Positions 1-64,000 of a DNA stretch of 64,000 nucleotides are shown in pieces. Source of the stretch: Yoonia ponticola (GTDB lineage Bacteria; Pseudomonadota; Alphaproteobacteria; Rhodobacterales; Rhodobacteraceae). A program made the translations under genes and the position numbers. The notes under the pieces were generated by a model. That model did not search any database. It saw only the letters and a list, made by a program, of their open reading frames with translations, and was not told the DNA's origin. Each line of letters starts with the position of its first letter. Positions within the stretch are counted from its first letter, which is position 1. The DNA is taken from the NCBI RefSeq assembly GCF_014199395.1, contig NZ_JACIJM010000005.1, positions 186,001 to 250,000 of the forward strand. Reading direction: 5' to 3'.

Positions 1-262
1 ATTTTGCGTCGCCTGCGCCCATGACGCCGGCAGCGTTTAGGATGATGCCGATGATCAAAAGGACGGGAAAATGGGTCCAGTGCCAGAGGTATTGCTCAAA
101 CGGCAACGCGATGAGGCCCAGCACAGCGTAGCTCGCAATGAGCGCGCCAACTGCGACATTGGGGATTTTCATCCGCGACAGGTCGCTAAAGATGACAAAG
201 CCAGAGATTGGAATAGCAGCGACAAGAAACCATGCCGCCGCCCAAGATGTAAGTCCGTCCAC
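1..262 (-). CDS. cpaA: Prepilin peptidase CpaA/TadV (A24 family), C-terminus beyond window
   Basis: The gene enters the window from the left edge, so only the first 87 residues are visible. They show the A24A prepilin peptidase pattern: a hydrophobic N-terminus, Asp27 followed by the KIPN motif (residues 32-35), a second membrane segment, and the GAGDAK signature whose Asp85 is the second catalytic aspartate. The enzyme would cut the leader from Flp prepilins and pseudopilins at the inner membrane. I chose the GTG at 262 because AAAAGG lies about 10 bases upstream and no in-frame ATG precedes it. The preceding TPR gene ends at 276, so the two are probably cotranscribed. The family is clear; the C-terminal half is not visible. 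Confidence 0.88.
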   Translation of the reverse strand, partial: MDGLTSWAAAWFLVAAIPISGFVIFSDLSRMKIPNVAVGALIASYAVLGLIALPFEQYLWHWTHFPVLLIIGIILNAAGVMGAGDAK

Positions 263-275
263 GTCGCGTAACCTT

Positions 276-1133
276 TTAGTTGGTAACGTTATCTTCGAGG
301 GCACGCAGCGCGCGTGTTGCTTCCTCAAAGTGTTGCGGATGGGTGTCGATCGCTTCGCGCAACAGGCCTTTGCCGATCGTGATGTCGTTTTGCTTGATCG
401 CGGTCAGGGCCATCGTATGCAGCAATTGCGCCCGCTCGGTCTGGTTCATCGGGATAACCGGCAGATCGTAGTTGCGCTGTGCGCCGCGGGCCAAAACGAT
501 GTTGTTTTTCGCGGTGAACATCTGTGGATCGTGACGCAGGGCATCGGTGAACATACGCTCGGCATCACGGTAAGCGCCGCGTGTGAGTTTTGAGTAACCC
601 CAGTTGTTGTAGACGCCAGCGGGTGTCGTCGTCAGGCCAACGGCAATCTGATAAAAGCTGTCCGCTTTTTCCCATTGTTCGTTGCTGTCTGCGATGATCG
701 CTTCGAGGCGGTAGCGTTTGAAGGTCTCGTGGGTCGGCGGGATCGCGTTCAACGTTGCGGCTGCTTTGTCCCACTGGTTTGTGCGGATGTAGGCATCAGC
801 CAGTTCAACGCGGTCATCGTTATTTGCTTCGGCATGGCTGGTGACGGCCTGCCATGCGGTAACGGCTTCGGTGTTGCGTTTTGCACGGATCAAGGACTGC
901 GACAATCCACGCAGCAAATCGATGCGGCCGGGATCATTGTCATTCGCGCGGCTGAAATAGCTGACGGCTTCGTCCGGATCACTGACCGTCAGAAAAACGT
1001 CATTCAGGTTGGTCTCGTCAACCACGTTCAGGTCTTGCAAGGCGCGCTGCACTTCAGCGTCACCGGACCGTTGACATGCAGACAAGGCCACAACTGCGGC
1101 GATGCACATCGGAAAAAGAATAGGGTGGCGCAT
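276..1133 (-). CDS. Tetratricopeptide repeat lipoprotein of the tad locus
   Basis: This is a 285-residue protein with a lipoprotein signal peptide; the lipobox LSAC puts the lipidated Cys near residue 20. The rest is helical TPR-like repeats, for example the YNNWGYSKLTRGAYRDAERM stretch in the second half. AAAGGA lies 10 bases before the ATG. Together with the next gene upstream it gives this locus two TPR lipoproteins, as in many alphaproteobacterial tad loci, where TadD-type lipoproteins help assemble or localise the secretin. It sits between the tadD-like gene and cpaA in one leftward transcript. The exact partner is an inference. Confidence 0.85.
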   Translation of the reverse strand: MRHPILFPMCIAAVVALSACQRSGDAEVQRALQDLNVVDETNLNDVFLTVSDPDEAVSYFSRANDNDPGRIDLLRGLSQSLIRAKRNTEAVTAWQAVTSHAEANNDDRVELADAYIRTNQWDKAAATLNAIPPTHETFKRYRLEAIIADSNEQWEKADSFYQIAVGLTTTPAGVYNNWGYSKLTRGAYRDAERMFTDALRHDPQMFTAKNNIVLARGAQRNYDLPVIPMNQTERAQLLHTMALTAIKQNDITIGKGLLREAIDTHPQHFEEATRALRALEDNVTN

Positions 1134-1162
1134 GTTTTTGCGTCCTTTTTACTGCTCTTACC

Positions 1163-1726
1163 TCAAAGTGCTGACGTCAAGGCAAAGTCCCCTGTTCCTC
1201 GTCGCACCAGTTCGAATTCTTGGTTTTCTTGAGATTCAGCATAGAAAGGGTCATTTAATTTAGCGAGCGCCGCGCGCAGGTTCTCGCGAATTTGGTCGGA
1301 ATTTCCGTTATCCGTGGCAAATGCGCGACGGAATGCCTCGCTAGCCTCGCCTGTTTTGCCTTGTTCCATTAAGATCACGCCCAGATTATTCCATGCAGGC
1401 GCGAATTCTGGCGCCTCGATTGTGGCACGGCGCAACCAGCGTTCGGCTTGGCCTAGGCGCCCTAAACGCAGGTTCGCGGACCCCAGTGCTGACAATGTGT
1501 CGGGGTTCAAACCTTGTTGCGATGCAGCGCGGGTGTAGGCCTTGAGGGCGAGTTCGAACTGTCCTGCCTGCATCAGGCGGTGCCCGACGATTAGGCCATC
1601 GATGTCGGACTCGCCCGCGATCCCTGGTGCAAATGGGTCATCTTGAGAACGATCAAAGCCGCCTGATGAACAAGCGGCTAAGATGTAGAGGGCCATTAAG
1701 ATAAACGGGGCCCGAATGTAGGTCAT
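1163..1726 (-). CDS. tadD: TadD-like TPR pilus assembly lipoprotein
   Basis: The protein has 187 residues, a signal peptide ending in the lipobox LAAC near residue 19, and three to four TPR units between about residues 45 and 150 (AWNNLGVILMEQGKTGEASE is a textbook TPR helix pair). TadD lipoproteins are outer-membrane assembly factors of the Flp pilus. It lies 15 bases after tadC, in the usual tadC-tadD order. The C-terminal 30 residues fall outside the repeats and look unstructured. Confidence 0.85.
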   Translation of the reverse strand: MTYIRAPFILMALYILAACSSGGFDRSQDDPFAPGIAGESDIDGLIVGHRLMQAGQFELALKAYTRAASQQGLNPDTLSALGSANLRLGRLGQAERWLRRATIEAPEFAPAWNNLGVILMEQGKTGEASEAFRRAFATDNGNSDQIRENLRAALAKLNDPFYAESQENQEFELVRRGTGDFALTSAL

Positions 1727-1741
1727 ATGTGACTGCCTTGC

Positions 1742-2719
1742 TTAGCCACCCCCCAAGTTTTGGGAAATGCCGTAAAGTGATGGTCCGATCAAAATGAGCA
1801 GAAGTGGCGGGACAGTCAACATCATCGTCGCCAAAGTCATCTTTGTGGGTAATTTGTTTGCGGCCTCTTCGGCACGCATCACCCGTTTGTCCCGCATTTC
1901 TGACGCATAAACCCGTAACGCGTCGGAAATCGATGTACCAAACTGCTGTGATTGCACCAAGACGGTCACAAAGCTGGTGATGTCTTGAACGCCACAACGT
2001 TCCGCCATGTCTTTGAGAACCGCACCTTTGTCTTTACCGGCTTTCATTTCGTTGCTGACGAGTTCGAATTCGCCAGCGAGTTCGGGGAAGCCTGATTTCA
2101 ATTCACGCGAAACACGAATGATCGACTGGTCGAGAGACTGACCAGCCTCCACGCAAACGAGCATCATATCAAGGCTGTCAGGAAAGCCATGTGTGATTGC
2201 CTCGTTTCGCATCGCTTGGCGGCGCGTGACCCAGTATTTAGGCAGCATATAAAATGCACCACCCGGTATCAGAACCCAGATGAGTAGATCCTGCGTCGTG
2301 ACATCTTGACCACTGGTATTCATCATGGCGTAGATCACACCAATGATCAGGCCAATCACACCCAATGCGAACTGCGCAAAGTGATACATGCGTACAGCGT
2401 TTTTGCCTTGATAGCCCGCTTGCATTAATTTTAGTTTAACAGCACTGAATTCTTCAGCATCCTGTGGTTCGAGGAAGTTTGCGTATTTCTCTAGTTTATC
2501 ACGCCCGCTTGCGGCTCGAAGTTTCTCGGGTTTGCCGGGCAGTTTCTCCGTCGTGCGCGTCGAAGCCTTCAGCCGATCTAACGGATCATCCCGCTTTTTC
2601 AGCAGAACCGGCAGTGTGATCAGGATCATCGTGAACCCAAGTCCACCGACCAACATCAGCGGCCCAAATGGCCCTAACATGCTTTCGAGCATCAGTTTCG
2701 CGTTATCGATGAATTCCAT
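1742..2719 (-). CDS. tadC: Tad pilus inner-membrane platform protein TadC
   Basis: A 325-residue type II secretion system F-domain protein. There is one N-terminal membrane segment (about residues 17-35), two central ones (about 115-160), the cytoplasmic T2SSF domain with the MMLVCVEAGQSLDQSI motif, and a C-terminal segment. TadC pairs with TadB to form the inner-membrane platform on which the CpaF ATPase acts. Length and order (cpaF-tadB-tadC) are standard. The gene begins 8 bases after the tadB stop, so translation is probably coupled. Confidence 0.92.
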   Translation of the reverse strand: MEFIDNAKLMLESMLGPFGPLMLVGGLGFTMILITLPVLLKKRDDPLDRLKASTRTTEKLPGKPEKLRAASGRDKLEKYANFLEPQDAEEFSAVKLKLMQAGYQGKNAVRMYHFAQFALGVIGLIIGVIYAMMNTSGQDVTTQDLLIWVLIPGGAFYMLPKYWVTRRQAMRNEAITHGFPDSLDMMLVCVEAGQSLDQSIIRVSRELKSGFPELAGEFELVSNEMKAGKDKGAVLKDMAERCGVQDITSFVTVLVQSQQFGTSISDALRVYASEMRDKRVMRAEEAANKLPTKMTLATMMLTVPPLLLILIGPSLYGISQNLGGG

Positions 2720-2727
2720 AATTAACC

Positions 2728-3693
2728 TCAGACCTTAATATTCACGAGCGACCGCATGACAATCACGTTTGTGATCAGAAATCCGGCAACGACGAGACAA
2801 GCCGGGATGAACACTTCAGTTTCCATGACATCATCAAAGTAGTCAGGTTGGATTAAGTTGATCGCGACCAACGCCATTAGCGGGAATGCCGAGAGCAGTT
2901 TGCCCGACCATTGGGCTTCGGCTGTGATCGCCTTAACACGGCGGAATAGCCGGAAGCGCGAACGGATCACCAGCCCTAGGCCGTGCAGAATCTCGGCGAG
3001 ATTACCACCTGATTGCTGCTGAATGGTGACGGCAACGGCCAAGAAGCGCATGTCTTGCATGTCCAGACGTTCAGCCATCGCTTTGAGGGTTTCGCCCATG
3101 TCGCGACCATATGCGGCCTCGTCCGAGATCATGCCCATTTCGGTGCCCAACGGATCAGGAATTTCTTTTGCAACGATCTGAATAGCGGACGAGAACGGGT
3201 GTCCAACGCGCAAAGACCGGACCATCAGCTCAACCGCTTCGGGCAGTTGTTCTTCGATCATCGACATCCGTTTGTTCGCTTTGCGGGCAATCCACATGTA
3301 AACGCCGCCGACGCCCATACCGATAGACACAAAGGTCCGCACGAGCGGCTCAACTTCGGTCCCGAACGTCAGGCCAATAAAGGCCGCGACGCTCGCACCG
3401 GCCATCACCATGATCAACTGCATCGGTGTAAAGACGATGTTTGCTTTTTGCGCTTTGGACGCCAAAATCGAATAAAGCGGGATGCTTTGCGATTTCATGT
3501 GCTGCGTCATTTCCTTGCGCAGCTGCTCCAACACCTGTTCGCGCTGACCGCCTTTTTCAAGCAAGGCGAGACGACGGTTCACTTTGTTATCCAGTTGCAC
3601 GGATTTGCCAAAGATCAGCAAATACACACCTTGGACCAGCAACAAAACGGCGATGAAAATAACGACGTAAATAACGGGTTGTGCTGAAATCAT
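2728..3693 (-). CDS. tadB: Tad pilus inner-membrane platform protein TadB
   Basis: A 321-residue protein starting with a membrane anchor (about residues 6-26), two further membrane helices near residues 85-135, a cytoplasmic T2SSF domain containing MVRSLRVGHPFSSAIQIVAK and the conserved QQQSGGNLAEIL stretch, and two C-terminal helices. It is the partner of TadC in the pilus platform. Only 5 bases separate it from the end of cpaF. No unusual features. Confidence 0.93.
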   Translation of the reverse strand: MISAQPVIYVVIFIAVLLLVQGVYLLIFGKSVQLDNKVNRRLALLEKGGQREQVLEQLRKEMTQHMKSQSIPLYSILASKAQKANIVFTPMQLIMVMAGASVAAFIGLTFGTEVEPLVRTFVSIGMGVGGVYMWIARKANKRMSMIEEQLPEAVELMVRSLRVGHPFSSAIQIVAKEIPDPLGTEMGMISDEAAYGRDMGETLKAMAERLDMQDMRFLAVAVTIQQQSGGNLAEILHGLGLVIRSRFRLFRRVKAITAEAQWSGKLLSAFPLMALVAINLIQPDYFDDVMETEVFIPACLVVAGFLITNVIVMRSLVNIKV

Positions 3694-3698
3694 TGGAT

Positions 3699-5150
3699 TT
3701 ACTCCGCAACCATGGGTTCAAAAATAGCTGCGGGCAGGTCGTAGCCCCACAGCTTAAAGCGGTCGGAATACGCGGAACGCACACCGGTCGCGGTAAAGTG
3801 GCCGATAATTTTGTTATCGGGAGTCAGGCCGACGCGCTGGAAGCGGAACACTTCCTGCATGGAAATAACGTCGCCTTCCATGCCTGTGATTTCAGTGATG
3901 GACGTCATACGACGCGACCCGTCTTGCAGACGCGAGGCTTGCACGATCAAGTTCACCGCTGATGAAATCTGGGATCGCACCGCCTTCAAAGGCATTTCGA
4001 TACCGGCCATCGCGATCATGTTTTCCAAACGCGAAATACCATCACGCGCGTTGTTGGCGTGAATTGTGGTCATGGACCCGTCGTGGCCCGTGTTCATCGC
4101 CTGCAACATGTCGATAACTTCTTCGCCACGCGTCTCACCCACGATGATCCGGTCAGGACGCATCCGCAGTGCGTTTTTCAGACAGTCGCGCGGTGACACT
4201 TCGCCTTTGCCTTCCACGTTTGGTGGACGGGATTCCATTCGACCCACGTGGATCTGCTGGAGCTGAAGTTCCGCTGTATCCTCGATTGTCAGGATACGTT
4301 CGTTGTTGTCGATGAACGATGACAGGGCGTTCAGCGTCGTTGTTTTACCAGAGCCCGTACCGCCGGAGACGATGATATTCAGGCGGGTCGCAACGGCGGC
4401 TTGCAAATAAGCGGCCATTTCTTCGGTAAAGGCACCAAAGCGGACCAGATCGTCGATCCCCAGCTTATCCTTTTTAAACTTACGAATGGACACCAGTGAT
4501 CCATCCACCGCAACGGGCGGCACCATGGCGTTGAAACGTGATCCGTCTTGCAAGCGCGCATCGACGTAAGGGTTGCTTTCGTCAACACGACGACCCACGG
4601 CGGACACGATCTTGTCGATGATCCGCATCAAGTGCTTTTCATCTTTGAAGGTCACGTCCGACAATTCGAGCTTACCGTCGCGTTCCACAAAGACCTGCTG
4701 CGGACCGTTCACCAGAATATCGTTCACGGTGTCGTCTTGCAAAAGCGTTTCAAGCGGACCAAGGCCCGTTACCTCAAAGTATAATTCCTGCGACAAAGTC
4801 GTCCGCTCTTCGCGGTTCAGAACGATACCCATTTCCTCAAGCGATTCGGAGGCGATGGCGTTGATCTCAGCGCGCAAGTCCGCCTCAGAGGCGGATTCGA
4901 GTGCGGCAAGGTTCAGGTTATCAAGCAATGCCTTGTGCAACTCTAGCTTGATCTCGCTAAGACGTACCTTGCGGCGTTTCTCTTTGTCAGCGGCGGCGAC
5001 ATCGACGACTGCTTTTGTCGGCATCACGCGCATTATCGATTTCTTTGCTGCGATGTCGGAAACAGGTTCGGCAACCGCAGCTAAGTTCGACTTTGCGGTC
5101 GTTTTGGTAGTTTCACCACCAGCATTAGGTTTTTTATATTTAGAAAACAT
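3699..5150 (-). CDS. cpaF: Tad pilus assembly ATPase CpaF/TadA
   Basis: A 483-residue secretion ATPase of the VirB11/PulE superfamily that powers Flp pilus assembly at the cytoplasmic face of the TadB/TadC platform. The Walker A motif GGTGSGKTT lies near residue 266. It is followed by the Asp box ([11 protein letters not shown]), the Walker B region ([10 protein letters not shown]) and the His box ([13 protein letters not shown]). The first 75 residues are basic, low in complexity and rich in Ala, Lys and Thr, as in many CpaF proteins. The gene starts 17 bases after cpaE. Length and motif order are complete, so it should be active. Confidence 0.95.
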
Positions 5151-5167
5151 TAATTTGTTCCTTTGCC

Positions 5168-6415
5168 TTAGCCTTGAACGGCTTCAGACGCGCCTACTTC
5201 GTGGACCGATTTCGCGAGTTTCGCGATTTCCTTACGCAATGCATTTTTTGGCAGACCTGCACCCAATGGCAGACCGTGGTCCGCGTTTTGTGCGACGGGC
5301 TTGCCACCGTCGGGCAGTAAAACTTCGATGCTGATGCCAAGGCTGTCAGCCAACCGTTTGATACGGGCTTTGCCGTTCAAATCGGTGAAACCAGGCGCGC
5401 GGTTCAGCACAAAACGAATTTTGTCGAATGGCAAATCTTCGGCTTGGAGCGCGCGTTTCATCCGCAGTGTGTTCTGCGCGGACCGCATATCAAGCTCGAT
5501 CACGCCGAAATAAACATGGGCTGCATCAAGCACAGTCTGGGACCATTCCACCATCGTGGACGGCATGTCGATGACGACATAATCAAAGTGGCTCGCCGCC
5601 AAATCGATGATCCGTTGAATGTCTTCGGGGCCGACAAGATCAAGCGGGATCATGTCAAACGGCGCTGTCAGGACGTGCAGTTTGTCTTCGTATGGCGTCA
5701 GCGCATGCAAGAAAGATTCACTGTCCATGGATTCTGTGTCGCCGAGCAATTCAACGATGTTCTCGCGGCGGGGCAGGTCCAGATATGTGGATGTCGTGCC
5801 GAACTGGAAGTCAAAGTCGAGCAGGCAAACCTTTTGCGCTTCGACTTTTTCCAGCGTGGCCAATTCCCATGCGAGGTTTACCGCCATGGTCGTCGCACCG
5901 ATGCCGCCGGACATGCCGTGGACGGGCATGATGACGCCATTCTTGCCGCCGCCGCTTTTCTTGCGGGGCGCGTCGCCGTCGGTTGGGGCAACTGACATGG
6001 TTTCGGCCGGGGTAAGTACCCGTTCGATCGCACGGGCCAGTTCGTTCTCAGGAAGCGGGTAGGGGACAAATTCGTCGCCACCTTCGCGCAATAAATTGTG
6101 CAACGCGGCAGGGCTGACGTCTTCGGTAATCAGAATGACCTTGATGTTTTTGGCTTTGGCGCCTGCGATGATCTCTGTGATCAAGGCGAGCCGATCTTCG
6201 TCCTCGTGATCCATTGCAATGGTCAGGAACTTGAGCGACGCAGCATCGGGCTGTGCGAGGAATGGAATGGCGTCATCAAACGACAAATCGCCCCATTGTT
6301 CACCAAGGGCTGCTTCCATGTCCTCAATGAGCAGATCAAAAATCTGCACATCACGGCTGACTGTACAGGCGACAATCGGTTGGGGCTCGTGCTGCAAAAC
6401 TGCGCTGCTCATCAT
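5168..6415 (-). CDS. cpaE: Tad pilus localisation protein CpaE/TadZ (ParA/MinD-like)
   Basis: A 415-residue protein with an N-terminal receiver-like region (about 1-130), a Ser/Gly/Lys-rich linker, then a MinD/ParA-type ATPase fold. The P-loop reads GGIGATT near residue 170 and so lacks the usual GKT lysine; atypical P-loops are common in CpaE/TadZ proteins. CpaE/TadZ sets the polar position of the pilus machine. The start is preceded by GAGGAT. It is the first gene after a 259-base gap, so a promoter for cpaE-cpaF-tadB-tadC-tadD-TPR-cpaA probably lies between 6416 and 6674. Confidence 0.92.
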   Translation of the reverse strand: MMSSAVLQHEPQPIVACTVSRDVQIFDLLIEDMEAALGEQWGDLSFDDAIPFLAQPDAASLKFLTIAMDHEDEDRLALITEIIAGAKAKNIKVILITEDVSPAALHNLLREGGDEFVPYPLPENELARAIERVLTPAETMSVAPTDGDAPRKKSGGGKNGVIMPVHGMSGGIGATTMAVNLAWELATLEKVEAQKVCLLDFDFQFGTTSTYLDLPRRENIVELLGDTESMDSESFLHALTPYEDKLHVLTAPFDMIPLDLVGPEDIQRIIDLAASHFDYVVIDMPSTMVEWSQTVLDAAHVYFGVIELDMRSAQNTLRMKRALQAEDLPFDKIRFVLNRAPGFTDLNGKARIKRLADSLGISIEVLLPDGGKPVAQNADHGLPLGAGLPKNALRKEIAKLAKSVHEVGASEAVQG

Positions 6416-6611
6416 TCAAATCCTCATCATTGCAGGATTTTTTCCGTCAACTTTGGGGCGGTAATATTTCGCCCCTTGGTCAATCGGCCCGCATAAGTGA
6501 ATGCGGAGAAATCCCTTTGATGTGGTTTTGGCCCTCAAACATGTCGAGATTTTGGCCAAAAGATCGCCTTTGTGCGATATTTGGCAACGATCATGGATAT
6601 TTTTAAACGTT

Positions 6612-6641
6612 GTTGACGCGACCCGTTAAGGCCGCGTCAAC
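6612..6641 (-). terminator. Hairpin downstream of the OmpA-like gene
   Basis: A perfect 9-bp stem, GTTGACGCG (6612-6620) paired with CGCGTCAAC (6633-6641), has a 12-base loop and lies 34 bases past the stop of the OmpA-like gene. On the minus strand it is followed by AACGTTTAAAAA rather than a clean T tract, so it may be a weak terminator or a regulatory palindrome ahead of cpaE. Confidence 0.5.
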
Positions 6642-6674
6642 ATTTTGGATCAGATAAAGAGGTGTTATCTAGGT

Positions 6675-7325
6675 CTAGCCACCCGAAGCAGTCGGTGCTT
6701 GTGTCTGGGTGACTGTTGTCGGCGGGACAGCGCTTGCGACGTATTCGCGGAAGATAACAGCCGCGTATTTGCCGTTCAGCTCCATACCATCGCCATCGAC
6801 GAAACCGGATACCTCGGTAATCGTGCGACGGTTGCGGCGTTCCATGGATTGTGTCGCAACAAGCGGCTGTTCTTCACCGAATGATACGAGAGCTTCCAAA
6901 CGGGACCGGCTGATGCCTTGTGACGAAAGATATGCCACAACAGCTTGGGCGCGGCGCAAACCAAGTTGACGGTTATACGCATTAGACCCAACCAGATCGG
7001 TATGGCCGAACACTTTGAAGCGCACTTCTGGGAATTGTTTGATCCAGTTGGCCTGCTGGGTCAGCGTCGCACGTGCGGCGCCGTCCAGTACGTCAGAGTT
7101 GAATGCAAAGTTCACAGTCGATTCTACTTCGGACGCGAACCGGCGTTGCAAGTTGATGGTCAACCCGTTCTGGCCTGTTTGGGCCATATGGTTGGTCATC
7201 GTCGCATTGCCGAAATCGCTATTGTCCAGTTCGGAGCCAAGCGGGCGATCAAACGCCCCACCTGATGTTTGGTCACACGCTGCTAGGAAAGCCAGTGCAG
7301 CAAGGGCTGACAGATAGATTTTCAT
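6675..7325 (-). CDS. OmpA-family lipoprotein of the tad locus
   Basis: The product (216 residues from the ATG at 7325) has a lipoprotein signal with the lipobox LAAC and a C-terminal OmpA peptidoglycan-binding domain. The domain is recognisable from FGHTDLVGSNAYNRQLGLRR, with the conserved Asp and Arg that bind diaminopimelate. It most likely anchors the secretin or pilus base to the cell wall; OmpA-like proteins of this type occur in many tad loci. A TTG six codons upstream is also in frame, but GAGGGA sits 9 bases before the ATG, which decides the start. The gap to cpaC is 14 bases. Confidence 0.88.
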   Translation of the reverse strand: MKIYLSALAALAFLAACDQTSGGAFDRPLGSELDNSDFGNATMTNHMAQTGQNGLTINLQRRFASEVESTVNFAFNSDVLDGAARATLTQQANWIKQFPEVRFKVFGHTDLVGSNAYNRQLGLRRAQAVVAYLSSQGISRSRLEALVSFGEEQPLVATQSMERRNRRTITEVSGFVDGDGMELNGKYAAVIFREYVASAVPPTTVTQTQAPTASGG

Positions 7326-7339
7326 TGGATCATTCCCTC

Positions 7340-8767
7340 TCAATCGTCCAGCACGTAGCCGTAAGACCCGCTAAAGTCTTGGCGCGCAACTTCGCCAGCA
7401 CCACCAGTTGTTGGTGCATCGCCTGCGGCAACACGGCCAAACAGGAACAATTCACGCTCGGTCGGTGGACGCACACGATCAGTTGGCAAGGCAAGCGCTT
7501 CGCCGCGTGTTGGTGTGACCAGATGTGGTGTCACGATGATCACCAGCTCTGTTTGTTTACGTGCATATTCCGCTGACCGGAACAGAGACCCAAGCACAGG
7601 CACGTCGCCCAGCCATGGCACCTGACCATTCAAATCGGTAAAGTCATCAGACAACAGCCCTGCAATAGCAAAGCTTTCACCGTCACGCATTTCAACAGTC
7701 GTTGATGTTTCGCGACGTGTGAATGCGTCTACAGTTAAGCCATTCACCGAAATCCCGTTTGATGGATCGATGGACGATACCGCAGCAACCAATTCGAGGT
7801 TGATGATGTCTTGATCGATAACCCGTGGTATGAAGTTTAGTTCAACACCAAAAGGTTTGTATTCAATCGTAACACCGCCTCCATCACTTGAGCCAGGAAC
7901 AGGATACTCGCCACCAGCAAGAAACTTTGCTTCTTGGCCGCTGAGGGCCGTCAAGTTTGGTTCTGCCAATGTGCGGACAACGCCGCGGCTTTCCAAGGCT
8001 TCCAACAAGATGCCCACTTCAAGGCCACCTGCGTTAAATCCAAAGAGGAATGCCCCATTGCTTTCGTTCGATCCGGGGATTGAACCGCCGAACGTATTTG
8101 CGACACCAGAAGAGTTATTCAACGTGCCTGTGCCCGCTGATACACCCAAGTCACCGCCAAGGCCTGTGCCTTGAACCGCAAGTGAGGATGAGAGTGATTT
8201 ACTGACTGACCGCTGCATTTCTGCAAAGCGGACTTTCAACATAACCTGCTGTGTACCGCCAACAACCATCAGGTTCGAAACCCGCTCTGGTGCATACCGG
8301 TTCGCCAATTCAAGGGCGCGGTCCAGACGGGCGATGGATGATACCGTGCCTGAAAGGACAATGCCGTCGTTGGCTGTGCGCACTTCAATGTTTTCGCCCG
8401 GTAGGATCTGTTCCAGACGCTCTTTGAATTCTGCGATGTCGGGGGTCACGTGGACCTCGACGTTCGTAATCAGGCGCCCATCGGCCCCTAATAAAGTAAG
8501 TGTTGTGCGCCCTGGTTCCTTGCCAAGCACATAAATTGTGCGGTCTGACAGCGACGAGATGTCGGCGATGCCAGGGTTTGCAATTGATAATTCCGTAAAC
8601 GCAGAATCGCTTTCGACGACAACGGCGCGGTTCATTGGCACTTGCAGTGCGCTTGAAGTCGAGCCGCGTAATACGCGTAAAGTTTCTGCGGCACTTGAGG
8701 TTGGCACTGTCGCGAACGACAATGCCAAGCCCGCAAGTGCGGCCTTGATAAAGTTCGAATATGTCAT
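7340..8767 (-). CDS. cpaC: Tad pilus secretin CpaC/RcpA
   Basis: A 475-residue outer-membrane secretin. It has a signal peptide (about residues 1-27, ending SSAAE), an N-terminal pilus/BON-like region with the typical LTLLGADGRLITNVEVHVTP stretch, and the C-terminal secretin domain with the signature EYKPFGVELNFIPRV and VPWLGDVPVLGSLFRS. The protein forms the ring through which the Flp pilus crosses the outer membrane. The OmpA-like gene follows directly. A strong terminator at 8975-9004 separates it from cpaB, so cpaC should have its own promoter in the 8768-8974 interval. Confidence 0.95.
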   Translation of the reverse strand: MTYSNFIKAALAGLALSFATVPTSSAAETLRVLRGSTSSALQVPMNRAVVVESDSAFTELSIANPGIADISSLSDRTIYVLGKEPGRTTLTLLGADGRLITNVEVHVTPDIAEFKERLEQILPGENIEVRTANDGIVLSGTVSSIARLDRALELANRYAPERVSNLMVVGGTQQVMLKVRFAEMQRSVSKSLSSSLAVQGTGLGGDLGVSAGTGTLNNSSGVANTFGGSIPGSNESNGAFLFGFNAGGLEVGILLEALESRGVVRTLAEPNLTALSGQEAKFLAGGEYPVPGSSDGGGVTIEYKPFGVELNFIPRVIDQDIINLELVAAVSSIDPSNGISVNGLTVDAFTRRETSTTVEMRDGESFAIAGLLSDDFTDLNGQVPWLGDVPVLGSLFRSAEYARKQTELVIIVTPHLVTPTRGEALALPTDRVRPPTERELFLFGRVAAGDAPTTGGAGEVARQDFSGSYGYVLDD

Positions 8768-8840
8768 GGTGACCTGCCTCTCCGATCACGCCTCGTTAAA
8801 TGGGTCTTAGCGCCCGGTGTGGGGTGACGATGCATTGGTT

Positions 8841-8867
8841 ACGCATTTATTGCAAGAATCAATGCGT
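8841..8867. promoter_or_regulatory. Inverted repeat ahead of cpaC
   Basis: ACGCATT (8841-8847) and AATGCGT (8861-8867) are perfect inverted repeats 13 bases apart, about 75-100 bases upstream of the cpaC start and just past the cpaB terminator. The placement suits an operator or promoter element for cpaC-ompA, but no regulator can be named. Confidence 0.35.
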
Positions 8868-8974
8868 TGGAGGTCGCTCCTTATGTGGATAACTGGCAAC
8901 AGATGGTGCCAAACCCCTTGTGTGGACGCGACAAAATGAGCGGCTGCAGTGTCAATAAGACAGCGTCGCCTATG

Positions 8975-9004
8975 AAAAAAGGCACCGCTGTTGTCAGCGA
9001 TGCC
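8975..9004 (-). terminator. Rho-independent terminator between cpaB and cpaC
   Basis: On the minus strand, GGCATCGCTG pairs with CAGCGGTGCC through a four-base ACAA loop (10 pairs, one G-U) and is followed by six T. It lies 26 bases after the cpaB stop. This is a textbook intrinsic terminator inside the tad locus. Confidence 0.88.
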
Positions 9005-9029
9005 CCATATTTCTGTCGTCCGGTGCCGC

Positions 9030-9899
9030 TTAGTTCGTGCAGGGGATCTCAACTTCCACAACCTGAGCACCGCTGCGCTGTTTGATGAAACACTGCTTTG
9101 GGGCTTCAACAACAGCCGGCGCTTCGACGACAACTTCGGGTGCTTCTTCGACGCCAAGCAGGGTGCGCTGATCCATTGCGATGGCGGCAAGAGTTTCTGT
9201 ATCTCCGGCACCAACAAGCGATAATGACAGCTTTCCGGTCGCGCTGGCTTGGGTCAATGCGGCAACGTGGGCTGGGGTGACTTGAACTGTAACGGTCCGC
9301 GCGATTGCAGCATCGCTGCGGTTGTTGTCCGCGGTCTGGTCAATCGCGATCAATTCAACTGATGTCAGGATCAACTGAGTAATGTTCTCGTTGTTACCAC
9401 CTGCCGTGCGCATGTTGCCGGACCAGTAAACGTCAACGCGGTCGCCCGGGCGCAAGAAGCCGGACACACCGGATTGCACGTCGACGCTAATCGCAAAGGC
9501 GCGCATTCCAGGGCTTAGCAAGGACGTGATACCCGCGATTTCACCAGGTGACGTGACTTTAACAGCTAAAACGGGTTCGTTGATCTCCATCGGGCGGGTC
9601 ACAACACGCAGTTCTTCGTCACCTTCAGGGAACAAAGCTTCTTCAGTGCGAAACACACCTTCAGGAAGGTGGGGTTCGGCGTATTGAATGAGTTGAACAT
9701 CATCAGCCGTAAGTGTTTCGCCGTATTTCATCGGGCGATTAACGGCATAAACTGCGACCGTTGGGGTGGCAGCTGTTGCGCGTTGCAGCAATAGGTCACG
9801 CTCGTTTTGCGTCTGACTGACGTAACCGTTCACCATATATACAGCAAAGCCCGCGAGCCCCATGCCGATAATCAGGACTAAACCGAAAACTGAACGCAT
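9030..9899 (-). CDS. cpaB: Flp pilus assembly protein CpaB/RcpC
   Basis: A 289-residue protein with an N-terminal signal anchor (residues 5-25). A SAF domain follows (about 45-110, with VAVYAVNRPMKYGETLTADD), then the RcpC/CpaB periplasmic domain with LSPGMRAFAISVDVQSGVSGFLRPGDRVDVYW. It is thought to help the secretin assemble and may contact peptidoglycan. The C-terminal tail is rich in Val, Glu and Ala and ends in two Cys-containing segments. It follows the two pilin genes and precedes a terminator, so it is probably transcribed with them. Confidence 0.92.
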   Translation of the reverse strand: MRSVFGLVLIIGMGLAGFAVYMVNGYVSQTQNERDLLLQRATAATPTVAVYAVNRPMKYGETLTADDVQLIQYAEPHLPEGVFRTEEALFPEGDEELRVVTRPMEINEPVLAVKVTSPGEIAGITSLLSPGMRAFAISVDVQSGVSGFLRPGDRVDVYWSGNMRTAGGNNENITQLILTSVELIAIDQTADNNRSDAAIARTVTVQVTPAHVAALTQASATGKLSLSLVGAGDTETLAAIAMDQRTLLGVEEAPEVVVEAPAVVEAPKQCFIKQRSGAQVVEVEIPCTN

Positions 9900-9968
9900 T
9901 TTATTTACCTCAACATTTTTTTATATTCACAAACCGTACCCATATTCGAGCTTACAGCTTATCATTTT

Positions 9969-10157
9969 TTAGTCGGAAGCTTGATTGCCACTTTCATTCA
10001 CTACGTCCACGATCTGACTGGTCCGAGCTACCGCACCAGTTTGAATCGGCGCAAATACGATCGCGGCGAGTATCACAACCGCTGCGGTTAGCACAACCCA
10101 ATCGACGGTGACTGCTCCGTCTTCGTCCCGACTGAAATACTCAAAGAATAATTTCAT
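9969..10157 (-). CDS. flp: Flp-type IVb pilin, second copy
   Basis: A 62-residue prepilin: a short hydrophilic leader with charged DEDG, then AVTVDWVVLTAAVV and a hydrophobic helix, then a polar tail. Cleavage is expected after Gly14. Compared with the canonical Flp motif (Glu at +5, Tyr at +6) this pilin has Asp and Trp. The core is almost identical to that of the other pilin at 10347-10550, but the C-termini differ. It lies downstream of the strong hairpin at 10268-10301, so it may be expressed less than the first pilin. It may be a minor pilin; that is inference. Confidence 0.88.
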   Translation of the reverse strand: MKLFFEYFSRDEDGAVTVDWVVLTAAVVILAAIVFAPIQTGAVARTSQIVDVVNESGNQASD

Positions 10158-10267
10158 AGTGAGTCCCTAAGGCATAGAATTTCAATTCTAAGGTGATACA
10201 TTTATGTGGCGCAAAAATGTCTGCAATGTGAGGTTTCAGTGGCCAAAGTGGCAGTATTGAAATAACT

Positions 10268-10301
10268 TTAAGGCCGCATTGCTAAAGCAATGCGGCCTTA
10301 A
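10268..10301 (-). terminator. Perfect 15-bp hairpin between the two pilin genes
   Basis: TTAAGGCCGCATTGC (10268-10282) pairs without mismatch with GCAATGCGGCCTTAA (10287-10301) around a four-base loop. It lies 45 bases past the stop of the first pilin. Read leftwards it is followed by AGTTATTTC. It should terminate most transcription after the first pilin or protect its 3' end, giving an excess of that pilin's mRNA. Confidence 0.8.
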
Positions 10302-10346
10302 TTAGCGAAAACAGATAAACTGAATCACGCTACACTAAATTCCGAA

Positions 10347-10550
10347 TTATGGAGTAGTAGCCGTCACAGACAGTGTTCCGGCGGACGCGCCGATGTCAGC
10401 AACGATATCGCCAGCTTTGTCGGTAGCTGCTGTGTTTACAGCGTTACCAACAACAAGACCCAGAGCAACGATTGCAGCTGTCAAAACAACCCAGTCTACT
10501 GTTACTGCGCCGTCTTCGTCGTTTGTGAAGTTTTTAATAAAGTTAAGCAT
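10347..10550 (-). CDS. flp: Flp-type IVb pilin, first and probably major copy
   Basis: A 67-residue prepilin with leader MLNFIKNFTNDEDG, the processing site after Gly14, then AVTVDWVVLTAAIV and a hydrophobic helix, ending in a Thr/Ala-rich tail. GAGGAGGGAATTAA precedes the ATG, an unusually strong ribosome-binding site. It has its own intergenic region upstream and a 15-bp hairpin downstream, the arrangement expected for an abundant structural pilin. It shares the Asp+5/Trp+6 variation with its neighbour. Confidence 0.9.
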   Translation of the reverse strand: MLNFIKNFTNDEDGAVTVDWVVLTAAIVALGLVVGNAVNTAATDKAGDIVADIGASAGTLSVTATTP

Positions 10551-10904
10551 TTAATTCCCTCCTCAGGGTATCGCTAGATTTTCTATGACCTTGGCGGATC
10601 GTCTCGTGCCGGCCTCTTGTTGGCTCGATCCCCGCTTTGGATGTGTTAGTTTTGACGGTTGATTGCGGCAAGAATTTGTCGTGGTTGGTGCAATTTTGCG
10701 CCCCAACGCGAAAAGTCGTGTTTTTCGTTTAAGTCACGGTTTTTGCTGCAATTTAAAGTATATCCCTATTGAGTTAACCCTACGATCCGTTGCGTTTTGG
10801 CGTCCAATTGAAACTGAATTGACCCATTGTTTTCGTTTTGCTGGTAATTGAGCCGGAAACTGGCATGAATAGTAGTAATAAGAAACGTCGGCAGGACATT
10901 GGTA
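10551..10904. other. Divergent intergenic region upstream of flp and a lytic transglycosylase
   Basis: This 354-base stretch has no convincing gene on either strand. It must hold the leftward promoter of the pilin gene and the rightward promoter of the transglycosylase gene. It contains AT-rich runs and one imperfect hairpin (10684-10707, GTTGG pairing with CCAAC, one internal mismatch). I could not recognise a sigma-54 site, a full CtrA box or another named motif in it. Confidence 0.5.
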
Positions 10905-11726
10905 ATGTATATTCGAACCGCTTTTGCAGCGGCGCTTGCGCTTATTTGCGCTGCTGGGCCCATCGCGGCTGAAATTAAGCGCCTTCAACCAGACTTTACG
11001 TTCCGACGGGTGACCGTGCCAACCGCTGGTGCATCCAACCGTATTAGTGTGCAGGTTGCGCCACGTGCGCCCGTCACGCCTGCGGCCGCTGGAACGCCCG
11101 CGTCGGCGCAACCACAGCAACCGCGGACGTCTTCTGGGATGGAATGGTTCTGGTCATCCGTGTCGCCCGCCCGCGCTGATACCGGCCCAGGTCGGCTTGA
11201 GATCGCATTAAACCTGATCAACAACCCTCCGGGCGGCAATTCGGTGCCTGCACCGCGATTGCAGACGCTTCAGGACATCGCCCAAACGCACGGCATGACG
11301 ATTCTACGCGAAACAGTTGGGACTGACGTCTCGCCTGCTCTTGTTCTTGCGCTGATCTCAATCGAAAGCGCTGGGCAGGTTCAGGCGGAAAGCCACGCAG
11401 GCGCTGTTGGTTTGATGCAACTGATGCCAGCCACGGCTGCGCGATTCGGTGTCACAGACCGCGTTAACCCTGCTGAGAATATCAAAGCAGGCGTCGCTTA
11501 CCTCGCTTGGCTCATGAAACACTTCGATAAAGACCCGATTCTCGTGTTGGCGGGTTACAATGCGGGCGAGGGGGCTGTGCGCGACAACAACGGTGTGCCA
11601 CCTTATCCAGAGACCCGCGCTTATGTGCCAAAGGTTCTCGCCGCATTCAATGTCGCCAAAGGCCTGTGCCAAACGCCGCCGCAGTTGGTGTCTGACGGCT
11701 GCGTTTTCGCTATATCCAATCGGTAG
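10905..11726 (+). CDS. Lytic transglycosylase, SLT domain (family 1)
   Basis: A 273-residue exported protein with a signal peptide ending near AAGPIAA. A Pro/Ala/Gln-rich linker (about residues 35-80) is followed by a C-terminal SLT domain. The domain shows the catalytic Glu in ALISIESAGQVQAESHAGAVG, then GLMQLMPATAARFGV and AGYNAGEGAV. It would cleave the glycan of peptidoglycan in the periplasm. Its place beside the tad locus suggests wall remodelling for pilus assembly, but it is transcribed away from it. GCAGGA lies 8 bases before the ATG; a TTG two codons earlier is possible. Confidence 0.9.
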   Translation: MYIRTAFAAALALICAAGPIAAEIKRLQPDFTFRRVTVPTAGASNRISVQVAPRAPVTPAAAGTPASAQPQQPRTSSGMEWFWSSVSPARADTGPGRLEIALNLINNPPGGNSVPAPRLQTLQDIAQTHGMTILRETVGTDVSPALVLALISIESAGQVQAESHAGAVGLMQLMPATAARFGVTDRVNPAENIKAGVAYLAWLMKHFDKDPILVLAGYNAGEGAVRDNNGVPPYPETRAYVPKVLAAFNVAKGLCQTPPQLVSDGCVFAISNR

Positions 11727-11730
11727 GCTG

Positions 11731-11753
11731 ACTTCATTTCGCCAAAACAACTC
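11731..11753 (+). repeat. Dispersed 21-bp repeat, copy 1
   Basis: The core TTCATTTCGCCAAAACAACT (+C) starts 6 bases after the stop codon of the transglycosylase gene. The same 21 bases occur at 52209-52232, 63655-63680 and 63836-63860. A 21-bp exact match four times in 64 kb cannot be chance. Confidence 0.85.
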
Positions 11754-11775
11754 TCGCCGAAGGCATAAAAGTATA

Positions 11776-11810
11776 AAGGGCCGGATCATCGCGATGATCC
11801 GGCCCTTCTT
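11776..11810. terminator. Bidirectional terminator between the transglycosylase and scoB
   Basis: AAGGGCCGGATCA (11776-11788) pairs with TGATCCGGCCCTT (11795-11807) and is followed by CTTTGTTTG. The two flanking genes converge, so it can serve both. Confidence 0.85.
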
Positions 11811-11827
11811 TGTTTGTGTCGCAGATA

Positions 11828-12451
11828 TTAAACGATTGTAGCTTCGGTTGCCGCGCGCAATTCGTCTTCTGTCACGCCGTCTGCTGTTTCAACGATCCGC
11901 AAACCGCCTTCGACAACATCCAGCACGCCAAGATTTGTGATAATCCGGTCCACAACACCTTTGCCGGTCAGTGGCAGCGTGCATTCTTTCAGCAATTTGC
12001 TGACGCCGTGCTTGCTGGTGTGATCCATCACGACAACCACGCGACCGACTCCGGCGACCAGATCCATCGCGCCGCCCATCCCCTTGACCAGCTTGCCGGG
12101 AATCATCCAGTTCGCAAGGTCGCCTTTTTCATCAACTTCCATCGCACCAAGAATCGCCATGGCGATTTTGCCGCCACGGATCATCCCAAAGGATTGCGCC
12201 GAATCGAAATAAGCCGTCTGCGGCAGTTCCGTAATCGTCTGCTTGCCTGCGTTAATCAGATCAGCGTCGATGTTTTCCTCGGTCGGGAAGGGGCCCATGC
12301 CCAACATCCCGTTCTCGGATTGAAGCGTCACTTCGACACCTTCAGGAATGTAGTTCGACACCAGCGTCGGAATCCCGATGCCAAGGTTCACATATGTGCC
12401 GTCTTCCAGTTCCTGCGCCGCACGCGCGGCCATTTGGTTACGATCCCACAT
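11828..12451 (-). CDS. scoB: 3-oxoacid CoA-transferase subunit B
   Basis: The 207-residue beta subunit of a class I CoA-transferase. The active-site SENG motif (in [13 protein letters not shown], about residue 54) carries the catalytic Glu. GIGIPT and the Gly-rich [11 protein letters not shown] region are present. With subunit A it moves CoA between succinyl-CoA and acetoacetate (ketone-body or polyhydroxybutyrate degradation). Its ATG overlaps the stop of subunit A by one base (TAATG), so translation is coupled. The exact 3-oxoacid substrate cannot be read from sequence. Confidence 0.92.
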
Positions 12452-13146
12452 TACGCGCTCCTCACTGTGCGTTGCTCGATCCGCTTTTCGTGATCGCCTT
12501 GGATGATCCGGTGGACATAAATGCCCGGCAGGTGAATGTGATCGGGGTCTAGCGACCCTGTCGGCACAATTTCTTCAACTTCAACGACACAGACCTTGCC
12601 GCACATCGCAGCAGGTGGGTTAAAGTTGCGGGCCGTTTTGCGGAAAATCAGGTTGCCTGTCTCGTCGGCTTTCCATGCTTTCACGATGGCCAGATCAGCA
12701 AAGATGCCTTTTTCCATGATGTAAGTCTCACCATCGAAATCTTTGTGCTCTTTGCCTTCGGCAATCACCGTACCGACACCAGTTTTTGTATAAAAACCTG
12801 GAATGCCACAGCCGCCAGAGCGCATACGTTCAGCCAATGTGCCTTGTGGGTTGAATTCCAGCTCTAGCTCGCCGGACAAATATTGACGCATAAATTCAGC
12901 GTTTTCACCGACATAGGACGAAATCATCTTTTTGACTTGCTTGGTTTGCAGCAAAATTCCGATGCCGAAATCATCAACGCCTGCGTTGTTCGACGCAAAT
13001 GTCAGGTCTTTCGTGCCAGCAGTTTTGATTGCGTCCAGCAAAAGCTCTGGAATACCGCACAGTCCAAAACCGCCCGCTGCTATAAACATCCCGTCGTGCA
13101 AAAGCCCATCAAGGGCCGCCGCTGCGTTGGGGTAAATCTTCTTCAT
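12451..13146 (-). CDS. scoA: 3-oxoacid CoA-transferase subunit A
   Basis: The 231-residue alpha subunit, with the family pattern [19 protein letters not shown] near residues 18-36 (binding the CoA moiety), [12 protein letters not shown], and the conserved [20 protein letters not shown]. It forms a heterotetramer with ScoB. A striking inverted repeat (13163-13216) lies just upstream of its ribosome-binding site and may control the operon. Confidence 0.92.
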
Positions 13147-13162
13147 CCCGTCTCTCCCATAT

Positions 13163-13216
13163 CAGTGCCGCATTGATGAATTGCCCTAGGGCAAGTGTCA
13201 ATGAAATGCGGCACTG
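13163..13216. promoter_or_regulatory. Nested inverted repeats upstream of scoA
   Basis: Outer arms CAGTGCCGCAT (13163-13173) and ATGCGGCACTG (13206-13216) are perfect 11-bp complements. Inside them is a second perfect palindrome, TTGCCCTAGGGCAA (13181-13194). The set lies between the end of the L,D-transpeptidase gene and the scoA start. It could be a terminator for the former, an operator for the latter, or both; no T tract follows. Confidence 0.6.
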
Positions 13217-13225
13217 CAGCGTAGG

Positions 13226-13768
13226 TTAGAGAACGCGGACTTGTGTCCCCATTGGGGTAATTTCAAACAAATCAGCGATTTGTTCGTTGTACAGCCCGAT
13301 ACATCCATCTGACGACGGACGTCCGATTTTGCGCGTATCGTGTGTTCCGTGGATCAAATACGCAGGCCACGACAGATACATCGCATGCGTGCCAAGCGGA
13401 TTTTCCGGTCCGGGCGGCATGTATTCCCAGCCAAACCGTTCACGTTGTGACGCTGTTGGCGTCCAATCTGGGCCAACGCGCTTGCGCACGATTTCCGTAT
13501 AACCGCGTTTTGTCAGCTCGTCGGTCAATGGAACAGACGTTGGATAGACGTGATACGTATCGCCTTTCCAAAAATGAAGCGCACGGCTGCCCGTGTCCGC
13601 AACGATTGCGGCAACGCCGAGCGTGTCAAAGTGGTCCTGCCAGTTTTGTGCGACAAATTTTGCGGTGTTGCGCGTGGTCGGGGTCGCTGACTGCGAATAT
13701 GCGGGGGCTGCGAGTAGTGCCGCGGCACCGGTCAGTACCGACCGTCGTGTCAAACTCGATTTAATCAT
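13226..13768 (-). CDS. L,D-transpeptidase (YkuD fold), exported
   Basis: The 180-residue protein starts with a twin-arginine-like signal (LTRRSVLTGAAALLAAPAYS) and carries the YkuD catalytic motif: IHGTHD with the conserved His, then SSDGCIGLYN with the nucleophilic Cys (about residue 157). Such enzymes make 3-3 peptidoglycan cross-links or attach proteins to the wall in the periplasm. It is transcribed in the same direction as scoA but is functionally unrelated. Confidence 0.9.
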   Translation of the reverse strand: MIKSSLTRRSVLTGAAALLAAPAYSQSATPTTRNTAKFVAQNWQDHFDTLGVAAIVADTGSRALHFWKGDTYHVYPTSVPLTDELTKRGYTEIVRKRVGPDWTPTASQRERFGWEYMPPGPENPLGTHAMYLSWPAYLIHGTHDTRKIGRPSSDGCIGLYNEQIADLFEITPMGTQVRVL

Positions 13769-13845
13769 GAAAACTCCTGCTCTTTTTTTAAGAGATACGG
13801 ATGCCTAGCATATCGGTCAACAAACGCACGATCACAAGGTCGTCA

Positions 13846-13868
13846 GGGGGCGGAAAAGCACCGCCCCC
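13846..13868 (-). terminator. GC-rich hairpin downstream of topA
   Basis: GGGGGCGG (13846-13853) pairs with CCGCCCCC (13861-13868) around a seven-base loop, 16 bases past the topA stop. It lacks a T tract on the minus strand, so it may act with Rho or mainly protect the 3' end. Confidence 0.5.
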
Positions 13869-13883
13869 GTGTATTTCATTGCG

Positions 13884-16541
13884 TCATTCAGCAGGTTTTG
13901 CCTTTGCAGCAGGTTTTTTAGCGGCTGGCTTTTTAGCGGCCGGTTTCTTTGCTGCGGGCTTCTTAGTCGCTGGTTTTTTAGCGGCTGCTTTCTTCTTTGG
14001 TGCTGCTTTTTTCTTGATGGTTTTGCCGGACTTCGCGGCCCGTTCATCAAGCAAATCAACAGCATGAGCTAACGTCAGATCGGCAGGTTCAATTGTGTCA
14101 GGGATAGTCGCATTGATCTTCTCCCATTTCACATAAGGCCCGTATTTACCGTCATAGATGTTAACCGGACCACCAACCTCTGGGTGTTCGCCCAACTCAC
14201 GGATTGGCGTCGCAGCCTTGCCACGTTGACCGCGAGACGCGACTTTTTCCGCCAGCAATTGCACGGCGCGGTTCATCCCGACGGTCCAAACCTCGTCGAT
14301 GCCTTCTAGGTTCGCGTTGGTGCCGCCACGGTGCGACGTGCTTTCCGCGTGCTTCAGATACGGGCCGTACCGTCCGATATTGGCCCAAACCATCACGCCA
14401 TCTTCGGGGTGCGGCCCGATCTCGCGTGGCAATTCCAACAGTTTCACTGCCTCGGCCAATGCAACCTCTTCAGGGTTCCAATCAGGCGGCACACCTTGGC
14501 GCGGCGGTTTCTTGTTTTCTTCAGTCACAGGGCCGCGCTGCACATAAGGGCCAAAGCGCCCTTTGAAAACACGGATTTCGTCGCCCGCATCATCGCCTAA
14601 CAGTTTGCCATCCGGTGGGATCGCAGAGGCCTCGGCCTCTGGGTTCGGCGGACCAAATGGACGCGTGTAACGGCATTCCGGATAGTTAGAACACCCGATA
14701 AAGGCGCCGCCGGACCGTGCGGTCCGCATCGACAAACGACCCACGCCGCAGTTTTTACAGGCACGCGGATCAGAGCCATCTTCCTCAGGCGGGAACAAAT
14801 GTGGCTCAAGCACTTCGTTAATTTTCTCAAGAACTTCGGTGATCCGCAGGTCCGCTGTTTCAGCAATCGCAGCCGAGAAATCACGCCAGAAATTCGCGAG
14901 AACTTTTTTGTAATCACCATTGCCAGCGCTGACTTCATCAAGCTGATTCTCAAGATCGGCGGTAAAATCATAGCCGATGTATTTTTTGAAATAGTTGGAC
15001 AAGAAGGCTGTAACCAACCGACCTTTATCCTGCGGAATCAGGCGGTTCTTGTCCTTTTCCACGTAGCCGCGATCCTGAATCGTCGTCACAATCGACGCAT
15101 AGGTCGATGGGCGGCCGATGCCGAGCTCTTCCATGCGTTTCACGAGCGTCGCTTCAGTGTAGCGTGGCGGCGGTTGGGTAAAGTGCTGTTCCGGCGTGAC
15201 CGTTTCTTTAATGGCTTTTTCACCTTCATGGATTTGCGGCAGACGCTTATCGTCATCGTCCACAACAGCATCGTCGCGGCCTTCTTCGTAGACGGCAATA
15301 AAGCCATCAAAAACCATGACTTGGCCGTTCGCACGCAGAACAACCTGTCCGTCGTCGCTGCCAATATCAACGGCAGTCCGCTCGAATTTGGCCGCCGCCA
15401 TCTGTGACGCAATCGTGCGTTTATAGATCAGATCGTAAAGCTTTCGTTGATCCGAATCGACGATCTTAGCGGCAGCGGCATCCACCATCAGCTCCGTGGG
15501 GCGCACACATTCGTGGGCTTCCTGCGCGTTTTTCGCTTTGTTTTTATAGATGCGCGGGCTGGCCGGCACGTACTTTTCGCCGAACTTCTCTTTGATTGCA
15601 TCGCGGGCAGCGGTCACGGCCTCGGGCGCCATGTCGATGCCGTCGGTCCGCATGTAAGTGATCAGACCGGCCTCGTACAAACGCTGTGCGACGGACATTG
15701 TTTGCTTCGCGCCCATGCCGAATTTCCGCGACGCCTCTTGCTGAAGCGTGGACGTCATGAATGGCGGCGATGGGTTGCGTGATCCGGGCTTGGCTTCGAC
15801 TGATTTGATCACCAAATCGCGCGAATTGATCGCCTGAACCGCCATTTCGGCCTGCGTTGCGTTCTCGATCGAGAACTTATCTAGCTTATCACCCGCTAAC
15901 GTCGTTAACCGCGCTTCGAATGTTTGGCCGCGTGGCGTTTGCAAGACGGCTTTCACGGACCAATATTCCTGGGCGCGGAAGATTTCGATCTCCATCTCGC
16001 GCTCGACAATGATCCGAAGCGTCACCGACTGCACACGGCCTGCGGATTTCGCGCCGGGCAATTTGCGCCATAAGACGGGGGACAGTTTAAATCCAACGAG
16101 ATAATCCAACGCACGTCGCGCCAAATAAGCGTCGACCAGCGGCACATCGACCTGACGCGGGTTTTTCATCGCTTCGGTCACGGCTGTTTTCGTGATCGCG
16201 TTGAACACGACGCGGGACACAGGCGTGTCCTTCTTGATCGCTTTTTTCGCGGTCAAAGCTTCGGTCAAATGCCACGAAATTGCTTCACCTTCGCGGTCGG
16301 GGTCGGTCGCGAGGATCAGTTCGTTGTCGTCTTTCAGGGCGTCAACAATCGCTTTGATGTGCTTTTTGCTGTCGTTCGCGATCTCCCATTTCATCGCGAA
16401 ATCGTCGTCGGGATCAACTGATCCGTCTTTCGGCGGCAGGTCTCGGACGTGACCAAAAGAGGCAAGGACTGTGTAGTCGCTGCCTAAATATTTGTTAATT
16501 GTCTTTGCCTTAGCTGGGGATTCGACGACGACGACTGGCAT
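13884..16541 (-). CDS. topA: DNA topoisomerase I
   Basis: The 885-residue type IA topoisomerase relaxes negatively supercoiled DNA. It opens with the Toprim domain (VVVESPAKAKTINKYLG, then DPDREGEA), followed by the catalytic Tyr in LITYMRTDG (about residue 295). One Cys4 zinc ribbon begins near residue 593 (CKNCG, then CSNYPEC), and two to three degenerate repeat domains follow. The tail of some 45 residues is a run of KKPAA/KKPAT units. I start at the ATG at 16541 because AGGA lies 9 bases before it and MPVVVVESP is the normal N-terminus; the 23 upstream codons are not homologous. Confidence 0.95.
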   Translation of the reverse strand: MPVVVVESPAKAKTINKYLGSDYTVLASFGHVRDLPPKDGSVDPDDDFAMKWEIANDSKKHIKAIVDALKDDNELILATDPDREGEAISWHLTEALTAKKAIKKDTPVSRVVFNAITKTAVTEAMKNPRQVDVPLVDAYLARRALDYLVGFKLSPVLWRKLPGAKSAGRVQSVTLRIIVEREMEIEIFRAQEYWSVKAVLQTPRGQTFEARLTTLAGDKLDKFSIENATQAEMAVQAINSRDLVIKSVEAKPGSRNPSPPFMTSTLQQEASRKFGMGAKQTMSVAQRLYEAGLITYMRTDGIDMAPEAVTAARDAIKEKFGEKYVPASPRIYKNKAKNAQEAHECVRPTELMVDAAAAKIVDSDQRKLYDLIYKRTIASQMAAAKFERTAVDIGSDDGQVVLRANGQVMVFDGFIAVYEEGRDDAVVDDDDKRLPQIHEGEKAIKETVTPEQHFTQPPPRYTEATLVKRMEELGIGRPSTYASIVTTIQDRGYVEKDKNRLIPQDKGRLVTAFLSNYFKKYIGYDFTADLENQLDEVSAGNGDYKKVLANFWRDFSAAIAETADLRITEVLEKINEVLEPHLFPPEEDGSDPRACKNCGVGRLSMRTARSGGAFIGCSNYPECRYTRPFGPPNPEAEASAIPPDGKLLGDDAGDEIRVFKGRFGPYVQRGPVTEENKKPPRQGVPPDWNPEEVALAEAVKLLELPREIGPHPEDGVMVWANIGRYGPYLKHAESTSHRGGTNANLEGIDEVWTVGMNRAVQLLAEKVASRGQRGKAATPIRELGEHPEVGGPVNIYDGKYGPYVKWEKINATIPDTIEPADLTLAHAVDLLDERAAKSGKTIKKKAAPKKKAAAKKPATKKPAAKKPAAKKPAAKKPAAKAKPAE

Positions 16542-16699
16542 GAAATTCCTGTCAAAAAACGGTTTACGCAAGGTGTGCGCAAAATGTGGGGGCGTATGGA
16601 TGAATGTCAATGCGTCTGTTTGGACGCAAGCACAATCCCTTTTTTGTAACCATTAACGTATTGAAATGTGATGAATTTATTTGCGGGGAATTCGGCCCG

Positions 16700-17824
16700 C
16701 TAGTTGGCACGTGCCAAAAGACCACCTGCATGACGTGTGATTTTGCCGTCCAATTCGAGGTCCATAAGCGCAGGTGCGATGGCCGTTGGGGGGGCTGCTA
16801 AATCGCGGATCAACTGGTCTTCTGCGATGGGTGATGGTCCCAATCGTTCCAATATTCTGGTGTGAAGTGCTGCGGTTTCGCGCAGGCTGCGGGGTGGTTT
16901 TGCGGCAGGTGGCGCCAGCGGTAAATCGGGTTGTTTCGGGGCGATGCTGCCGATCGCTTCGATCACGTCTTGCGCGGACCGGACCAGCAGTGCGCCGTCG
17001 CGGATCAACATATTACAGCCCGCCGCCCGTGCATCAAACGGATGACCGGGGACTGCGAAAACGTCACGCGCTTGATCTAATGCGTTGCGCGCCGTGATCA
17101 GACTGCCGGATTTTGCGGCGGCTTCGACAACGACAACGGCGCTTGCGAGACCCGATATAATGCGGTTGCGCGATGGAAAATGTCTGGCTTGCGCCTGCAC
17201 CCCGATTGGCATCTCGGACACGCGTAACCCCATTTTGCCGATGTCTTGAGCCAACTTTGTGTTTTCGGTGGGATAGATGGTGTCGACGCCACCGGCTTGC
17301 ACCGCGATTGTTCCGTTTTGTAGGCTGCTCAGATGCGCTGCTGTGTCGATACCGCGCGCGAGGCCGGATACGACGACAATGCCCGCTGCGGACAGGTCAG
17401 CCGCCAGTGCTTTTGCCATGCGGGTTCCCAACGATGACGCGTTCCGCGCGCCGACAAGAGCGACCATAGGGCGGTGCAGTAATTCCCGCCGTCCTAATGT
17501 CCAAAGCAAGGGTGGTGCGTCGTGAATTTCGCGCAGGGAAGCGGGATAATCGGGGCTGTCATCGGCGATTAATACCGCACCTGCCGCCCGCGCGGCCCGC
17601 AATTCTGCGTCAATAACCCCGATAGGGCAAATCTGGTAGTCGGACACGCCCGCTGCACGCGCAACATCTGGTAACGCCTGTAATGCGGCCTGTGCTGATC
17701 CATGCTCACCGATCATACGCCTATAGGTCGCGATTCCAACGCGGCGTGAGCGCAGCAAACGGAGACGGTGAAAAGATTCGTCTTCCGTGGTGGGTGGGAG
17801 TGGGGGGTGAGTGGAAGGTGTCAC
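16700..17824 (-). CDS. dprA: DNA-processing protein DprA
   Basis: A 374-residue DprA/Smf protein, which binds incoming single-stranded DNA and loads RecA during natural transformation. The Rossmann core has VALVGARNASSLGTRMAKALA and SGLARGIDTAAHLSSL (about residues 120-170), then the VQAGGVDTIYP segment and VFAVPGHPFDARAAGCNMLIRDGA. An N-terminal SAM-like and a C-terminal winged-helix domain (from about residue 310) complete the alphaproteobacterial form. A Tad pilus and DprA in one region would fit competence, though dprA is found in most bacteria. Confidence 0.92.
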   Translation of the reverse strand: MTPSTHPPLPPTTEDESFHRLRLLRSRRVGIATYRRMIGEHGSAQAALQALPDVARAAGVSDYQICPIGVIDAELRAARAAGAVLIADDSPDYPASLREIHDAPPLLWTLGRRELLHRPMVALVGARNASSLGTRMAKALAADLSAAGIVVVSGLARGIDTAAHLSSLQNGTIAVQAGGVDTIYPTENTKLAQDIGKMGLRVSEMPIGVQAQARHFPSRNRIISGLASAVVVVEAAAKSGSLITARNALDQARDVFAVPGHPFDARAAGCNMLIRDGALLVRSAQDVIEAIGSIAPKQPDLPLAPPAAKPPRSLRETAALHTRILERLGPSPIAEDQLIRDLAAPPTAIAPALMDLELDGKITRHAGGLLARAN

Positions 17825-17913
17825 GTCTCCAATGTCCGTTCTCCGTTTGCTACACCCATAGTGTTAGATGGAAATTCTTAACAGGATATGAACAGTTTAA
17901 GTCAATCTGACCG

Positions 17914-18339
17914 CTATTTATGGGGAGGCAGGCGATTTAGTCGGCGCAAAACGGCAAAATTTGTAGCGCCATATATCGCACCAACCAGAAGACCAGCCAT
18001 CAAGTACTGCTGACCAAACAAACCAAATCCCAATGCGCCACCAACGCCGGTGCCGATTGTGAACCCGATGAACACGAATCCCATTTGCCTGTTAAAAACG
18101 AACTGCACGACCGGAACCATGATGGCAAGGGGCAGCCAACTAACGACCACGGATGCGGCAATAACACCTGTGTAAGCACCTACAAATCTGACGGGGTCCG
18201 CCGCTGTCATGCTGTAAGGTAGTGAAAAGATCGCAAATGCTATTGCGAAGGCAATAGACGGCAGGCCAATCCAGCATACTGCCGCCGCTTGGACCGCGTC
18301 ACCCCAGCTAACATCCCGATAAGCCGCCGCTTTTCGCAT
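17914..18339 (-). CDS. Small multi-pass membrane protein, function unknown
   Basis: I do not recognise the family. From the ATG at 18339 the product has 141 residues. It contains about four hydrophobic helices (residues 17-42, 50-80, 87-103 and 108-130) with Gly-rich motifs in the third and fourth (IGTGVGGALGFGLFG), and a basic C-terminus (LRRLNRLPPHK). The ATG overlaps the tldD stop by one base (TAATG), so it is translated with tldD. A longer frame reaching back into tldD is probably not used. Confidence 0.65.
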   Translation of the reverse strand: MRKAAAYRDVSWGDAVQAAAVCWIGLPSIAFAIAFAIFSLPYSMTAADPVRFVGAYTGVIAASVVVSWLPLAIMVPVVQFVFNRQMGFVFIGFTIGTGVGGALGFGLFGQQYLMAGLLVGAIYGATNFAVLRRLNRLPPHK

Positions 18340-19760
18340 TACGCAGCAGCGCCACCTACCGTCAGTCCACCGATCATCAGGCTTGGCTGGCCCACACCAA
18401 CAGGCACCCATTGCCCCGCTTTGCCGCAATTTCCGATGCCCGGATCAAGCGCCATATCGTTGCCAATGCCGCGAATATGCTTGAGCGCGGTTGCACCGTC
18501 ACCGATCAGCGTGGCGCCTTTCACAGGCGCGCCGATAACACCGTTTTTCACGCGATACGCTTCGGTGCAGCTAAACACGAATTTGCCGTTTGTGATGTCC
18601 ACTTGACCACCACCAAAGCCAACCGCGTAAATCCCGTCTTTCAGGCCAGCAACCAGCGATTCCGGACTGTCAGGCCCCGACAGCATATATGTGTTGGTCA
18701 TGCGCGGCATCGGTGCGTGCGCGTAGCTTTCGCGCCGACCGTTGCCCGTGGGGGCCACGCCCATTAACCGTGCGTTCTGGCGATCCTGCATGTAGCCGAC
18801 CAACACACCGTCCTCGATCAGCGTATTTTTCGCGCTTGGCGTGCCCTCATCATCGACGGTAATCGAGCCGCGCCGATCAGGAATCGTGCCGTCGTCCAAT
18901 ACAGTCACGCCTTTTGACGCGATCTGTTGGCCCATCAGTCCGGCAAAGGCGCTGGACCCTTTACGGTTAAAATCACCCTCTAACCCGTGACCGATCGCTT
19001 CGTGCAACAAAATACCAGGCCAACCAGGCCCAAGCACCACGTCCATCACACCAGCGGGCGCAGGTTCAGCGTCAAGGTTCACAAGGGCGATCCGCAACGC
19101 TTCGCGCACGGCAGGTTCCCAGTTATCGCGCGAAATCAACCCGATCAGTCCGGCGCGACCACCGCCGCCAGCCATACCGCTTTCGCGTTGGCCGTTTTGC
19201 TCGACAATAATACTGACGTTCAAGCGCGACATGGGGCGGGTGTCGGTGACAAGCACGCCGTCGGGACGCAGAATCAGGACTTCTTGATGCGACGCGGCCA
19301 GCACGGCAGAGGCCTGCACCACACGTTTATCCAGACTGCGCGCAAATTCATCAATCTCGCGCAGCACATCGATTTTCGCAGGGAAAGTGGCCTGTAACAT
19401 TGGGTCTTCGTCGGAATACAGCTTTTTATTTGTGCCAATCGGACCATCGGCCATCGTGCCGCCGCCATCACCGACAGCCAAACGGGCGGTGGACACGGCA
19501 CGCTTCAGCGCATGTTCATCAATCGTGGTGGAATGGGCGTAGCCTGCGGTCTCGCCCTTCACAGCCCGCAGGCCGAATCCTTCGGAGGCATCAAAACTAG
19601 CAGTTTTCACACGACCATCGTCAAACGAAAGCACTTCGGACCGCCGCCGTTCTAAAAACAATTCACCGTCATCAGCCCCATGTGTGGCCTCTTGCAGCAA
19701 CGCAAGCGCCGTGTCGCGGTCGAGATTTGTGTCAAACGGACGGAATGGATCGGCGGACAT
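18339..19760 (-). CDS. tldD: Metalloprotease TldD
   Basis: The 473-residue TldD subunit of the TldD/TldE protease, which degrades unfolded peptides and matures some peptide natural products. The zinc-binding HExxxH motif reads LLHEAIGHGLEGDF near residue 255, followed by the conserved GSITVDDEGTPS and MTNTYMLSG. I start at MSADPFRP (19760): GAAGGG lies 10 bases upstream, and the 26 preceding codons do not resemble the family. It is transcribed divergently from coxB across a 196-base gap. Confidence 0.93.
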   Translation of the reverse strand: MSADPFRPFDTNLDRDTALALLQEATHGADDGELFLERRRSEVLSFDDGRVKTASFDASEGFGLRAVKGETAGYAHSTTIDEHALKRAVSTARLAVGDGGGTMADGPIGTNKKLYSDEDPMLQATFPAKIDVLREIDEFARSLDKRVVQASAVLAASHQEVLILRPDGVLVTDTRPMSRLNVSIIVEQNGQRESGMAGGGGRAGLIGLISRDNWEPAVREALRIALVNLDAEPAPAGVMDVVLGPGWPGILLHEAIGHGLEGDFNRKGSSAFAGLMGQQIASKGVTVLDDGTIPDRRGSITVDDEGTPSAKNTLIEDGVLVGYMQDRQNARLMGVAPTGNGRRESYAHAPMPRMTNTYMLSGPDSPESLVAGLKDGIYAVGFGGGQVDITNGKFVFSCTEAYRVKNGVIGAPVKGATLIGDGATALKHIRGIGNDMALDPGIGNCGKAGQWVPVGVGQPSLMIGGLTVGGAAA

Positions 19761-19956
19761 GCAGGTTTTCCCTTCGGAATGATGGTACAAAGGACAAAAG
19801 CGTCCGTTTGCCGCAACAGCGGTTCTTGAGTTGTTCATTCAAATATGGGACTAGAGCGGCAGGTTACAACGGGATTCCGTCGCGAGGTGAAGTGTTTCGC
19901 TCAAGATGTAGCCCGAACGATTGCGCAGATGTGCGCCAAGACAGACAGGACATGAC

Positions 19957-20787
19957 ATGCGACTGACGACTATCGCGACATCACTTTGGGCCTCTGCGGG
20001 CCTGATTCTTGCAGGTGCTACGGCATCCGCCCAAGAGGTCAATCAAGAGCTGGAAATCATCGGCCAGCCGACTTATGGCGCGACCGGCTTTCAGCCAGCA
20101 TCAACCGAACTTGCCCGCGATTTGCAGTGGCTCGACGGCATGTTGCTGGTGATCATCACTATCATCACTTTGTTCGTGACTGGTCTGATCGCATGGATCG
20201 TGATCCGCTTTAACAGAAAGTCGAACCCGACACCGTCGACCTTCACACACAACTCGCCGTTGGAAGTCGCTTGGACGATCATTCCTGTTGTGATCTTGGT
20301 CTTTATCGGCGCGTTCTCGTTGCCCGTTCTGTTCAAGCAGCAAGAAATCCCAGAAGCCGACATCAACATCAAAGTAACTGGTTACCAGTGGTACTGGGGC
20401 TACGAATACACCGACGATCAAGTGTATTTCGAAAGCTACATGCTGGCTGAAGAAGATCTGGAAGACTACGGTTACACCCAAGACCAGCACTTGCTCGCCA
20501 CAGACACAGCCGTTGTTGTGCCGGTTGGTGCGACAGTCGTGATGCAAGTCACTGGCGCGGACGTGATCCACTCTTGGACAATCCCAGCATTTGGCGTGAA
20601 ACAAGACGCGGTGCCAGGACGTTTGGCCCAACTTTGGTTCGCAGCTGAGCAAGAAGGCATCTACTTTGGCCAGTGTTCAGAGCTTTGCGGCAAAGACCAC
20701 GCCTACATGCCAATAACTGTCAAAGTCGTAAGCCAAGAAAACTACGACGAATGGCTGGTTGCTGCAAAAGAGCAGAACCCAGCATAA
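19957..20787 (+). CDS. coxB: Cytochrome c oxidase subunit II
   Basis: The 276-residue membrane-anchored subunit that takes electrons from cytochrome c through the binuclear CuA centre. It has a signal peptide (about 1-25) and two transmembrane helices near residues 65-90 and 105-130. The aromatic cluster YQWYWGYEY and a C-terminal cupredoxin domain with CuA ligands Cys240, Cys244, His248 and Met251 follow. The ATG at 19957 ([11 protein letters not shown]) follows GACAGGAC. Subunit I (ctaD) is not in this window and must be encoded elsewhere. Confidence 0.96.
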
Positions 20788-20793
20788 TAAAAC

Positions 20794-20822
20794 AAAGGTG
20801 CGTGGCAATCGCGCACCTTTTC
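20794..20822 (+). terminator. Hairpin between coxB and ctaB
   Basis: AAAGGTGCG (20794-20802) pairs with CGCACCTTT (20812-20820) 6 bases after the coxB stop, followed by TCCCC. The T tract is short, so it is probably a partial terminator that lowers expression of the assembly factors relative to subunit II. Confidence 0.65.
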
Positions 20823-20849
20823 CCCCTCGCTGAATAATCGGACATCCGC

Positions 20850-21794
20850 ATGAGCGACATGAGCCTCAACGAAACAATCCACCCAAAAGACGGGCACGAG
20901 CCGTCGATGGGGGATTACTATGCTTTGATGAAGCCGCGCGTCATGTCGCTGGTTGTATTCACCGCATTGGTTGGTTTGTTGGTGTCCCCCGTGCCTGTGC
21001 ATCCGTTCATCGGCTTTGTCGGCATTTTGTGCATCGCAGTTGGGGCAGGGGCCTCTGGTGCGCTGAACATGTGGTGGGACGCGGATATCGACGCGATCAT
21101 GAAGCGGACAGCGAAACGTCCGATTCCATCTGGTAAAGTAGCCCCGGGCGAGGCGCTGGGCATCGGCGTCGCATTGTCCTTCTTTTCGGTCGTGCTGCTA
21201 TGGCTCGCGACCAATGCGCTGGCCGCTGGTCTACTGGCGTTTACCATCTTCTTTTACGCCGTGGTCTATTCCATGTGGCTGAAACGCCTGACGCCGCAGA
21301 ACATCGTGATCGGTGGGGCGGCTGGTGCATTTCCTCCGATGATCGGCTGGGCGGTAGCGACCGGATCTGTGACCATCGAATCAGTTTTGATGTTCATGCT
21401 GATTTTCATGTGGACGCCGCCGCACTTCTGGGCTTTGGCCTTGTTCGTGAAAACCGATTACGGCGATGCAGGCGTGCCAATGTTGACCGAAACCCACGGC
21501 CGCGACAGCACCCGCAAACACGTCATCGTTTACACCGCGCTGTTGGTGCCTGTGGCGATTGGCCTTGGGTTCACATCGATTGGCGGGCCTGTCTACCTGA
21601 CTGTCGCCGTCCTAATGAACGCATGGTTCTTCAAAGGCGCCTACGACATCTGGAAACGCGACGACGCGGCAGCAGACGCTGACAACTACGCCGTCGAAAA
21701 ATCCGTCTTCAAAGTCTCGCTCTATTATCTTTTCGCGCACTTCGTGGCGCTGCTGATCGAAGCGGCCCTGCGTCTCAATACAGGTACATTCTGA
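20850..21794 (+). CDS. ctaB: Protoheme IX farnesyltransferase (heme O synthase)
   Basis: A 314-residue UbiA-family prenyltransferase with eight or nine membrane helices that adds a farnesyl group to heme B to make heme O for the oxidase. The first Asp-rich motif NMWWDADIDAIMKRT (about residues 71-85) and the later MLTETHGRDSTRKHV segment are diagnostic. Its stop overlaps the next ATG (TGATG). Confidence 0.95.
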   Translation: MSDMSLNETIHPKDGHEPSMGDYYALMKPRVMSLVVFTALVGLLVSPVPVHPFIGFVGILCIAVGAGASGALNMWWDADIDAIMKRTAKRPIPSGKVAPGEALGIGVALSFFSVVLLWLATNALAAGLLAFTIFFYAVVYSMWLKRLTPQNIVIGGAAGAFPPMIGWAVATGSVTIESVLMFMLIFMWTPPHFWALALFVKTDYGDAGVPMLTETHGRDSTRKHVIVYTALLVPVAIGLGFTSIGGPVYLTVAVLMNAWFFKGAYDIWKRDDAAADADNYAVEKSVFKVSLYYLFAHFVALLIEAALRLNTGTF

Positions 21795-21994
21795 TGGCGT
21801 TTAAGGTCGAACATGAAATCCACCAGCGGCGCAAAGGCCGCAATATGGGCGTCGGGCTGTTGCTGGCGGGGATGATCGCGATTGTCTTTGGCCTGACCGT
21901 TGTCAAAGTGCTGCAACTTGGCGACGTGACCAAATTCGAGAAATTTGACCACGTCGCGCGTCCGCAAATTATTCCGGAAGAAGAGAGCAACTAA
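21794..21994 (+). CDS. Small single-span membrane protein between ctaB and ctaG
   Basis: The 66-residue product has a basic N-terminus (HQRRKGRNMG), one transmembrane helix (about residues 18-38, LLLAGMIAIVFGLTVVKVLQ) and an acidic tail ending EEESN. It overlaps ctaB and ctaG by one base at each end (TGATG and TAATG), so all three are translated together. Small ORFs occupy this place in other Rhodobacterales oxidase clusters. A role in oxidase assembly is inferred from position only. Confidence 0.8.
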   Translation: MAFKVEHEIHQRRKGRNMGVGLLLAGMIAIVFGLTVVKVLQLGDVTKFEKFDHVARPQIIPEEESN

Positions 21995-22593
21995 TGGCAC
22001 TTTTCCCCAAACTCCAAGGTCCGAACCGGACCGCCGCGCAAGCCGCGAGCGTTGTCGTCCTGATGGGCGGGCTCGCATGGGCATCCGTGCCGTTTTACGA
22101 CTGGTTCTGCCGCGTCACAGGCTTTGGCGGTGTCACGAATGTAGCCGAAGCAAACCAAAGCGACGTTCTGGATCAAACGATCACGATCCGCTTCGATGGA
22201 TCGCTTGAACGCGATATGCCGTGGGAATTCAAACCTGCGCAGCGTGAAATGACGTTGAAAATCGGCCAGACCGGCCTCGCGTTTTACGAAGCACATAACC
22301 CGCTCGACGTGCCGATTGCAGGGCAGGCGGCTTATAACGTGACGCCCTACGAGGCTGGCGGTTTCTTCGATAAAATCGAATGTTTCTGCTTTACCGAACA
22401 GGTTTTACAACCTGGTGAAACAGTGATGATGCCTGTCAGCTTCTTCGTTGATCCGGCTATCGTTGATGATCGTGAAGGCAAATATGTCCACACGATCACG
22501 CTTTCTTATACTTTCTACGAGATTGATCTGCCTGAGACGTATGAACAGGCAGCTTTGACAACACCGGCGCAAACCGCCATAGATTTGAACTAG
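21994..22593 (+). CDS. ctaG: Cytochrome c oxidase assembly protein CtaG/Cox11
   Basis: The 199-residue copper chaperone delivers Cu(I) to the CuB site of subunit I. One N-terminal membrane anchor (about residues 16-33) is followed by VPFYDWFCRVTGFGG and a periplasmic Cox11 domain. The copper-binding Cys pair is in KIECFCFTEQ (Cys130, Cys132), and the conserved MPVSFFVDP follows. The ATG overlaps the stop of the small ORF upstream. Confidence 0.95.
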   Translation: MALFPKLQGPNRTAAQAASVVVLMGGLAWASVPFYDWFCRVTGFGGVTNVAEANQSDVLDQTITIRFDGSLERDMPWEFKPAQREMTLKIGQTGLAFYEAHNPLDVPIAGQAAYNVTPYEAGGFFDKIECFCFTEQVLQPGETVMMPVSFFVDPAIVDDREGKYVHTITLSYTFYEIDLPETYEQAALTTPAQTAIDLN

Positions 22594-22617
22594 CAAGAAC
22601 CCCAAGGGACGACCGCC

Positions 22618-23418
22618 ATGGCGCATGAAAAGAATCACGACTACCACATTCTAAACCCCTCAATTTGGCCACTGATGGCTTCTGCAGGCGCGTTCATTAT
22701 GCTGTTCGGCGGCGCGCTATGGATGCACGATTCCGGGCCATATGCGTTCCTGATCGGCCTCGCGATGGTACTCTACGTGATGTACGCTTGGTGGGCAGAC
22801 GTGGTGAACGAGGCCCAAACCGGCGATCACACACCGGTTGTCCGCATCGGTCTGCGCTACGGCGTGATCATGTTCATCATGTCCGAAGTGATGTTCTTTG
22901 CAGCATGGTTCTGGTCTTTCTTCAAACACGCGATGTACCCGATGGGACCGTTGTCCCCTGCAGTTGACGGCGTGTGGCCACCAGTTGGAATCGAAACATT
23001 TGACCCATGGCACCTGCCATTGATCAACACGTTGATTTTGCTGTGTTCCGGTATGGCTGCGACTTGGGCGCACCACGCTTTGGTCCACGAAAACAACCGC
23101 GAAGACATGAAGTGGGGCTTGATCCTCGCTGTTGTCCTCGGCGCGGTCTTCACCGTGTTTCAGGTTTACGAATATAGCCACGCGGCATTCGGTTTTGGCG
23201 GCAACATCTACGGCGCGAACTTCTTTATGGCGACGGGTTTCCACGGCTTCCACGTTCTGATCGGGACAATCTTCCTTTTGGTCTGCTTGATCCGTCTGCA
23301 AAAAGGCCACTTTACCCCTGAAAAGCACCTCGGTTTCGAAGCTGCGGCTTGGTACTGGCACTTTGTTGACGTTGTATGGTTGTTCTTGTTTGCAGCCGTT
23401 TACGTCTGGGGCGGCTAA
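22618..23418 (+). CDS. coxC: Cytochrome c oxidase subunit III
   Basis: The 266-residue subunit III of the aa3-type oxidase, a seven-helix membrane protein. It has the family patterns [13 protein letters not shown] at the N-terminus, [17 protein letters not shown] (conserved Glu), [12 protein letters not shown] and FHGFHVLIG near the C-terminus. The gene follows ctaG by 24 bases with AAGGGA before the ATG. A strong terminator follows it. Confidence 0.96.
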
Positions 23419-23461
23419 CCGCCACATCGAGCTTCACCCCGACCACAATCAAAGATAAGAC

Positions 23462-23489
23462 AAACGCGCGAGGGCAACCTCGCGCGTTT
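23462..23489 (+). terminator. Terminator after coxC
   Basis: A perfect 12-bp stem, AAACGCGCGAGG (23462-23473) with CCTCGCGCGTTT (23478-23489), closes a GCAA tetraloop and ends in TTTT. It is a strong intrinsic terminator between coxC and surf1. Confidence 0.85.
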
Positions 23490-23509
23490 TGCATTAAGGG
23501 ACAGCCAAC

Positions 23510-24205
23510 TTGCGCAAGATCATTTTCCCCATTCTGCTCGGTATCGTCGGCTGCGCTATTCTGCTCGCTTTGGGCGTGTGGCAATTGCAGCGTTTGCAGT
23601 GGAAGACTGCCGTTTTGGCCGAAATCGACACTACAATCTCAGCGCCTGCGGTCGCCATTCCAAACGCGCCAAACCCTGACGCCGATCAATTCAAACCCGT
23701 CACCGTGACAGGGCGTCTCGCCGGAAAACCGCTCTACGTGCTTGTCACAATCGAAGGGTTCGGTCCCGGATATCGCTACGTTGATGCGCTGAAAACCGAC
23801 GATGGCCGCGACGTGATGGTCGACCTTGGGTGGGTGCCGTTGGAACAACTCGGCAATCCGTTTAGCAAATTCCACCGGATCGAAGTCGTCGGCAACCTGC
23901 ACTGGCCCGACGATCTCGACAAATGGACGCCTGATCCGGACCCCAAAGGCATTTGGTTCACGCGTGATGTGCCGTCAATCGCCGCAGGGCTTGCGAGCGA
24001 AGAAGTCCTGATCGTCGCCCGCAATGTGCAGTTGCTCGACCTCGTCACCCCGCTTGAAACATATCCGTTCCAGACCCTTCCGCTTGACTCTGGGGCGATC
24101 AAGAACGACCACCTGAATTACGCGATAACATGGTTTATGCTGGCCCTCGTTTGGGTCATGATGACCGGCTACCTGATCTTCCGTATCCGCCAAGAGGACC
24201 GCTAG
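23510..24205 (+). CDS. SURF1-family oxidase assembly protein
   Basis: A 231-residue protein with membrane helices at both ends (about residues 4-22 and 205-223) enclosing the SURF1 domain: VTVTGRLAGKPLYV, VMVDLGWVPLE, and near the end LNYAITWFMLALVW. SURF1 helps insert heme A into subunit I. The start is TTG; AAGGG lies 9 bases before it and no suitable ATG is near. thrC begins one base after its stop. Confidence 0.92.
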   Translation: MRKIIFPILLGIVGCAILLALGVWQLQRLQWKTAVLAEIDTTISAPAVAIPNAPNPDADQFKPVTVTGRLAGKPLYVLVTIEGFGPGYRYVDALKTDDGRDVMVDLGWVPLEQLGNPFSKFHRIEVVGNLHWPDDLDKWTPDPDPKGIWFTRDVPSIAAGLASEEVLIVARNVQLLDLVTPLETYPFQTLPLDSGAIKNDHLNYAITWFMLALVWVMMTGYLIFRIRQEDR

Positions 24206-24206
24206 A

Positions 24207-25592
24207 ATGCGCTATATTTCCACACGAGGCACAGCGCCCGTGCTGACATTTGAACAAGCGATGTTAACCGGCCTCGCGCGCGATGGCGGCCTCTACCTGC
24301 CCGAAACCATCCCGACGTTAACCAAAGATCAGATCGCCGCAATGGCTGGCCAATCCTACGAAGAGATTGCGTTCACCGTGATGCGCCCGTTCATCGGCGA
24401 CACCTTCAGCGACGACCAATTCCGTGATTTGATCGCAAAAGCCTACGCTGGTTTCGGCCACGACGCGCGTGCGCCGCTGGTGCAGCTAGCGCCCAACCAC
24501 TTCTTGCTGGAATTGTTCCACGGCCCAACGCTCGCGTTCAAAGACTTCGCGATGCAGCTTATCGGTCAAATGTTCCAAGCGGCATTGTCCCGTTCCGGCG
24601 ACCGCGTGACCATCGTGGGCGCGACATCCGGCGACACCGGTTCAGCCGCGATTGAAGCGTTCCGTGGCCTTGATAACGTAGACGTTTTCATCCTGTTCCC
24701 ACATGGCCGCGTATCCGAAGTACAACGCCGCCAGATGACCACACCTTCCGAATCCAACGTCCATGCACTGGCCGTTGATGGTGATTTCGACGATTGCCAA
24801 GCTGCGGTCAAAGATATGTTCAACGACTTTGCCTTCCGCGAAGACGTCAAACTGGCAGGCGTGAATTCGATCAACTGGGGCCGTGTTTTGGCGCAGGTTG
24901 TCTACTACTTCAGCTCCGCAGTTTCGCTCGGTGCGCCGCATCGCGAAGTGTCATTTACCGTACCGACAGGCAACTTTGGTGACATATTTGCGGGCTACAT
25001 CGCACAGCAAATGGGCCTGCCGATCAAAGATTTGATCGTCGCGACCAACCGCAACGACATCCTGCACCGCACGCTTGAAACCGGCAGCTACACCAAAGAA
25101 GGCGTCGAGCCGACGATCAGCCCGTCGATGGATATTCAAGTGTCGTCCAACTTTGAACGCGCACTTTTCTACGCTTACGGCCAAGACGGCGCAGCGGTCG
25201 CGGGCCAGATGGAAGACCTGAAATCAGGCGGGTTCCAAATCAGCCAAGGTGCTTACCAAATGCTGAAAGACACCTTCAAATCTGGCCGCGTGTCCGAGGA
25301 CGAAACCAGCGCCACGATCAAAAATTACCTCGCCCAGCACGGCGAACTGCTCTGCCCGCACACGGCGGTCGGCGCCCATGTGGCCGAAATGCACCTTGGC
25401 ACCACGCCAATGATCACGCTCGCCACAGCACATCCCGCGAAATTCCCCGATGCCGTGAAAGCCGCATCAGGCATCGCGGCCCCTCTTCCACCGCGCATGG
25501 CCGACCTGTATGACCGCCCCGAGCGGGTCACGCGCGTCGCCAATGACTTGTCCGCCCTTCAAGCGGTCATCAAAGAACGGATCACACTTTGA
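24207..25592 (+). CDS. thrC: Threonine synthase
   Basis: A 461-residue PLP enzyme of the long proteobacterial type, which converts O-phosphohomoserine to threonine. YISTRGTAPVLTFEQAML is the typical N-terminus. The PLP lysine is in LAFKDFAMQ (about residue 112), and the phosphate-binding ATSGDTGSAAIEAF follows. It starts one base after the SURF1-type gene and its last codons overlap the next start, so it is in one operon with the peptidase gene downstream. Confidence 0.95.
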   Translation: MRYISTRGTAPVLTFEQAMLTGLARDGGLYLPETIPTLTKDQIAAMAGQSYEEIAFTVMRPFIGDTFSDDQFRDLIAKAYAGFGHDARAPLVQLAPNHFLLELFHGPTLAFKDFAMQLIGQMFQAALSRSGDRVTIVGATSGDTGSAAIEAFRGLDNVDVFILFPHGRVSEVQRRQMTTPSESNVHALAVDGDFDDCQAAVKDMFNDFAFREDVKLAGVNSINWGRVLAQVVYYFSSAVSLGAPHREVSFTVPTGNFGDIFAGYIAQQMGLPIKDLIVATNRNDILHRTLETGSYTKEGVEPTISPSMDIQVSSNFERALFYAYGQDGAAVAGQMEDLKSGGFQISQGAYQMLKDTFKSGRVSEDETSATIKNYLAQHGELLCPHTAVGAHVAEMHLGTTPMITLATAHPAKFPDAVKAASGIAAPLPPRMADLYDRPERVTRVANDLSALQAVIKERITL

Positions 25593-26857
25593 CTATTGAA
25601 CTGCACACCCTGTCCAACGGTTTTCGTATCGTCACGGAAAGCATGCCGGGCCTGAAATCCACCTCTATCGGGATTTGGGTCCAAGCGGGTGGCAGACATG
25701 AACGGATCGAACAGAACGGAATCGCGCACTTCCTCGAACATATGGCGTTTAAGGGCACGAAAAAACGATCCGCTCTGCAAATTGCCGAGCAAATAGAAGA
25801 CGTTGGCGGCTATATCAACGCCTACACATCCCGCGAGATGACCGCCTATTACGCGCGTGTCCTTGAGAATGACGTTGCCCTTGGGCTTGATGTCATTGCC
25901 GATATTCTGCTCAATCCGGTGTTTGATCCGTCCGAGATCGAAGTGGAGCGCGGTGTGATTTTGCAGGAAATCGGGCAAACGCTTGATACGCCTGACGACA
26001 TCGTTTTCGATTGGTTGCAAGAGGTGGCCTATCCAGATCAGGCGCTTGGCCGCACGATCCTGGGTCCAACCGAACGCGTTTCGTCCTTCTCGCGCGAAGA
26101 CCTGACCACCTTTGTTGGTGAACATTACGGTCCGAACCAGATGATCCTCGCTGCCGCAGGTGCTGTCGATCACGACGCGATTGTCCGGCAAGCCGAGGCG
26201 CTGTTTGGACACCTGTCCGCAGTGACGCGCCCAACGAACCTGATCCAACCCGCGTCATTCCGCGGTGGTGAACGGCGGGAAATCAAAGACTTAGAGCAGG
26301 TCCACTTTGCGCTCGCTCTTGAGGGTCCGAACTACCGTGACCCTGCGATTTATACCGCGCAAATCTACGCGTCGGTGATGGGCGGCGGCATGTCGTCTCG
26401 CTTGTTCCAAGAAGCGCGCGAAAAACAAGGTCTGTGCTATTCGATCTTCGCGCAAGCAGGCGCTTACGAAGACACCGGATTAACCACGATCTACGCAGGT
26501 ACGTCTGCCGAACAAATAGCCCAGCTCGCCAACATCACGATGGACGAAATGAAACGCGCCGCTGACGATATGACCGCAGAAGAGGTCGCACGCGCCCGCG
26601 CTCAAATGAAGGCCGGCCTGTTGATGGGTCTCGAAAGCCCGTCAAACCGCGCTGAACGCCTAGCGCGGCTCATGTCCATTTGGGACCGCATCCCGACATT
26701 GGAAGAAACAATCGGTTATGTCGATGGGGTCACCACTGGCGACGTCAAAGCCTTCGCCGCGGACCTTGCCGCCAATCCGGGCGCGGCATTGGCCGTTTAC
26801 GGCCCCGCAGAATCAGCGCCCACCTTGGATGCACTGAAAGCGCGGCTCGCCGCCTAA
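25589..26857 (+). CDS. M16-family zinc peptidase (processing-peptidase-like)
   Basis: A 422-residue M16B peptidase with the inverted zinc motif HFLEH (His47, Glu50, His51) and the third ligand Glu in EVERGVILQEI. The second half is the usual inactive-like domain with SSRLFQEAREKQGLCYSI, the R/Y motif region that binds peptide in the M16B family. The TTG start overlaps the thrC stop by four bases, so it is translationally coupled. The same thrC-M16 pairing is familiar in alphaproteobacteria. Confidence 0.93.
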   Translation: MTIELHTLSNGFRIVTESMPGLKSTSIGIWVQAGGRHERIEQNGIAHFLEHMAFKGTKKRSALQIAEQIEDVGGYINAYTSREMTAYYARVLENDVALGLDVIADILLNPVFDPSEIEVERGVILQEIGQTLDTPDDIVFDWLQEVAYPDQALGRTILGPTERVSSFSREDLTTFVGEHYGPNQMILAAAGAVDHDAIVRQAEALFGHLSAVTRPTNLIQPASFRGGERREIKDLEQVHFALALEGPNYRDPAIYTAQIYASVMGGGMSSRLFQEAREKQGLCYSIFAQAGAYEDTGLTTIYAGTSAEQIAQLANITMDEMKRAADDMTAEEVARARAQMKAGLLMGLESPSNRAERLARLMSIWDRIPTLEETIGYVDGVTTGDVKAFAADLAANPGAALAVYGPAESAPTLDALKARLAA

Positions 26858-27441
26858 TGCTGGGGGCCAAACGCAAAGTCCGGCTGGAAACAGCACGATT
26901 AACACTGCGTCCCCCAACGCATGCGGATTTTCGGCCATGGGCGTCGTTACGCGCCGAAAGTCGCGACTTTCTAACGCCATGGGAACCGACTTGGGCACCA
27001 GAACACCTGACGCGCAAGTCATTCACCAACCGCGTTTACTGGGCGCAGCGGTCGATTTCGTCGGGCACTGCAGTGCCGCTCTTTATCATCCGCCGCGAAG
27101 ATCAGGCGCTGCTTGGCGCGATCACACTCGACCATATCCGTCGCGGTCCCGCCCAAGCTGGCACAACGGGTTATTGGATCGGCGCGAGATACGCACGGCA
27201 AGGCTACATGCGCGAAGCCATCGAAGCCTTGGTGCATTACGCCTTTGTCACGCTCGAACTCAGCCGGATTGAGGCCGGATGTTTGCCTGAAAACGCCCCG
27301 TCGCGTGCGTTGCTTGAGCAATGTGGTTACAAATACGAAGGCGTGGCGCAATCCTATCTGCAAATTAACGGACGCTGGCGCAATCATGTGCTTTACGCCA
27401 ATCTTCGCTTTGACAGGCGGGGAAAGACGGACGCAGGTTAA
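26857..27441 (+). CDS. GNAT-family N-acetyltransferase (RimJ/RimL-like)
   Basis: A 194-residue protein with the RimJ-type pattern: LETARLTLRPPTHADFRPW at the start, the acetyl-CoA site GYWIGARYARQGYMREA (about residues 108-124), and GCLPENAPSRALLEQCGYKYEG. It probably acetylates an N-terminal or small amine substrate; the target cannot be read. The ATG overlaps the M16 stop by one base (TAATG), placing it in the thrC operon. Confidence 0.9.
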   Translation: MLGAKRKVRLETARLTLRPPTHADFRPWASLRAESRDFLTPWEPTWAPEHLTRKSFTNRVYWAQRSISSGTAVPLFIIRREDQALLGAITLDHIRRGPAQAGTTGYWIGARYARQGYMREAIEALVHYAFVTLELSRIEAGCLPENAPSRALLEQCGYKYEGVAQSYLQINGRWRNHVLYANLRFDRRGKTDAG

Positions 27442-27453
27442 GGTTAAAAGTAA

Positions 27454-28350
27454 ATGTTCAGGTTTGTTGTTGTTGCCGCGTTGGCCTTTATTACGGGCTG
27501 TGGTGTTCCTTTCGCCCGTCAAAGTGCCGTAGATCCGTTAATTTTTGATGCACAAGATGTGAAAAACGCGGACAAAATAGCGATTTTCATTCCCGGTGCC
27601 TTGGCCTCTGTCGATATCTTCGCGGCGACAAAATCATGGGATGACGCGGGATATGCGCGGGCGCTCTACCGCTTTCCAGGGTTGGACGGACTGCCAAACG
27701 ATCACCAAATTCACCCGCCAACCGTCGCGCGGCGCATCGCTGAATTCGCGAATCAATACCCCGACAAAGATATTGCGTTGGTCGGCTATTCAACTGGCGG
27801 GCCAATCGCGCTTTTGACAGCGCCTTTGGTGCAGGGCGATCGCGATGTGCGGGTCGCTGCAATGTCAACAGCCGTCGAATACGGCGGTGGTTTCCCGACC
27901 GTTTTGCGCGGGATTTCGGATATCGTGAAGGCCATGATCGCGACAGGATCGGTTAAGCGACAAATCGTGTGGAAACGCTTTTGGGCCGGGTTGCTTTATG
28001 GGCCAGACGCACTGGACGACCCCGCATTCGAAGAGCGTTTGACGCGCGATATCGCCGCGGGCGAAAAGATCATCGTAAAACTCGATCCCGCGGTCGCTCT
28101 GGCTCACACGCTAGGTTTGCCGGGTTTTCAGTTGCCCGACGATTTGGACCTATCCGGCATACCTGTCGCCTTTTTTGTTGGCCTAAATGACAGGGTCTTT
28201 TCAACGCGGCAAACCTACGATTTTTCACAAAAAATCGGCGACGTGACGATATATGGCTACCCCGAGCAGGGGCATCTGTTGTTTTTCACGCGGCCAGAAG
28301 TGTTCGAAGACGTGCGGTCCTTCGTTGAAGGGCGTCCAGTGCTACGTTAA
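27454..28350 (+). CDS. Alpha/beta-hydrolase-fold lipoprotein
   Basis: A 298-residue protein with a lipoprotein signal (lipobox ITGC, Cys near residue 17) and an alpha/beta-hydrolase body. The nucleophile elbow is GYSTGG near residue 112; the acid and His are in the C-terminal third (GLNDRVF, then EQGHLLFF). The fold is clear but the substrate is not. It follows the acetyltransferase gene by 12 bases and ends the operon. Confidence 0.82.
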   Translation: MFRFVVVAALAFITGCGVPFARQSAVDPLIFDAQDVKNADKIAIFIPGALASVDIFAATKSWDDAGYARALYRFPGLDGLPNDHQIHPPTVARRIAEFANQYPDKDIALVGYSTGGPIALLTAPLVQGDRDVRVAAMSTAVEYGGGFPTVLRGISDIVKAMIATGSVKRQIVWKRFWAGLLYGPDALDDPAFEERLTRDIAAGEKIIVKLDPAVALAHTLGLPGFQLPDDLDLSGIPVAFFVGLNDRVFSTRQTYDFSQKIGDVTIYGYPEQGHLLFFTRPEVFEDVRSFVEGRPVLR

Positions 28351-28511
28351 TGGCTCATTTGAGCCCGATCGCTATGCGGTGACCCGTTGGCGAATGTCTG
28401 TGGTAAAGTATACGGTTATTTGAAATGTTCTATCGAGCTGCGAATTGGCGTTGCTCGGGTTCGGAAAAATCGCGCCGCTGTGTGCGGCATTTGAAAAGGG
28501 CCGTGACAGAT

Positions 28512-29918
28512 ATGTCCAACCTCACCCCTGCAACCGCTAGCTTTATTGACAACCTGACTTTGTCAGATGGTACGATCAGGGATGCAACTGGCCGATACCT
28601 GACTGAACCACGTGGGCGCTGGACGGGACAGGGGATCGTGCTCGCACCCGCCACTACCGCTGAGGTCGCCCATATCGTAAAGTCTTGTAACGACGCCAAG
28701 GTGGGCATCGTGCCGTATAGCGGTGGCACTGGTTTGGTTGGCGGGCAGTTGATGCATGACGGTCCGGTGCCTGTTGTGCTGTCCCTCGAACGAATGAATG
28801 CAATTCGGGCGAATTATCCATCTGAAAATGTGTTGATTGCCGAGGCTGGCTGCATTCTGGCCGATGTCCAAACGGCTGCCGCTGATGTTAACCGACTTTT
28901 CCCACTCTCGCTCGCATCCGAAGGATCGGCGCGGATCGGTGGGCTTTTGTCGACGAACGCAGGTGGCGTGAATGTGTTGCGGTACGGAAACGCGCGGGCG
29001 TTATGTCTGGGGTTAGAGGTCGTGCGACCGGACGGTACAATCTGGCACGGCCTGACCCGCTTGCGCAAAGATAACACCGGATACGACCTGCGCGACCTTA
29101 TGATAGGCGCTGAAGGTACATTGGGAATAATTACAGCTGCAGCGCTGAAAATGGTGCCGCAACCCGCGAATATCGGGGCCGCGTTCATGGCAGTTCGCTC
29201 GCCATCAGCAGCACTCGATTTGTTAGCAATGGCGGGTGCGCATTTCGGTGACGGGCTTTCAGCGTTCGAGTTGATCCACCGGCAGGGCGTTGATTTCATG
29301 TCTGAAACTGGCGTCGACGTGCGGATGCCTTTCGCTGAACAACCTAACTGGTCGGTCCTGATCGACGTCGGCCTACCCAAGGGCTTATCGCCGGACGAAG
29401 CGTTAACCGATCTGTTCGCAAGCGCCTTTGCAGAAGACCTTGTCACAGACGGCGTGATCGCCCAATCGGACGCGCAACGAGACGCGTTGTGGGCAGTGCG
29501 CGAGAATATTCCCGAGGGGAACCGACGCATCGGGTCGATCTCATCACACGACATCTCTGTTCCTCTCTCTCACATTCCCGACTTTATTGCGCAAGGAATG
29601 CGAGCCTTGGCTGAAATCGGCGATTTTCGTATTAACTGCTTTGGCCACTTGGGCGACGGCAACCTTCATTACAACGTCTTCCCCACCGCGGGAAAATCGC
29701 GAGCAGACTATGACCACGTGCGCGAGGCGGTCAAAACCTGCGTCCACGACCTGTGCGATTCCTTTGGTGGGTCCGTTAGCGCAGAGCATGGCATCGGAAG
29801 GTTAAAAGTTAGTGACCTTGAGAAATATAGTGATCCGGTAAAGCTCGCGATGATGCGCAGCGTGAAAACGGCGCTTGATCCAGTTGGCATAATGAACCCG
29901 GGGGCCGTTTTGCGTTAA
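28512..29918 (+). CDS. FAD-binding oxidoreductase, GlcD / D-2-hydroxyacid dehydrogenase type
   Basis: A 468-residue member of the FAD_binding_4 plus FAD-oxidase C family. It has the PYSGGTGLVGGQ FAD loop (about residue 75), SASEGSARIGGLLSTNAGG, and the C-terminal GHLGDGNLHYN and SAEHGIGRLK signatures. Relatives oxidise D-2-hydroxyglutarate, D-lactate or glycolate; the exact substrate is uncertain. I start at MSNLTPATASF (28512), with AAGGG 11 bases upstream; the in-frame ATG at 28425 would add 29 unrelated residues. Confidence 0.88.
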   Translation: MSNLTPATASFIDNLTLSDGTIRDATGRYLTEPRGRWTGQGIVLAPATTAEVAHIVKSCNDAKVGIVPYSGGTGLVGGQLMHDGPVPVVLSLERMNAIRANYPSENVLIAEAGCILADVQTAAADVNRLFPLSLASEGSARIGGLLSTNAGGVNVLRYGNARALCLGLEVVRPDGTIWHGLTRLRKDNTGYDLRDLMIGAEGTLGIITAAALKMVPQPANIGAAFMAVRSPSAALDLLAMAGAHFGDGLSAFELIHRQGVDFMSETGVDVRMPFAEQPNWSVLIDVGLPKGLSPDEALTDLFASAFAEDLVTDGVIAQSDAQRDALWAVRENIPEGNRRIGSISSHDISVPLSHIPDFIAQGMRALAEIGDFRINCFGHLGDGNLHYNVFPTAGKSRADYDHVREAVKTCVHDLCDSFGGSVSAEHGIGRLKVSDLEKYSDPVKLAMMRSVKTALDPVGIMNPGAVLR

Positions 29919-29939
29919 CGAAATATTCACGCCTTTGGT

Positions 29940-31163
29940 TTACACAAGAATATCATCGGGCTGGCGTTGCTCGGAAAACTTAACTGACAGAACAAAGGAC
30001 GCAATTGCGGGCAGCAATAGGCCTAACGTCATCGGTAGAGGTGTCTGTGTTCCGCCCAATGCCACGCAGGACGAGACGGTGAAGGCGATGCCAAACTGCA
30101 TCGCGCCCAGCACCGCAGAGCCGATTCCAGCTGTGCCGCGCGCTGATGCCATCGCGATGTGCATAGCGTTCGCAGACAGTAACCCGACCGTGCCAATCGC
30201 GAACCAAAGCGGCGTAATGAAAATCCACAGGGTTTGCGTTCCTGACAGCACCGTCGCGAGTAGTGAGAATGCGACGTAAAAAGGTAAGCCTGCTTTCAGG
30301 ATACGGTCCGGCGAAAAGTGGTTCAAAAGCCTTGTATTAATTTGGCCAAATATCAATAGCGCAGTCGCAATTGCTGCGAACATTAACCCGTAGGTCAACG
30401 CACTCAGGCCGAAAACGCCTTGGAAAACGCCTTGGAAAACGCCGGATGACCCGGTGATAAAGGCGAACATGCCGCCTTGAACTAGTCCTGCAGTCAACGC
30501 CGGTACAACAAATTCACGTCGTTCCAAAAGCGCTACTGCAGTTTTAAAACCGCTGCGAAACGGTGACTTCACTCGATTTTCGCGGGCCAACGTTTCCGGC
30601 ATGACGATTACGGATAATACGAATGCGATCACTCCGACGATCATCATAACGATGAAAATCGACCGCCATCCGAATGCTTCCAGCAACAGACTGCCGAGCG
30701 TTGGCGACACGATGGGCCCAATAGTTAACAACATCACTAAGATTGTCATGACTTTTGCGGCCTGACGCCCCTCGTACAGGTCGTTGACCACAGCGCGGCC
30801 GACCACCATGCCACCGCATGCCCCGAGGGCCTGCAGGAACCGTAACGCATTGAATACAATGATGTCTTGCACCAAGATTAACGCCAGAGATGTCACAATA
30901 AACAACGTCGTCGCAGCCAACAGCGGCCCTTTGCGCCCCAAGCTATCGATCAGTGGGCCAACAATGAATTGCCCTAGACACAGCCCGAGAAAAAAGATCG
31001 AAAGCGACAGATCGGTGGCGCGTTCGCTCGTGTGCAACGCTTCGGCAATATCCCCCAAACCAGCGAGATACATATCTGTCGCCAGCGGCGGAAATAGCGA
31101 CAATAAACCAAGCACGGCAGTGATTCCGGCGGCCTTGCGCGGCGTAAGAGTGGCGTGTGTCAT
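29940..31163 (-). CDS. Bcr/CflA-family drug-resistance MFS transporter
   Basis: A 407-residue 12-helix major facilitator protein of the DHA1 Bcr/CflA group. It has the motif GPLIDSLGRKGPLL between helices 2 and 3 and the signature FLQALGACGGMVVGRAVVNDLY (about residues 95-116) found in Bcr/CflA exporters. GAGG sits 8 bases before the ATG at 31163. It is transcribed divergently from a tetR gene across a region with two operators, so its expression is probably induced by a TetR ligand. Confidence 0.92.
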   Translation of the reverse strand: MTHATLTPRKAAGITAVLGLLSLFPPLATDMYLAGLGDIAEALHTSERATDLSLSIFFLGLCLGQFIVGPLIDSLGRKGPLLAATTLFIVTSLALILVQDIIVFNALRFLQALGACGGMVVGRAVVNDLYEGRQAAKVMTILVMLLTIGPIVSPTLGSLLLEAFGWRSIFIVMMIVGVIAFVLSVIVMPETLARENRVKSPFRSGFKTAVALLERREFVVPALTAGLVQGGMFAFITGSSGVFQGVFQGVFGLSALTYGLMFAAIATALLIFGQINTRLLNHFSPDRILKAGLPFYVAFSLLATVLSGTQTLWIFITPLWFAIGTVGLLSANAMHIAMASARGTAGIGSAVLGAMQFGIAFTVSSCVALGGTQTPLPMTLGLLLPAIASFVLSVKFSEQRQPDDILV

Positions 31164-31203
31164 CAGCAAGACCTCGAAATCAGTACGAATCAATAAGTGT
31201 TTG

Positions 31204-31217
31204 TAGACTGCGGTCTA
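31204..31217. promoter_or_regulatory. TetR-type operator 1
   Basis: TAGACTGCGGTCTA differs by one base from the perfect palindrome 24 bp to its right. It lies 41 bases upstream of the Bcr/CflA start. Confidence 0.8.
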
Positions 31218-31227
31218 TCAATATAAG

Positions 31228-31241
31228 TAGACTGCAGTCTA
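31228..31241. promoter_or_regulatory. TetR-type operator 2
   Basis: TAGACTGCAGTCTA is a perfect 14-bp palindrome in the divergent promoter region, 45 bases before the tetR start. With operator 1 it forms a tandem pair 24 bp centre to centre, the expected layout for a repressor that controls itself and the divergent exporter. Confidence 0.85.
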
Positions 31242-31285
31242 GTATCGATTTGTGACATCGAACTCGAACTGCATGGAAGGCCCGC

Positions 31286-31873
31286 ATGACCGAACAGAAG
31301 AAATCAGGCGGACGGCCTCGCGATGCGGAAGCGGCTGGCGCGATTAAATCCGCGACGCTGAAATTGTTGCGCGAGCACGGCTACGCAAAGGTGACGATCG
31401 CCGCGATTGCGAACGAGGCGAATGTCGCCAGACAAACGCTCTACAACCGCTGGAACACCAAAGCCGACCTCGTGCTCGACGCGATTTTCGAAGAGACGGG
31501 CCACTATGCTGCCGCCCCAACTGATGACCCAAACCTGACCTGCCAATTGCAATTAGAACGGTTTTTGATGCAAATTTTTGCACATCTCAGCGAAAGTGGT
31601 GCGCCCATTCGGGCGTTGATTGCTGCGGCGCAAGATGACGATGCGTTCCGCGATGTGTTCAAGACAAAGTTCGTGAAGCCGCGCGAGAAAATGGTAACTG
31701 ACCTGCTCAAACGCGCACAAAATAAGGGCGAAATTGCGCAGGGCAGGGACATCAGTATGCTCTCTATCTTTGTGCACGGCGCGTTCTGGTATGCGCTGCT
31801 TGGTGGTGATCCTGTCGATGACGATCTCGCCAAAAGTATCGTAGGCGAGGTCTTTCACCCTGCTCAAACGTAA
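31286..31873 (+). CDS. TetR/AcrR-family transcriptional regulator
   Basis: A 195-residue regulator with an N-terminal TetR helix-turn-helix (about residues 18-62; VTIAAIANEANVARQTLYNRW is the DNA-reading part) and a C-terminal TetR_C ligand domain with LIAAAQDDDAFRDVF and a helical dimer region. The gene is divergent from a Bcr/CflA exporter and two palindromic operators lie between them, so it probably represses both and responds to an exported compound. Confidence 0.93.
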   Translation: MTEQKKSGGRPRDAEAAGAIKSATLKLLREHGYAKVTIAAIANEANVARQTLYNRWNTKADLVLDAIFEETGHYAAAPTDDPNLTCQLQLERFLMQIFAHLSESGAPIRALIAAAQDDDAFRDVFKTKFVKPREKMVTDLLKRAQNKGEIAQGRDISMLSIFVHGAFWYALLGGDPVDDDLAKSIVGEVFHPAQT

Positions 31874-32077
31874 ACCACGACCATGCTTGGTTAACGCTAG
31901 CATGTCGCGGCGTCGACAGCCAAAAACAGCGCACCACCGAGAACATTCACACCTACGTTCCCGACGGCTATCGCCAGCCTTCGACCAAACAATAGCTTTG
32001 AGACGACGCAACCCATTAACCATTCCGAAAAGCTGGCTTACGTGGCCAAGGCCGACGACGCGCACAAGGATTACCCC

Positions 32078-33268
32078 ATGTCTGACACTTCCGTGACGCC
32101 GCAGCTTACGCGTCCGCTGCTCTTGTTGATGGCGACGGCGATTGCTGCCACCGCCGCTAATCTCTATTACAATCAGCCGCTTCTGCCTGAGATCGGCGAA
32201 ACCTTTAACGTTAATGATGGGGCGGTTGGCTTGATCCCGTCCGCCACGCAACTGGGCTACGCCGCAGCGATCCTGTTTATTTCACCGCTTGGCGATGTGA
32301 TGAACCGCCGCAATTTGATCAGCTATCTGTCTGTGCTACTCACGCTATCGTTGATGGCGGTGTTTTTCGCGCCCGATATTGGTGTGTTGGTCGCGGCCTT
32401 TTTCGCGGTGGGTTTGGGCGCAAATATTACCCAGCAGTTACTGCCCATCGGGGCGTCCCTCGCGTCGCCCGCCACCAAAGGTGCGACCATGGGTACGCTG
32501 ATGACGGGCCTTACCATCGGCATTCTACTCTCGCGCACGGCCAGCGGGTCCATCGCCGAATATTTTGGCTGGCGGTCTGTTTTCCTTGTAGCCGCAATTC
32601 TAGCCGCGGTTTTTGGTCTTTTGCTGCGGGCGTACCTGCCTGACAATAAGCCCAAGGTCACGCTCAGCTACCCCGCGTTGATCGCGTCGATGTTCGGCTT
32701 GCTTAGCAAACACCGTTTGTTGCGGGAAAGTGCGCTGACCGGTGCGTTGTGGTTCGCAGCATTCAACGCGCTTTGGGCGACGCTCGCCATTCATGTGACG
32801 GACGCGCCGTTCGATTATACCGTGCAACAGGCCGGATTATTCGGATTGGTTGGCATGTCGGGGATCGTCGGCGCAAAGCTGGCGGGGCGTTACGTTGACC
32901 GTTTTGGCCCGACGCGCATCATCACTGTGTCGCTTTGTTCGGTCCTCGCGTCCTTCGTCGTGCTCGCAGTCTGGAGCGATAGCCTCGCGGGTCTTATCAT
33001 CGGCGTCATCTTATTGGATTTAGGCGTCTTCGGCGCGCAGATCCCCAATCAGGTGCGTGTCTTTGCCATCGACGCAAACGCCCAAAGCCGAATGAATGCG
33101 GTCTACATGCTCGCCTATTACATCGGTGCCTCGCTCGGGTCGGCCGTTGGCGTCAAAATCATGAGCGTCGCAGGGTGGCACGGCTTGGCGCTGTTCGGAA
33201 TGGGCCTCGCGGCGTTGGCGCTGGCGTATCACCTTGCGCGACAACACGGTAACGGCGCTGCGACCTGA
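32078..33268 (+). CDS. MFS transporter (YnfM-like)
   Basis: A 396-residue 12-helix MFS protein. The first segment reads AATAANLYYNQPLLPEIG, typical of the YnfM/YgaY group. It also has SPLGDVMNRRNLI (motif A) and a C-terminal half ending GWHGLALFGMGLAALALAYHLA. AAGGA is 7 bases before the ATG at 32078. The 200 bases between the tetR stop and this start hold no gene. Whether the TetR regulator also controls it is unknown. Confidence 0.88.
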   Translation: MSDTSVTPQLTRPLLLLMATAIAATAANLYYNQPLLPEIGETFNVNDGAVGLIPSATQLGYAAAILFISPLGDVMNRRNLISYLSVLLTLSLMAVFFAPDIGVLVAAFFAVGLGANITQQLLPIGASLASPATKGATMGTLMTGLTIGILLSRTASGSIAEYFGWRSVFLVAAILAAVFGLLLRAYLPDNKPKVTLSYPALIASMFGLLSKHRLLRESALTGALWFAAFNALWATLAIHVTDAPFDYTVQQAGLFGLVGMSGIVGAKLAGRYVDRFGPTRIITVSLCSVLASFVVLAVWSDSLAGLIIGVILLDLGVFGAQIPNQVRVFAIDANAQSRMNAVYMLAYYIGASLGSAVGVKIMSVAGWHGLALFGMGLAALALAYHLARQHGNGAAT

Positions 33269-33418
33269 CCACAGGCAGCAAAAGCGTCGGCGCGTCTCAA
33301 ACGGAACTTATTAACCTAAAACGCAGCGCCCGCACGCGTCACGGCTATCTTCTCCCCTTGCAAATTCCCCCATCACAGGCCATGGAAAACCACCCCTCTT
33401 TGATAGGCCTGACGTTCC

Positions 33419-35218
33419 ATGACTGACCTTAAAAATATCCGCAATTTTTCGATTGTTGCCCATATCGACCACGGTAAATCCACGCTCGCTGATCGGCTCA
33501 TTCAAGAGACGAACACCGTGGCTGCCCGCGATATGAAAGCCCAGATGCTGGATAGCATGGATATCGAGCGCGAACGCGGCATCACGATCAAAGCGAACAC
33601 CGTGCGGATCGACTACGTGGCGGATGATGGACAGAACTACGTTCTGAACCTTATCGACACCCCCGGTCACGTCGATTTCGCCTATGAAGTATCGCGGTCC
33701 ATGCGTGCGGTTGAGGGGTCGCTGCTGGTCGTCGATAGCACCCAAGGCGTTGAAGCACAGACCTTGGCCAACGTTTACCATGCCCTTGATGCGGATCATG
33801 AAATTGTACCGATCCTGAACAAGATCGACCTGCCCGCGTCCGAATGTGACAAGGTCGCGACCCAGATCGAGGACGTGATCGGGCTAGACGCGTCCGAGGC
33901 TATCCGCGTGTCTGCCAAAACCGGCGTCGGCATTCGCGAAACATTAGAGGCCATCGTCAAAAAACTGCCCGCCCCGAAGGGTGACCCTGATGCGCCGCTT
34001 AAGGCGATGCTGGTTGATTCGTGGTACGACAGCTACCTCGGCGTGATCGTTCTGGTCCGTATCATCGACGGCAGCATGAAGAAAAACGACCGCGTCCGCT
34101 TTATGTCCAACAACACGCTGCATCAAATTGACCGCATCGGTGTGTTCCGGCCGCAAATGCAGAACGTCGAAACGCTTGGACCCGGCGAAATCGGTTTCAT
34201 CACCGCGTCGATTAAACAAGTCCGTGACACGCGCGTCGGCGACACCATCACGTCCGAACGCAAAGGCACCGAAACCGCGCTTCCGGGCTTTAAGCCTGCG
34301 CAGCCTGTGGTCTTCTGTGGCCTGTTCCCTGTCGATTCCTCGCAGTTCGAAGACCTGCGCGATGCCATCGATAAACTTGCGCTGAATGATGCGTCTTTCT
34401 CCTTTGAAATGGAAACGTCAGCCGCGCTCGGCTTTGGTTTCCGCTGTGGTTTCCTAGGTCTGCTGCACCTCGAAGTGATCCGTGACCGGATCGAACGTGA
34501 ATACGACATCGAACTGATTACCACCGCGCCGTCAGTGGTTTACCACGTCTACATGAAAGACGAGACGGTGGTCGATCTGCACAATCCGGCTGATATGCCA
34601 GACGTCACCACAGTCGATCACCTCGAAGAACCGCGGATCAAGGCGACGATCCTCGTGCCCGACGACTACCTCGGGGACGTGCTTAAACTGTGCCAAGACC
34701 GGCGTGGCGTGCAAATGGACCTGACCTACGCGGGGTCGCGTGCGATGGTTGTCTATGATCTGCCCCTCAATGAAGTTGTGTTCGACTTCTATGATCGCCT
34801 AAAATCGGTAACAAAAGGTTACGCATCCTTCGATTATGTGCTGACCGGCTATCAGACTGATAACCTTGTGAAAATGTCGGTTCTCGTCAACGATGAACCC
34901 GTCGATGCGCTGTCCATGATGGTGCACCGCGACCGTGCAGAGGCGCGCGGGCGGGCCATGGTCGAGAAACTCAAAGACCTGATTCCCCGTCACATGTTCA
35001 AAATCCCGATCCAAGCGGCCATCGGCGGCAAAGTCATCGCGCGCGAGACCCTATCGGCGCTGCGCAAAGACGTGACGGCCAAGTGCTACGGCGGCGACGC
35101 ATCGCGTAAGCGCAAGCTGTTGGATAAACAGAAGGCGGGTAAGAAAAAGATGCGCCAATTCGGCAGCGTCAACATCCCGCAGGAAGCGTTTATCTCGGCG
35201 TTGAAGATGGATGGGTAA
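33419..35218 (+). CDS. lepA: Elongation factor 4 (LepA)
   Basis: The 599-residue translational GTPase, which acts on stalled or mistranslocated ribosomes. G1 is AHIDHGKS (residues 14-21), with G3 DTPGHVDF and G4 NKIDLP. The EF-G-like domains follow, and the LepA C-terminal domain ends in the typical [20 protein letters not shown]. Length is normal. The TTG start of the next gene directly abuts its TAA. Confidence 0.97.
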
Positions 35219-36190
35219 TTGGTACTAGACAGCAGTATCGGTAGTGAAACGTTGGACCATTCAGATGTCATTTATCATTATACGACGCTTGAAGGTCTAA
35301 TTGGGATCGTTCAGTCGAGATCAATTCGGCTTTCGCATATCCGTGCATTAAATGATCCTCGCGAAGATGTAGCGGGCCGTAGGTTGGTTGACGGTTTGTT
35401 AGATGGCCTTGGATATCTACCAGGAAGCAAAGAGGCCAAAGCATTAGCTTTGATGAAGCAAGCATACGCAAGTATTGCCTCTGACATTGTTTTCTTTGGA
35501 GCATCCTATTCATCGCAACGTGACTCTCTTGCTCAATGGTTGGAGTATGGCGGACGAGGAACTGGAGTTTGCATTGGGTTTCGCAGAAACGCGTTGACTT
35601 CGCACGATGGTGATCACGAATTAGTTCAGATCGCATACACTCAGACGGAGTTTTTGACTGCGGTTCAAAAGATCTATTCTGATTTTCATTCTAAGTTGAT
35701 GAAATATGATGAGAGCGAACTCAGCACGAAGTACACAGAGAATGTTGACAGTATTTCTGATCGGCAAGAAGAAATGTTCGCTGATTGCTTTGGATTTACA
35801 AGAGATATTTTGAAGCAAGCGGGATCGTTCAAAGATTCCTCATGGCAGCACGAAAACGAAACGCGGCAGATCGCGTTTACCTATTCATTTGGTAAAGGTG
35901 AAAATTCGACCTTAAAAATCCCTGAGTCATTGGAAAAGGCTTGTTCGGGTAAAGTTCAGTATCGAGCAAGTCAAAATACGATAATTCCCTACATTTCTGC
36001 GGAATTCCAACCGGATGTTTATGATGGCGACGATGAGGACGTGATTGCTTTGGGAGAGATTTATCGGGCAATTGAGAGCGTCACAATTGGGCATAAGTGT
36101 AACGCCAACATCGAAATCGTTAGCGCAATGCTAAATGCTTCAAAATTCCGAAGTTTTATCGTTAAAAAATCGGCATGTGAGTTTGTTTGA
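35219..36190 (+). CDS. DUF2971-family protein in AT-rich DNA
   Basis: A 323-residue protein recognisable as DUF2971 from its start: VIYHYTTLEGLIGIVQSRSIRLSHIRALNDPRE. The family also keeps a central SQRDSLAQWLEYGGRGTGVCIGF stretch (about residues 100-122). The function is unknown; members are common in accessory and defence islands. The DNA is visibly richer in A and T than its neighbours and prefers A/T-ending codons, a sign of recent transfer. The start is TTG, directly after the lepA stop; a GGATGGG at the end of lepA could act as its ribosome-binding site. Confidence 0.8.
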   Translation: MVLDSSIGSETLDHSDVIYHYTTLEGLIGIVQSRSIRLSHIRALNDPREDVAGRRLVDGLLDGLGYLPGSKEAKALALMKQAYASIASDIVFFGASYSSQRDSLAQWLEYGGRGTGVCIGFRRNALTSHDGDHELVQIAYTQTEFLTAVQKIYSDFHSKLMKYDESELSTKYTENVDSISDRQEEMFADCFGFTRDILKQAGSFKDSSWQHENETRQIAFTYSFGKGENSTLKIPESLEKACSGKVQYRASQNTIIPYISAEFQPDVYDGDDEDVIALGEIYRAIESVTIGHKCNANIEIVSAMLNASKFRSFIVKKSACEFV

Positions 36191-36194
36191 GGTT

Positions 36195-36608
36195 TTAACC
36201 CCTAATCCCCACACGCCTCCGCCGCAGCGTCTCTAACTGCGCTAGCAAGTCCGCCTCTTGTGACAGGTACAGCTTGCCCAGCTCGTCCGTCTCGGCCAGC
36301 ATCAGCTCTTGATCCGCGCCCAAAATCTCGGTCAGCCGCGCCAGCATAAACGTCCGCAGCACTGCGTTCATGCGCTCTTGGTAGACCCCGCGTCCCAGCT
36401 TGCGGAAAAACTTGGCCACGTCCGAATCCACCCGTAGCGTGATCCGTATTTTCTCCGGCACAACGTCCAGCGGGATGTCCGCCCATTCGCGGGGCAGGAT
36501 CGTGCGGACAAGGTCGGGGTGGCGGAAATCCCACAGCGTTTCAGACGCGACCAGCATCATTTCCGAATAGCGTTTCTCGTCGATAGCGGACATTTTCTTG
36601 GGCGGCAT
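36195..36608 (-). CDS. BrnA-type antitoxin family protein, without BrnT
   Basis: A 137-residue protein whose middle (about residues 52-92) matches the BrnA antitoxin family: KIRITLRVDSDVAKFFRKLG, then YQERMNAVLRTFM, a ribbon-helix-helix DNA-binding fold. The last 40 residues are acidic and helical. In brnTA systems BrnA neutralises the RNase BrnT and represses the operon. No BrnT gene is adjacent, so this is an orphan antitoxin or a stand-alone repressor. Three GTGCACG repeats lie 73-101 bases upstream. AAAGG is 8 bases before the ATG. It is convergent with the DUF2971 gene. Confidence 0.78.
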   Translation of the reverse strand: MPPKKMSAIDEKRYSEMMLVASETLWDFRHPDLVRTILPREWADIPLDVVPEKIRITLRVDSDVAKFFRKLGRGVYQERMNAVLRTFMLARLTEILGADQELMLAETDELGKLYLSQEADLLAQLETLRRRRVGIRG

Positions 36609-36680
36609 TGGCGGACCTTTCAGCGTGTGAATGCCTCGTTATGCCGTCAATTCCTTACCGGATTTCAAAGGGTCCGCGCG

Positions 36681-36709
36681 GTGCACGGGTTGTGCACGCC
36701 TTGTGCACG
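36681..36709. repeat. Three 11-bp direct repeats upstream of the BrnA-type gene
   Basis: GTGCACG occurs at 36681-36687, 36692-36698 and 36703-36709, each start exactly 11 bp from the next, with T-rich or mixed spacers. GTGCAC is itself a palindrome. One-turn spacing is what cooperative ribbon-helix-helix binding needs, so this is a candidate operator of the BrnA-type protein. Confidence 0.7.
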
Positions 36710-36713
36710 CAAG

Positions 36714-37457
36714 TCACATGTCCAAATACGCCGAAACCGACGCTTCGAATTCGCGCGGTTTTTCGGCGTGCAACCAATGCCCCGCACCCGGAATTTTGGC
36801 GAATTTAGCGGCTGGGAACAGCGCTTTGATTGCAGGCCGATCGTCGGATTTCACGTAGTCAGAGGTCGCGCCAGACAGGAACAGCGTCGGCCCGTCGAAC
36901 GTCCCTTGAACGCTCGGAAAACCGACGATCTTGGGCATCTCTGCCGCCAAGACGTCGAGGTTTAACTTCCAGCGTTTCTCTTTGATATCAATGGATTGCA
37001 GTAGAAAGTCATCGACGCCCGGATCTAACCCAACCAGATGCGCCTTCGCGTCAGCGCGGTTATTGACCGCGTCCATATCGACGCCGCGCATCGCGTCCAA
37101 CGGCCCCATCTGCGTGTGACTGTAGGCGACGGGCGCGATATCCGCGACGATCAACTTGTTGATTTTATGCGGGTTTTCCAAGGCCAGCACCATGGACGCC
37201 TTGCCGCCCATCGAATGTCCCAGCACGTCAACAGGGCCATCAATGACGTCAGCCAGATCACCAGCCATGTCGCTATAAGATTGCGTGTCAAACCAAGGGC
37301 TTAACCCATGATTCCGCATGTCCACAACGATGACCTGACGGTCCGCAGACAGTCGTTTCGCGATCACACCCCAATTGCGCGCGGACCCGAATAAACCATG
37401 TGCAATCAGCAGGTTAGGTTTGTCGGTTTGTTCGCCATGGATGATCGTGTGTAGCAT
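36714..37457 (-). CDS. Alpha/beta hydrolase (YbfF-like esterase)
   Basis: A 247-residue hydrolase with an oxyanion HGLFGSARNWG (about residues 18-28), VVDMRNHGLSPW, the nucleophile elbow GHSMGGKAS (about residue 94), and the catalytic His in GAGHWLHAEKP near the end. It resembles the YbfF/acyl-CoA esterase group; the natural substrate is unknown. AGGAGA is 8 bases before the ATG at 37457. It is divergent from the next gene by 48 bases. Confidence 0.9.
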   Translation of the reverse strand: MLHTIIHGEQTDKPNLLIAHGLFGSARNWGVIAKRLSADRQVIVVDMRNHGLSPWFDTQSYSDMAGDLADVIDGPVDVLGHSMGGKASMVLALENPHKINKLIVADIAPVAYSHTQMGPLDAMRGVDMDAVNNRADAKAHLVGLDPGVDDFLLQSIDIKEKRWKLNLDVLAAEMPKIVGFPSVQGTFDGPTLFLSGATSDYVKSDDRPAIKALFPAAKFAKIPGAGHWLHAEKPREFEASVSAYLDM

Positions 37458-37505
37458 TCGGTTCTCCTGCGTTGACCTTGAAGGCCCACCATTTATATTG
37501 CCACA

Positions 37506-37877
37506 ATGGCCGAAGAAATGCTTCAAAATCAAGTGGATGAAATCCGAGCACTGCTCGCGGCGAAACTACGCGCGCGTGGGCAAACGTTAGACGTCCAACT
37601 GCGCAAAGCTGGGCGGCAATTACCACGCCGCTTGCGCCGCGATGCAAAGGTCGTCGTCGATGCGATGACCGTCGCGGAAAATCCGAAATTGGCGCGGATG
37701 AACGACGACGCTGCAACGCGTAAAGCCGCGCAAAACTTGATAAATTTCCTCAAAACCATTGATCCAGCGGATCGGCTGAAAGGTCGCATTTTAGGTATAT
37801 TGGGGACGATCTCTGCCGTGTTGATCGTCACATTTATCGTTGTTGTTTACGTTTTAGTAAAACGTGGTCTGCTATAA
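37506..37877 (+). CDS. Tail-anchored small protein, function unknown
   Basis: A 123-residue protein. The first 90 residues are charged and helical (many Arg and Lys, for example RRLRRDAKVVVDAM), followed by one transmembrane helix at the C-terminus (about residues 98-118, ILGTISAVLIVTFIVVVYVL). I do not recognise a named family. Its last 31 bases overlap the end of the convergent DUF817 gene. Confidence 0.75.
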   Translation: MAEEMLQNQVDEIRALLAAKLRARGQTLDVQLRKAGRQLPRRLRRDAKVVVDAMTVAENPKLARMNDDAATRKAAQNLINFLKTIDPADRLKGRILGILGTISAVLIVTFIVVVYVLVKRGLL

Positions 37878-38695
37878 CGACGCATCGGCCGATTTTCAGC
37901 GCCCTCGCGGGGCGTTACCCGTACAACCAGTGTGACCGTCGCGAAGGAGACATAAAGTAGCAAATACCACGCCCCCATTTTCGCAAATCGCACCATTTCA
38001 AACGCCGATTGACCGGAATACAGCCACGTCCCCGTCGCAGTTCCAATATTCTCTGCGATCCACAGGAAAAAGCTAGAGAAAAACGCGGCAAGCGGCAGTG
38101 GCATCCACAGCCAACGGCGTCTGACTCGAAACCAAATTTGGGTGCGACCATAAAGAATGATAGTAGCCGCAAACAGAAAGTAACGTATGTCGATGATAAA
38201 ATGGTGGCTGAAAAAGTTGATATAGACGAGCGTCGCCAATCCGTAGTGCAGCCACAAAGGCGGGAAAGGGGCCATTTCCATGTCGAATAGCCGCACCACC
38301 CTTGCCATATAGCTGCCGACTGCTGCGTACATAAAACCAGTGTAAAGCGGTACGTCGTAGATGCGAATGATGCTGGGATCAGGGTAGCTCCACGATCCGG
38401 CGTGAACTTTGAAAATTTCCATCGCTGTGCCGGTGATGTGGAACAGTAAAATAACGCGGGCTTCGCTGATCGTTTCTATGCCTGTCTTCAGAAACAAAAC
38501 TTGAAGGGCAATTGCGATAAAGAGAAGCGCATCATAACGGGCCAGCGCCCAGCTTTCCTGCCATATCATTCGCGTCAGGATCATCGCGATGAGAAGGCAA
38601 ATGCCAAATATACATGCTGAGGCTTGTTTTAGGCCGAAATGGAAGAGCAGTTGGATGATGCCACGAAATGTCGTGAGAGGCGCAATGTCTGTCAT
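37847..38695 (-). CDS. DUF817-family membrane protein
   Basis: A 282-residue protein with about eight hydrophobic helices. Diagnostic stretches are TGTAMEIFKVHAGSWSYPDP and YDVPLYTGFMYAAVGSYMARV (about residues 90-135), characteristic of DUF817 integral membrane proteins. The function is unknown. A GTG five codons upstream could also start it. The C-terminal codons overlap the preceding convergent gene by 31 bases. Confidence 0.85.
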   Translation of the reverse strand: MTDIAPLTTFRGIIQLLFHFGLKQASACIFGICLLIAMILTRMIWQESWALARYDALLFIAIALQVLFLKTGIETISEARVILLFHITGTAMEIFKVHAGSWSYPDPSIIRIYDVPLYTGFMYAAVGSYMARVVRLFDMEMAPFPPLWLHYGLATLVYINFFSHHFIIDIRYFLFAATIILYGRTQIWFRVRRRWLWMPLPLAAFFSSFFLWIAENIGTATGTWLYSGQSAFEMVRFAKMGAWYLLLYVSFATVTLVVRVTPREGAENRPMRRYSRPRFTKT

Positions 38696-38745
38696 GAGAG
38701 TGTATCGCACAACGATTGCGGGGTGTTAAGGTGTTCTATGGAAAT

Positions 38746-38776
38746 GCCTTCCCCAACTCAGAGAGATGGGAAAGGC
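38746..38776 (-). terminator. Terminator after glyA
   Basis: GCCTTCCCCA (38746-38755) pairs with TGGGAAAGGC (38767-38776) with one mismatch. On the minus strand it is followed by ATTTCC. It lies 14 bases past the glyA stop. Confidence 0.65.
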
Positions 38777-38789
38777 AGAGTTATTAGGA

Positions 38790-40085
38790 TTACAGGTTCG
38801 GATAAATTGGGAACTTGTCGCAAAGCGCTTCGACTTCGGCGCGAACCTTAGCTTCGACATCGGCGTTTCCGTCTGGGCCGTTCGCGGCAAGACCGTCGAC
38901 AACTTCGACAATCCAATCGGCGATCTGACGGAATTCGGCTTCGCCAAAACCACGTGTTGTCCCCGCAGGAGACCCCAGACGAATACCAGAAGTGATCATC
39001 GGTTTCTCAGGGTCAAACGGAATGCCGTTTTTGTTGCATGTGATGTGGGCGCGGCCCAAGGCAACTTCAGTTGCGTTACCTTTCACGTCTTTTGGACGCA
39101 AATCAACCAACATCAAATGGCTGTCAGTCCCGCCTGAAACGATATCTAAGCCGCCTTTCATCAGTTGATCCGCAAGGGCCTGTGCGTTTTTCACGACCTG
39201 CTCTTGGTAGCTTTTGAATTCTGGGCGCAATGCCTCGCCAAAGGCCACGGCTTTACCGGCGATGACATGCATCAACGGGCCGCCTTGGATGCCTGGGAAA
39301 ATGGCAGAGTTGAATTTTTTCGCGAGTGCTTCGTCGTTGGTCAGGATCATACCGCCACGTGGACCACGCAACGTTTTATGCGTCGTTGTCGTCGCAACAT
39401 GGGCGTAGGGGAACGGTGATGGATAGATGCCAGCGGCGACAAGGCCAGCGAAATGGGCCATATCGACCAGCAGATACGCACCAACAGAATCCGCAATCTC
39501 GCGCATACGTTTGAAATCAATGATCCGTGGAATGGCAGAACCGCCTGCGATGATCATTTTGGGGTTATGTTCGGTCGCCAATGCCTGCACTTCGTCGTAA
39601 TCCAGTAGGCTATCTTGCTTGCGCACACCGTATTGCACAGCGTTGTAAATCTTACCGGATTGGTTCGGTTTGGCGCCGTGAGTCAGGTGTCCGCCAGCGT
39701 CGAGCGACATGCCTAGAATCGTGTCGCCAGGTTGAATTAATGCTTGGTAAACACCTTGGTTGGCTTGCGAGCCAGAGTTCGGCTGCACATTCACAAACTC
39801 GCAACCAAATAACTGCTTAGCACGATCAATGGCAAGGTTTTCAGCAACATCAACATGTTGGCAGCCACCGTAGTAGCGACGGCCCGGATAGCCTTCGGCG
39901 TATTTGTTGGTTAATACGCTGCCTTGGGCTTCCATAACCGCGGCTGAGACGATGTTTTCTGAAGCGATCAATTCGATCTCTTTGCGCTGGCGCTTGAGTT
40001 CGAGCTGCATTGCTGCGTGCAGTTCTGGGTCGCGCGTGGCGATGGTTTCAGTGAAAAAGCCGGTGTCGCGTACAGTGTCGGTCAT
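38790..40085 (-). CDS. glyA: Serine hydroxymethyltransferase
   Basis: The 431-residue PLP enzyme interconverts serine and glycine with tetrahydrofolate, feeding one-carbon metabolism. Key features are [13 protein letters not shown] near the N-terminus, [12 protein letters not shown], and the PLP lysine in [14 protein letters not shown] (about residue 238). Length and motifs are complete. It is divergent from nadK across 177 bases, in which I saw no recognisable riboswitch. Confidence 0.96.
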
Positions 40086-40262
40086 GGCGGAAAATCCCCT
40101 TGAGTGGCAAGTTAGCGTTGTCTTAACGCAGGAACGCCGGTCTCAAAAGCATCAAAACGACCATGAACGTTATGAGCCCGCCATGATCAGTTTCCGATCC
40201 GTTGCTTGCGTTTCTTTGTTGATCGGGGGATGTCTTAGAGGAATGTTAAGGAAATCAGTGTT

Positions 40263-41027
40263 ATGCCTCGTCATCAGATAGCGTTTCTGGCCAGTCCGGT
40301 GCCCTTGGCACAAGAGGCGTTGGTTGCCTTGTCCAAAGCGCATGGAAACGTGCCGCAAGAGGAAGCTGACGTCATTGTGGCGTTGGGCGGCGATGGTTTC
40401 ATGCTGCAAACGCTGCATGCTACACAAAAGCTGTCAGCGCCCGTTTATGGCATGAACAGGGGAACTGTCGGGTTCTTGATGAATGAATTTCACGCTGATG
40501 ATTTGCGTGCGCGGCTGAATGTGGCCGAAGAAGAGGTGATCAATCCATTGGTCATGAACGCGCTAACGGTAGACGGGCAAATGCACGAACTACTGGCGAT
40601 CAACGAGGTGTCGCTTTTGCGGGCTGGTCCACAAGCCGCGCGATTGCGGATTTCTGTGGACGGTAAAGTGCGCATGAAAGAATTGGTGTGCGACGGGGCG
40701 TTAGTGGCGACGCCCGCTGGATCAACGGCGTATAATTACTCGGCCCATGGTCCGATTTTGCCGATTGGCTCTGATGTTCTGACCTTGACGGCGATGGCCG
40801 CATTTCGGCCACGGCGGTGGCGTGGCGCATTGCTACCGAAGCGTGCCGTAGTCAGGTTTGATGTGATCGACAGCGCAAAACGACCTGTCATGGCGGACGC
40901 GGACGGTAAGTCTGTAAAAAATGTCGCCAGCGTTGAAATTCGATCTGATCCGGATGTGCAGCATCGGATTTTGTTCGATCCGGGCCATGGATTGGAAGAA
41001 AGATTGATCCAAGAGCAGTTCGCTTAA
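40263..41027 (+). CDS. nadK: NAD kinase
   Basis: A 254-residue cytoplasmic kinase that phosphorylates NAD to NADP. The GGDG motif is at residues 42-45; NRGTVGFLMN and TPAGSTAYNYSAHGPILP are the NAD-binding signatures. The size is that of the short alphaproteobacterial form. The start follows AGGAAATCAGTGTT. Confidence 0.95.
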   Translation: MPRHQIAFLASPVPLAQEALVALSKAHGNVPQEEADVIVALGGDGFMLQTLHATQKLSAPVYGMNRGTVGFLMNEFHADDLRARLNVAEEEVINPLVMNALTVDGQMHELLAINEVSLLRAGPQAARLRISVDGKVRMKELVCDGALVATPAGSTAYNYSAHGPILPIGSDVLTLTAMAAFRPRRWRGALLPKRAVVRFDVIDSAKRPVMADADGKSVKNVASVEIRSDPDVQHRILFDPGHGLEERLIQEQFA

Positions 41028-41081
41028 TAATTTTGTAGGTAATTCCTGCGATGGTCGTTTGATCAGCAGTTGGGAGGCCCG

Positions 41082-41432
41082 ATGAATTTATATCAATGCT
41101 CTGTCGATCTAAAAGACGACGCCAAGGCCGTCGCGTTCGCCGTGGCGATTGAGGCATGGATGGCATATTTGCAATCTAAAGGGGTAATCGCCGATTGGCG
41201 ATTATACCGTCGAAAGCTGGGGTTTGGTGCACCAGTGGCCCGAGATTTCCAGCTTGAAATCGAGGTTGAAGACATGGCGCAGCTTGATCGTGCGTTTCGA
41301 TTTACCGGTTCGGACGATGTTCACGTCGAACGGCTGTATACGACGGTTCATCAAATGATCGGCGCGGTTGATGTGGCCTTATATCGGCCATTTCCTGATC
41401 CAGAGAGGGCCGAGCGGATGGCGCTGATTTGA
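41082..41432 (+). CDS. DUF6614-type small protein
   Basis: A 116-residue soluble protein. MNLYQCSVDLKDDAKAVAFA, GVIADWRLYRRKLGFGAP and IEVEDMAQLDRAFRF resemble the roseobacter family I know as DUF6614; no function is known. It has a ferredoxin-like alternation of strands and helices. GGGAGG is 5 bases before the ATG. It ends at a hairpin shared with the convergent malic enzyme gene. Confidence 0.7.
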   Translation: MNLYQCSVDLKDDAKAVAFAVAIEAWMAYLQSKGVIADWRLYRRKLGFGAPVARDFQLEIEVEDMAQLDRAFRFTGSDDVHVERLYTTVHQMIGAVDVALYRPFPDPERAERMALI

Positions 41433-41438
41433 TTGATA

Positions 41439-41461
41439 GGGGCGACTAGAACAGCCGCCCC
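41439..41461. terminator. Hairpin between the DUF6614-type gene and maeB
   Basis: GGGGCG (41439-41444) pairs with CGCCCC (41456-41461) in the 35-base gap between two convergent genes. It is short and has only an A/T-mixed tail. Confidence 0.5.
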
Positions 41462-41467
41462 AATATA

Positions 41468-43747
41468 TTAACCGTAATGCGCAACTGGTGTTCCTGCGAG
41501 CGCAGACATGTTCAGCAGGCCACGGGTTGTGATCGACGGCGTGACGATATGTGCCTTGTTTCCGAGGCCCATCAGGATCGGCCCAACTTCTAATCCGCCG
41601 CCTTTCATCTTCAGGATATTACGGACGCCGGACGCGGCATCGGTATTTCCAAAGACAAGGCAATTTGCGGGGCCGGGCAAATGAGCATTGGGGAAAACAC
41701 GGTTTCGCAATTCGACGTCCAGCGCGGAATCAACGTGCATTTCGCCTTCGTAATCAAAGTCGCGCGGGGCGCTGTCCAGAATCGCCATCGCTTCGCGCAT
41801 CCGCTGCCCTGACGAATTGTCGAGGTTGCCGAATTGGCTGTGCGAACAGAGCGCGATTTTTGGGTCGATGCCAAAACGGCGGATGTGTCGCGCGCAACTG
41901 ATCACTGTTTCGGCGATCTGATCTGGCGACGGCTCAGCGTGAACTTGGGTGTCGGCGATGAATAGCGGTCCGTCTTCCAAGATCATCAGCGATAGCGCCG
42001 CGACAGGGTGAAGCGTTGCAGAGCCAAGGATTTCGGTCACGTATTTCATGTGCCAGAGGAACTGCCCAAAGGTGCCGCAAATCAGCGAATCCGCCTCGTT
42101 GCGATGCACCATGACCGCACCAATCGCGGTGGTGTTGGTCCGCATGATTGCACGGGCAAGATCGGGCGTGACGCCGCGCCGCGCCATGATGTCGTGGTAG
42201 GTGCTCCAATAATCGCGGTAGCGCGGATCGTTTTCAGGGTTCACGATTTCGATATCGATGCCGGGCTTGATTTTCAGGCCAGCACGTTCCGCGCGGGCTT
42301 GAATGACCTCTGGTCGGCCAATCAGGATTGGCTGTTCTGTGGTTTCTTCCATCACCGCTTGTGCGGCGCGGAGTACACGTTCGTCTTCGCCTTCGGCAAA
42401 GACGATCCGACGGCTGGCGCTACGGGCTGCTTCGAAAACCGGACGCATCAAGAAAGCGGATTTGAAAACAGATCCATCAAGGTTCGCTTTGTACGCCTCA
42501 AGATTTTCGATTGGACGTTGGGCAACACCGCTTTCCATCGCGGCCTTGGCGACAGCCGTGGCGACGACGCCCATTAGGCGCGGATCAAATGGTTTTGGGA
42601 TTAAGTAGTCAGCGCCAAATGTCAGCTGTTCGCCAGAATAGGCGGCGGCGGCTTCGGCAGATGTCGTTTCGCGGGCGAGGGCTGCGATTCCGTCAACGCA
42701 GGCGATTTTCATGGCATCGTTGATGTCTGTCGCACCGACGTCGAGTGCGCCCCGAAAGATGAACGGGAAGCAAAGAACGTTGTTTACTTGGTTCGGAAAG
42801 TCGCTGCGTCCGGTGGCGATGATCGCGCGGGGTGCAACGCTGCGGGCGTCTTCGGGCGAGATTTCCGGATTGGGGTTAGCGAGTGCAAAGATGATCGGGT
42901 TCTCGGCCATTTTCGCGACCATGTCCGGTTTCAGAACACCGGGGCCAGAGAGGCCGAGGAACAGATCGGCATCGTCGATCACATCCATCAAGGTGGCTGC
43001 GGTTTTGCCTTGGGCAAAGTCGGCTTTTTGCGGCGTCATGTCTTTTTCGCGGCCCTCGTACACGAGGCCTTCGATATCACACAACCATACGTTTTCGCGT
43101 TTCACGCCAAGTTTAAGCAACATATTGAGACATGCGATGCCAGCCGCGCCACCGCCGGTTGAGACGATTTTGATGTCTTCGAATTTCTTACCAGCAACGC
43201 GCAGCGCGTTGGTCGCGGCGGCCCCGACGACAATCGCAGTGCCGTGTTGGTCGTCGTGGAAAACGGGAATGTTCATCCGTTCGCGGCAGATTTTCTCGAC
43301 GATAAAGCAGTCCGGTGCTTTGATGTCTTCAAGGTTAATCGCGCCGAATGTGGGACCGAGCGCACAGACAATTTCAGCGAGCTTCACGGGGTCAGGTTCG
43401 TCGAGTTCGATATCAAAACAGTCGATGTTCGCGAATTTTTTGAACAGAACTGCCTTGCCTTCCATGACGGGTTTCGACGCCAGCGCACCAATATTGCCAA
43501 GGCCCAAAACAGCAGTACCGTTGGTGACAACGCCGACCAAGTTGCCGCGTGTGGTGTAGTCGCGGGCGGTGTCAGCGTTTGCTTTGATTTCAAGGCAGGC
43601 TTCGGCGACGCCGGGCGAATAGGCGCGGGATAGGTCGCGGCCGTTTGCAAGTGGCTTTGTCGCGCGGATTTCCAGTTTTCCGGGCTTGGGAAACTGGTGA
43701 TATTTCAGCGCCGCTTCCCGAAGAGCGTCTTTTGCGTCGTCCGTCAT
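41468..43747 (-). CDS. maeB: NADP-dependent malic enzyme fused to a phosphotransacetylase-like domain
   Basis: A 759-residue two-domain protein. Residues about 1-420 are malic enzyme (malate to pyruvate and CO2) with YSPGVAEACLEI, VFHDDQHGTAIV and the NADP fold VSTGGGAAGIACLNML. Residues about 430-759 are a phosphate acetyl/butyryltransferase domain (RIVFAEGEDERVLRAAQ at its start), which in MaeB proteins is regulatory and binds acetyl-CoA. The start follows AGGGTGAG. Length is normal for MaeB. Confidence 0.96.
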   Translation of the reverse strand: MTDDAKDALREAALKYHQFPKPGKLEIRATKPLANGRDLSRAYSPGVAEACLEIKANADTARDYTTRGNLVGVVTNGTAVLGLGNIGALASKPVMEGKAVLFKKFANIDCFDIELDEPDPVKLAEIVCALGPTFGAINLEDIKAPDCFIVEKICRERMNIPVFHDDQHGTAIVVGAAATNALRVAGKKFEDIKIVSTGGGAAGIACLNMLLKLGVKRENVWLCDIEGLVYEGREKDMTPQKADFAQGKTAATLMDVIDDADLFLGLSGPGVLKPDMVAKMAENPIIFALANPNPEISPEDARSVAPRAIIATGRSDFPNQVNNVLCFPFIFRGALDVGATDINDAMKIACVDGIAALARETTSAEAAAAYSGEQLTFGADYLIPKPFDPRLMGVVATAVAKAAMESGVAQRPIENLEAYKANLDGSVFKSAFLMRPVFEAARSASRRIVFAEGEDERVLRAAQAVMEETTEQPILIGRPEVIQARAERAGLKIKPGIDIEIVNPENDPRYRDYWSTYHDIMARRGVTPDLARAIMRTNTTAIGAVMVHRNEADSLICGTFGQFLWHMKYVTEILGSATLHPVAALSLMILEDGPLFIADTQVHAEPSPDQIAETVISCARHIRRFGIDPKIALCSHSQFGNLDNSSGQRMREAMAILDSAPRDFDYEGEMHVDSALDVELRNRVFPNAHLPGPANCLVFGNTDAASGVRNILKMKGGGLEVGPILMGLGNKAHIVTPSITTRGLLNMSALAGTPVAHYG

Positions 43748-43870
43748 TTTCTCACCCTGAAGTTATTTGTTTAATGGTAAACTACTTTTCTTGCCCTAAG
43801 GAAAGCACCCAGCAAAGAACATGGATCAACTTTGCTTGCAAATCGTCAAGAGGCGGGACAATTTGCGCGT

Positions 43871-44959
43871 ATGACACAGAAAACAGTTACGCAGGCCGAA
43901 GTTCGGCTTTCCACCACCAACCTCACCGCAGACATTGGTTTTTTCACCAAAGTTTTGGGGATGCGGATGGATCGGATTTATCCTGCGGATGATCCAAAGG
44001 TCGCGTCTTTTAGCGGACATGGGCTGCATGTGCGGCTTGATGGTGATTTGGGCGGTGCTGCTGGTCAGCTGGTTTTTGTCACTGACGATCGCGAATTTGC
44101 GGATGGCGCAACGGATTTGACGTCGCCTGGTGGCACGATTGTGACCGTCGAGCCGCGCAATGTGCCGCTGATCATGCCGGAAACGAACCACAGTTTTGTC
44201 GTGCGTCGATTGGCTGATCAGGCCCCTTGGGTGATTGGTCGCGCAGGCATGCATTATCGTGATTTGATCCCTGATCGTTTGGGCGGGTCGATCATCGCGA
44301 GCCATATTCGTATTCCCGATGGCGGCCCTGTGCCGGACATGGTGCATTATCATAAGGTCGGATTTCAGCTGATTTTCTGCTATAAAGGCTGGGTCGATGT
44401 AGTTTACGAAGACCAAGGTGGGCCGATTAGGTTAACGGCTGGTGATTGCTTTATTCAGCCGCCTGAAATCCGGCACCGCGTGCTTGAAGCCTCTGACGGG
44501 ATTGAAGTAATCGAGATCGGCGTGCCTGCAGAGCACGTCACTGAGATTGACCATGATATGCTGCTACCGACCTCCGTCATTAACCATGATCGCGAATGGG
44601 ACGGGCAACGGTTTGTGCATAATGTGGCTGACGGCGCAGAGTGGTCTGATTTCCGTCTGCCGGGGTTCGTGGCGCGGGACACGACGATTGCTGCGAACAC
44701 GCATGCTGTTGCGGGTGTGCAGGTTATTCGCAAAGGCGCGGGCGATCCGGTTTGGGCGAGCCACGACGCGGACATTCATTTTACCTTTGTGATGGAGGGT
44801 TCGTTTACCCTCGAAGGGGACGGGCAGCCGCCGCATATTCTATCGGCTGGTGATGCCTTTGTGATCCCGCCGCAGATGCGCACGCGCTATGCTGACGCGA
44901 GCGATGATCTTGAACTTCTCGAAGTCGCGCTGCCGGGTGTTTTCACCACGCAAGTCTAA
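43871..44959 (+). CDS. VOC-domain and double-cupin fusion protein
   Basis: A 362-residue protein with three beta-rich domains. Residues about 8-110 form a glyoxalase/VOC domain (VRLSTTNLTADIGFFTKVLGMRMDRIYP). The first cupin is near 160-240 (LIFCYKGWVDVVYEDQGGPI, then GDCFIQPPEIRHRV) and the second near 285-362 (IHFTFVMEGSFTLEGDG, then GDAFVIPPQM). The His and Glu positions suggest a metal in the first cupin. The reaction is unknown. The gene lies 58 bases before cdd in the same direction, so it may belong to the nucleoside operon. The ATG at 43871 is preceded by AGAGGCGGG at a long 15-base spacing; a TTG at 43832 is the alternative. Confidence 0.75.
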   Translation: MTQKTVTQAEVRLSTTNLTADIGFFTKVLGMRMDRIYPADDPKVASFSGHGLHVRLDGDLGGAAGQLVFVTDDREFADGATDLTSPGGTIVTVEPRNVPLIMPETNHSFVVRRLADQAPWVIGRAGMHYRDLIPDRLGGSIIASHIRIPDGGPVPDMVHYHKVGFQLIFCYKGWVDVVYEDQGGPIRLTAGDCFIQPPEIRHRVLEASDGIEVIEIGVPAEHVTEIDHDMLLPTSVINHDREWDGQRFVHNVADGAEWSDFRLPGFVARDTTIAANTHAVAGVQVIRKGAGDPVWASHDADIHFTFVMEGSFTLEGDGQPPHILSAGDAFVIPPQMRTRYADASDDLELLEVALPGVFTTQV

Positions 44960-45017
44960 ACTTGCATCGACCAGCGCGGCCCGTCACATTGATCCGATCA
45001 AATGCAAGGAGCCCCGC

Positions 45018-45410
45018 ATGATTTTGTTCGACGCCGCTCGCGCTGTGCGCGAAAACGCCCACGCCCCTTATTCGAATTTTAAGGTCGGCGCGGCTTTGAA
45101 AACAGCTTCGGGTAATGTCTATGTCGGCTGTAATGTCGAAAACGTGGCCTACCCGGAAGGGACCTGCGCCGAAGCGGGCGCGATTGCCGCAATGGTTGCA
45201 GCGGGCGAAACTGAAATTGCCGAAGTCGCCGTGATTGCGGACAGCCCGAAACCTGTGACGCCGTGCGGCGGATGTCGTCAAAAACTGTCGGAATTCGCGG
45301 GTGGTGACGTGGTTGTCACGATGTTAACGACCGATGGTTTGCAAGACGTCACAACCGTAGGCAAGTTGCTGCCAGGCCAATTTGATGCCGACTTTATGAC
45401 GCGGACCTAG
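45018..45410 (+). CDS. cdd: Cytidine deaminase
   Basis: A 130-residue tetrameric-type cytidine deaminase, which converts cytidine and deoxycytidine to uridine and deoxyuridine. Zinc ligands are Cys50, Cys83 and Cys86; the catalytic acid is Glu52 (CAEAGA, then PCGGCRQ). NVENVAYPEGTCAE is a family signature. The ATG at 45018 has AAGGA 7 bases upstream. It leads the salvage operon and deoA starts 3 bases after it. Confidence 0.95.
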   Translation: MILFDAARAVRENAHAPYSNFKVGAALKTASGNVYVGCNVENVAYPEGTCAEAGAIAAMVAAGETEIAEVAVIADSPKPVTPCGGCRQKLSEFAGGDVVVTMLTTDGLQDVTTVGKLLPGQFDADFMTRT

Positions 45411-45413
45411 GCC

Positions 45414-46718
45414 ATGGATACCCGCGCGATCATTGCTAAAGTCCGTCGTCAGCAGACACCGACATCAGAAGAACTATCGTGGTTCGCCAATGGCTTGGCT
45501 AATATGACGGTGAGTGACGCGCAAGCGGGCGCATTCGCGATGGCGGTGTGTTTGAACGGCTTGTCAGACGCGGGGCGCGTGGCGTTGACGACAGGGATGC
45601 GCGACAGCGGCGATGTGCTGACGTGGGACTTTGACGGGCCGGTTTTGGACAAACATTCGACAGGCGGCGTGGGCGACTGCGTTTCGCTGATTTTGGCCCC
45701 AGCATTGGCTGCTTGTGGCGTCTACGTGCCGATGATTTCGGGGCGCGGTTTGGGGCACACGGGCGGCACCTTGGACAAGCTCGAAGCGATACCGGGCCTG
45801 TCCACTTCGGTGACAGAAGCGAAGTTGCGCCGGATTGTGGGTCGCGTCGGCTGTGCGATCGTGAGCGCAACAGGCAGCATCGCGCCCGCTGATAAACGGC
45901 TTTATGCGATCCGCGATGTGACGGCGACGGTCGACAGCATGGACTTGATCACGGCGTCGATTCTCGCGAAAAAACTCGCGGCTGGATTGGGTGGTTTGGT
46001 GCTGGACGTCAAAGCGGGATCTGGCGCGTTTATGAAAACCGTTGACGAGGCGGAGGCGCTTGCGCGCGCTCTTGTCGGCACGGCAAACGGGGCAGGGTGC
46101 AACACGGCAGCACTGGTTACGGACATGAATACGCCACTGGCACCTGCGCTTGGCAATGCGGTCGAAGTCGCGGTTTGCATGGAGGTATTGAGCGGAAATA
46201 TCGCCGCCGCGCCGCGTCTGTACGAGTTGAGCATCGCGCTGGGCGCACGGGTTTTGGCATTGCATGGCGAGGACGAAAAACGGGCGAAAGCACGGTTGGA
46301 AAAGGCGATCACGTCGGGCGACGCTATGGTTAAATTCGCCGACATGGTCGCGGCATTGGGCGGCCCGCCTGACATGGCCGACGATTGGCGGACGCACTTG
46401 CCAAAGGCCGCGGTGACAGGTGACGTGCAGGCCGCGGATGATGGATATATCTCTGCGATCAACGGCGAAGCATTGGGGCTGGCGGTTGTTGCGATGGGCG
46501 GCGGGCGGCAAGTCGAAACGGATCCGATTAACCCTGCTGTGGGGTTGTCAGATATGGTTAATGTCGGGGATAAAATCAGCCGCGGTGATGCGCTTTGCAT
46601 GATCCACGCGGCTGATGATGATGCGGCAGAAGCGGCCGCGCAGGCAGTTCGGGCCGCGATCACTATTGGTGATGCACCGGACGCAATGCCTTTGATTATC
46701 AGTAGGGTAGACCCATGA
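45414..46718 (+). CDS. deoA: Thymidine phosphorylase
   Basis: A 434-residue pyrimidine nucleoside phosphorylase that releases thymine or uracil and deoxyribose 1-phosphate. It has DKHSTGGVGDCVSLILAP (about residues 81-98) and the family signature SGRGLGHTGGTLDKLEAIPG. It overlaps deoB by four bases (ATGA), so the two are translated together. Confidence 0.96.
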   Translation: MDTRAIIAKVRRQQTPTSEELSWFANGLANMTVSDAQAGAFAMAVCLNGLSDAGRVALTTGMRDSGDVLTWDFDGPVLDKHSTGGVGDCVSLILAPALAACGVYVPMISGRGLGHTGGTLDKLEAIPGLSTSVTEAKLRRIVGRVGCAIVSATGSIAPADKRLYAIRDVTATVDSMDLITASILAKKLAAGLGGLVLDVKAGSGAFMKTVDEAEALARALVGTANGAGCNTAALVTDMNTPLAPALGNAVEVAVCMEVLSGNIAAAPRLYELSIALGARVLALHGEDEKRAKARLEKAITSGDAMVKFADMVAALGGPPDMADDWRTHLPKAAVTGDVQAADDGYISAINGEALGLAVVAMGGGRQVETDPINPAVGLSDMVNVGDKISRGDALCMIHAADDDAAEAAAQAVRAAITIGDAPDAMPLIISRVDP

Positions 46719-47932
46719 CGGATGTGACTGCGGCGCGTGCTTTTTTGGTTGTCATCGATAGCGTTGGTATCGGTGGCGCGCCTGACGCGGCAGAATATTT
46801 CAACGGTGATTTGCCCGATACGGGTGCAAATACATTGGGTCATATCGCTGACGCTTGCGCTGCTGGTGCCGCCGACGATGGCAGGTCCGGTCCGCTGACT
46901 ATTCCGACTTTGGACGCGTTGGGCATGACTGCCGCGATGCGTTTGGCCAATGACGTGGCCGTCGACGACACGCCTGCGGGTGCATGGGGTGCGGCTACGG
47001 AAATTTCGCGCGGCAAGGACACGCCGTCGGGACATTGGGAGTTGGCCGGCGTGCCTGTTCCGTGGGATTGGCACACGTTTCCTGACGCCGATCCGGCCTT
47101 TCCCGACGACCTGACTGTGATGATTTGCGAGGCGGCCGGAACTGGCGAAATCCTTGGCAATCGGCACGATAGCGGCACGACGGTCATCGAGGCTGAAGGT
47201 GCGCGGCACATGAAAACCGGTTGGCCGATTTGCTATACGTCCGCCGATTCCGTGCTTCAGATTGCGGCGCATGAGGACACGTTTGGGCGTGAGCGACTGC
47301 TGAAGTTGTGTGCTGATATTGCGCCGACGTTGCATGCGATGAAGGTGGGGCGGGTGATTGCGCGGCCATTTGTTGGCGACCCTGAAACGGGTTTTAAACG
47401 CACCGAATATCGTCGTGATTTCGCGATTGCGCCTCCGTCGCCGACGTTATGCGACTATGTGTTTGATGCAGGACGCGTGGTGCATGGTGTCGGTAAAATC
47501 GGTGACATTTTTTCGATGCGCGGGATCACGACGACTAGCAAAGGGCGCGATCAAAGTTTGATGAACGACCTGAGCGATTTGGTGGTTAACGCCGAAGCAG
47601 GATCGTTTACCTTTGTTAATTTGGTTGAATTTGACAGTGAATATGGCCACCGCCGCGACGTGGCGGGCTATGCGCGGCATCTGGAATGGTTTGACGCCGC
47701 GTTGGCGGCATTAATCCCTAGTTTACGTCCCGATGACCTGTTGATCGTGACTGCGGACCATGGCAATGACCCCACTTGGTCCGGCACCGACCACACGCGC
47801 GAACGTGTGCCGGTTTTGGTCCATGGTATTGGGGCGAAGGCATTGGGGCATCTACAGTTTACGGATGTTGCCGCGTCGATTGCAGCCCACTTGGATGTGC
47901 CCTACGCGGGCCAAGGAAAGAGTTTTTTATGA
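46715..47932 (+). CDS. deoB: Phosphopentomutase
   Basis: A 405-residue metal-dependent mutase of the alkaline-phosphatase superfamily. It turns (deoxy)ribose 1-phosphate from DeoA into the 5-phosphate. Metal-binding segments are VIDSVGIGGAPDA at the N-terminus and VTADHGNDPTWSGTDHTRE near the C-terminus. Its stop overlaps the add start (ATGA). Confidence 0.96.
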   Translation: MTDVTAARAFLVVIDSVGIGGAPDAAEYFNGDLPDTGANTLGHIADACAAGAADDGRSGPLTIPTLDALGMTAAMRLANDVAVDDTPAGAWGAATEISRGKDTPSGHWELAGVPVPWDWHTFPDADPAFPDDLTVMICEAAGTGEILGNRHDSGTTVIEAEGARHMKTGWPICYTSADSVLQIAAHEDTFGRERLLKLCADIAPTLHAMKVGRVIARPFVGDPETGFKRTEYRRDFAIAPPSPTLCDYVFDAGRVVHGVGKIGDIFSMRGITTTSKGRDQSLMNDLSDLVVNAEAGSFTFVNLVEFDSEYGHRRDVAGYARHLEWFDAALAALIPSLRPDDLLIVTADHGNDPTWSGTDHTRERVPVLVHGIGAKALGHLQFTDVAASIAAHLDVPYAGQGKSFL

Positions 47933-48924
47933 CGTTTGCGACTATGCCTAAGGTTGAGCTTCACTTGCACCACGAGGCCGCTGCGCCGCCGTCGTTTATT
48001 CGCCAACTCGCGCAGAAGAAAAAGATCGACGTCAGCGATTTCTTTGATGACGAGGGTAATTATAGCTTTCGCGACTTTGGGCATTTCATTCAGGTCTACG
48101 ATGGTGCGACAGCGCCGCTAACGACCCCCGAAGATTTTCGGGCGCTGACCTATGTGGCGTTAGAAGAGACTGCGAAAACTGGTGTGATTTATGCCGAGAC
48201 GTTTTTGTCGCCGGATTTCTGCGGTAACTGCGATTTGGTCGCGTGGAAAGAGTTTTTAGCCGCGATCAAAGAGGGTGCCGACGCTGCCGAAAAGGACTTT
48301 GGCATCGTGCATCGTGCGATTGTGACATGTCTGCGCCACGAAGGTCCTGAGAATGCGATCAAGGCTGCAAAATGTGCGGCTGAAACGGCTGATGACTACG
48401 TCGTCGGGTTCGGCATGGCCGGCGCTGAAATGATGGGTCGCCCGGGTGATTTCGCCTATAGCTTTGATATGGCGCGTGAATCTGGGCTGCGATTGACGTG
48501 CCATGCGGGCGAATGGGGCGGGCCTGAAATGGTTGCTGACACGTTGCGCGACCTGAAGGTTGAACGTATCGGTCACGGGATTAACGCGATCAATGACGAC
48601 GCTCTAGTCGATAAATTGGTCGAAGACGGCATCGTGCTAGAAGTCTGTCCGGGGTCCAACGTGGTGCTGAAGGCCGTGTCTGGGTGGGATGACCACCCTA
48701 TCGCAAAGCTGCGTGATCGCGGTGTGAAAATCACCGTATCCACGGATGATCCGCCGTTTTTCCACACAACTATGACAAAAGAATTCGAGAATCTGAACCG
48801 CGTTTTTGGCTGGGATCGCCCAGACTTTGATGCGCTGAATACCACTGCAATTGAGGCCGCGTTTTGTGATGACAAGACCCGCGCTGCTATCGTGAAACGC
48901 CTGGAGGCTGCCAAAAATGACTGA
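47929..48924 (+). CDS. add: Adenosine deaminase
   Basis: A 331-residue zinc deaminase. [13 protein letters not shown] carries the first two His ligands, TCHAGEWGG the third, and VSTDDPPFF the catalytic Asp; RIGHGINA and CPGSNVVL are also present. The usual HLHLEG reads HLHHEA here, a small change beside the zinc ligands. It deaminates adenosine and deoxyadenosine. Its 3' end overlaps the upp start by 8 bases. Confidence 0.93.
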
Positions 48925-49552
48925 CCCACACCTGAACCATGTGACCCATCCTCTGGTGCAGCATAAACTGACATTGATGCGCGACAAGAACACGTCGACG
49001 GCTTTGTTTCGGCAACTCTTGCGGGAAATTTCGCAGTTGCTTGCGTATGAAGTGACACGCGGTTTGCCGATGACGACCAAGCAGATCGACACGCCGATGC
49101 AACCGATGGAAGCACCGGTTTTGGACGGCAAGAAGTTGGCGCTTGTGTCGATTTTGCGGGCTGGGAACGGGTTGCTGGACGGTGTCTTGGAATTGATTCC
49201 ATCCGCGCGTGTTGGTTTTGTCGGATTGTACCGCGACGAAGAAACGCTGCAGCCGGTGCAGTACTACTTTAAGGTGCCGACCGAGATGGCGGATCGTCTT
49301 GTGATTGCTGTGGACCCGATGTTGGCCACTGGCAATTCGTCTGTCGCAGCGATTGATTTGCTGAAAAAAGCAGGCGCTAAGAACATCCGTTTCTTGTGTT
49401 TGCTCGCCTCACCTGAGGGAATCGCGCGGATGCAAGAAGCGCACCCTGATGTGCCGATCGTGACCGCTGCGGTTGATAGCCACTTGAATGAAGAGGGTTA
49501 TATCGTGCCGGGCCTTGGCGATGCGGGTGACCGGATGTTCGGTACGAAGTAA
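48917..49552 (+). CDS. upp: Uracil phosphoribosyltransferase
   Basis: A 211-residue enzyme that makes UMP from uracil and PRPP, closing the salvage pathway. The PRPP-binding loop is [18 protein letters not shown] (about residues 133-150); the C-terminal [15 protein letters not shown] binds uracil. Last gene of the cdd-deoA-deoB-add-upp operon. Its start lies within the end of add. Confidence 0.96.
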
Positions 49553-49637
49553 TATTAACAAGGTCTTAAAGGGATTCTTTACAAAATAGGCCACCTCAGG
49601 CATTCTCATACAAAATATGGTGGAGAATACGACCAAC

Positions 49638-51062
49638 ATGGTACGGGTTGCTTTAGGTTTTGTAAGTATTTTGGCCATCTCGGCCGGTGCGACGTTAACA
49701 GTGCAGGCCCAAGTGCTTGCCACACCGGCTGAATTTCCGCCGACGTCTTATAACGGCACGCAATATGTCGACAGCAAAGGCTGTGCATTTGTGCGTGCCG
49801 GACGTGGCGCGTTAACCAATTGGGTGCCGCGCGTTGATCGCACACGTGCGCAATTGTGTGGGTTTCAGCCGACACAAATAAGTGCATCGGCGACGACAAG
49901 TGCTGCGTCTGGCCCGATCATCACCTTCGCGGATATTCCTGAAGCGCGTGTTGTTTCCGCACCTGCGGCTGCTCGCGTGGTTCCTGCATCGACCCCTGCG
50001 CGGGTTGCAGCGCCCGCAGCGCCTGCGCCGCGCCGCATAACATTGGCTGAGGTTTGCGAAGGCAAATTTGGTATCCAAGCGGGTTTTGCCACGGCGAACG
50101 GCGATCCGATTAACTGTGGTCCGGCCCCAGTGGCAGCGCCTGTTGCGGCGCCGATTGCTGCACCTTTCCCGCTGCCTGCACCGCTACTTGCGACGGCTCC
50201 GGCCCCTGTTGTGGCTGCGCCAGCGCCGACGCCGCGCATCACTTTGGCCCAAGCTTGTAACGGACGTTTTGGTATTCAGGCCGGTTTCATTAGCGGGTCA
50301 ACCGGGCAACCGATTGATTGCGGCCCAGCACAGGCGCCAGCGACGCCGACGGTGATTGCAGCCGTCGCACCTGTTGTCGATGCAGGTCCGCGCCGTGTGA
50401 CGCTTGCGCAAATTTGCACAGAGATTGCAGCGACAGGTCGTCGCTTTATCAATGCAGCAACAGGTTCACCTGTCGTGTGTCCATCGGCCCCTGCGCCAGT
50501 CGCAGTGGCATCGGTCGCGTCAAATGTCGCGCCACGTGCAACGTCGACGACGACTTCAGTGGCGCCAGTGGCACGAGAGACGTCACTGTTTGGTGCCGTT
50601 GTGCCAGCCTCGAACCCAGCACCAGAAACCGTGCGCGAGCAGGTTATTCAACCGCCTGCTGGCTATACGCGGGTTTGGGATGACAACCGGATTAACCAAA
50701 ACCGTGGCCTGCGCCGTATTACGCGCGAGCAAGCAATTTCTGAAGGTTTGGTTCCTGCAACTGCAACCGCTGCGCGAGCATCGTCCCGCAGCGTCGCACC
50801 CGCAACAGTGCGCGCACCAGCGGCCGCCGCATCGACGCACCGTTACGTGCAGGTTGGCAGCTTTGGCGACGCGGCAAATGCCAATCGTCTTGCTGGACAA
50901 TTTCAAGCACGCGGCTGGCCTGTCACATTTTCGAATGGGACATTGGGCGGCAAAGCGGTCAAGATCGTTATTTTAGGACCATTTACCCAACCAGCGCAGC
51001 TGCAAACGGGCTTGCAAGCCGCGCGCACGGCAGGCTTTGGGGATGCGTTCACCCGGAACTAA
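49638..51062 (+). CDS. Exported SPOR-domain protein with three Cys-containing repeats
   Basis: A 474-residue secreted or periplasmic protein. It has a signal peptide (ending TVQAQ) and a short Cys-containing domain (KGCAFVRAG to RAQLCGF). Long Ala/Pro/Val linkers carry three related units near DNA 50033, 50237 and 50393, each about RITLAxxC...GxPIxC. A C-terminal SPOR domain follows (HRYVQVGSFGDAANANRLAG, about residues 398-474). SPOR domains bind denuded glycan at the division septum. The ATG at 49638 has GGAGA at a 12-base spacing; an ATG at 49617 lacks one. Confidence 0.82.
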   Translation: MVRVALGFVSILAISAGATLTVQAQVLATPAEFPPTSYNGTQYVDSKGCAFVRAGRGALTNWVPRVDRTRAQLCGFQPTQISASATTSAASGPIITFADIPEARVVSAPAAARVVPASTPARVAAPAAPAPRRITLAEVCEGKFGIQAGFATANGDPINCGPAPVAAPVAAPIAAPFPLPAPLLATAPAPVVAAPAPTPRITLAQACNGRFGIQAGFISGSTGQPIDCGPAQAPATPTVIAAVAPVVDAGPRRVTLAQICTEIAATGRRFINAATGSPVVCPSAPAPVAVASVASNVAPRATSTTTSVAPVARETSLFGAVVPASNPAPETVREQVIQPPAGYTRVWDDNRINQNRGLRRITREQAISEGLVPATATAARASSRSVAPATVRAPAAAASTHRYVQVGSFGDAANANRLAGQFQARGWPVTFSNGTLGGKAVKIVILGPFTQPAQLQTGLQAARTAGFGDAFTRN

Positions 51063-51080
51063 TCGGTTCTCCCGGGAAAG

Positions 51081-51110
51081 GGCCTCGCAGGGTATCGCGG
51101 GGTCTTTTCT
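51081..51110 (+). terminator. Terminator after the SPOR protein gene
   Basis: GGCCTCGC (51081-51088) pairs with GCGGGGTC (51097-51104), with two G-U pairs, and is followed by TTTTCTTGTT. It lies 18 bases past the stop. Confidence 0.75.
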
Positions 51111-51125
51111 TGTTCAGAGGGTAAA

Positions 51126-52130
51126 TTAGTAGCTGGCGCAGATGCCTTGTAGGCGCACCCATTCGCTATCGGTCAGAACACTTGTGGTTGTGTCGGAGGC
51201 TACGTCGCCAAACATTGCCCCATCAGGATCACGGATCGCGGCGTAGGGCGCGAGCGGGATTTTGGCGTTGTCAAAAGCGGTGACAAGCTCGGATGGTTTG
51301 GCGGGCGTTAACGATATTTCTTGAATGGATCTGGCATAGTCGCCAAGCACGTCGTTCGGAATGTCGCCTGTCGTGAAAAGTTGGACGGTTGTGTTCAACC
51401 CTGCGTCTGACAGAACATCGGCGAGCGGATCATGGCTGTCGCGACCTGCAATCGCGGCGATGATGAAGCCCGCAGCGATCGCCGGATCGTCAAGCTGTTC
51501 GATCAAGGCGCGGTCAATCAAAACGATACCGCCGGGCAGCACGGTCGCACCTTGGGGTAGGGATTGCACAACGACGATTTGGCCTTTGGTATCGCGGCCC
51601 ATCAGGCGGGTTTTCAGCTTGGCCAGCGGCACTGTGCCAATCGGGTTACGGCAGGTGGGGCCAGTCAGGCGTTGGTAGTGGCCCAGAATGGTTGCCCCAA
51701 TTTCGGTGCGTTTGGAGTCGGGCACAACGGACAGGGTTTGTCGCCGAAACGCGCCCGGTCCCCAGAGTGCTGCCGCAGCAACGAACACGCCGATCAGGGA
51801 TAATGTCACCACGCTGCGCAAACGGCTTTGGCGTGGGGCGGATTTGGTTAATGCCTTGCGCACAGTTTCGATGGCGTCGACCATCAGGTCGTCTTCGATT
51901 TCCAGCGTCTCGTCGGTCTCGGGGGCGGGCGTGAACAGCGCGGGACGGTGTCCGGGGTTTAGGCGTGTCACGGCGGGCAGCGACCAATGGGTCAGCGGTT
52001 GTTCGTTACGATCGTTAAGCACCAAGGTCGCTTTGCCAAAAGAAACGGTCACCTCAATGGGGTCGGATGTGGACGTTTCACGCCAAATCCCATCGCTTTC
52101 GAGCCGTTCAAATTGGGTTAGTGCCGTCAT
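51126..52130 (-). CDS. Membrane protein with a degenerate M48-like peptidase domain
   Basis: A 334-residue protein with a soluble N-terminal part (1-100), one transmembrane helix (about 105-122) and a periplasmic part with the layout of M48/Oma1 peptidases: LPGGIVLIDRALIEQLDDPAIAAGFIIAA. In active enzymes the last segment contains HExxH; here it reads AGFIIAAIAGRDSHDP, with no such motif. It is probably a non-catalytic relative. I do not know a function. It converges on the SPOR gene across the terminator at 51081-51110. Confidence 0.65.
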   Translation of the reverse strand: MTALTQFERLESDGIWRETSTSDPIEVTVSFGKATLVLNDRNEQPLTHWSLPAVTRLNPGHRPALFTPAPETDETLEIEDDLMVDAIETVRKALTKSAPRQSRLRSVVTLSLIGVFVAAAALWGPGAFRRQTLSVVPDSKRTEIGATILGHYQRLTGPTCRNPIGTVPLAKLKTRLMGRDTKGQIVVVQSLPQGATVLPGGIVLIDRALIEQLDDPAIAAGFIIAAIAGRDSHDPLADVLSDAGLNTTVQLFTTGDIPNDVLGDYARSIQEISLTPAKPSELVTAFDNAKIPLAPYAAIRDPDGAMFGDVASDTTTSVLTDSEWVRLQGICASY

Positions 52131-52208
52131 GTGCCTGCTTTACTTTTTTCAATAGTTTAGCGGGGGTTTTCCATAATGGGTAGTGGAGTGGGTGGCTGAT
52201 GTTGAAAT

Positions 52209-52232
52209 GAGTTGTTTTGGCGAAATGAAATT
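52209..52232 (-). repeat. Dispersed 21-bp repeat, copy 2
   Basis: Read on the minus strand this is ATTTCATTTCGCCAAAACAA plus CTC. It begins in the stop codon of the acyl-CoA synthetase gene (52231-52233). Orientation relative to the gene is the same as for copy 1. Confidence 0.85.
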
Positions 52233-53850
52233 AGACCGACTTTGCCACATTGCGAAGTTCGAATTTTTGGATTTTGCCAGTGGAGGTTTTGGGAAGGTCT
52301 TGGAAGACGACGTGTTTCGGGGTTTTGAAGCCAGCGAGGTGGTCGCGGGCAAAGGCGATAATTGCGGCCTCGTCTGCGGTGGCGCCGTCTTTGAGTTCGA
52401 CGAAGGCGCAGGGGACTTCGCCCCATGTCTCGTCCGGTTTTGCGACCACGGCGCAGAGGTTCACGGCAGGATGGTTCATGAGGACTGCTTCGACCTCGAC
52501 CGAGGATACGTTTTCGCCGCCTGAAATGATGATGTCTTTGGCCCGATCAGAGATTTGCATGTAGCCGTTGGGGTGTTGAACCGCGATGTCTTCTGAGTGG
52601 AAGTAGCTGCCAGCAAAGGCTTTTTGGGTGGCTTCGGGGTTTTTGTAATAGCCTTTCATGACCGCATTGCCACGGATCATGATTTCGCCTTGGGCGGTGC
52701 CGTCTTTGCTGATTTGGGCCATGTATTCGTCCATCACGGTGATGTCGTCCATCATCGGCATAGCGACGCCTTGCTGGGCTTTGATCGCGGATTGATCGTC
52801 GCCGGGCAGGGTGTTCCAGTCGGCGTTCCAGATGCATTCGGTGACATGGCCGTAGGTTTCGGTGAGGCCGTAGACTTGGGTGACGTTAAAGCCAAGTTTA
52901 CCAATTTTCGCGAGCGTGGCGGGGGCGGGAGGTGCGCCGGCGGTGAAAACCTCGACGGTGTGATCAAAGTCGCGCCGCGTTGTCGCGTTCACGAGTAGGT
53001 TCAGCACGATAGGCGCGCCGCCGAAATGCGTGACGCCGTGGTCTGCGATCGCGTCGTAGATCGCCGCTGACGTGATGTCGCGACAGCAGACGACTGTGCC
53101 GCCAAGCGTGGGCATCATCCACGTGTGGTTCCAGCCGTTGCAGTGAAACAGAGGCACAATTTGCAGGTAGATCGGGAACAGCGGTAATTGCCACGAAATC
53201 GGGGTGCCCATCGTCATCAGATACGCGCCGCGATGATGGTAAACGACGCCTTTGGGCCGTCCGGTGGTGCCGGAGGTGTAGTTTAACGCGAGGCTTTCCC
53301 ACTCGTCCGTTGGCATGATCCAGTTGAAATCGGAATCGCCCGTGGCGAGGAAATCTTCGTAGTCTTGTTGCTCGCCGATGCCTTTGATGCCCGCGACTGT
53401 GTCGGGGACTTCGATAACCAGCGGCGCGGGGCCATCCATCACGTCAATCGCGTCCATACATTGCGGGAGGAATTGACTATCGCAGATCACGACAGAGGCT
53501 TCGCCGTGGTCTAGGATGTAGGCGATTGTGTCCACGTCGAGTCGGATATTGATCGTGTTCAGCACAGCACCGCAGGCGGGCACGCCAAAGGCGGCTTCGG
53601 ATTGCGCAGGAATGTTGGGCAGAAGGGTGGCGACAACATCGCCGGGCTTGACGCCAGCCTTGACCAAGGCAGAGGCCAGTCGCGTCACGCGCGTATGATA
53701 GTCGCTGTAGGATAGGCGGATGTCGCCGTAGATCAGCGCGGTTTTGTCACTGAACACGGTCGCTGCGCGTTTGAGGTGGGACAAGGGCGTCAGTGGCACG
53801 TGATTAGCCGCGCATTTATCTAGCCCGATCTCGTTTTTCATCCATCCCAT
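52231..53850 (-). CDS. AMP-forming acyl-CoA synthetase
   Basis: A 539-residue member of the ANL superfamily that activates a fatty or other carboxylic acid with ATP and CoA. It has the P-loop LNYTSGTTGRPKGVVYHHRGA (about residues 184-204), QVYGLTETYGHV, the hinge region ISDRAKDIIISGGENVSS, and the catalytic Lys in KTSTGKIQKFELR near the C-terminus. Length and N-terminus resemble medium-chain or (methylthio)propionate-type CoA ligases; the substrate is open. GGGGGG precedes the ATG at 53850 by 8 bases; a GTG three codons earlier is possible. Confidence 0.9.
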   Translation of the reverse strand: MGWMKNEIGLDKCAANHVPLTPLSHLKRAATVFSDKTALIYGDIRLSYSDYHTRVTRLASALVKAGVKPGDVVATLLPNIPAQSEAAFGVPACGAVLNTINIRLDVDTIAYILDHGEASVVICDSQFLPQCMDAIDVMDGPAPLVIEVPDTVAGIKGIGEQQDYEDFLATGDSDFNWIMPTDEWESLALNYTSGTTGRPKGVVYHHRGAYLMTMGTPISWQLPLFPIYLQIVPLFHCNGWNHTWMMPTLGGTVVCCRDITSAAIYDAIADHGVTHFGGAPIVLNLLVNATTRRDFDHTVEVFTAGAPPAPATLAKIGKLGFNVTQVYGLTETYGHVTECIWNADWNTLPGDDQSAIKAQQGVAMPMMDDITVMDEYMAQISKDGTAQGEIMIRGNAVMKGYYKNPEATQKAFAGSYFHSEDIAVQHPNGYMQISDRAKDIIISGGENVSSVEVEAVLMNHPAVNLCAVVAKPDETWGEVPCAFVELKDGATADEAAIIAFARDHLAGFKTPKHVVFQDLPKTSTGKIQKFELRNVAKSV

Positions 53851-53940
53851 GATACGCACCCCCCTGTTTGTCTGTTCACTTTAGACTAGGCAGGGTTGAG
53901 GGAAAACGACAAGGTATTTGAAGCAATTAGGGAAACCCGC

Positions 53941-54588
53941 ATGATTATTTCGCCGGGCCGCAAGTTCATTTTTGTACATATCCCCAAGACGGGGGGCACG
54001 TCGCTGGCGCTGGCTTTGGAAGGTCGGGCGATGAAGGATGATGTCCTGATCGGCGACACGCCCAAAGCGCAGCAGCGGCGCGGGCGGCTGAAGACGCTGA
54101 CACCTGCGGGGCGGTTGTGGAAGCATAGTACGTTGGCGGATATTCACGGCGTTGTTGATCCGGCGGCGTATTTTGTGGTGACGATTGTGCGAAACCCGTG
54201 GGATCGGGCCGTGAGTTATTATCATTGGCTACAAACGCAATCGTTTGCGCATCCGGCGGTGGGTCTAGCGGAGAGTTTGAGCTTTTCCGATTTCATCAAC
54301 CATGAGGCGACTATGACGGCGTTTGCGTCGCAGCCATATCGATCACATGTGACTGACGCGACGGGGGTGGTGCGCTGTGATTTGTTTGCGCGGCTCGAAG
54401 CGTTGGAGGATGATTTAACGGCATTCTGGGCGCATGTGGGCTTTACCTGCGCTGTTGGTCGCGCGAACGCGTCGTCACGGGACCGCGATTGGCGACCCTA
54501 CTACAGCGACGCGGATGCTGAAGTCATTTCAAAGGTTTGCAGTGCGGATATCGCCGCATTTGGCTATGCGTTTGATCCGTCTGTTTAA
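53941..54588 (+). CDS. Sulfotransferase-family protein
   Basis: A 215-residue protein with the PAPS 5'-phosphosulfate loop FVHIPKTGGTSLALALEG (residues 10-27) and the 3'-phosphate motif VRNPWDRAVSYYHW (about 81-94), typical of Sulfotransfer_2 proteins that sulfate carbohydrates. The acceptor is unknown; in roseobacters such genes often modify surface glycans. AGGGA is 6 bases before the ATG. It is divergent from the acyl-CoA synthetase. Confidence 0.87.
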   Translation: MIISPGRKFIFVHIPKTGGTSLALALEGRAMKDDVLIGDTPKAQQRRGRLKTLTPAGRLWKHSTLADIHGVVDPAAYFVVTIVRNPWDRAVSYYHWLQTQSFAHPAVGLAESLSFSDFINHEATMTAFASQPYRSHVTDATGVVRCDLFARLEALEDDLTAFWAHVGFTCAVGRANASSRDRDWRPYYSDADAEVISKVCSADIAAFGYAFDPSV

Positions 54589-54647
54589 AAATTCCCCGCG
54601 CGATTTGTTCTAGTTGTTTCGCATTCGTTTAAAATCTTAATTCAGAA

Positions 54648-54666
54648 GGTTAATTCCCCATTAACC
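54648..54666. promoter_or_regulatory. CtrA-type box upstream of the Hint protein gene
   Basis: GGTTAATTCCCCATTAACC contains TTAA-N7-TTAA (54650-54664), the CtrA consensus, and is palindromic. It lies about 130 bases before the Hint gene start, in a 206-base region without other genes. CtrA controls motility, gene transfer agents and surface functions in Rhodobacterales. One short motif can arise by chance. Confidence 0.45.
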
Positions 54667-54794
54667 ACGCAACAAGGTCGCAAACTTGCCCCTTTTCCAA
54701 CGCATCTTGTCCACAGAATCATCGCCTACTGATTGTGCTCGTGGCGAGAACTGAAACGTAATCGGTCGGTGCTGCACCAAAGGGGATTTTGCTG

Positions 54795-55448
54795 ATGTTT
54801 GAATTCAAAAGGGACGTCTGGGGACGTAGCGCAGTGGCCGAGGCTGGTTTGCTCGCGGATGCGACATTGGCAGAATTGGCGGCCGGTCTCGTGGCTGGCA
54901 CGCAGGTCGCGACCCAAATGGGATGGCGCGACGTGGCGGCGGTGGCTGTTGGCGATCAGATTTTGACGTTCGACGGTGGCATGCAAACCGTGGCCTCTGT
55001 GAACCGTCAAATTTTGATGACAGGCGGCGAATTAGCACCCGGCGAGGCGTGGCCGCTGTTTGTCCCTGCCCATGCGCTTGGCAATCGTGACGACATGGTT
55101 TTGTTGCCACAGCAGTCAGTTATGATCGAAGCGGACGCCGCCGAAGAGGTGTTTGGCGATCCGTTTGCGATGATCCCTGCGCTTGTGCTTGAAGGGTTTC
55201 GTGGCATTGTGCGCGTGCCACCCGCAGAGCAGATCGAATTGATTACGCTCGGGTTTTCGCAAGACGAAGTTATCTTTGCAAACACTGGTGCGTTGATCCA
55301 TTGCCCGAAATCCACCGACATACTGGACGCGGGCCTGTCCGATTATACCACGTTGCCGTTAGAGGCGGCGCGGGCGTTGATCACTGTGATGGAGATCGAT
55401 GGCATGGGCAAAATCGCGATGCAGACGCCGTATCAGACGGCTGCGTAA
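54795..55448 (+). CDS. Hint-domain protein lacking the usual nucleophile
   Basis: A 217-residue protein that matches the bacterial Hint_2 fold: GTQVATQMGWRDVAAVAVGDQILTFDGGMQTV (about residues 36-67) corresponds to the start of a Hint domain, and VPAHALGN with LLPQQSVMI to its later part. Canonical members begin CFTPGT; here the segment is GLVAGT, so the splicing or cleavage Cys appears lost. Many roseobacters carry several such proteins with unclear roles, sometimes in haemolysin-like exported proteins. AAAGGGGA is 8 bases before the ATG. Confidence 0.82.
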   Translation: MFEFKRDVWGRSAVAEAGLLADATLAELAAGLVAGTQVATQMGWRDVAAVAVGDQILTFDGGMQTVASVNRQILMTGGELAPGEAWPLFVPAHALGNRDDMVLLPQQSVMIEADAAEEVFGDPFAMIPALVLEGFRGIVRVPPAEQIELITLGFSQDEVIFANTGALIHCPKSTDILDAGLSDYTTLPLEAARALITVMEIDGMGKIAMQTPYQTAA

Positions 55449-55599
55449 TGCGACGAATAGGTCGGGTTTCGCCCTCGTCCTGATCGCCGTTTTCCTAAAT
55501 GTTTGTTACTGATCGCGCCGCTAAAAAGTGGTAGGAAACATCGTTAAGGTGATGCAGTAAACTTGCTGTGCCGAAACAATCTTGGTATTGGCGGCTGAT

Positions 55600-55611
55600 C
55601 TGGTATACCAG
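55600..55611. promoter_or_regulatory. UxuR/GntR-type operator before kdgK
   Basis: CTGGTATACCAG is a perfect 12-bp palindrome 24 bases upstream of the kdgK ATG. TGGTATACCA is the core recognised by the UxuR/ExuR branch of the FadR/GntR regulators, which control hexuronate catabolism. No such regulator is encoded in the window. Confidence 0.65.
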
Positions 55612-55635
55612 TTTGGCGAAAAGTTGGGGAAAATT

Positions 55636-56547
55636 ATGACGGCACAGAAAAAACGCATCGTATCCATCGGCGAATGCATGGTTGAATTGGCCCCGACTGG
55701 CGCGCCTGACGGCTTTGTCGCGTCGTTTGCTGGCGATACCTATAACACTGCGTGGTATCTGGCCCAACTGCAGCCAACTTGGGACATTGATTATGTGACC
55801 TGCATCGGGACCGATCCGATGTCCGACAAAATGGCCGCTTTTACACAGGCCGCTGGCATTGGAACCGACCATATTGGGCGGTTAGAAACACACACGATGG
55901 GCCTGTATATGATCCATCTGGATGATGGCGAACGTAGTTTTGCGTATTGGCGCGGGCAGGCGGCGGCGCGTGAATTGATGCGGCAAAAGGGACTTGTTGA
56001 TAAGGCGATTGCCGGTGCTGACATTGTTTATCTGTCAGGTATTTCGATCGCGATCCTTGACGATGCTGGCCGTGCTGGGCTGCGGGAGCAATTAAAAGCG
56101 GCGCGTGCAAATGGCGTGACGATTGCGTTTGATCCGAATTTGCGGCTGCGTTTGTGGCCGGATGCAACGGCGATGTGTGCGGCGATCATGGATTTTGCCA
56201 GTGTCAGCGACATCGTGTTTCCATCGCATGACGAAGAGGCATTGTTCTTTGGTGATGCGGATATTGCGGCGACGCAGGCCCGTTATCAAGCGGCTGGTTG
56301 CACGACGATCATCGTGAAAAACGGCGGCGGCGAGATCAGGTATTTGTCCAACGGTGAGACCGCTAGCTTCATGCCGCAGAAGGCGGAAAAAGTACGTGAT
56401 ACAACCGCTGCTGGGGACAGTTTCAACGCTGGTTTTCTGGGGGCTGTGGGCGACACCGAGGCCCAGATCGCTGCTGGCTGCGCGTTGGCAGAGCAGGTGA
56501 TCCAAGGCGCGGGCGCCTTGGTCGTTGGTGCTGTCGCGGCGCGTTAA
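55636..56547 (+). CDS. kdgK: 2-keto-3-deoxygluconate kinase (PfkB family)
   Basis: A 303-residue ribokinase-type sugar kinase. IVSIGECMVELAP at the N-terminus and the C-terminal DTTAAGDSFNAGFLGAVG (about residues 254-271, with the catalytic Asp) define PfkB kinases. The N-terminal sequence is typical of KdgK, which phosphorylates 2-keto-3-deoxygluconate to KDPG. The dehydratase next door makes 2-keto-3-deoxy sugar acids, which supports the assignment. GGGGAAAA precedes the ATG at 55636. Confidence 0.88.
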   Translation: MTAQKKRIVSIGECMVELAPTGAPDGFVASFAGDTYNTAWYLAQLQPTWDIDYVTCIGTDPMSDKMAAFTQAAGIGTDHIGRLETHTMGLYMIHLDDGERSFAYWRGQAAARELMRQKGLVDKAIAGADIVYLSGISIAILDDAGRAGLREQLKAARANGVTIAFDPNLRLRLWPDATAMCAAIMDFASVSDIVFPSHDEEALFFGDADIAATQARYQAAGCTTIIVKNGGGEIRYLSNGETASFMPQKAEKVRDTTAAGDSFNAGFLGAVGDTEAQIAAGCALAEQVIQGAGALVVGAVAAR

Positions 56548-56553
56548 CCGAGG

Positions 56554-58350
56554 TTAATGGTTGTCACGCGGCAGGTGTTTGCGAGCGATGTCCTGATAGT
56601 TCGGGGCGTCGCGCAGGGTCATACCTTCGGATAGCGGTTGCACCATCTCGCGGAAGTATTGCTGCCAAGGCGACTGCGACACGGGAATTGGGAAACCACC
56701 TGCGGCGACCAAACCTTCGAGACGCGCCTGCAAAATATCGTCCGATACCAAGATATTTGCAGTGCAGGCGTTCAAATCGATGCGGATCATGTCGCCAGTT
56801 TGTAGCAACGCGAGGCCGCCGTTATCCGCAGCCTCAGGTGACGCATTCAAGATAGACGGTGAACCTGATGTGCCGGACTGGCGTCCATCACCGATGCAAG
56901 GCAGCGCCTCAACCCCTTGTTTCAAAAGGTAAGATGGTGCGCGCATGTTCACGACTTCTGCGCCACCTGGATAGCCTTTGGGGCCGGCGCCACGCATCAC
57001 GAGGATGCAGTTCTGATCAATGCCTTCGGCTTCGTCGTCGATGCGGTGGTGATAATCCTCAGGTCCGTCGAACACGATGGCGCGGCCTTCGAATGCTTCT
57101 GGATCATCGGGGTTTGACAGGTAGGTTTTGCGGAATGCAGCGCTAATCACGCTGGTTTTCATGATCGCGCTATCGAACAGGTTACCCTTGAGGTTGATAA
57201 AGCCGGCGGACTGCAAAAGCGGGGCGGAGACCGGCAAAATGACATCGTCATTGCCAGTCCGCAGCAGGCTACAATTGTCGAGCATCGTGCGGCCATTTGC
57301 AGTGATCGCATTCGGATGCGGCAGCAAATCGGTTTGCAACAATTCGCCTATAACGGCGGGGACGCCACCTGCGCGGTGGAAATCTTCGCCCAGATATTTA
57401 CCGGCAGGTTGCAGGTTAACCAATAGCGGAACTGAGTGGCCAACAGCCTGCCAGTCGTCGTTGTTCAGCTGCACGCCGAGGTGCTTTGCAATGCCGTTCA
57501 AGTGGATCGGCGCGTTGGTCGAACCACCCAAGGCAGAGTTCACAACGATGGCGTTTTCAAACGCTTCGCGAGTCATGATGTCGGTCGGGCGCAGGTCCTC
57601 CCAGACCATATCAACGATGCGTTTACCAGTTTCATAGCTGATCTGACCGCGTTCGCGGTAGGGGGCGGGGATCGCGGCGGCGCCGGGCAACTGCATGCCG
57701 AGCGCTTCGGCCAGCGAGTTCATCGTCGTGGCCGTGCCCATCGTGTTGCAGTATCCGACAGACGGGGCGGATGCGGCCGCGATATTCATGAATTCGTCGT
57801 CGTCGATTTCACCCGACGCCAGCTTTTCACGGGCCTTCCAAATGACGGTGCCAGAGCCCGCGCGTTCACCTTCGTACCAGCCGTTTAGCATCGGGCCGAC
57901 GGACAGCGCAATTGCGGGAATGTTAACCGTTGCGGCGGCCATCAGCAGGGCGGGCGTTGTCTTGTCACAGCCAATGGTTAACACCACGCCGTCCAGCGGA
58001 TAGCCGAACAGTGTCTCGACCAAACCGAGGTACGCGAGGTTGCGGTCAAGGCTCGCGGTGGGGCGTTTGCCTGTCTCTTGAATAGGGTGAACGGGGACTT
58101 CTAGCGGTACGCCACCTGCGGCGATAATGCCGTCGCGGACCCGCTTGGCGAGTTCGATATGGTGGCGATTACAAGGGCTTAGGTCGCTACCCGTCTGCGC
58201 AATCGCGATGATCGGCTTGCCGGATTGCAGCTCTTCGCGGGTCAGCCCGTAGTTCAAGTAGCGCTCTAGATAAAGAGCGGTCATTTCAGGGTTTTCGGGG
58301 TTGTTGAACCATTTTTGCGAACGCAGTTCAGTAGGCTTAATTTTCTTCAC
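56554..58350 (-). CDS. IlvD/Edd-family sugar-acid dehydratase
   Basis: A 598-residue iron-sulfur dehydratase. Cluster-binding Cys lie in [25 protein letters not shown] and [21 protein letters not shown]. The length and the N-terminal [20 protein letters not shown] stretch fit the pentonate/hexonate dehydratase branch (L-arabinonate, D-xylonate or D-fuconate) better than branched-chain IlvD. It removes water to give a 2-keto-3-deoxy acid. It is convergent with kdgK, only 6 bases apart, and divergent from a hydroxyacid dehydrogenase gene. The exact substrate is unknown. Confidence 0.88.
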
Positions 58351-58375
58351 GTCAGCATCCTTGTTGTGGCTGGCC

Positions 58376-58387
58376 GACCAATTGGTC
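58376..58387. promoter_or_regulatory. Palindrome upstream of the sugar-acid dehydratase
   Basis: GACCAATTGGTC is a perfect 12-bp palindrome 26 bases upstream of the dehydratase start, in the 217-base divergent region shared with the dehydrogenase gene. It differs from the TGGTATACCA site before kdgK, so another regulator may be involved. Confidence 0.5.
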
Positions 58388-58567
58388 CGCTCGCAATGTT
58401 AAGCAAAGAGTACACATTTTCACGACGGATTTGCAACGGTTTGACTGCGTATCGACGCCACTGGATCGGGTATTCACGACATTGGGTTTTGCAGACGGGC
58501 CGAAACCGACTATGGATGTTCTCGGCAAAATATATTTTGTGGGCAATGCATCTGAAGGATACGACTT

Positions 58568-59455
58568 ATGACCAAACCAACTATCGGATTTATTGGATTG
58601 GGGCTGATGGGATCCGCGATGGTCAGCAGGCTACATGATCTCGATTATGCTGTGACGATCACGGCGAACCGGTCGCGGCCACGGATCGACGCGGCGGTTG
58701 AACGCGGCGCGGTCGAAGTCGGCACGGCACGCGAAGTCGCAATGGCGTCGGATATCGTGATGCTTTGCATGGACACATCGCAAAGCGTCGAAGCGCGGAT
58801 GAACGGCGAAGATGGCGTTATCGCAGGCCTAAAACCCGGCGCGGTTGTGATTGATTTCGGGACATCTTTGCCTGCGAGCACACGCGCCTTGGCGGAAAAA
58901 GTCGCGGCGGCGGGCGCTACGATGTTGGACGGACCATTGGGCCGCACGCCCGCGCAAGCCTATGACGGATTGCTGAACATCATGGCATCAGGCGACAAAC
59001 CTGCGTTTGATAAGGTGAAACCTGTGCTGGATGACTTGGCCGAGAACGTCTTTTATTTGGGTGCTGTTGGTTCCGGTCACACGGTAAAGTTGATGAACAA
59101 CTTCTTTGGCATGACGGTGGCAAACGCTATGGCCGAAGTTTTCGCGATGTCAGACGTGGCGGGCGTGGATCGCCAGCAGGTCTACGACGTAGTGTCCGCA
59201 GGGCCGTTGAAATCGGTGATGATGGATTTGGTGAAAGCCTACGGCGTTGATGGCAATCCAGAAATGCTGGCCTTTAGCATCGGGAATGCGGCGAAAGATC
59301 TGGGGTATTATGATCAGATGGCCAAAGATGCGGGTGTTGAATCGCAACTTGCTGCCGGTCCATTGACTGCGCTGCAAACGGCCGCGGCCGAAGGGCAGGG
59401 CGATCAAATGGTGTCGCAGATGGTTGACTATTATGCGAAGAAATTCAGCAAATAG
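58568..59455 (+). CDS. 3-hydroxyisobutyrate dehydrogenase-family oxidoreductase (GarR/GlxR-like)
   Basis: A 295-residue NAD(P)-dependent beta-hydroxyacid dehydrogenase. The N-terminal TIGFIGLGLMGSAMVSRL is the cofactor fold signature; the substrate motif DGPLGRTPAQAYDGLLNIMASG (about residues 120-141) and the catalytic Lys in GHTVKLMNNFFGM (about 173) follow. Relatives include tartronate semialdehyde reductase and 3-hydroxyisobutyrate dehydrogenase. The context of KDG kinase and sugar-acid dehydratase favours a sugar-acid role. Confidence 0.88.
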   Translation: MTKPTIGFIGLGLMGSAMVSRLHDLDYAVTITANRSRPRIDAAVERGAVEVGTAREVAMASDIVMLCMDTSQSVEARMNGEDGVIAGLKPGAVVIDFGTSLPASTRALAEKVAAAGATMLDGPLGRTPAQAYDGLLNIMASGDKPAFDKVKPVLDDLAENVFYLGAVGSGHTVKLMNNFFGMTVANAMAEVFAMSDVAGVDRQQVYDVVSAGPLKSVMMDLVKAYGVDGNPEMLAFSIGNAAKDLGYYDQMAKDAGVESQLAAGPLTALQTAAAEGQGDQMVSQMVDYYAKKFSK

Positions 59456-59495
59456 ACGCAGATGTTTACGCGTCGCATTGTCGACGGTTTTGTAT

Positions 59496-59525
59496 AAAAA
59501 AAGGCCCGCAAATTGCGGGCCTTTT
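59496..59525. terminator. Bidirectional terminator between the dehydrogenase and fadJ
   Basis: GGCCCGC (59503-59509) pairs with GCGGGCC (59515-59521); the flanks are seven A on the left and TTTT on the right, so it works for both convergent genes. Confidence 0.9.
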
Positions 59526-59540
59526 CGTTGTATTGGTTGC

Positions 59541-61733
59541 TTAGGCCGCTTTGGCTTTTACGCCGAACCGACCATAGAATGATTGGTTCTTGTCTGCCAT
59601 TTCACGCAGCAATTCTGGTGTTTTGAAGCGTTCGCCGAACATTTCGGTCAACTGATCACACCGTTCCGCCGCATATGGCGATCCGATGATATCAAGCCAG
59701 CTGAACGGACCGCCGGACCAAGGTGCGAAGCCCCAGCCGAGGATCGCGCCGACATCGCCTTCACGGATGTCTTCCAGCACGTTTTCTTCCAAAGCGCGCA
59801 CGGCTTCCAATGTCTGTGCGAACAAAAGGCGATGCTGCACGTCGATCAGATCAGGCTGTTCGTCGGCGGTTGGGTATTTCGCGGACAATCCTTCCCAAAG
59901 CCCCTGACGTTTGCCTTTTTCATCGTAGGCATAGAAGCCGCTGTTTGATTTGCGACCCAAACGACCTTCGTCGAACATCCAGAACAACACTTCGTCTTGC
60001 GCGTCGTCGTAGGCATCGCCCATTGCGGCTTTCGTCGCTTTGGCAATTTTGACGCCCAGATCAATGGAGGTTTCATCGGTCAATTGCAGCGGACCTAGCG
60101 GCATGCCGACCAGCTTCGCAGCGTTTTCGATCAAGGCAGGTTCGACACCTTCCTTCACCATCCGAATACCTTCGTTGATGTAGGGAATGATGCAGCGGTT
60201 CGCGTAGAAGAACCGTTCGTCATTCACCACAATCGGCGTCTTGCGGATTTGGCGCACGAAATCGAGCGCCTTGGCCACAGCGACGTCACCAGTTTTCACG
60301 CCTTTGATGATCTCGACCAGCATCATTTTATCGACAGGGCTAAAGAAGTGGATGCCTATAAACTTTTCAGCATCTTTCGCGGCTTTTGCCAGCTCTGTGA
60401 TTGGCAAGGTCGATGTGTTGGTCGCAAACACGCAATCAGGACCAGTGACGGCCTGAACCTTGGCTGTCACGTCAGCCTTTACGCCAACATCCTCGAACAC
60501 GGCCTCAACGATCAGGTCGCAATCTTTCAGCGCGGCGTAATCTGTCGTCGCGTTGATCAGACCCAGCACCGCTTCTTTTTTCTCAGCAGTCACTTTTTTG
60601 CGTGTAATTCCTTTGTCCATGTAGGTTGCTGTGTAGTCTTTACCCTTATCCGCAGCCTCTTGTTTCGCATCAATCAGCACGACCTTGATACCCGCCAAGG
60701 CGGAGACCAGCGCGATGCCAGCACCCATCATGCCAGCACCGATGATGCCGACTTGCGATACCTTCTGATCAGCCACGTCAGGACGGTTCGCACCCTTTTC
60801 TAACGCCTCTTTGTTAATAAAGAGAGAACGGATCATTGCGGACGATGATGGGTTCATCAGAACTTGGGTAAAGTAGCGCGCCTCGATCTTAAGCGCTGTA
60901 TCGAATGGTACCAATGCGCCTTCATAAACCGCTGATAACAAGGCTTTAGCTGCAGGATAGACGCCTTGAGTTTTGCCGTTAACCATGGCTGATGCGCCAA
61001 CGAAGGTCATAAAGCCAGCCGGATGATAGGGCGCACCGCCCGGCATTTTATAGCCTTTTTCATCCCATGGTTTCACGATTTTCGGCTCTGACAAAACCCA
61101 CGCTTTGGCTGCGTCGAGCAGTTCGTCAGCGGGCACGACTTCGTCGATTACGCCTGCTTTCAACGCGCCTTGCGGGTTGTTTAGCTTGCCCTCAAGCAGC
61201 AGCGGCGACGCGGCCATAGCGCCCATTTTCCGGACCAGACGAGTTGTACCGCCAGCACCCGGGAAAATCCCGACCATGATTTCTGGCAGACCGATTTTGG
61301 CCTTTGGATTGTCAGCCGCGAAAATACGGTGACAGGCCAGCGGCACTTCAAGCCCGATGCCAAGCGCTGTGCCGGGTAGGGCGGCGGCCACTGGTTTGCC
61401 GCCTTTGTTGGTCTTCGGGTCCATGCCTGCGCGTTCGATTTTACGCAGGGCGTGATGGCCATTCATGGTAAATTCGAACAAGCCCTTCGCAGGATCGTCT
61501 TTGTATTCTTCACGGATCGCCGCGAGCACATTCAGGTCCATGCCGCCCGCAAAGCTATCCTTGCCGGACGTGATCACGATGCCCTTCACGGCATCATCGT
61601 TCAAGGCTTGATCGAACAGATCATTCAGCAACGCCATAGAGTCGCGAGACATGACATTCATGCTCTTTCCGACTGTGTCCCAAGTAATTACGCCAACGCC
61701 GTCGCTGTCGATTTTCAGTGTAAAATCAGTCAT
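59541..61733 (-). CDS. fadJ: Fatty acid oxidation multifunctional enzyme (FadJ-like)
   Basis: A 730-residue fusion of enoyl-CoA hydratase and 3-hydroxyacyl-CoA dehydrogenase. Residues about 1-290 are the crotonase domain (VITSGKDSFAGGMDL, then GLPEIMVGIFPGAGGTTRL, with its catalytic Glu). From about 330 comes the NAD-binding fold VGIIGAGMMGAGIALVSALAG, followed by the 3HCDH domain with IGIHFFSPVDKMMLVEII. It carries out steps two and three of beta-oxidation. It lies 12 bases after the thiolase gene and ends at a strong terminator. Confidence 0.94.
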   Translation of the reverse strand: MTDFTLKIDSDGVGVITWDTVGKSMNVMSRDSMALLNDLFDQALNDDAVKGIVITSGKDSFAGGMDLNVLAAIREEYKDDPAKGLFEFTMNGHHALRKIERAGMDPKTNKGGKPVAAALPGTALGIGLEVPLACHRIFAADNPKAKIGLPEIMVGIFPGAGGTTRLVRKMGAMAASPLLLEGKLNNPQGALKAGVIDEVVPADELLDAAKAWVLSEPKIVKPWDEKGYKMPGGAPYHPAGFMTFVGASAMVNGKTQGVYPAAKALLSAVYEGALVPFDTALKIEARYFTQVLMNPSSSAMIRSLFINKEALEKGANRPDVADQKVSQVGIIGAGMMGAGIALVSALAGIKVVLIDAKQEAADKGKDYTATYMDKGITRKKVTAEKKEAVLGLINATTDYAALKDCDLIVEAVFEDVGVKADVTAKVQAVTGPDCVFATNTSTLPITELAKAAKDAEKFIGIHFFSPVDKMMLVEIIKGVKTGDVAVAKALDFVRQIRKTPIVVNDERFFYANRCIIPYINEGIRMVKEGVEPALIENAAKLVGMPLGPLQLTDETSIDLGVKIAKATKAAMGDAYDDAQDEVLFWMFDEGRLGRKSNSGFYAYDEKGKRQGLWEGLSAKYPTADEQPDLIDVQHRLLFAQTLEAVRALEENVLEDIREGDVGAILGWGFAPWSGGPFSWLDIIGSPYAAERCDQLTEMFGERFKTPELLREMADKNQSFYGRFGVKAKAA

Positions 61734-61745
61734 TTCGCAGCTCCC

Positions 61746-62957
61746 TTAAATGCGTTCGATAATAGTTGCAGCGCCCATACCGGACGCGATGCACAACGTC
61801 GCGAGACCTGTGCCTTTGCCCGTGCGTTCAAGCTCGTCGAGTAGCGTGCCGATGATAATTGCACCTGTCGCCCCCAACGGATGGCCCATCGCGATAGAGC
61901 CGCCGTTGACGTTCACAACAGACGGATCGACGTTAAAGCGCTGCATGAAACGCAACACAACAGAGGCGAAAGCTTCGTTAACTTCGAACAGATCGATGTC
62001 GGAAATATTCATGCCGGAATCAGCAAGAATTTTCTCGGTCACAGGCACCGGACCCGTCAGCATGATCGTTGGATCCGTGCCGATTTTGGCGGTGTGTTTG
62101 ATGACAGCGCGGGGTTTAATGCCCATCGCCTCGCCGTATTCTTTGGACCCGATCAGAAGACCGGCCGCACCATCGACGATACCGGAAGAGTTCCCAGCGT
62201 GGTGAATGTGATTAATTTTTTCGAGATGCGGGTACTTCATCAGCGCGACTTTATCGAAGCCGGGCATCTGTTCACCCATCATCTGAAATGCGGGGTTCAG
62301 CGCACCAAGCGCCTGCATGTCTGTGCCGGGACGGATGTATTCGTCGCGGTCAAGGATGGTCAGGCCGTTCTGGTCTTTTACGGCAACAATGGATTTATCG
62401 AACCGATTGTCCTTCCACGCGGCCACGGCACGCTTTTGCGATTCAACGGCCAATTGGTCGGCTTGATCACGGGTAAAGCCATATTCCGTCGCGATAATAT
62501 CGGCGGAGATACCTTGCGGGACAAAATAAGTGTCCATCGCAATCGACGGGTCAACAGCAATCGCCGCACCATCAGAGCCCATCGCAACCCGGCCCATCAT
62601 CTCAACGCCACCAGCGATATACGCCTGACCTGCGCCGCCACGAATTTGGTTCGCGGCAAGGTTCACGGCCTCCATGCCAGACGCACAAAAGCGGTTAATC
62701 GACAGGCCCGGAATGGATTGATCCAGATCGGACGCCAGCACGGCGGTCCGCGCCAAACAGCCACCTTGTTCACCAACTTGGGTCACGTTGCCCCAAATCA
62801 CATCCTCAACGGCGTGGCCCTCTAATCCATTCCGCTCTTTTAACGCATTCATCACGCCAGCCGAGAGGCGGGCAGATGTAACTTCGTGTAGGCTGCCGTC
62901 CTTGCGGCCCTTGCCGCGTGGGGTACGCACAGCGTCGTAAATATAGGCTTCGGTCAT
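61746..62957 (-). CDS. Acetyl-CoA C-acyltransferase (thiolase)
   Basis: A 403-residue thiolase for the last step of beta-oxidation. The active-site Cys91 is in SINRFCASGMEAV, the His in GGSIAMGHPLGATGA, and the second Cys in LCIASGMGAA. GGAGG lies 6 bases before the ATG at 62957, which decides the start over an ATG eight codons earlier. It is cotranscribed with the FadJ-like gene and a GST gene. Confidence 0.95.
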   Translation of the reverse strand: MTEAYIYDAVRTPRGKGRKDGSLHEVTSARLSAGVMNALKERNGLEGHAVEDVIWGNVTQVGEQGGCLARTAVLASDLDQSIPGLSINRFCASGMEAVNLAANQIRGGAGQAYIAGGVEMMGRVAMGSDGAAIAVDPSIAMDTYFVPQGISADIIATEYGFTRDQADQLAVESQKRAVAAWKDNRFDKSIVAVKDQNGLTILDRDEYIRPGTDMQALGALNPAFQMMGEQMPGFDKVALMKYPHLEKINHIHHAGNSSGIVDGAAGLLIGSKEYGEAMGIKPRAVIKHTAKIGTDPTIMLTGPVPVTEKILADSGMNISDIDLFEVNEAFASVVLRFMQRFNVDPSVVNVNGGSIAMGHPLGATGAIIIGTLLDELERTGKGTGLATLCIASGMGAATIIERI

Positions 62958-62973
62958 AGTATCCTCCGGGGTA

Positions 62974-63609
62974 TTAAGCACGATCGGCTGGTGAGCCGGG
63001 CAAAAGGTCGTAAGGGGCTTTCCAACCGGGTTGGGCGGCGATTGCGTCCATCCAGCGGTCGATATTCGGGTAGTCTTTGCGGTCGAAAGTGAAAGGTTCT
63101 GGGTAAAACAAGTATCCAGCGACCGCGATGTCAGCGATTGTGATGTCGCTCGCAGCGAGCCATTTTGTATTGTCGAGTTGGGCTTCGACGATTTTAAGCG
63201 CGGCTTTCAGGCGGCCCGCTTGGAACGCGATCACATCGGCGTTGCGTTTATCTTCTGGTAAGAAATTCATCATGTAGCGAATCCCGCCAGCGACGCCGGA
63301 TACCTTGTGGTTATCGAAAAAGATCCAACGCAAGATTTCGCGGCGTTCAGCGGCGGATTTACCGCCCAGCTTGCCCGTTTTGGATGAAATGTAGTCTTGG
63401 ATAACGCCAGACTGCGTTAACACGATGTCGCCGTCAATCAGCACGGGCACCTCACCCATGATGTTCATCTCTATGAATTCGGGGGTGCGGGCACCGCCGT
63501 TGAAAAAATCAACATAGGCTGGTGTCCAGTCCGCGCCCGATAGCGCGAGGGTAAGAGCCGCCTTGTAAGCATTTCCGCTTTCGCCAAAGCAGTGCAAAAT
63601 CATTGTCAT
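62974..63609 (-). CDS. Glutathione S-transferase family protein
   Basis: A 211-residue protein with an N-terminal thioredoxin fold (ILHCFGESGNAYKAALTLAL, then GEVPVLIDGDIVLTQSGVIQDYI) and an all-helical C-terminal domain with ITIADIAVAGYLFYP. It could detoxify reactive acyl products, but the role is unknown. It heads the beta-oxidation operon, 16 bases before the thiolase start. AAAGGGA lies 7 bases before the ATG. Confidence 0.9.
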   Translation of the reverse strand: MTMILHCFGESGNAYKAALTLALSGADWTPAYVDFFNGGARTPEFIEMNIMGEVPVLIDGDIVLTQSGVIQDYISSKTGKLGGKSAAERREILRWIFFDNHKVSGVAGGIRYMMNFLPEDKRNADVIAFQAGRLKAALKIVEAQLDNTKWLAASDITIADIAVAGYLFYPEPFTFDRKDYPNIDRWMDAIAAQPGWKAPYDLLPGSPADRA

Positions 63610-63654
63610 CGTGTGGTCCCTTTCGAGGGTTCGCCCGTTTAGGCAGTCGGAGCA

Positions 63655-63680
63655 TTGAGTTGTTTTGGCGAAATGAAATT
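63655..63680 (-). repeat. Dispersed 21-bp repeat, copy 3 (left arm)
   Basis: Minus-strand reading gives the TTCATTTCGCCAAAACAACT core followed by CAA. It is the left end of the 206-bp element. Confidence 0.85.
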
Positions 63681-63835
63681 TGTCGTCTCAGCTATTCATC
63701 ACCCATTAAGGTTAATCGCCTAACATGGTTTTGCGCGGAACGCAGGAGTGTGTCGTCGCGTGCGAAGTGAAGCCCCATCGTTGCATATCGGATAGCCAAG
63801 CCGTGAGGCGCGATGGGGTGGGCACTGCCGCCCCA

Positions 63836-63860
63836 ACTTCATTTCGCCAAAACAACTCAA
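63836..63860 (+). repeat. Dispersed 21-bp repeat, copy 4 (right arm)
   Basis: Plus-strand reading gives AC + TTCATTTCGCCAAAACAACT + CAA. It is the right end of the element, 10 bp from the stop codon at 63870. Confidence 0.85.
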
Positions 63861-63869
63861 AGTCCATGA

Positions 63870-64000
63870 TCACAATTTACCACCGTCCATCGTTAACTTG
63901 AATTTACGGAGCCGCGACGGCACTTCGTCGGCGTCTAATAGTTTATCTAAGTTTTCGAACATGAAACTCAACGCCTCGGCCCTGTTCAACCCCGCATCAT
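63870..64000 (-). CDS. C-terminus of an unidentified protein, gene continues beyond window
   Basis: An open frame runs from the right edge to a TGA at 63872-63870 and encodes 42 residues, including LNRAEALSFMFENLDKLLDA and a basic RLRKFK stretch. Composition and codon choice look coding and there is no competing gene. I do not recognise the family from this fragment. Confidence 0.55.
   Translation of the reverse strand, partial: DAGLNRAEALSFMFENLDKLLDADEVPSRLRKFKLTMDGGKL

Follow-up and report, generated by a model that had tools for sequence, protein, structure and literature searches.

A 21-nucleotide repeat at gene ends in Yoonia ponticola, a candidate recognition site with lineage-specific spelling in the Rhodobacteraceae

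Certain specific DNA words recur tens of times over a bacterial chromosome with no obvious regulon, among them the Noc or SlmA sites, matS, KOPS, and Ter. In the alphaproteobacteria, the Rickettsia palindromic elements (RPE) are inserted in frame in protein genes and are much longer than the motif described here. The DNA uptake sequences (DUS) of the Neisseriaceae, as far as the consulted parts of the account by Frye et al. (PMC3630211) describe them, are words of 10–12 bases spelled in lineage-specific dialects, and their one-mismatch copies generally outnumber the perfect ones. The REP and REPIN elements associated with RAYT (PMC3116915, PMC6006769, PMC3733652) are extragenic in the parts of those accounts consulted, with a hairpin part and several families in a genome.

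The repeat considered here was noticed in a 64-kb stretch of the Yoonia ponticola genome (the window), where the exact 21-nt word TTCATTTCGCCAAAACAACTC occurs four times and in none of 100 dinucleotide shuffles, as the initial annotation of this DNA had reported for the four copies. The copies and the one associated tail are as follows:

11733–11753, plus strand: copy 1, 6 nt past the TAG stop of an SLT-domain gene
11754–11764, plus strand: tail module of copy 1, TCGCCGAAGGC, a small GCC-GAA-GGC hairpin directly 3' of the copy
52209–52229, minus strand: copy 2, 1 nt past the TAA of an AMP-binding enzyme gene on the minus strand
63657–63677, minus strand: copy 3, left half of an inverted pair, 47 nt ahead of a predicted GST gene start
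63838–63858, plus strand: copy 4, right half of the inverted pair

The starts first given for copies 1 and 4 (11731 and 63836) lie within two bases of these and include two extra shared bases, AC. The six bases between a stop codon and copy 1 were correctly read, as was the lack of an internal hairpin in the 21-mer (mean folding energy approximately 0). Copy 2 had been placed with its start inside a stop codon, from which it is in fact separated by 1 nt, and the ten bases between copy 4 and a stop were about right: a predicted minus-strand ORF of 71 codons has its stop 11 nt from the end of the copy. Copy 3 has no stop codon nearby. The two members of the inverted pair have their TTCAT ends facing inward, copy 4 begins 2 nt after a terminator-like hairpin at 63814–63835, and copy 1 is the only one of the four with a hairpin tail. 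A scan of the 64-kb window returned no Rfam family at gathering score. At 11776–11807, 22 nt past copy 1, a strong palindromic two-way intrinsic terminator separates the SLT-domain gene from a CoA-transferase gene convergent with it. Elsewhere in the window, a long ORF predicted on the minus strand has, close to its 3' end, five imperfect repeats spaced at 15 bp (13902–13994), which probably encode a lysine/alanine-rich repeat tail of the protein.

The repeat extends well beyond these four copies. The 3.73-Mb draft genome of Y. ponticola (30 contigs; G000 below) holds 75 copies at no more than three mismatches (37 exact, 17 with one, 18 with two, and 3 with three), while the reversed pattern, used as a control, gave none, and this control together with the shuffles rules out a chance origin. 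Aligned, the copies reveal a bipartite motif, TTCATTTYGCC-NN-AACAACTC, in which positions 12 and 13 vary freely; with this spacer left out, the core matches perfectly in 60 copies, at all but one position in 13, and at all but two in 2. The base preceding the motif is C in 65 of the 75 copies, and the bases upstream are C-rich. After the final CTC, 38 copies continue with A, and the other 37 continue into a GC hairpin module of one of several types (CCGCCGGAGGC, CGGGGG...GGGGGCTGGCCCCC, TCGCCGAAGGC, GCCCCGCTGGCAAGCGTCCCGC, and others). Within the 25 nt after the head, 37/37 tailed copies and 17/38 others have a perfect GC stem of 3 bp or more, and 25 and 5 of them, respectively, have one of 4 bp or more. 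The folding of the tails is only mildly above that of shuffles (mean z −0.76; 11 of 37 below −1), and there is a mild tendency to hairpins upstream (mean z −0.76 and −0.58, against a background of about −0.1).

A second head family, TTCTTTGACTTYTTC-NN-AAATCC, uses the same tail modules and has four occurrences in 291 kb of scanned Y. ponticola sequence (overlaps included). Its sites are near 1537 of L057 (plus strand), 1541 of L037, 449 of L060, and 1681 of L397 (minus-strand numbering), and those in L057 and L037 are oriented head to head with the 21-nt motif. At L071, the tail of the element is itself succeeded by three more GGGGCTGGCCCC hairpin units, arranged as a short tandem array.

By the calls of a simple ORF finder trained on own-genome DNA, 71 of the 75 copies are intergenic, and of the four inside predicted ORFs only one, in cobN, lies in a gene backed by homology. 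The initial annotation had suspected a preference for gene ends, and this holds: 45 of the 71 intergenic copies are within 20 nt of a stop codon, where random intergenic placement gives 12.2 (maximum 24 in 5000 draws) and random placement inside the copies' own gaps gives 31.7 ± 3.1 (maximum 43), against a background that includes the gaps of the window containing copies. Convergent gaps are enriched (23 copies, with 5–9 expected) and divergent gaps depleted (6 copies, with 17–24 expected). Among the 42 copies in tandem gaps, 20 run with the genes and 22 against them; fdhD-mobA and argD-argF are examples of co-directional gene pairs with a copy in the short space between them. The copies do favor gene ends, whichever way they point, and such gene-end elements form a genuine set present in many Rhodobacteraceae. 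Ten neighboring proteins, a small share of all neighbors, were scanned and belong to unrelated families, one of them having no Pfam match, which disfavors a regulon and argues instead for a chromosome-wide role. On the Leisingera plasmids L334 and L335, an element with a CCGCCGGAGGC tail occupies positions 1501–1532 and follows, at a distance of 16 nt, the stop codon of a gene annotated in both as a ParB N-terminal domain protein.

Comparison with a sister species (G025) indicates how these elements are maintained. At 71 of the 75 places, the Y. ponticola copy aligns to a copy at the orthologous place, and the core differs at 17 of 1349 positions (1.3%), while the free spacer differs at 19 of 142 (13%), the 30 nt upstream at 152 of 2130 (7.1%), and the 30 nt downstream at 102 of 2130 (4.8%). 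Over their first 11 nt, the hairpin tails show 3 differences in 363 positions, and the same positions of tail-less copies show 23 in 418. The sister-species loci were chosen for holding the motif, which biases these figures toward low divergence, yet only 4 of the 75 copies were left without an aligned partner. Two of those four places were examined in the sister genome; one holds a 22-nt version with a 3-nt spacer, and the other a degenerated head with its hairpin kept. In the other direction, 1 of the 72 sister-species copies scored has no partner in Y. ponticola, which carries the second head family with a CCGCCGGAGGC tail at that place. Judged from the shared places, the copies are old, and the substitution counts show both head and hairpin to be under constraint. 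Neutral remnants of a mobile family are disfavored by the low core divergence of such old copies.

Farther away, the places persist and the spelling changes. In a more distant relative (G020), 18 of the 27 copies scored (out of 30, at no more than two core mismatches) lie at a Y. ponticola place on the same strand with an offset of at most 80 nt, a count made without control windows of its own and including one place that rests on a 33%-identity match; 17 of these 18 are spelled TTCATCTGGCC. In other genera, 19 of the 74 elements among the loci listed are at a Y. ponticola place, compared with 0 of 91 control windows 3 kb away; four near-identical loci were set aside from this count as probable records of the sister species, and two of the 19 places rest on 25% and 32% matches. 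Searches of the family matched one spelling pattern in 32 of 394 genomes and another in 41 of 198, with more distant spellings missed by both, and genome-specific variants include TTCATCTTTCC, TTCATCTTGGC, TTCATCTTGTC, and TTCCTCTTGCC.

Two further genomes each contain two coexisting families in which the left and right halves of the motif are linked. At positions 1, 10, and 17, the copies of G007 read ACT in 25 cases, TGA in 21, and otherwise in 2 (n = 48), and those of G030 read TGA in 35, ACT in 6, and otherwise in 3 (n = 44). Linkage across 21 bp argues that the motif is read or copied as one unit. Base-pair covariation between positions 1 and 17, hinted at by the two families, was dropped after inspection by eye, as genomes with T at both positions are common.

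Two places were followed across genomes. The fdhD-mobA junction was matched in 40/40 genomes of the genus, and of the 30 loci read by eye, 15 have a recognizable element, 1 a decayed one, 7 have mobA abutting fdhD, 6 have another neighbor, and 1 has a spacer with no element. The 15 elements show many spellings, and 9 of them carry a CCGCCGGAGGC tail that is absent there in Y. ponticola. At cobN, the copy lies in frame, between the DPF and GF(A/K)LSIH blocks of a gene identified by the Pfam CobN family, and reads TTCATTTCGCC in Y. ponticola and TTCATCTGGCC in G020. This gene was matched in 39 of 40 genomes, with 30 loci fetched and 25 read by script; 11 of the 25 have a recognizable head and 20 the hairpin tail or a close variant. 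Several relatives keep the hairpin with a head that can no longer be recognized, and one (G012) lacks the insert. These headless hairpins, together with the degenerated head in the sister species, indicate that some places do without the 21-nt head. In G020, a codon of the cobN copy has changed from TCG to TGG (Ser to Trp), and since this change follows the genome's own spelling of the motif, the constraint here acts on the nucleic acid and not on the protein.

Fixed places, a strict lineage-specific spelling, a free spacer, balanced orientation, and unrelated neighbors together point to a site for a factor that acts genome-wide and co-evolves with its site. Our leading explanation, in which we have about even confidence, is that the repeat serves sequence-specific recognition and that a dedicated, putative trans-acting factor reads it, most probably as DNA. 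The element comprises a 21-nt head of two fixed halves around a free 2-nt spacer, followed in about half of the copies by the short GC hairpin module. A putative factor, one for each family, would read the whole 21 bp, and spelling and factor would change together. The sites might then serve a role across the chromosome, such as the marking of self DNA, chromosome upkeep, or a block to transcription at gene ends. Recognition as DNA is favored because orientation is balanced and because one copy is coding. Against this explanation stand the hairpin tail, which in half of the copies is as constrained as the head and could point to a role as RNA or as single-stranded DNA, and the places that do without the head. 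The family occupying fdhD-mobA or cobN also differs between species, and these differences, with the partnerless place of the sister species, mean that repeated switching between families is needed, which counts against this explanation.

The main functional rival, by analogy, is a DUS-like sequence for uptake or self-recognition, in which DNA bearing the motif would be preferentially taken up or recombined, so that its spelling spreads by biased replacement and marks the DNA of kin. An uptake or recombination sequence was already among the initial suggestions, and it is still the best functional analogue: the word is over-represented genome-wide (75 copies, control 0) and spelled by lineage, the same places carry different spellings, and the copies found in three genomes all lie on one large contig each (GAI101, 47/47; G314, 25/25; G259, 15/15). 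Lineage spellings, two spellings in one genome, inverted pairs, and positions at gene ends and in permissive coding sequence also match the dialects as described in the parts of Frye et al. (PMC3630211) consulted. Copy number and the scarcity of near misses fit poorly, however, since 75 copies in 3.7 Mb compare with the 943–5918 reported for Neisseriaceae genomes in the same parts of that source (PMC3630211). Copies with one core mismatch number 13 against 60 perfect ones, so that there is no large pool of near misses, and some copies are on Rhodobacterales plasmids (8 of the 9 matching plasmid records). Nineteen fixed bases are also long for an uptake motif. We consider an uptake sequence unlikely on this balance. 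Less probable again would be a REP- or MITE-like mobile family, whose head and hairpin would move as single-stranded DNA and whose copies would persist near the gene ends where they had landed. The size, the hairpin tail, the extragenic 3'-end placement, the inverted pairs, and the coexisting families would all suit such a family, as would a lean toward the C-rich strand (63 of 75 copies by local GC skew; 32/47 in GAI101, 12/15 in G259, and 23/29 in G007 C8), but this lean is absent in G314 (11–15 of 25), and by our own estimate the C-rich composition of the motif would yield much of it. The initial proposal of a REP-type element does not stand in the strict sense: no match to the Y1 transposase domain of RAYT proteins (PF01797) was found in the Y. 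ponticola genome, there is little decay, with core divergence of 1.3% against 5–7% in the flanks, and the copies have no common tag. Searched on either strand of the head plus 25 nt, GTAG, GTGG, and CGTC were found in 1, 6, and 5 of the 37 tailed copies and in 3, 8, and 5 of the 38 others, though the tail type GCCCCGCTGGCAAGCGTCCCGC contains CGTC. Across the family, PF01797 is present in 18 of 198 genomes, 3 of which have any match to the spelling pattern searched for in those 198. Transposition also does not explain how orthologous places come to carry different genome-wide spellings. That the repeat might be the end of a mobile unit is likewise unsupported as a current process, with places nearly static between sister species, but the in-frame cobN insert, absent from the relative G012, does indicate that an element can be gained or lost.

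The least probable of the alternatives we weighed, and one we regard as improbable, is a function at the RNA level, with the motif belonging to a transcription terminator or serving 3'-end processing or stability. Stop-codon proximity, the GC stem of at least 3 bp in all 37 tailed copies, the constraint on the tails (3/363), the mild upstream hairpin tendency, and the position of copy 4 just after a terminator-like hairpin are what such a role would lead one to expect, but orientation to the transcribing gene is balanced, copies lie in short co-directional gaps, and the tails fold only mildly better than shuffles. A strict script found 0/75 copies in which the head, or its antisense, supplies a hairpin with its T tract; a looser terminator scan of the window found the hairpin just before copy 4 and none that uses copies 1–3. 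Copy 1, moreover, is followed by the separate two-way terminator described above. Neither copy 1 nor the orientation of the copies in general supports a terminator role, although the constrained tails could still suit a role as RNA or as a single strand. The lineage spelling of the 21-mer is not accounted for by folding.

A link to replication was also considered on the larger contigs of GAI101, G259, G314, and G007 C8, where no robust polarity was found, nor, in GAI101, any robust zoning between origin and terminus. Orientation relative to replication is 31–32 of 47 in GAI101, depending on the origin chosen, 12/15 in G259, with length and origin assumed, 11–15 of 25 in G314 for any origin tried, and 23/29 in G007 C8 at no more than one mismatch. 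Polarity was hinted at by the local GC skew, but these results do not agree with one another, and a motif rich in C tends to lie on the C-rich strand in any case. Successive fifths from origin to terminus in GAI101 hold 5, 8, 9, 10, and 15 copies with one of three origins, which is not compelling. Matches in 18 stretches from a viral collection have varied GC content, and 2 of the 18 have a GC-rich hairpin-like tail by eye; we see in them no sign of a phage element.

If the repeat is indeed a recognition site, then the chromosomes of Rhodobacteraceae may be marked by tens of gene-end sites, each a 21-bp word with a free central spacer, read by putative dedicated and fast-evolving DNA-binding readers, sometimes two, with word and reader changing together while the places stay fixed. 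That this is a kind of system not described before is a possibility we raise tentatively. Among the literature matches listed, no title or abstract describes the 21-nt motif; for related spellings, other than that of Y. ponticola, the only match among those listed is to the short string TTCATCTTGCC, in papers unrelated by title, and the main text of PMC3733652, figures apart, does not contain the words Rhodobacter, Ruegeria, Roseobacter, or Paracoccus. The interest lies in place and spelling evolving separately, and a word that keeps its places across genera while it is respelled over a whole genome is a natural experiment in the co-evolution of site and reader, comparable with the DUS dialects, though the family concerned is another one and largely marine. 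Specificity could be tested directly by exchanging one of the many spellings for another. A reader, if found, could represent a new system of self-DNA recognition or uptake, a new chromosome-organizing factor, or a new type of block at gene ends.

The motif resembles the dialects of DUS in Neisseriaceae, within the parts of PMC3630211 consulted, in being a short word with lineage-specific spelling, sometimes with two spellings in a genome, gene-end inverted pairs, and some coding copies, and it differs in having 75 copies and 19 fixed bases with a free spacer where DUS have 943–5918 copies and 10–12 bases. Few near-miss copies and an optional hairpin tail further set it apart from DUS. With REP and REPIN elements and their RAYT, as presented in the consulted parts of PMC3116915, PMC6006769, and PMC3733652, it shares a length in the range of 20–40 nt, a mostly extragenic position (71 of 75 copies), a hairpin part in 37 of 75 copies, where the head alone does not fold, several families in a genome, and inverted pairs. 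It departs from them in the lack of a Y1/RAYT domain match in the Y. ponticola genome, in having no common tetranucleotide tag, in single copies that are conserved and not decaying, and in places common to several genera. Like the RPE, it has an alphaproteobacterial host and, in one clear case, an in-frame insertion in a protein gene, here cobN, but its copies are nearly all intergenic, and the 21-nt head is strictly kept. It also resembles Noc or SlmA sites, matS, KOPS, and Ter, with tens of copies spread over the chromosome and no obvious regulon; unlike these, the motif is not palindromic, it is placed at gene ends, and its spelling changes between related species.
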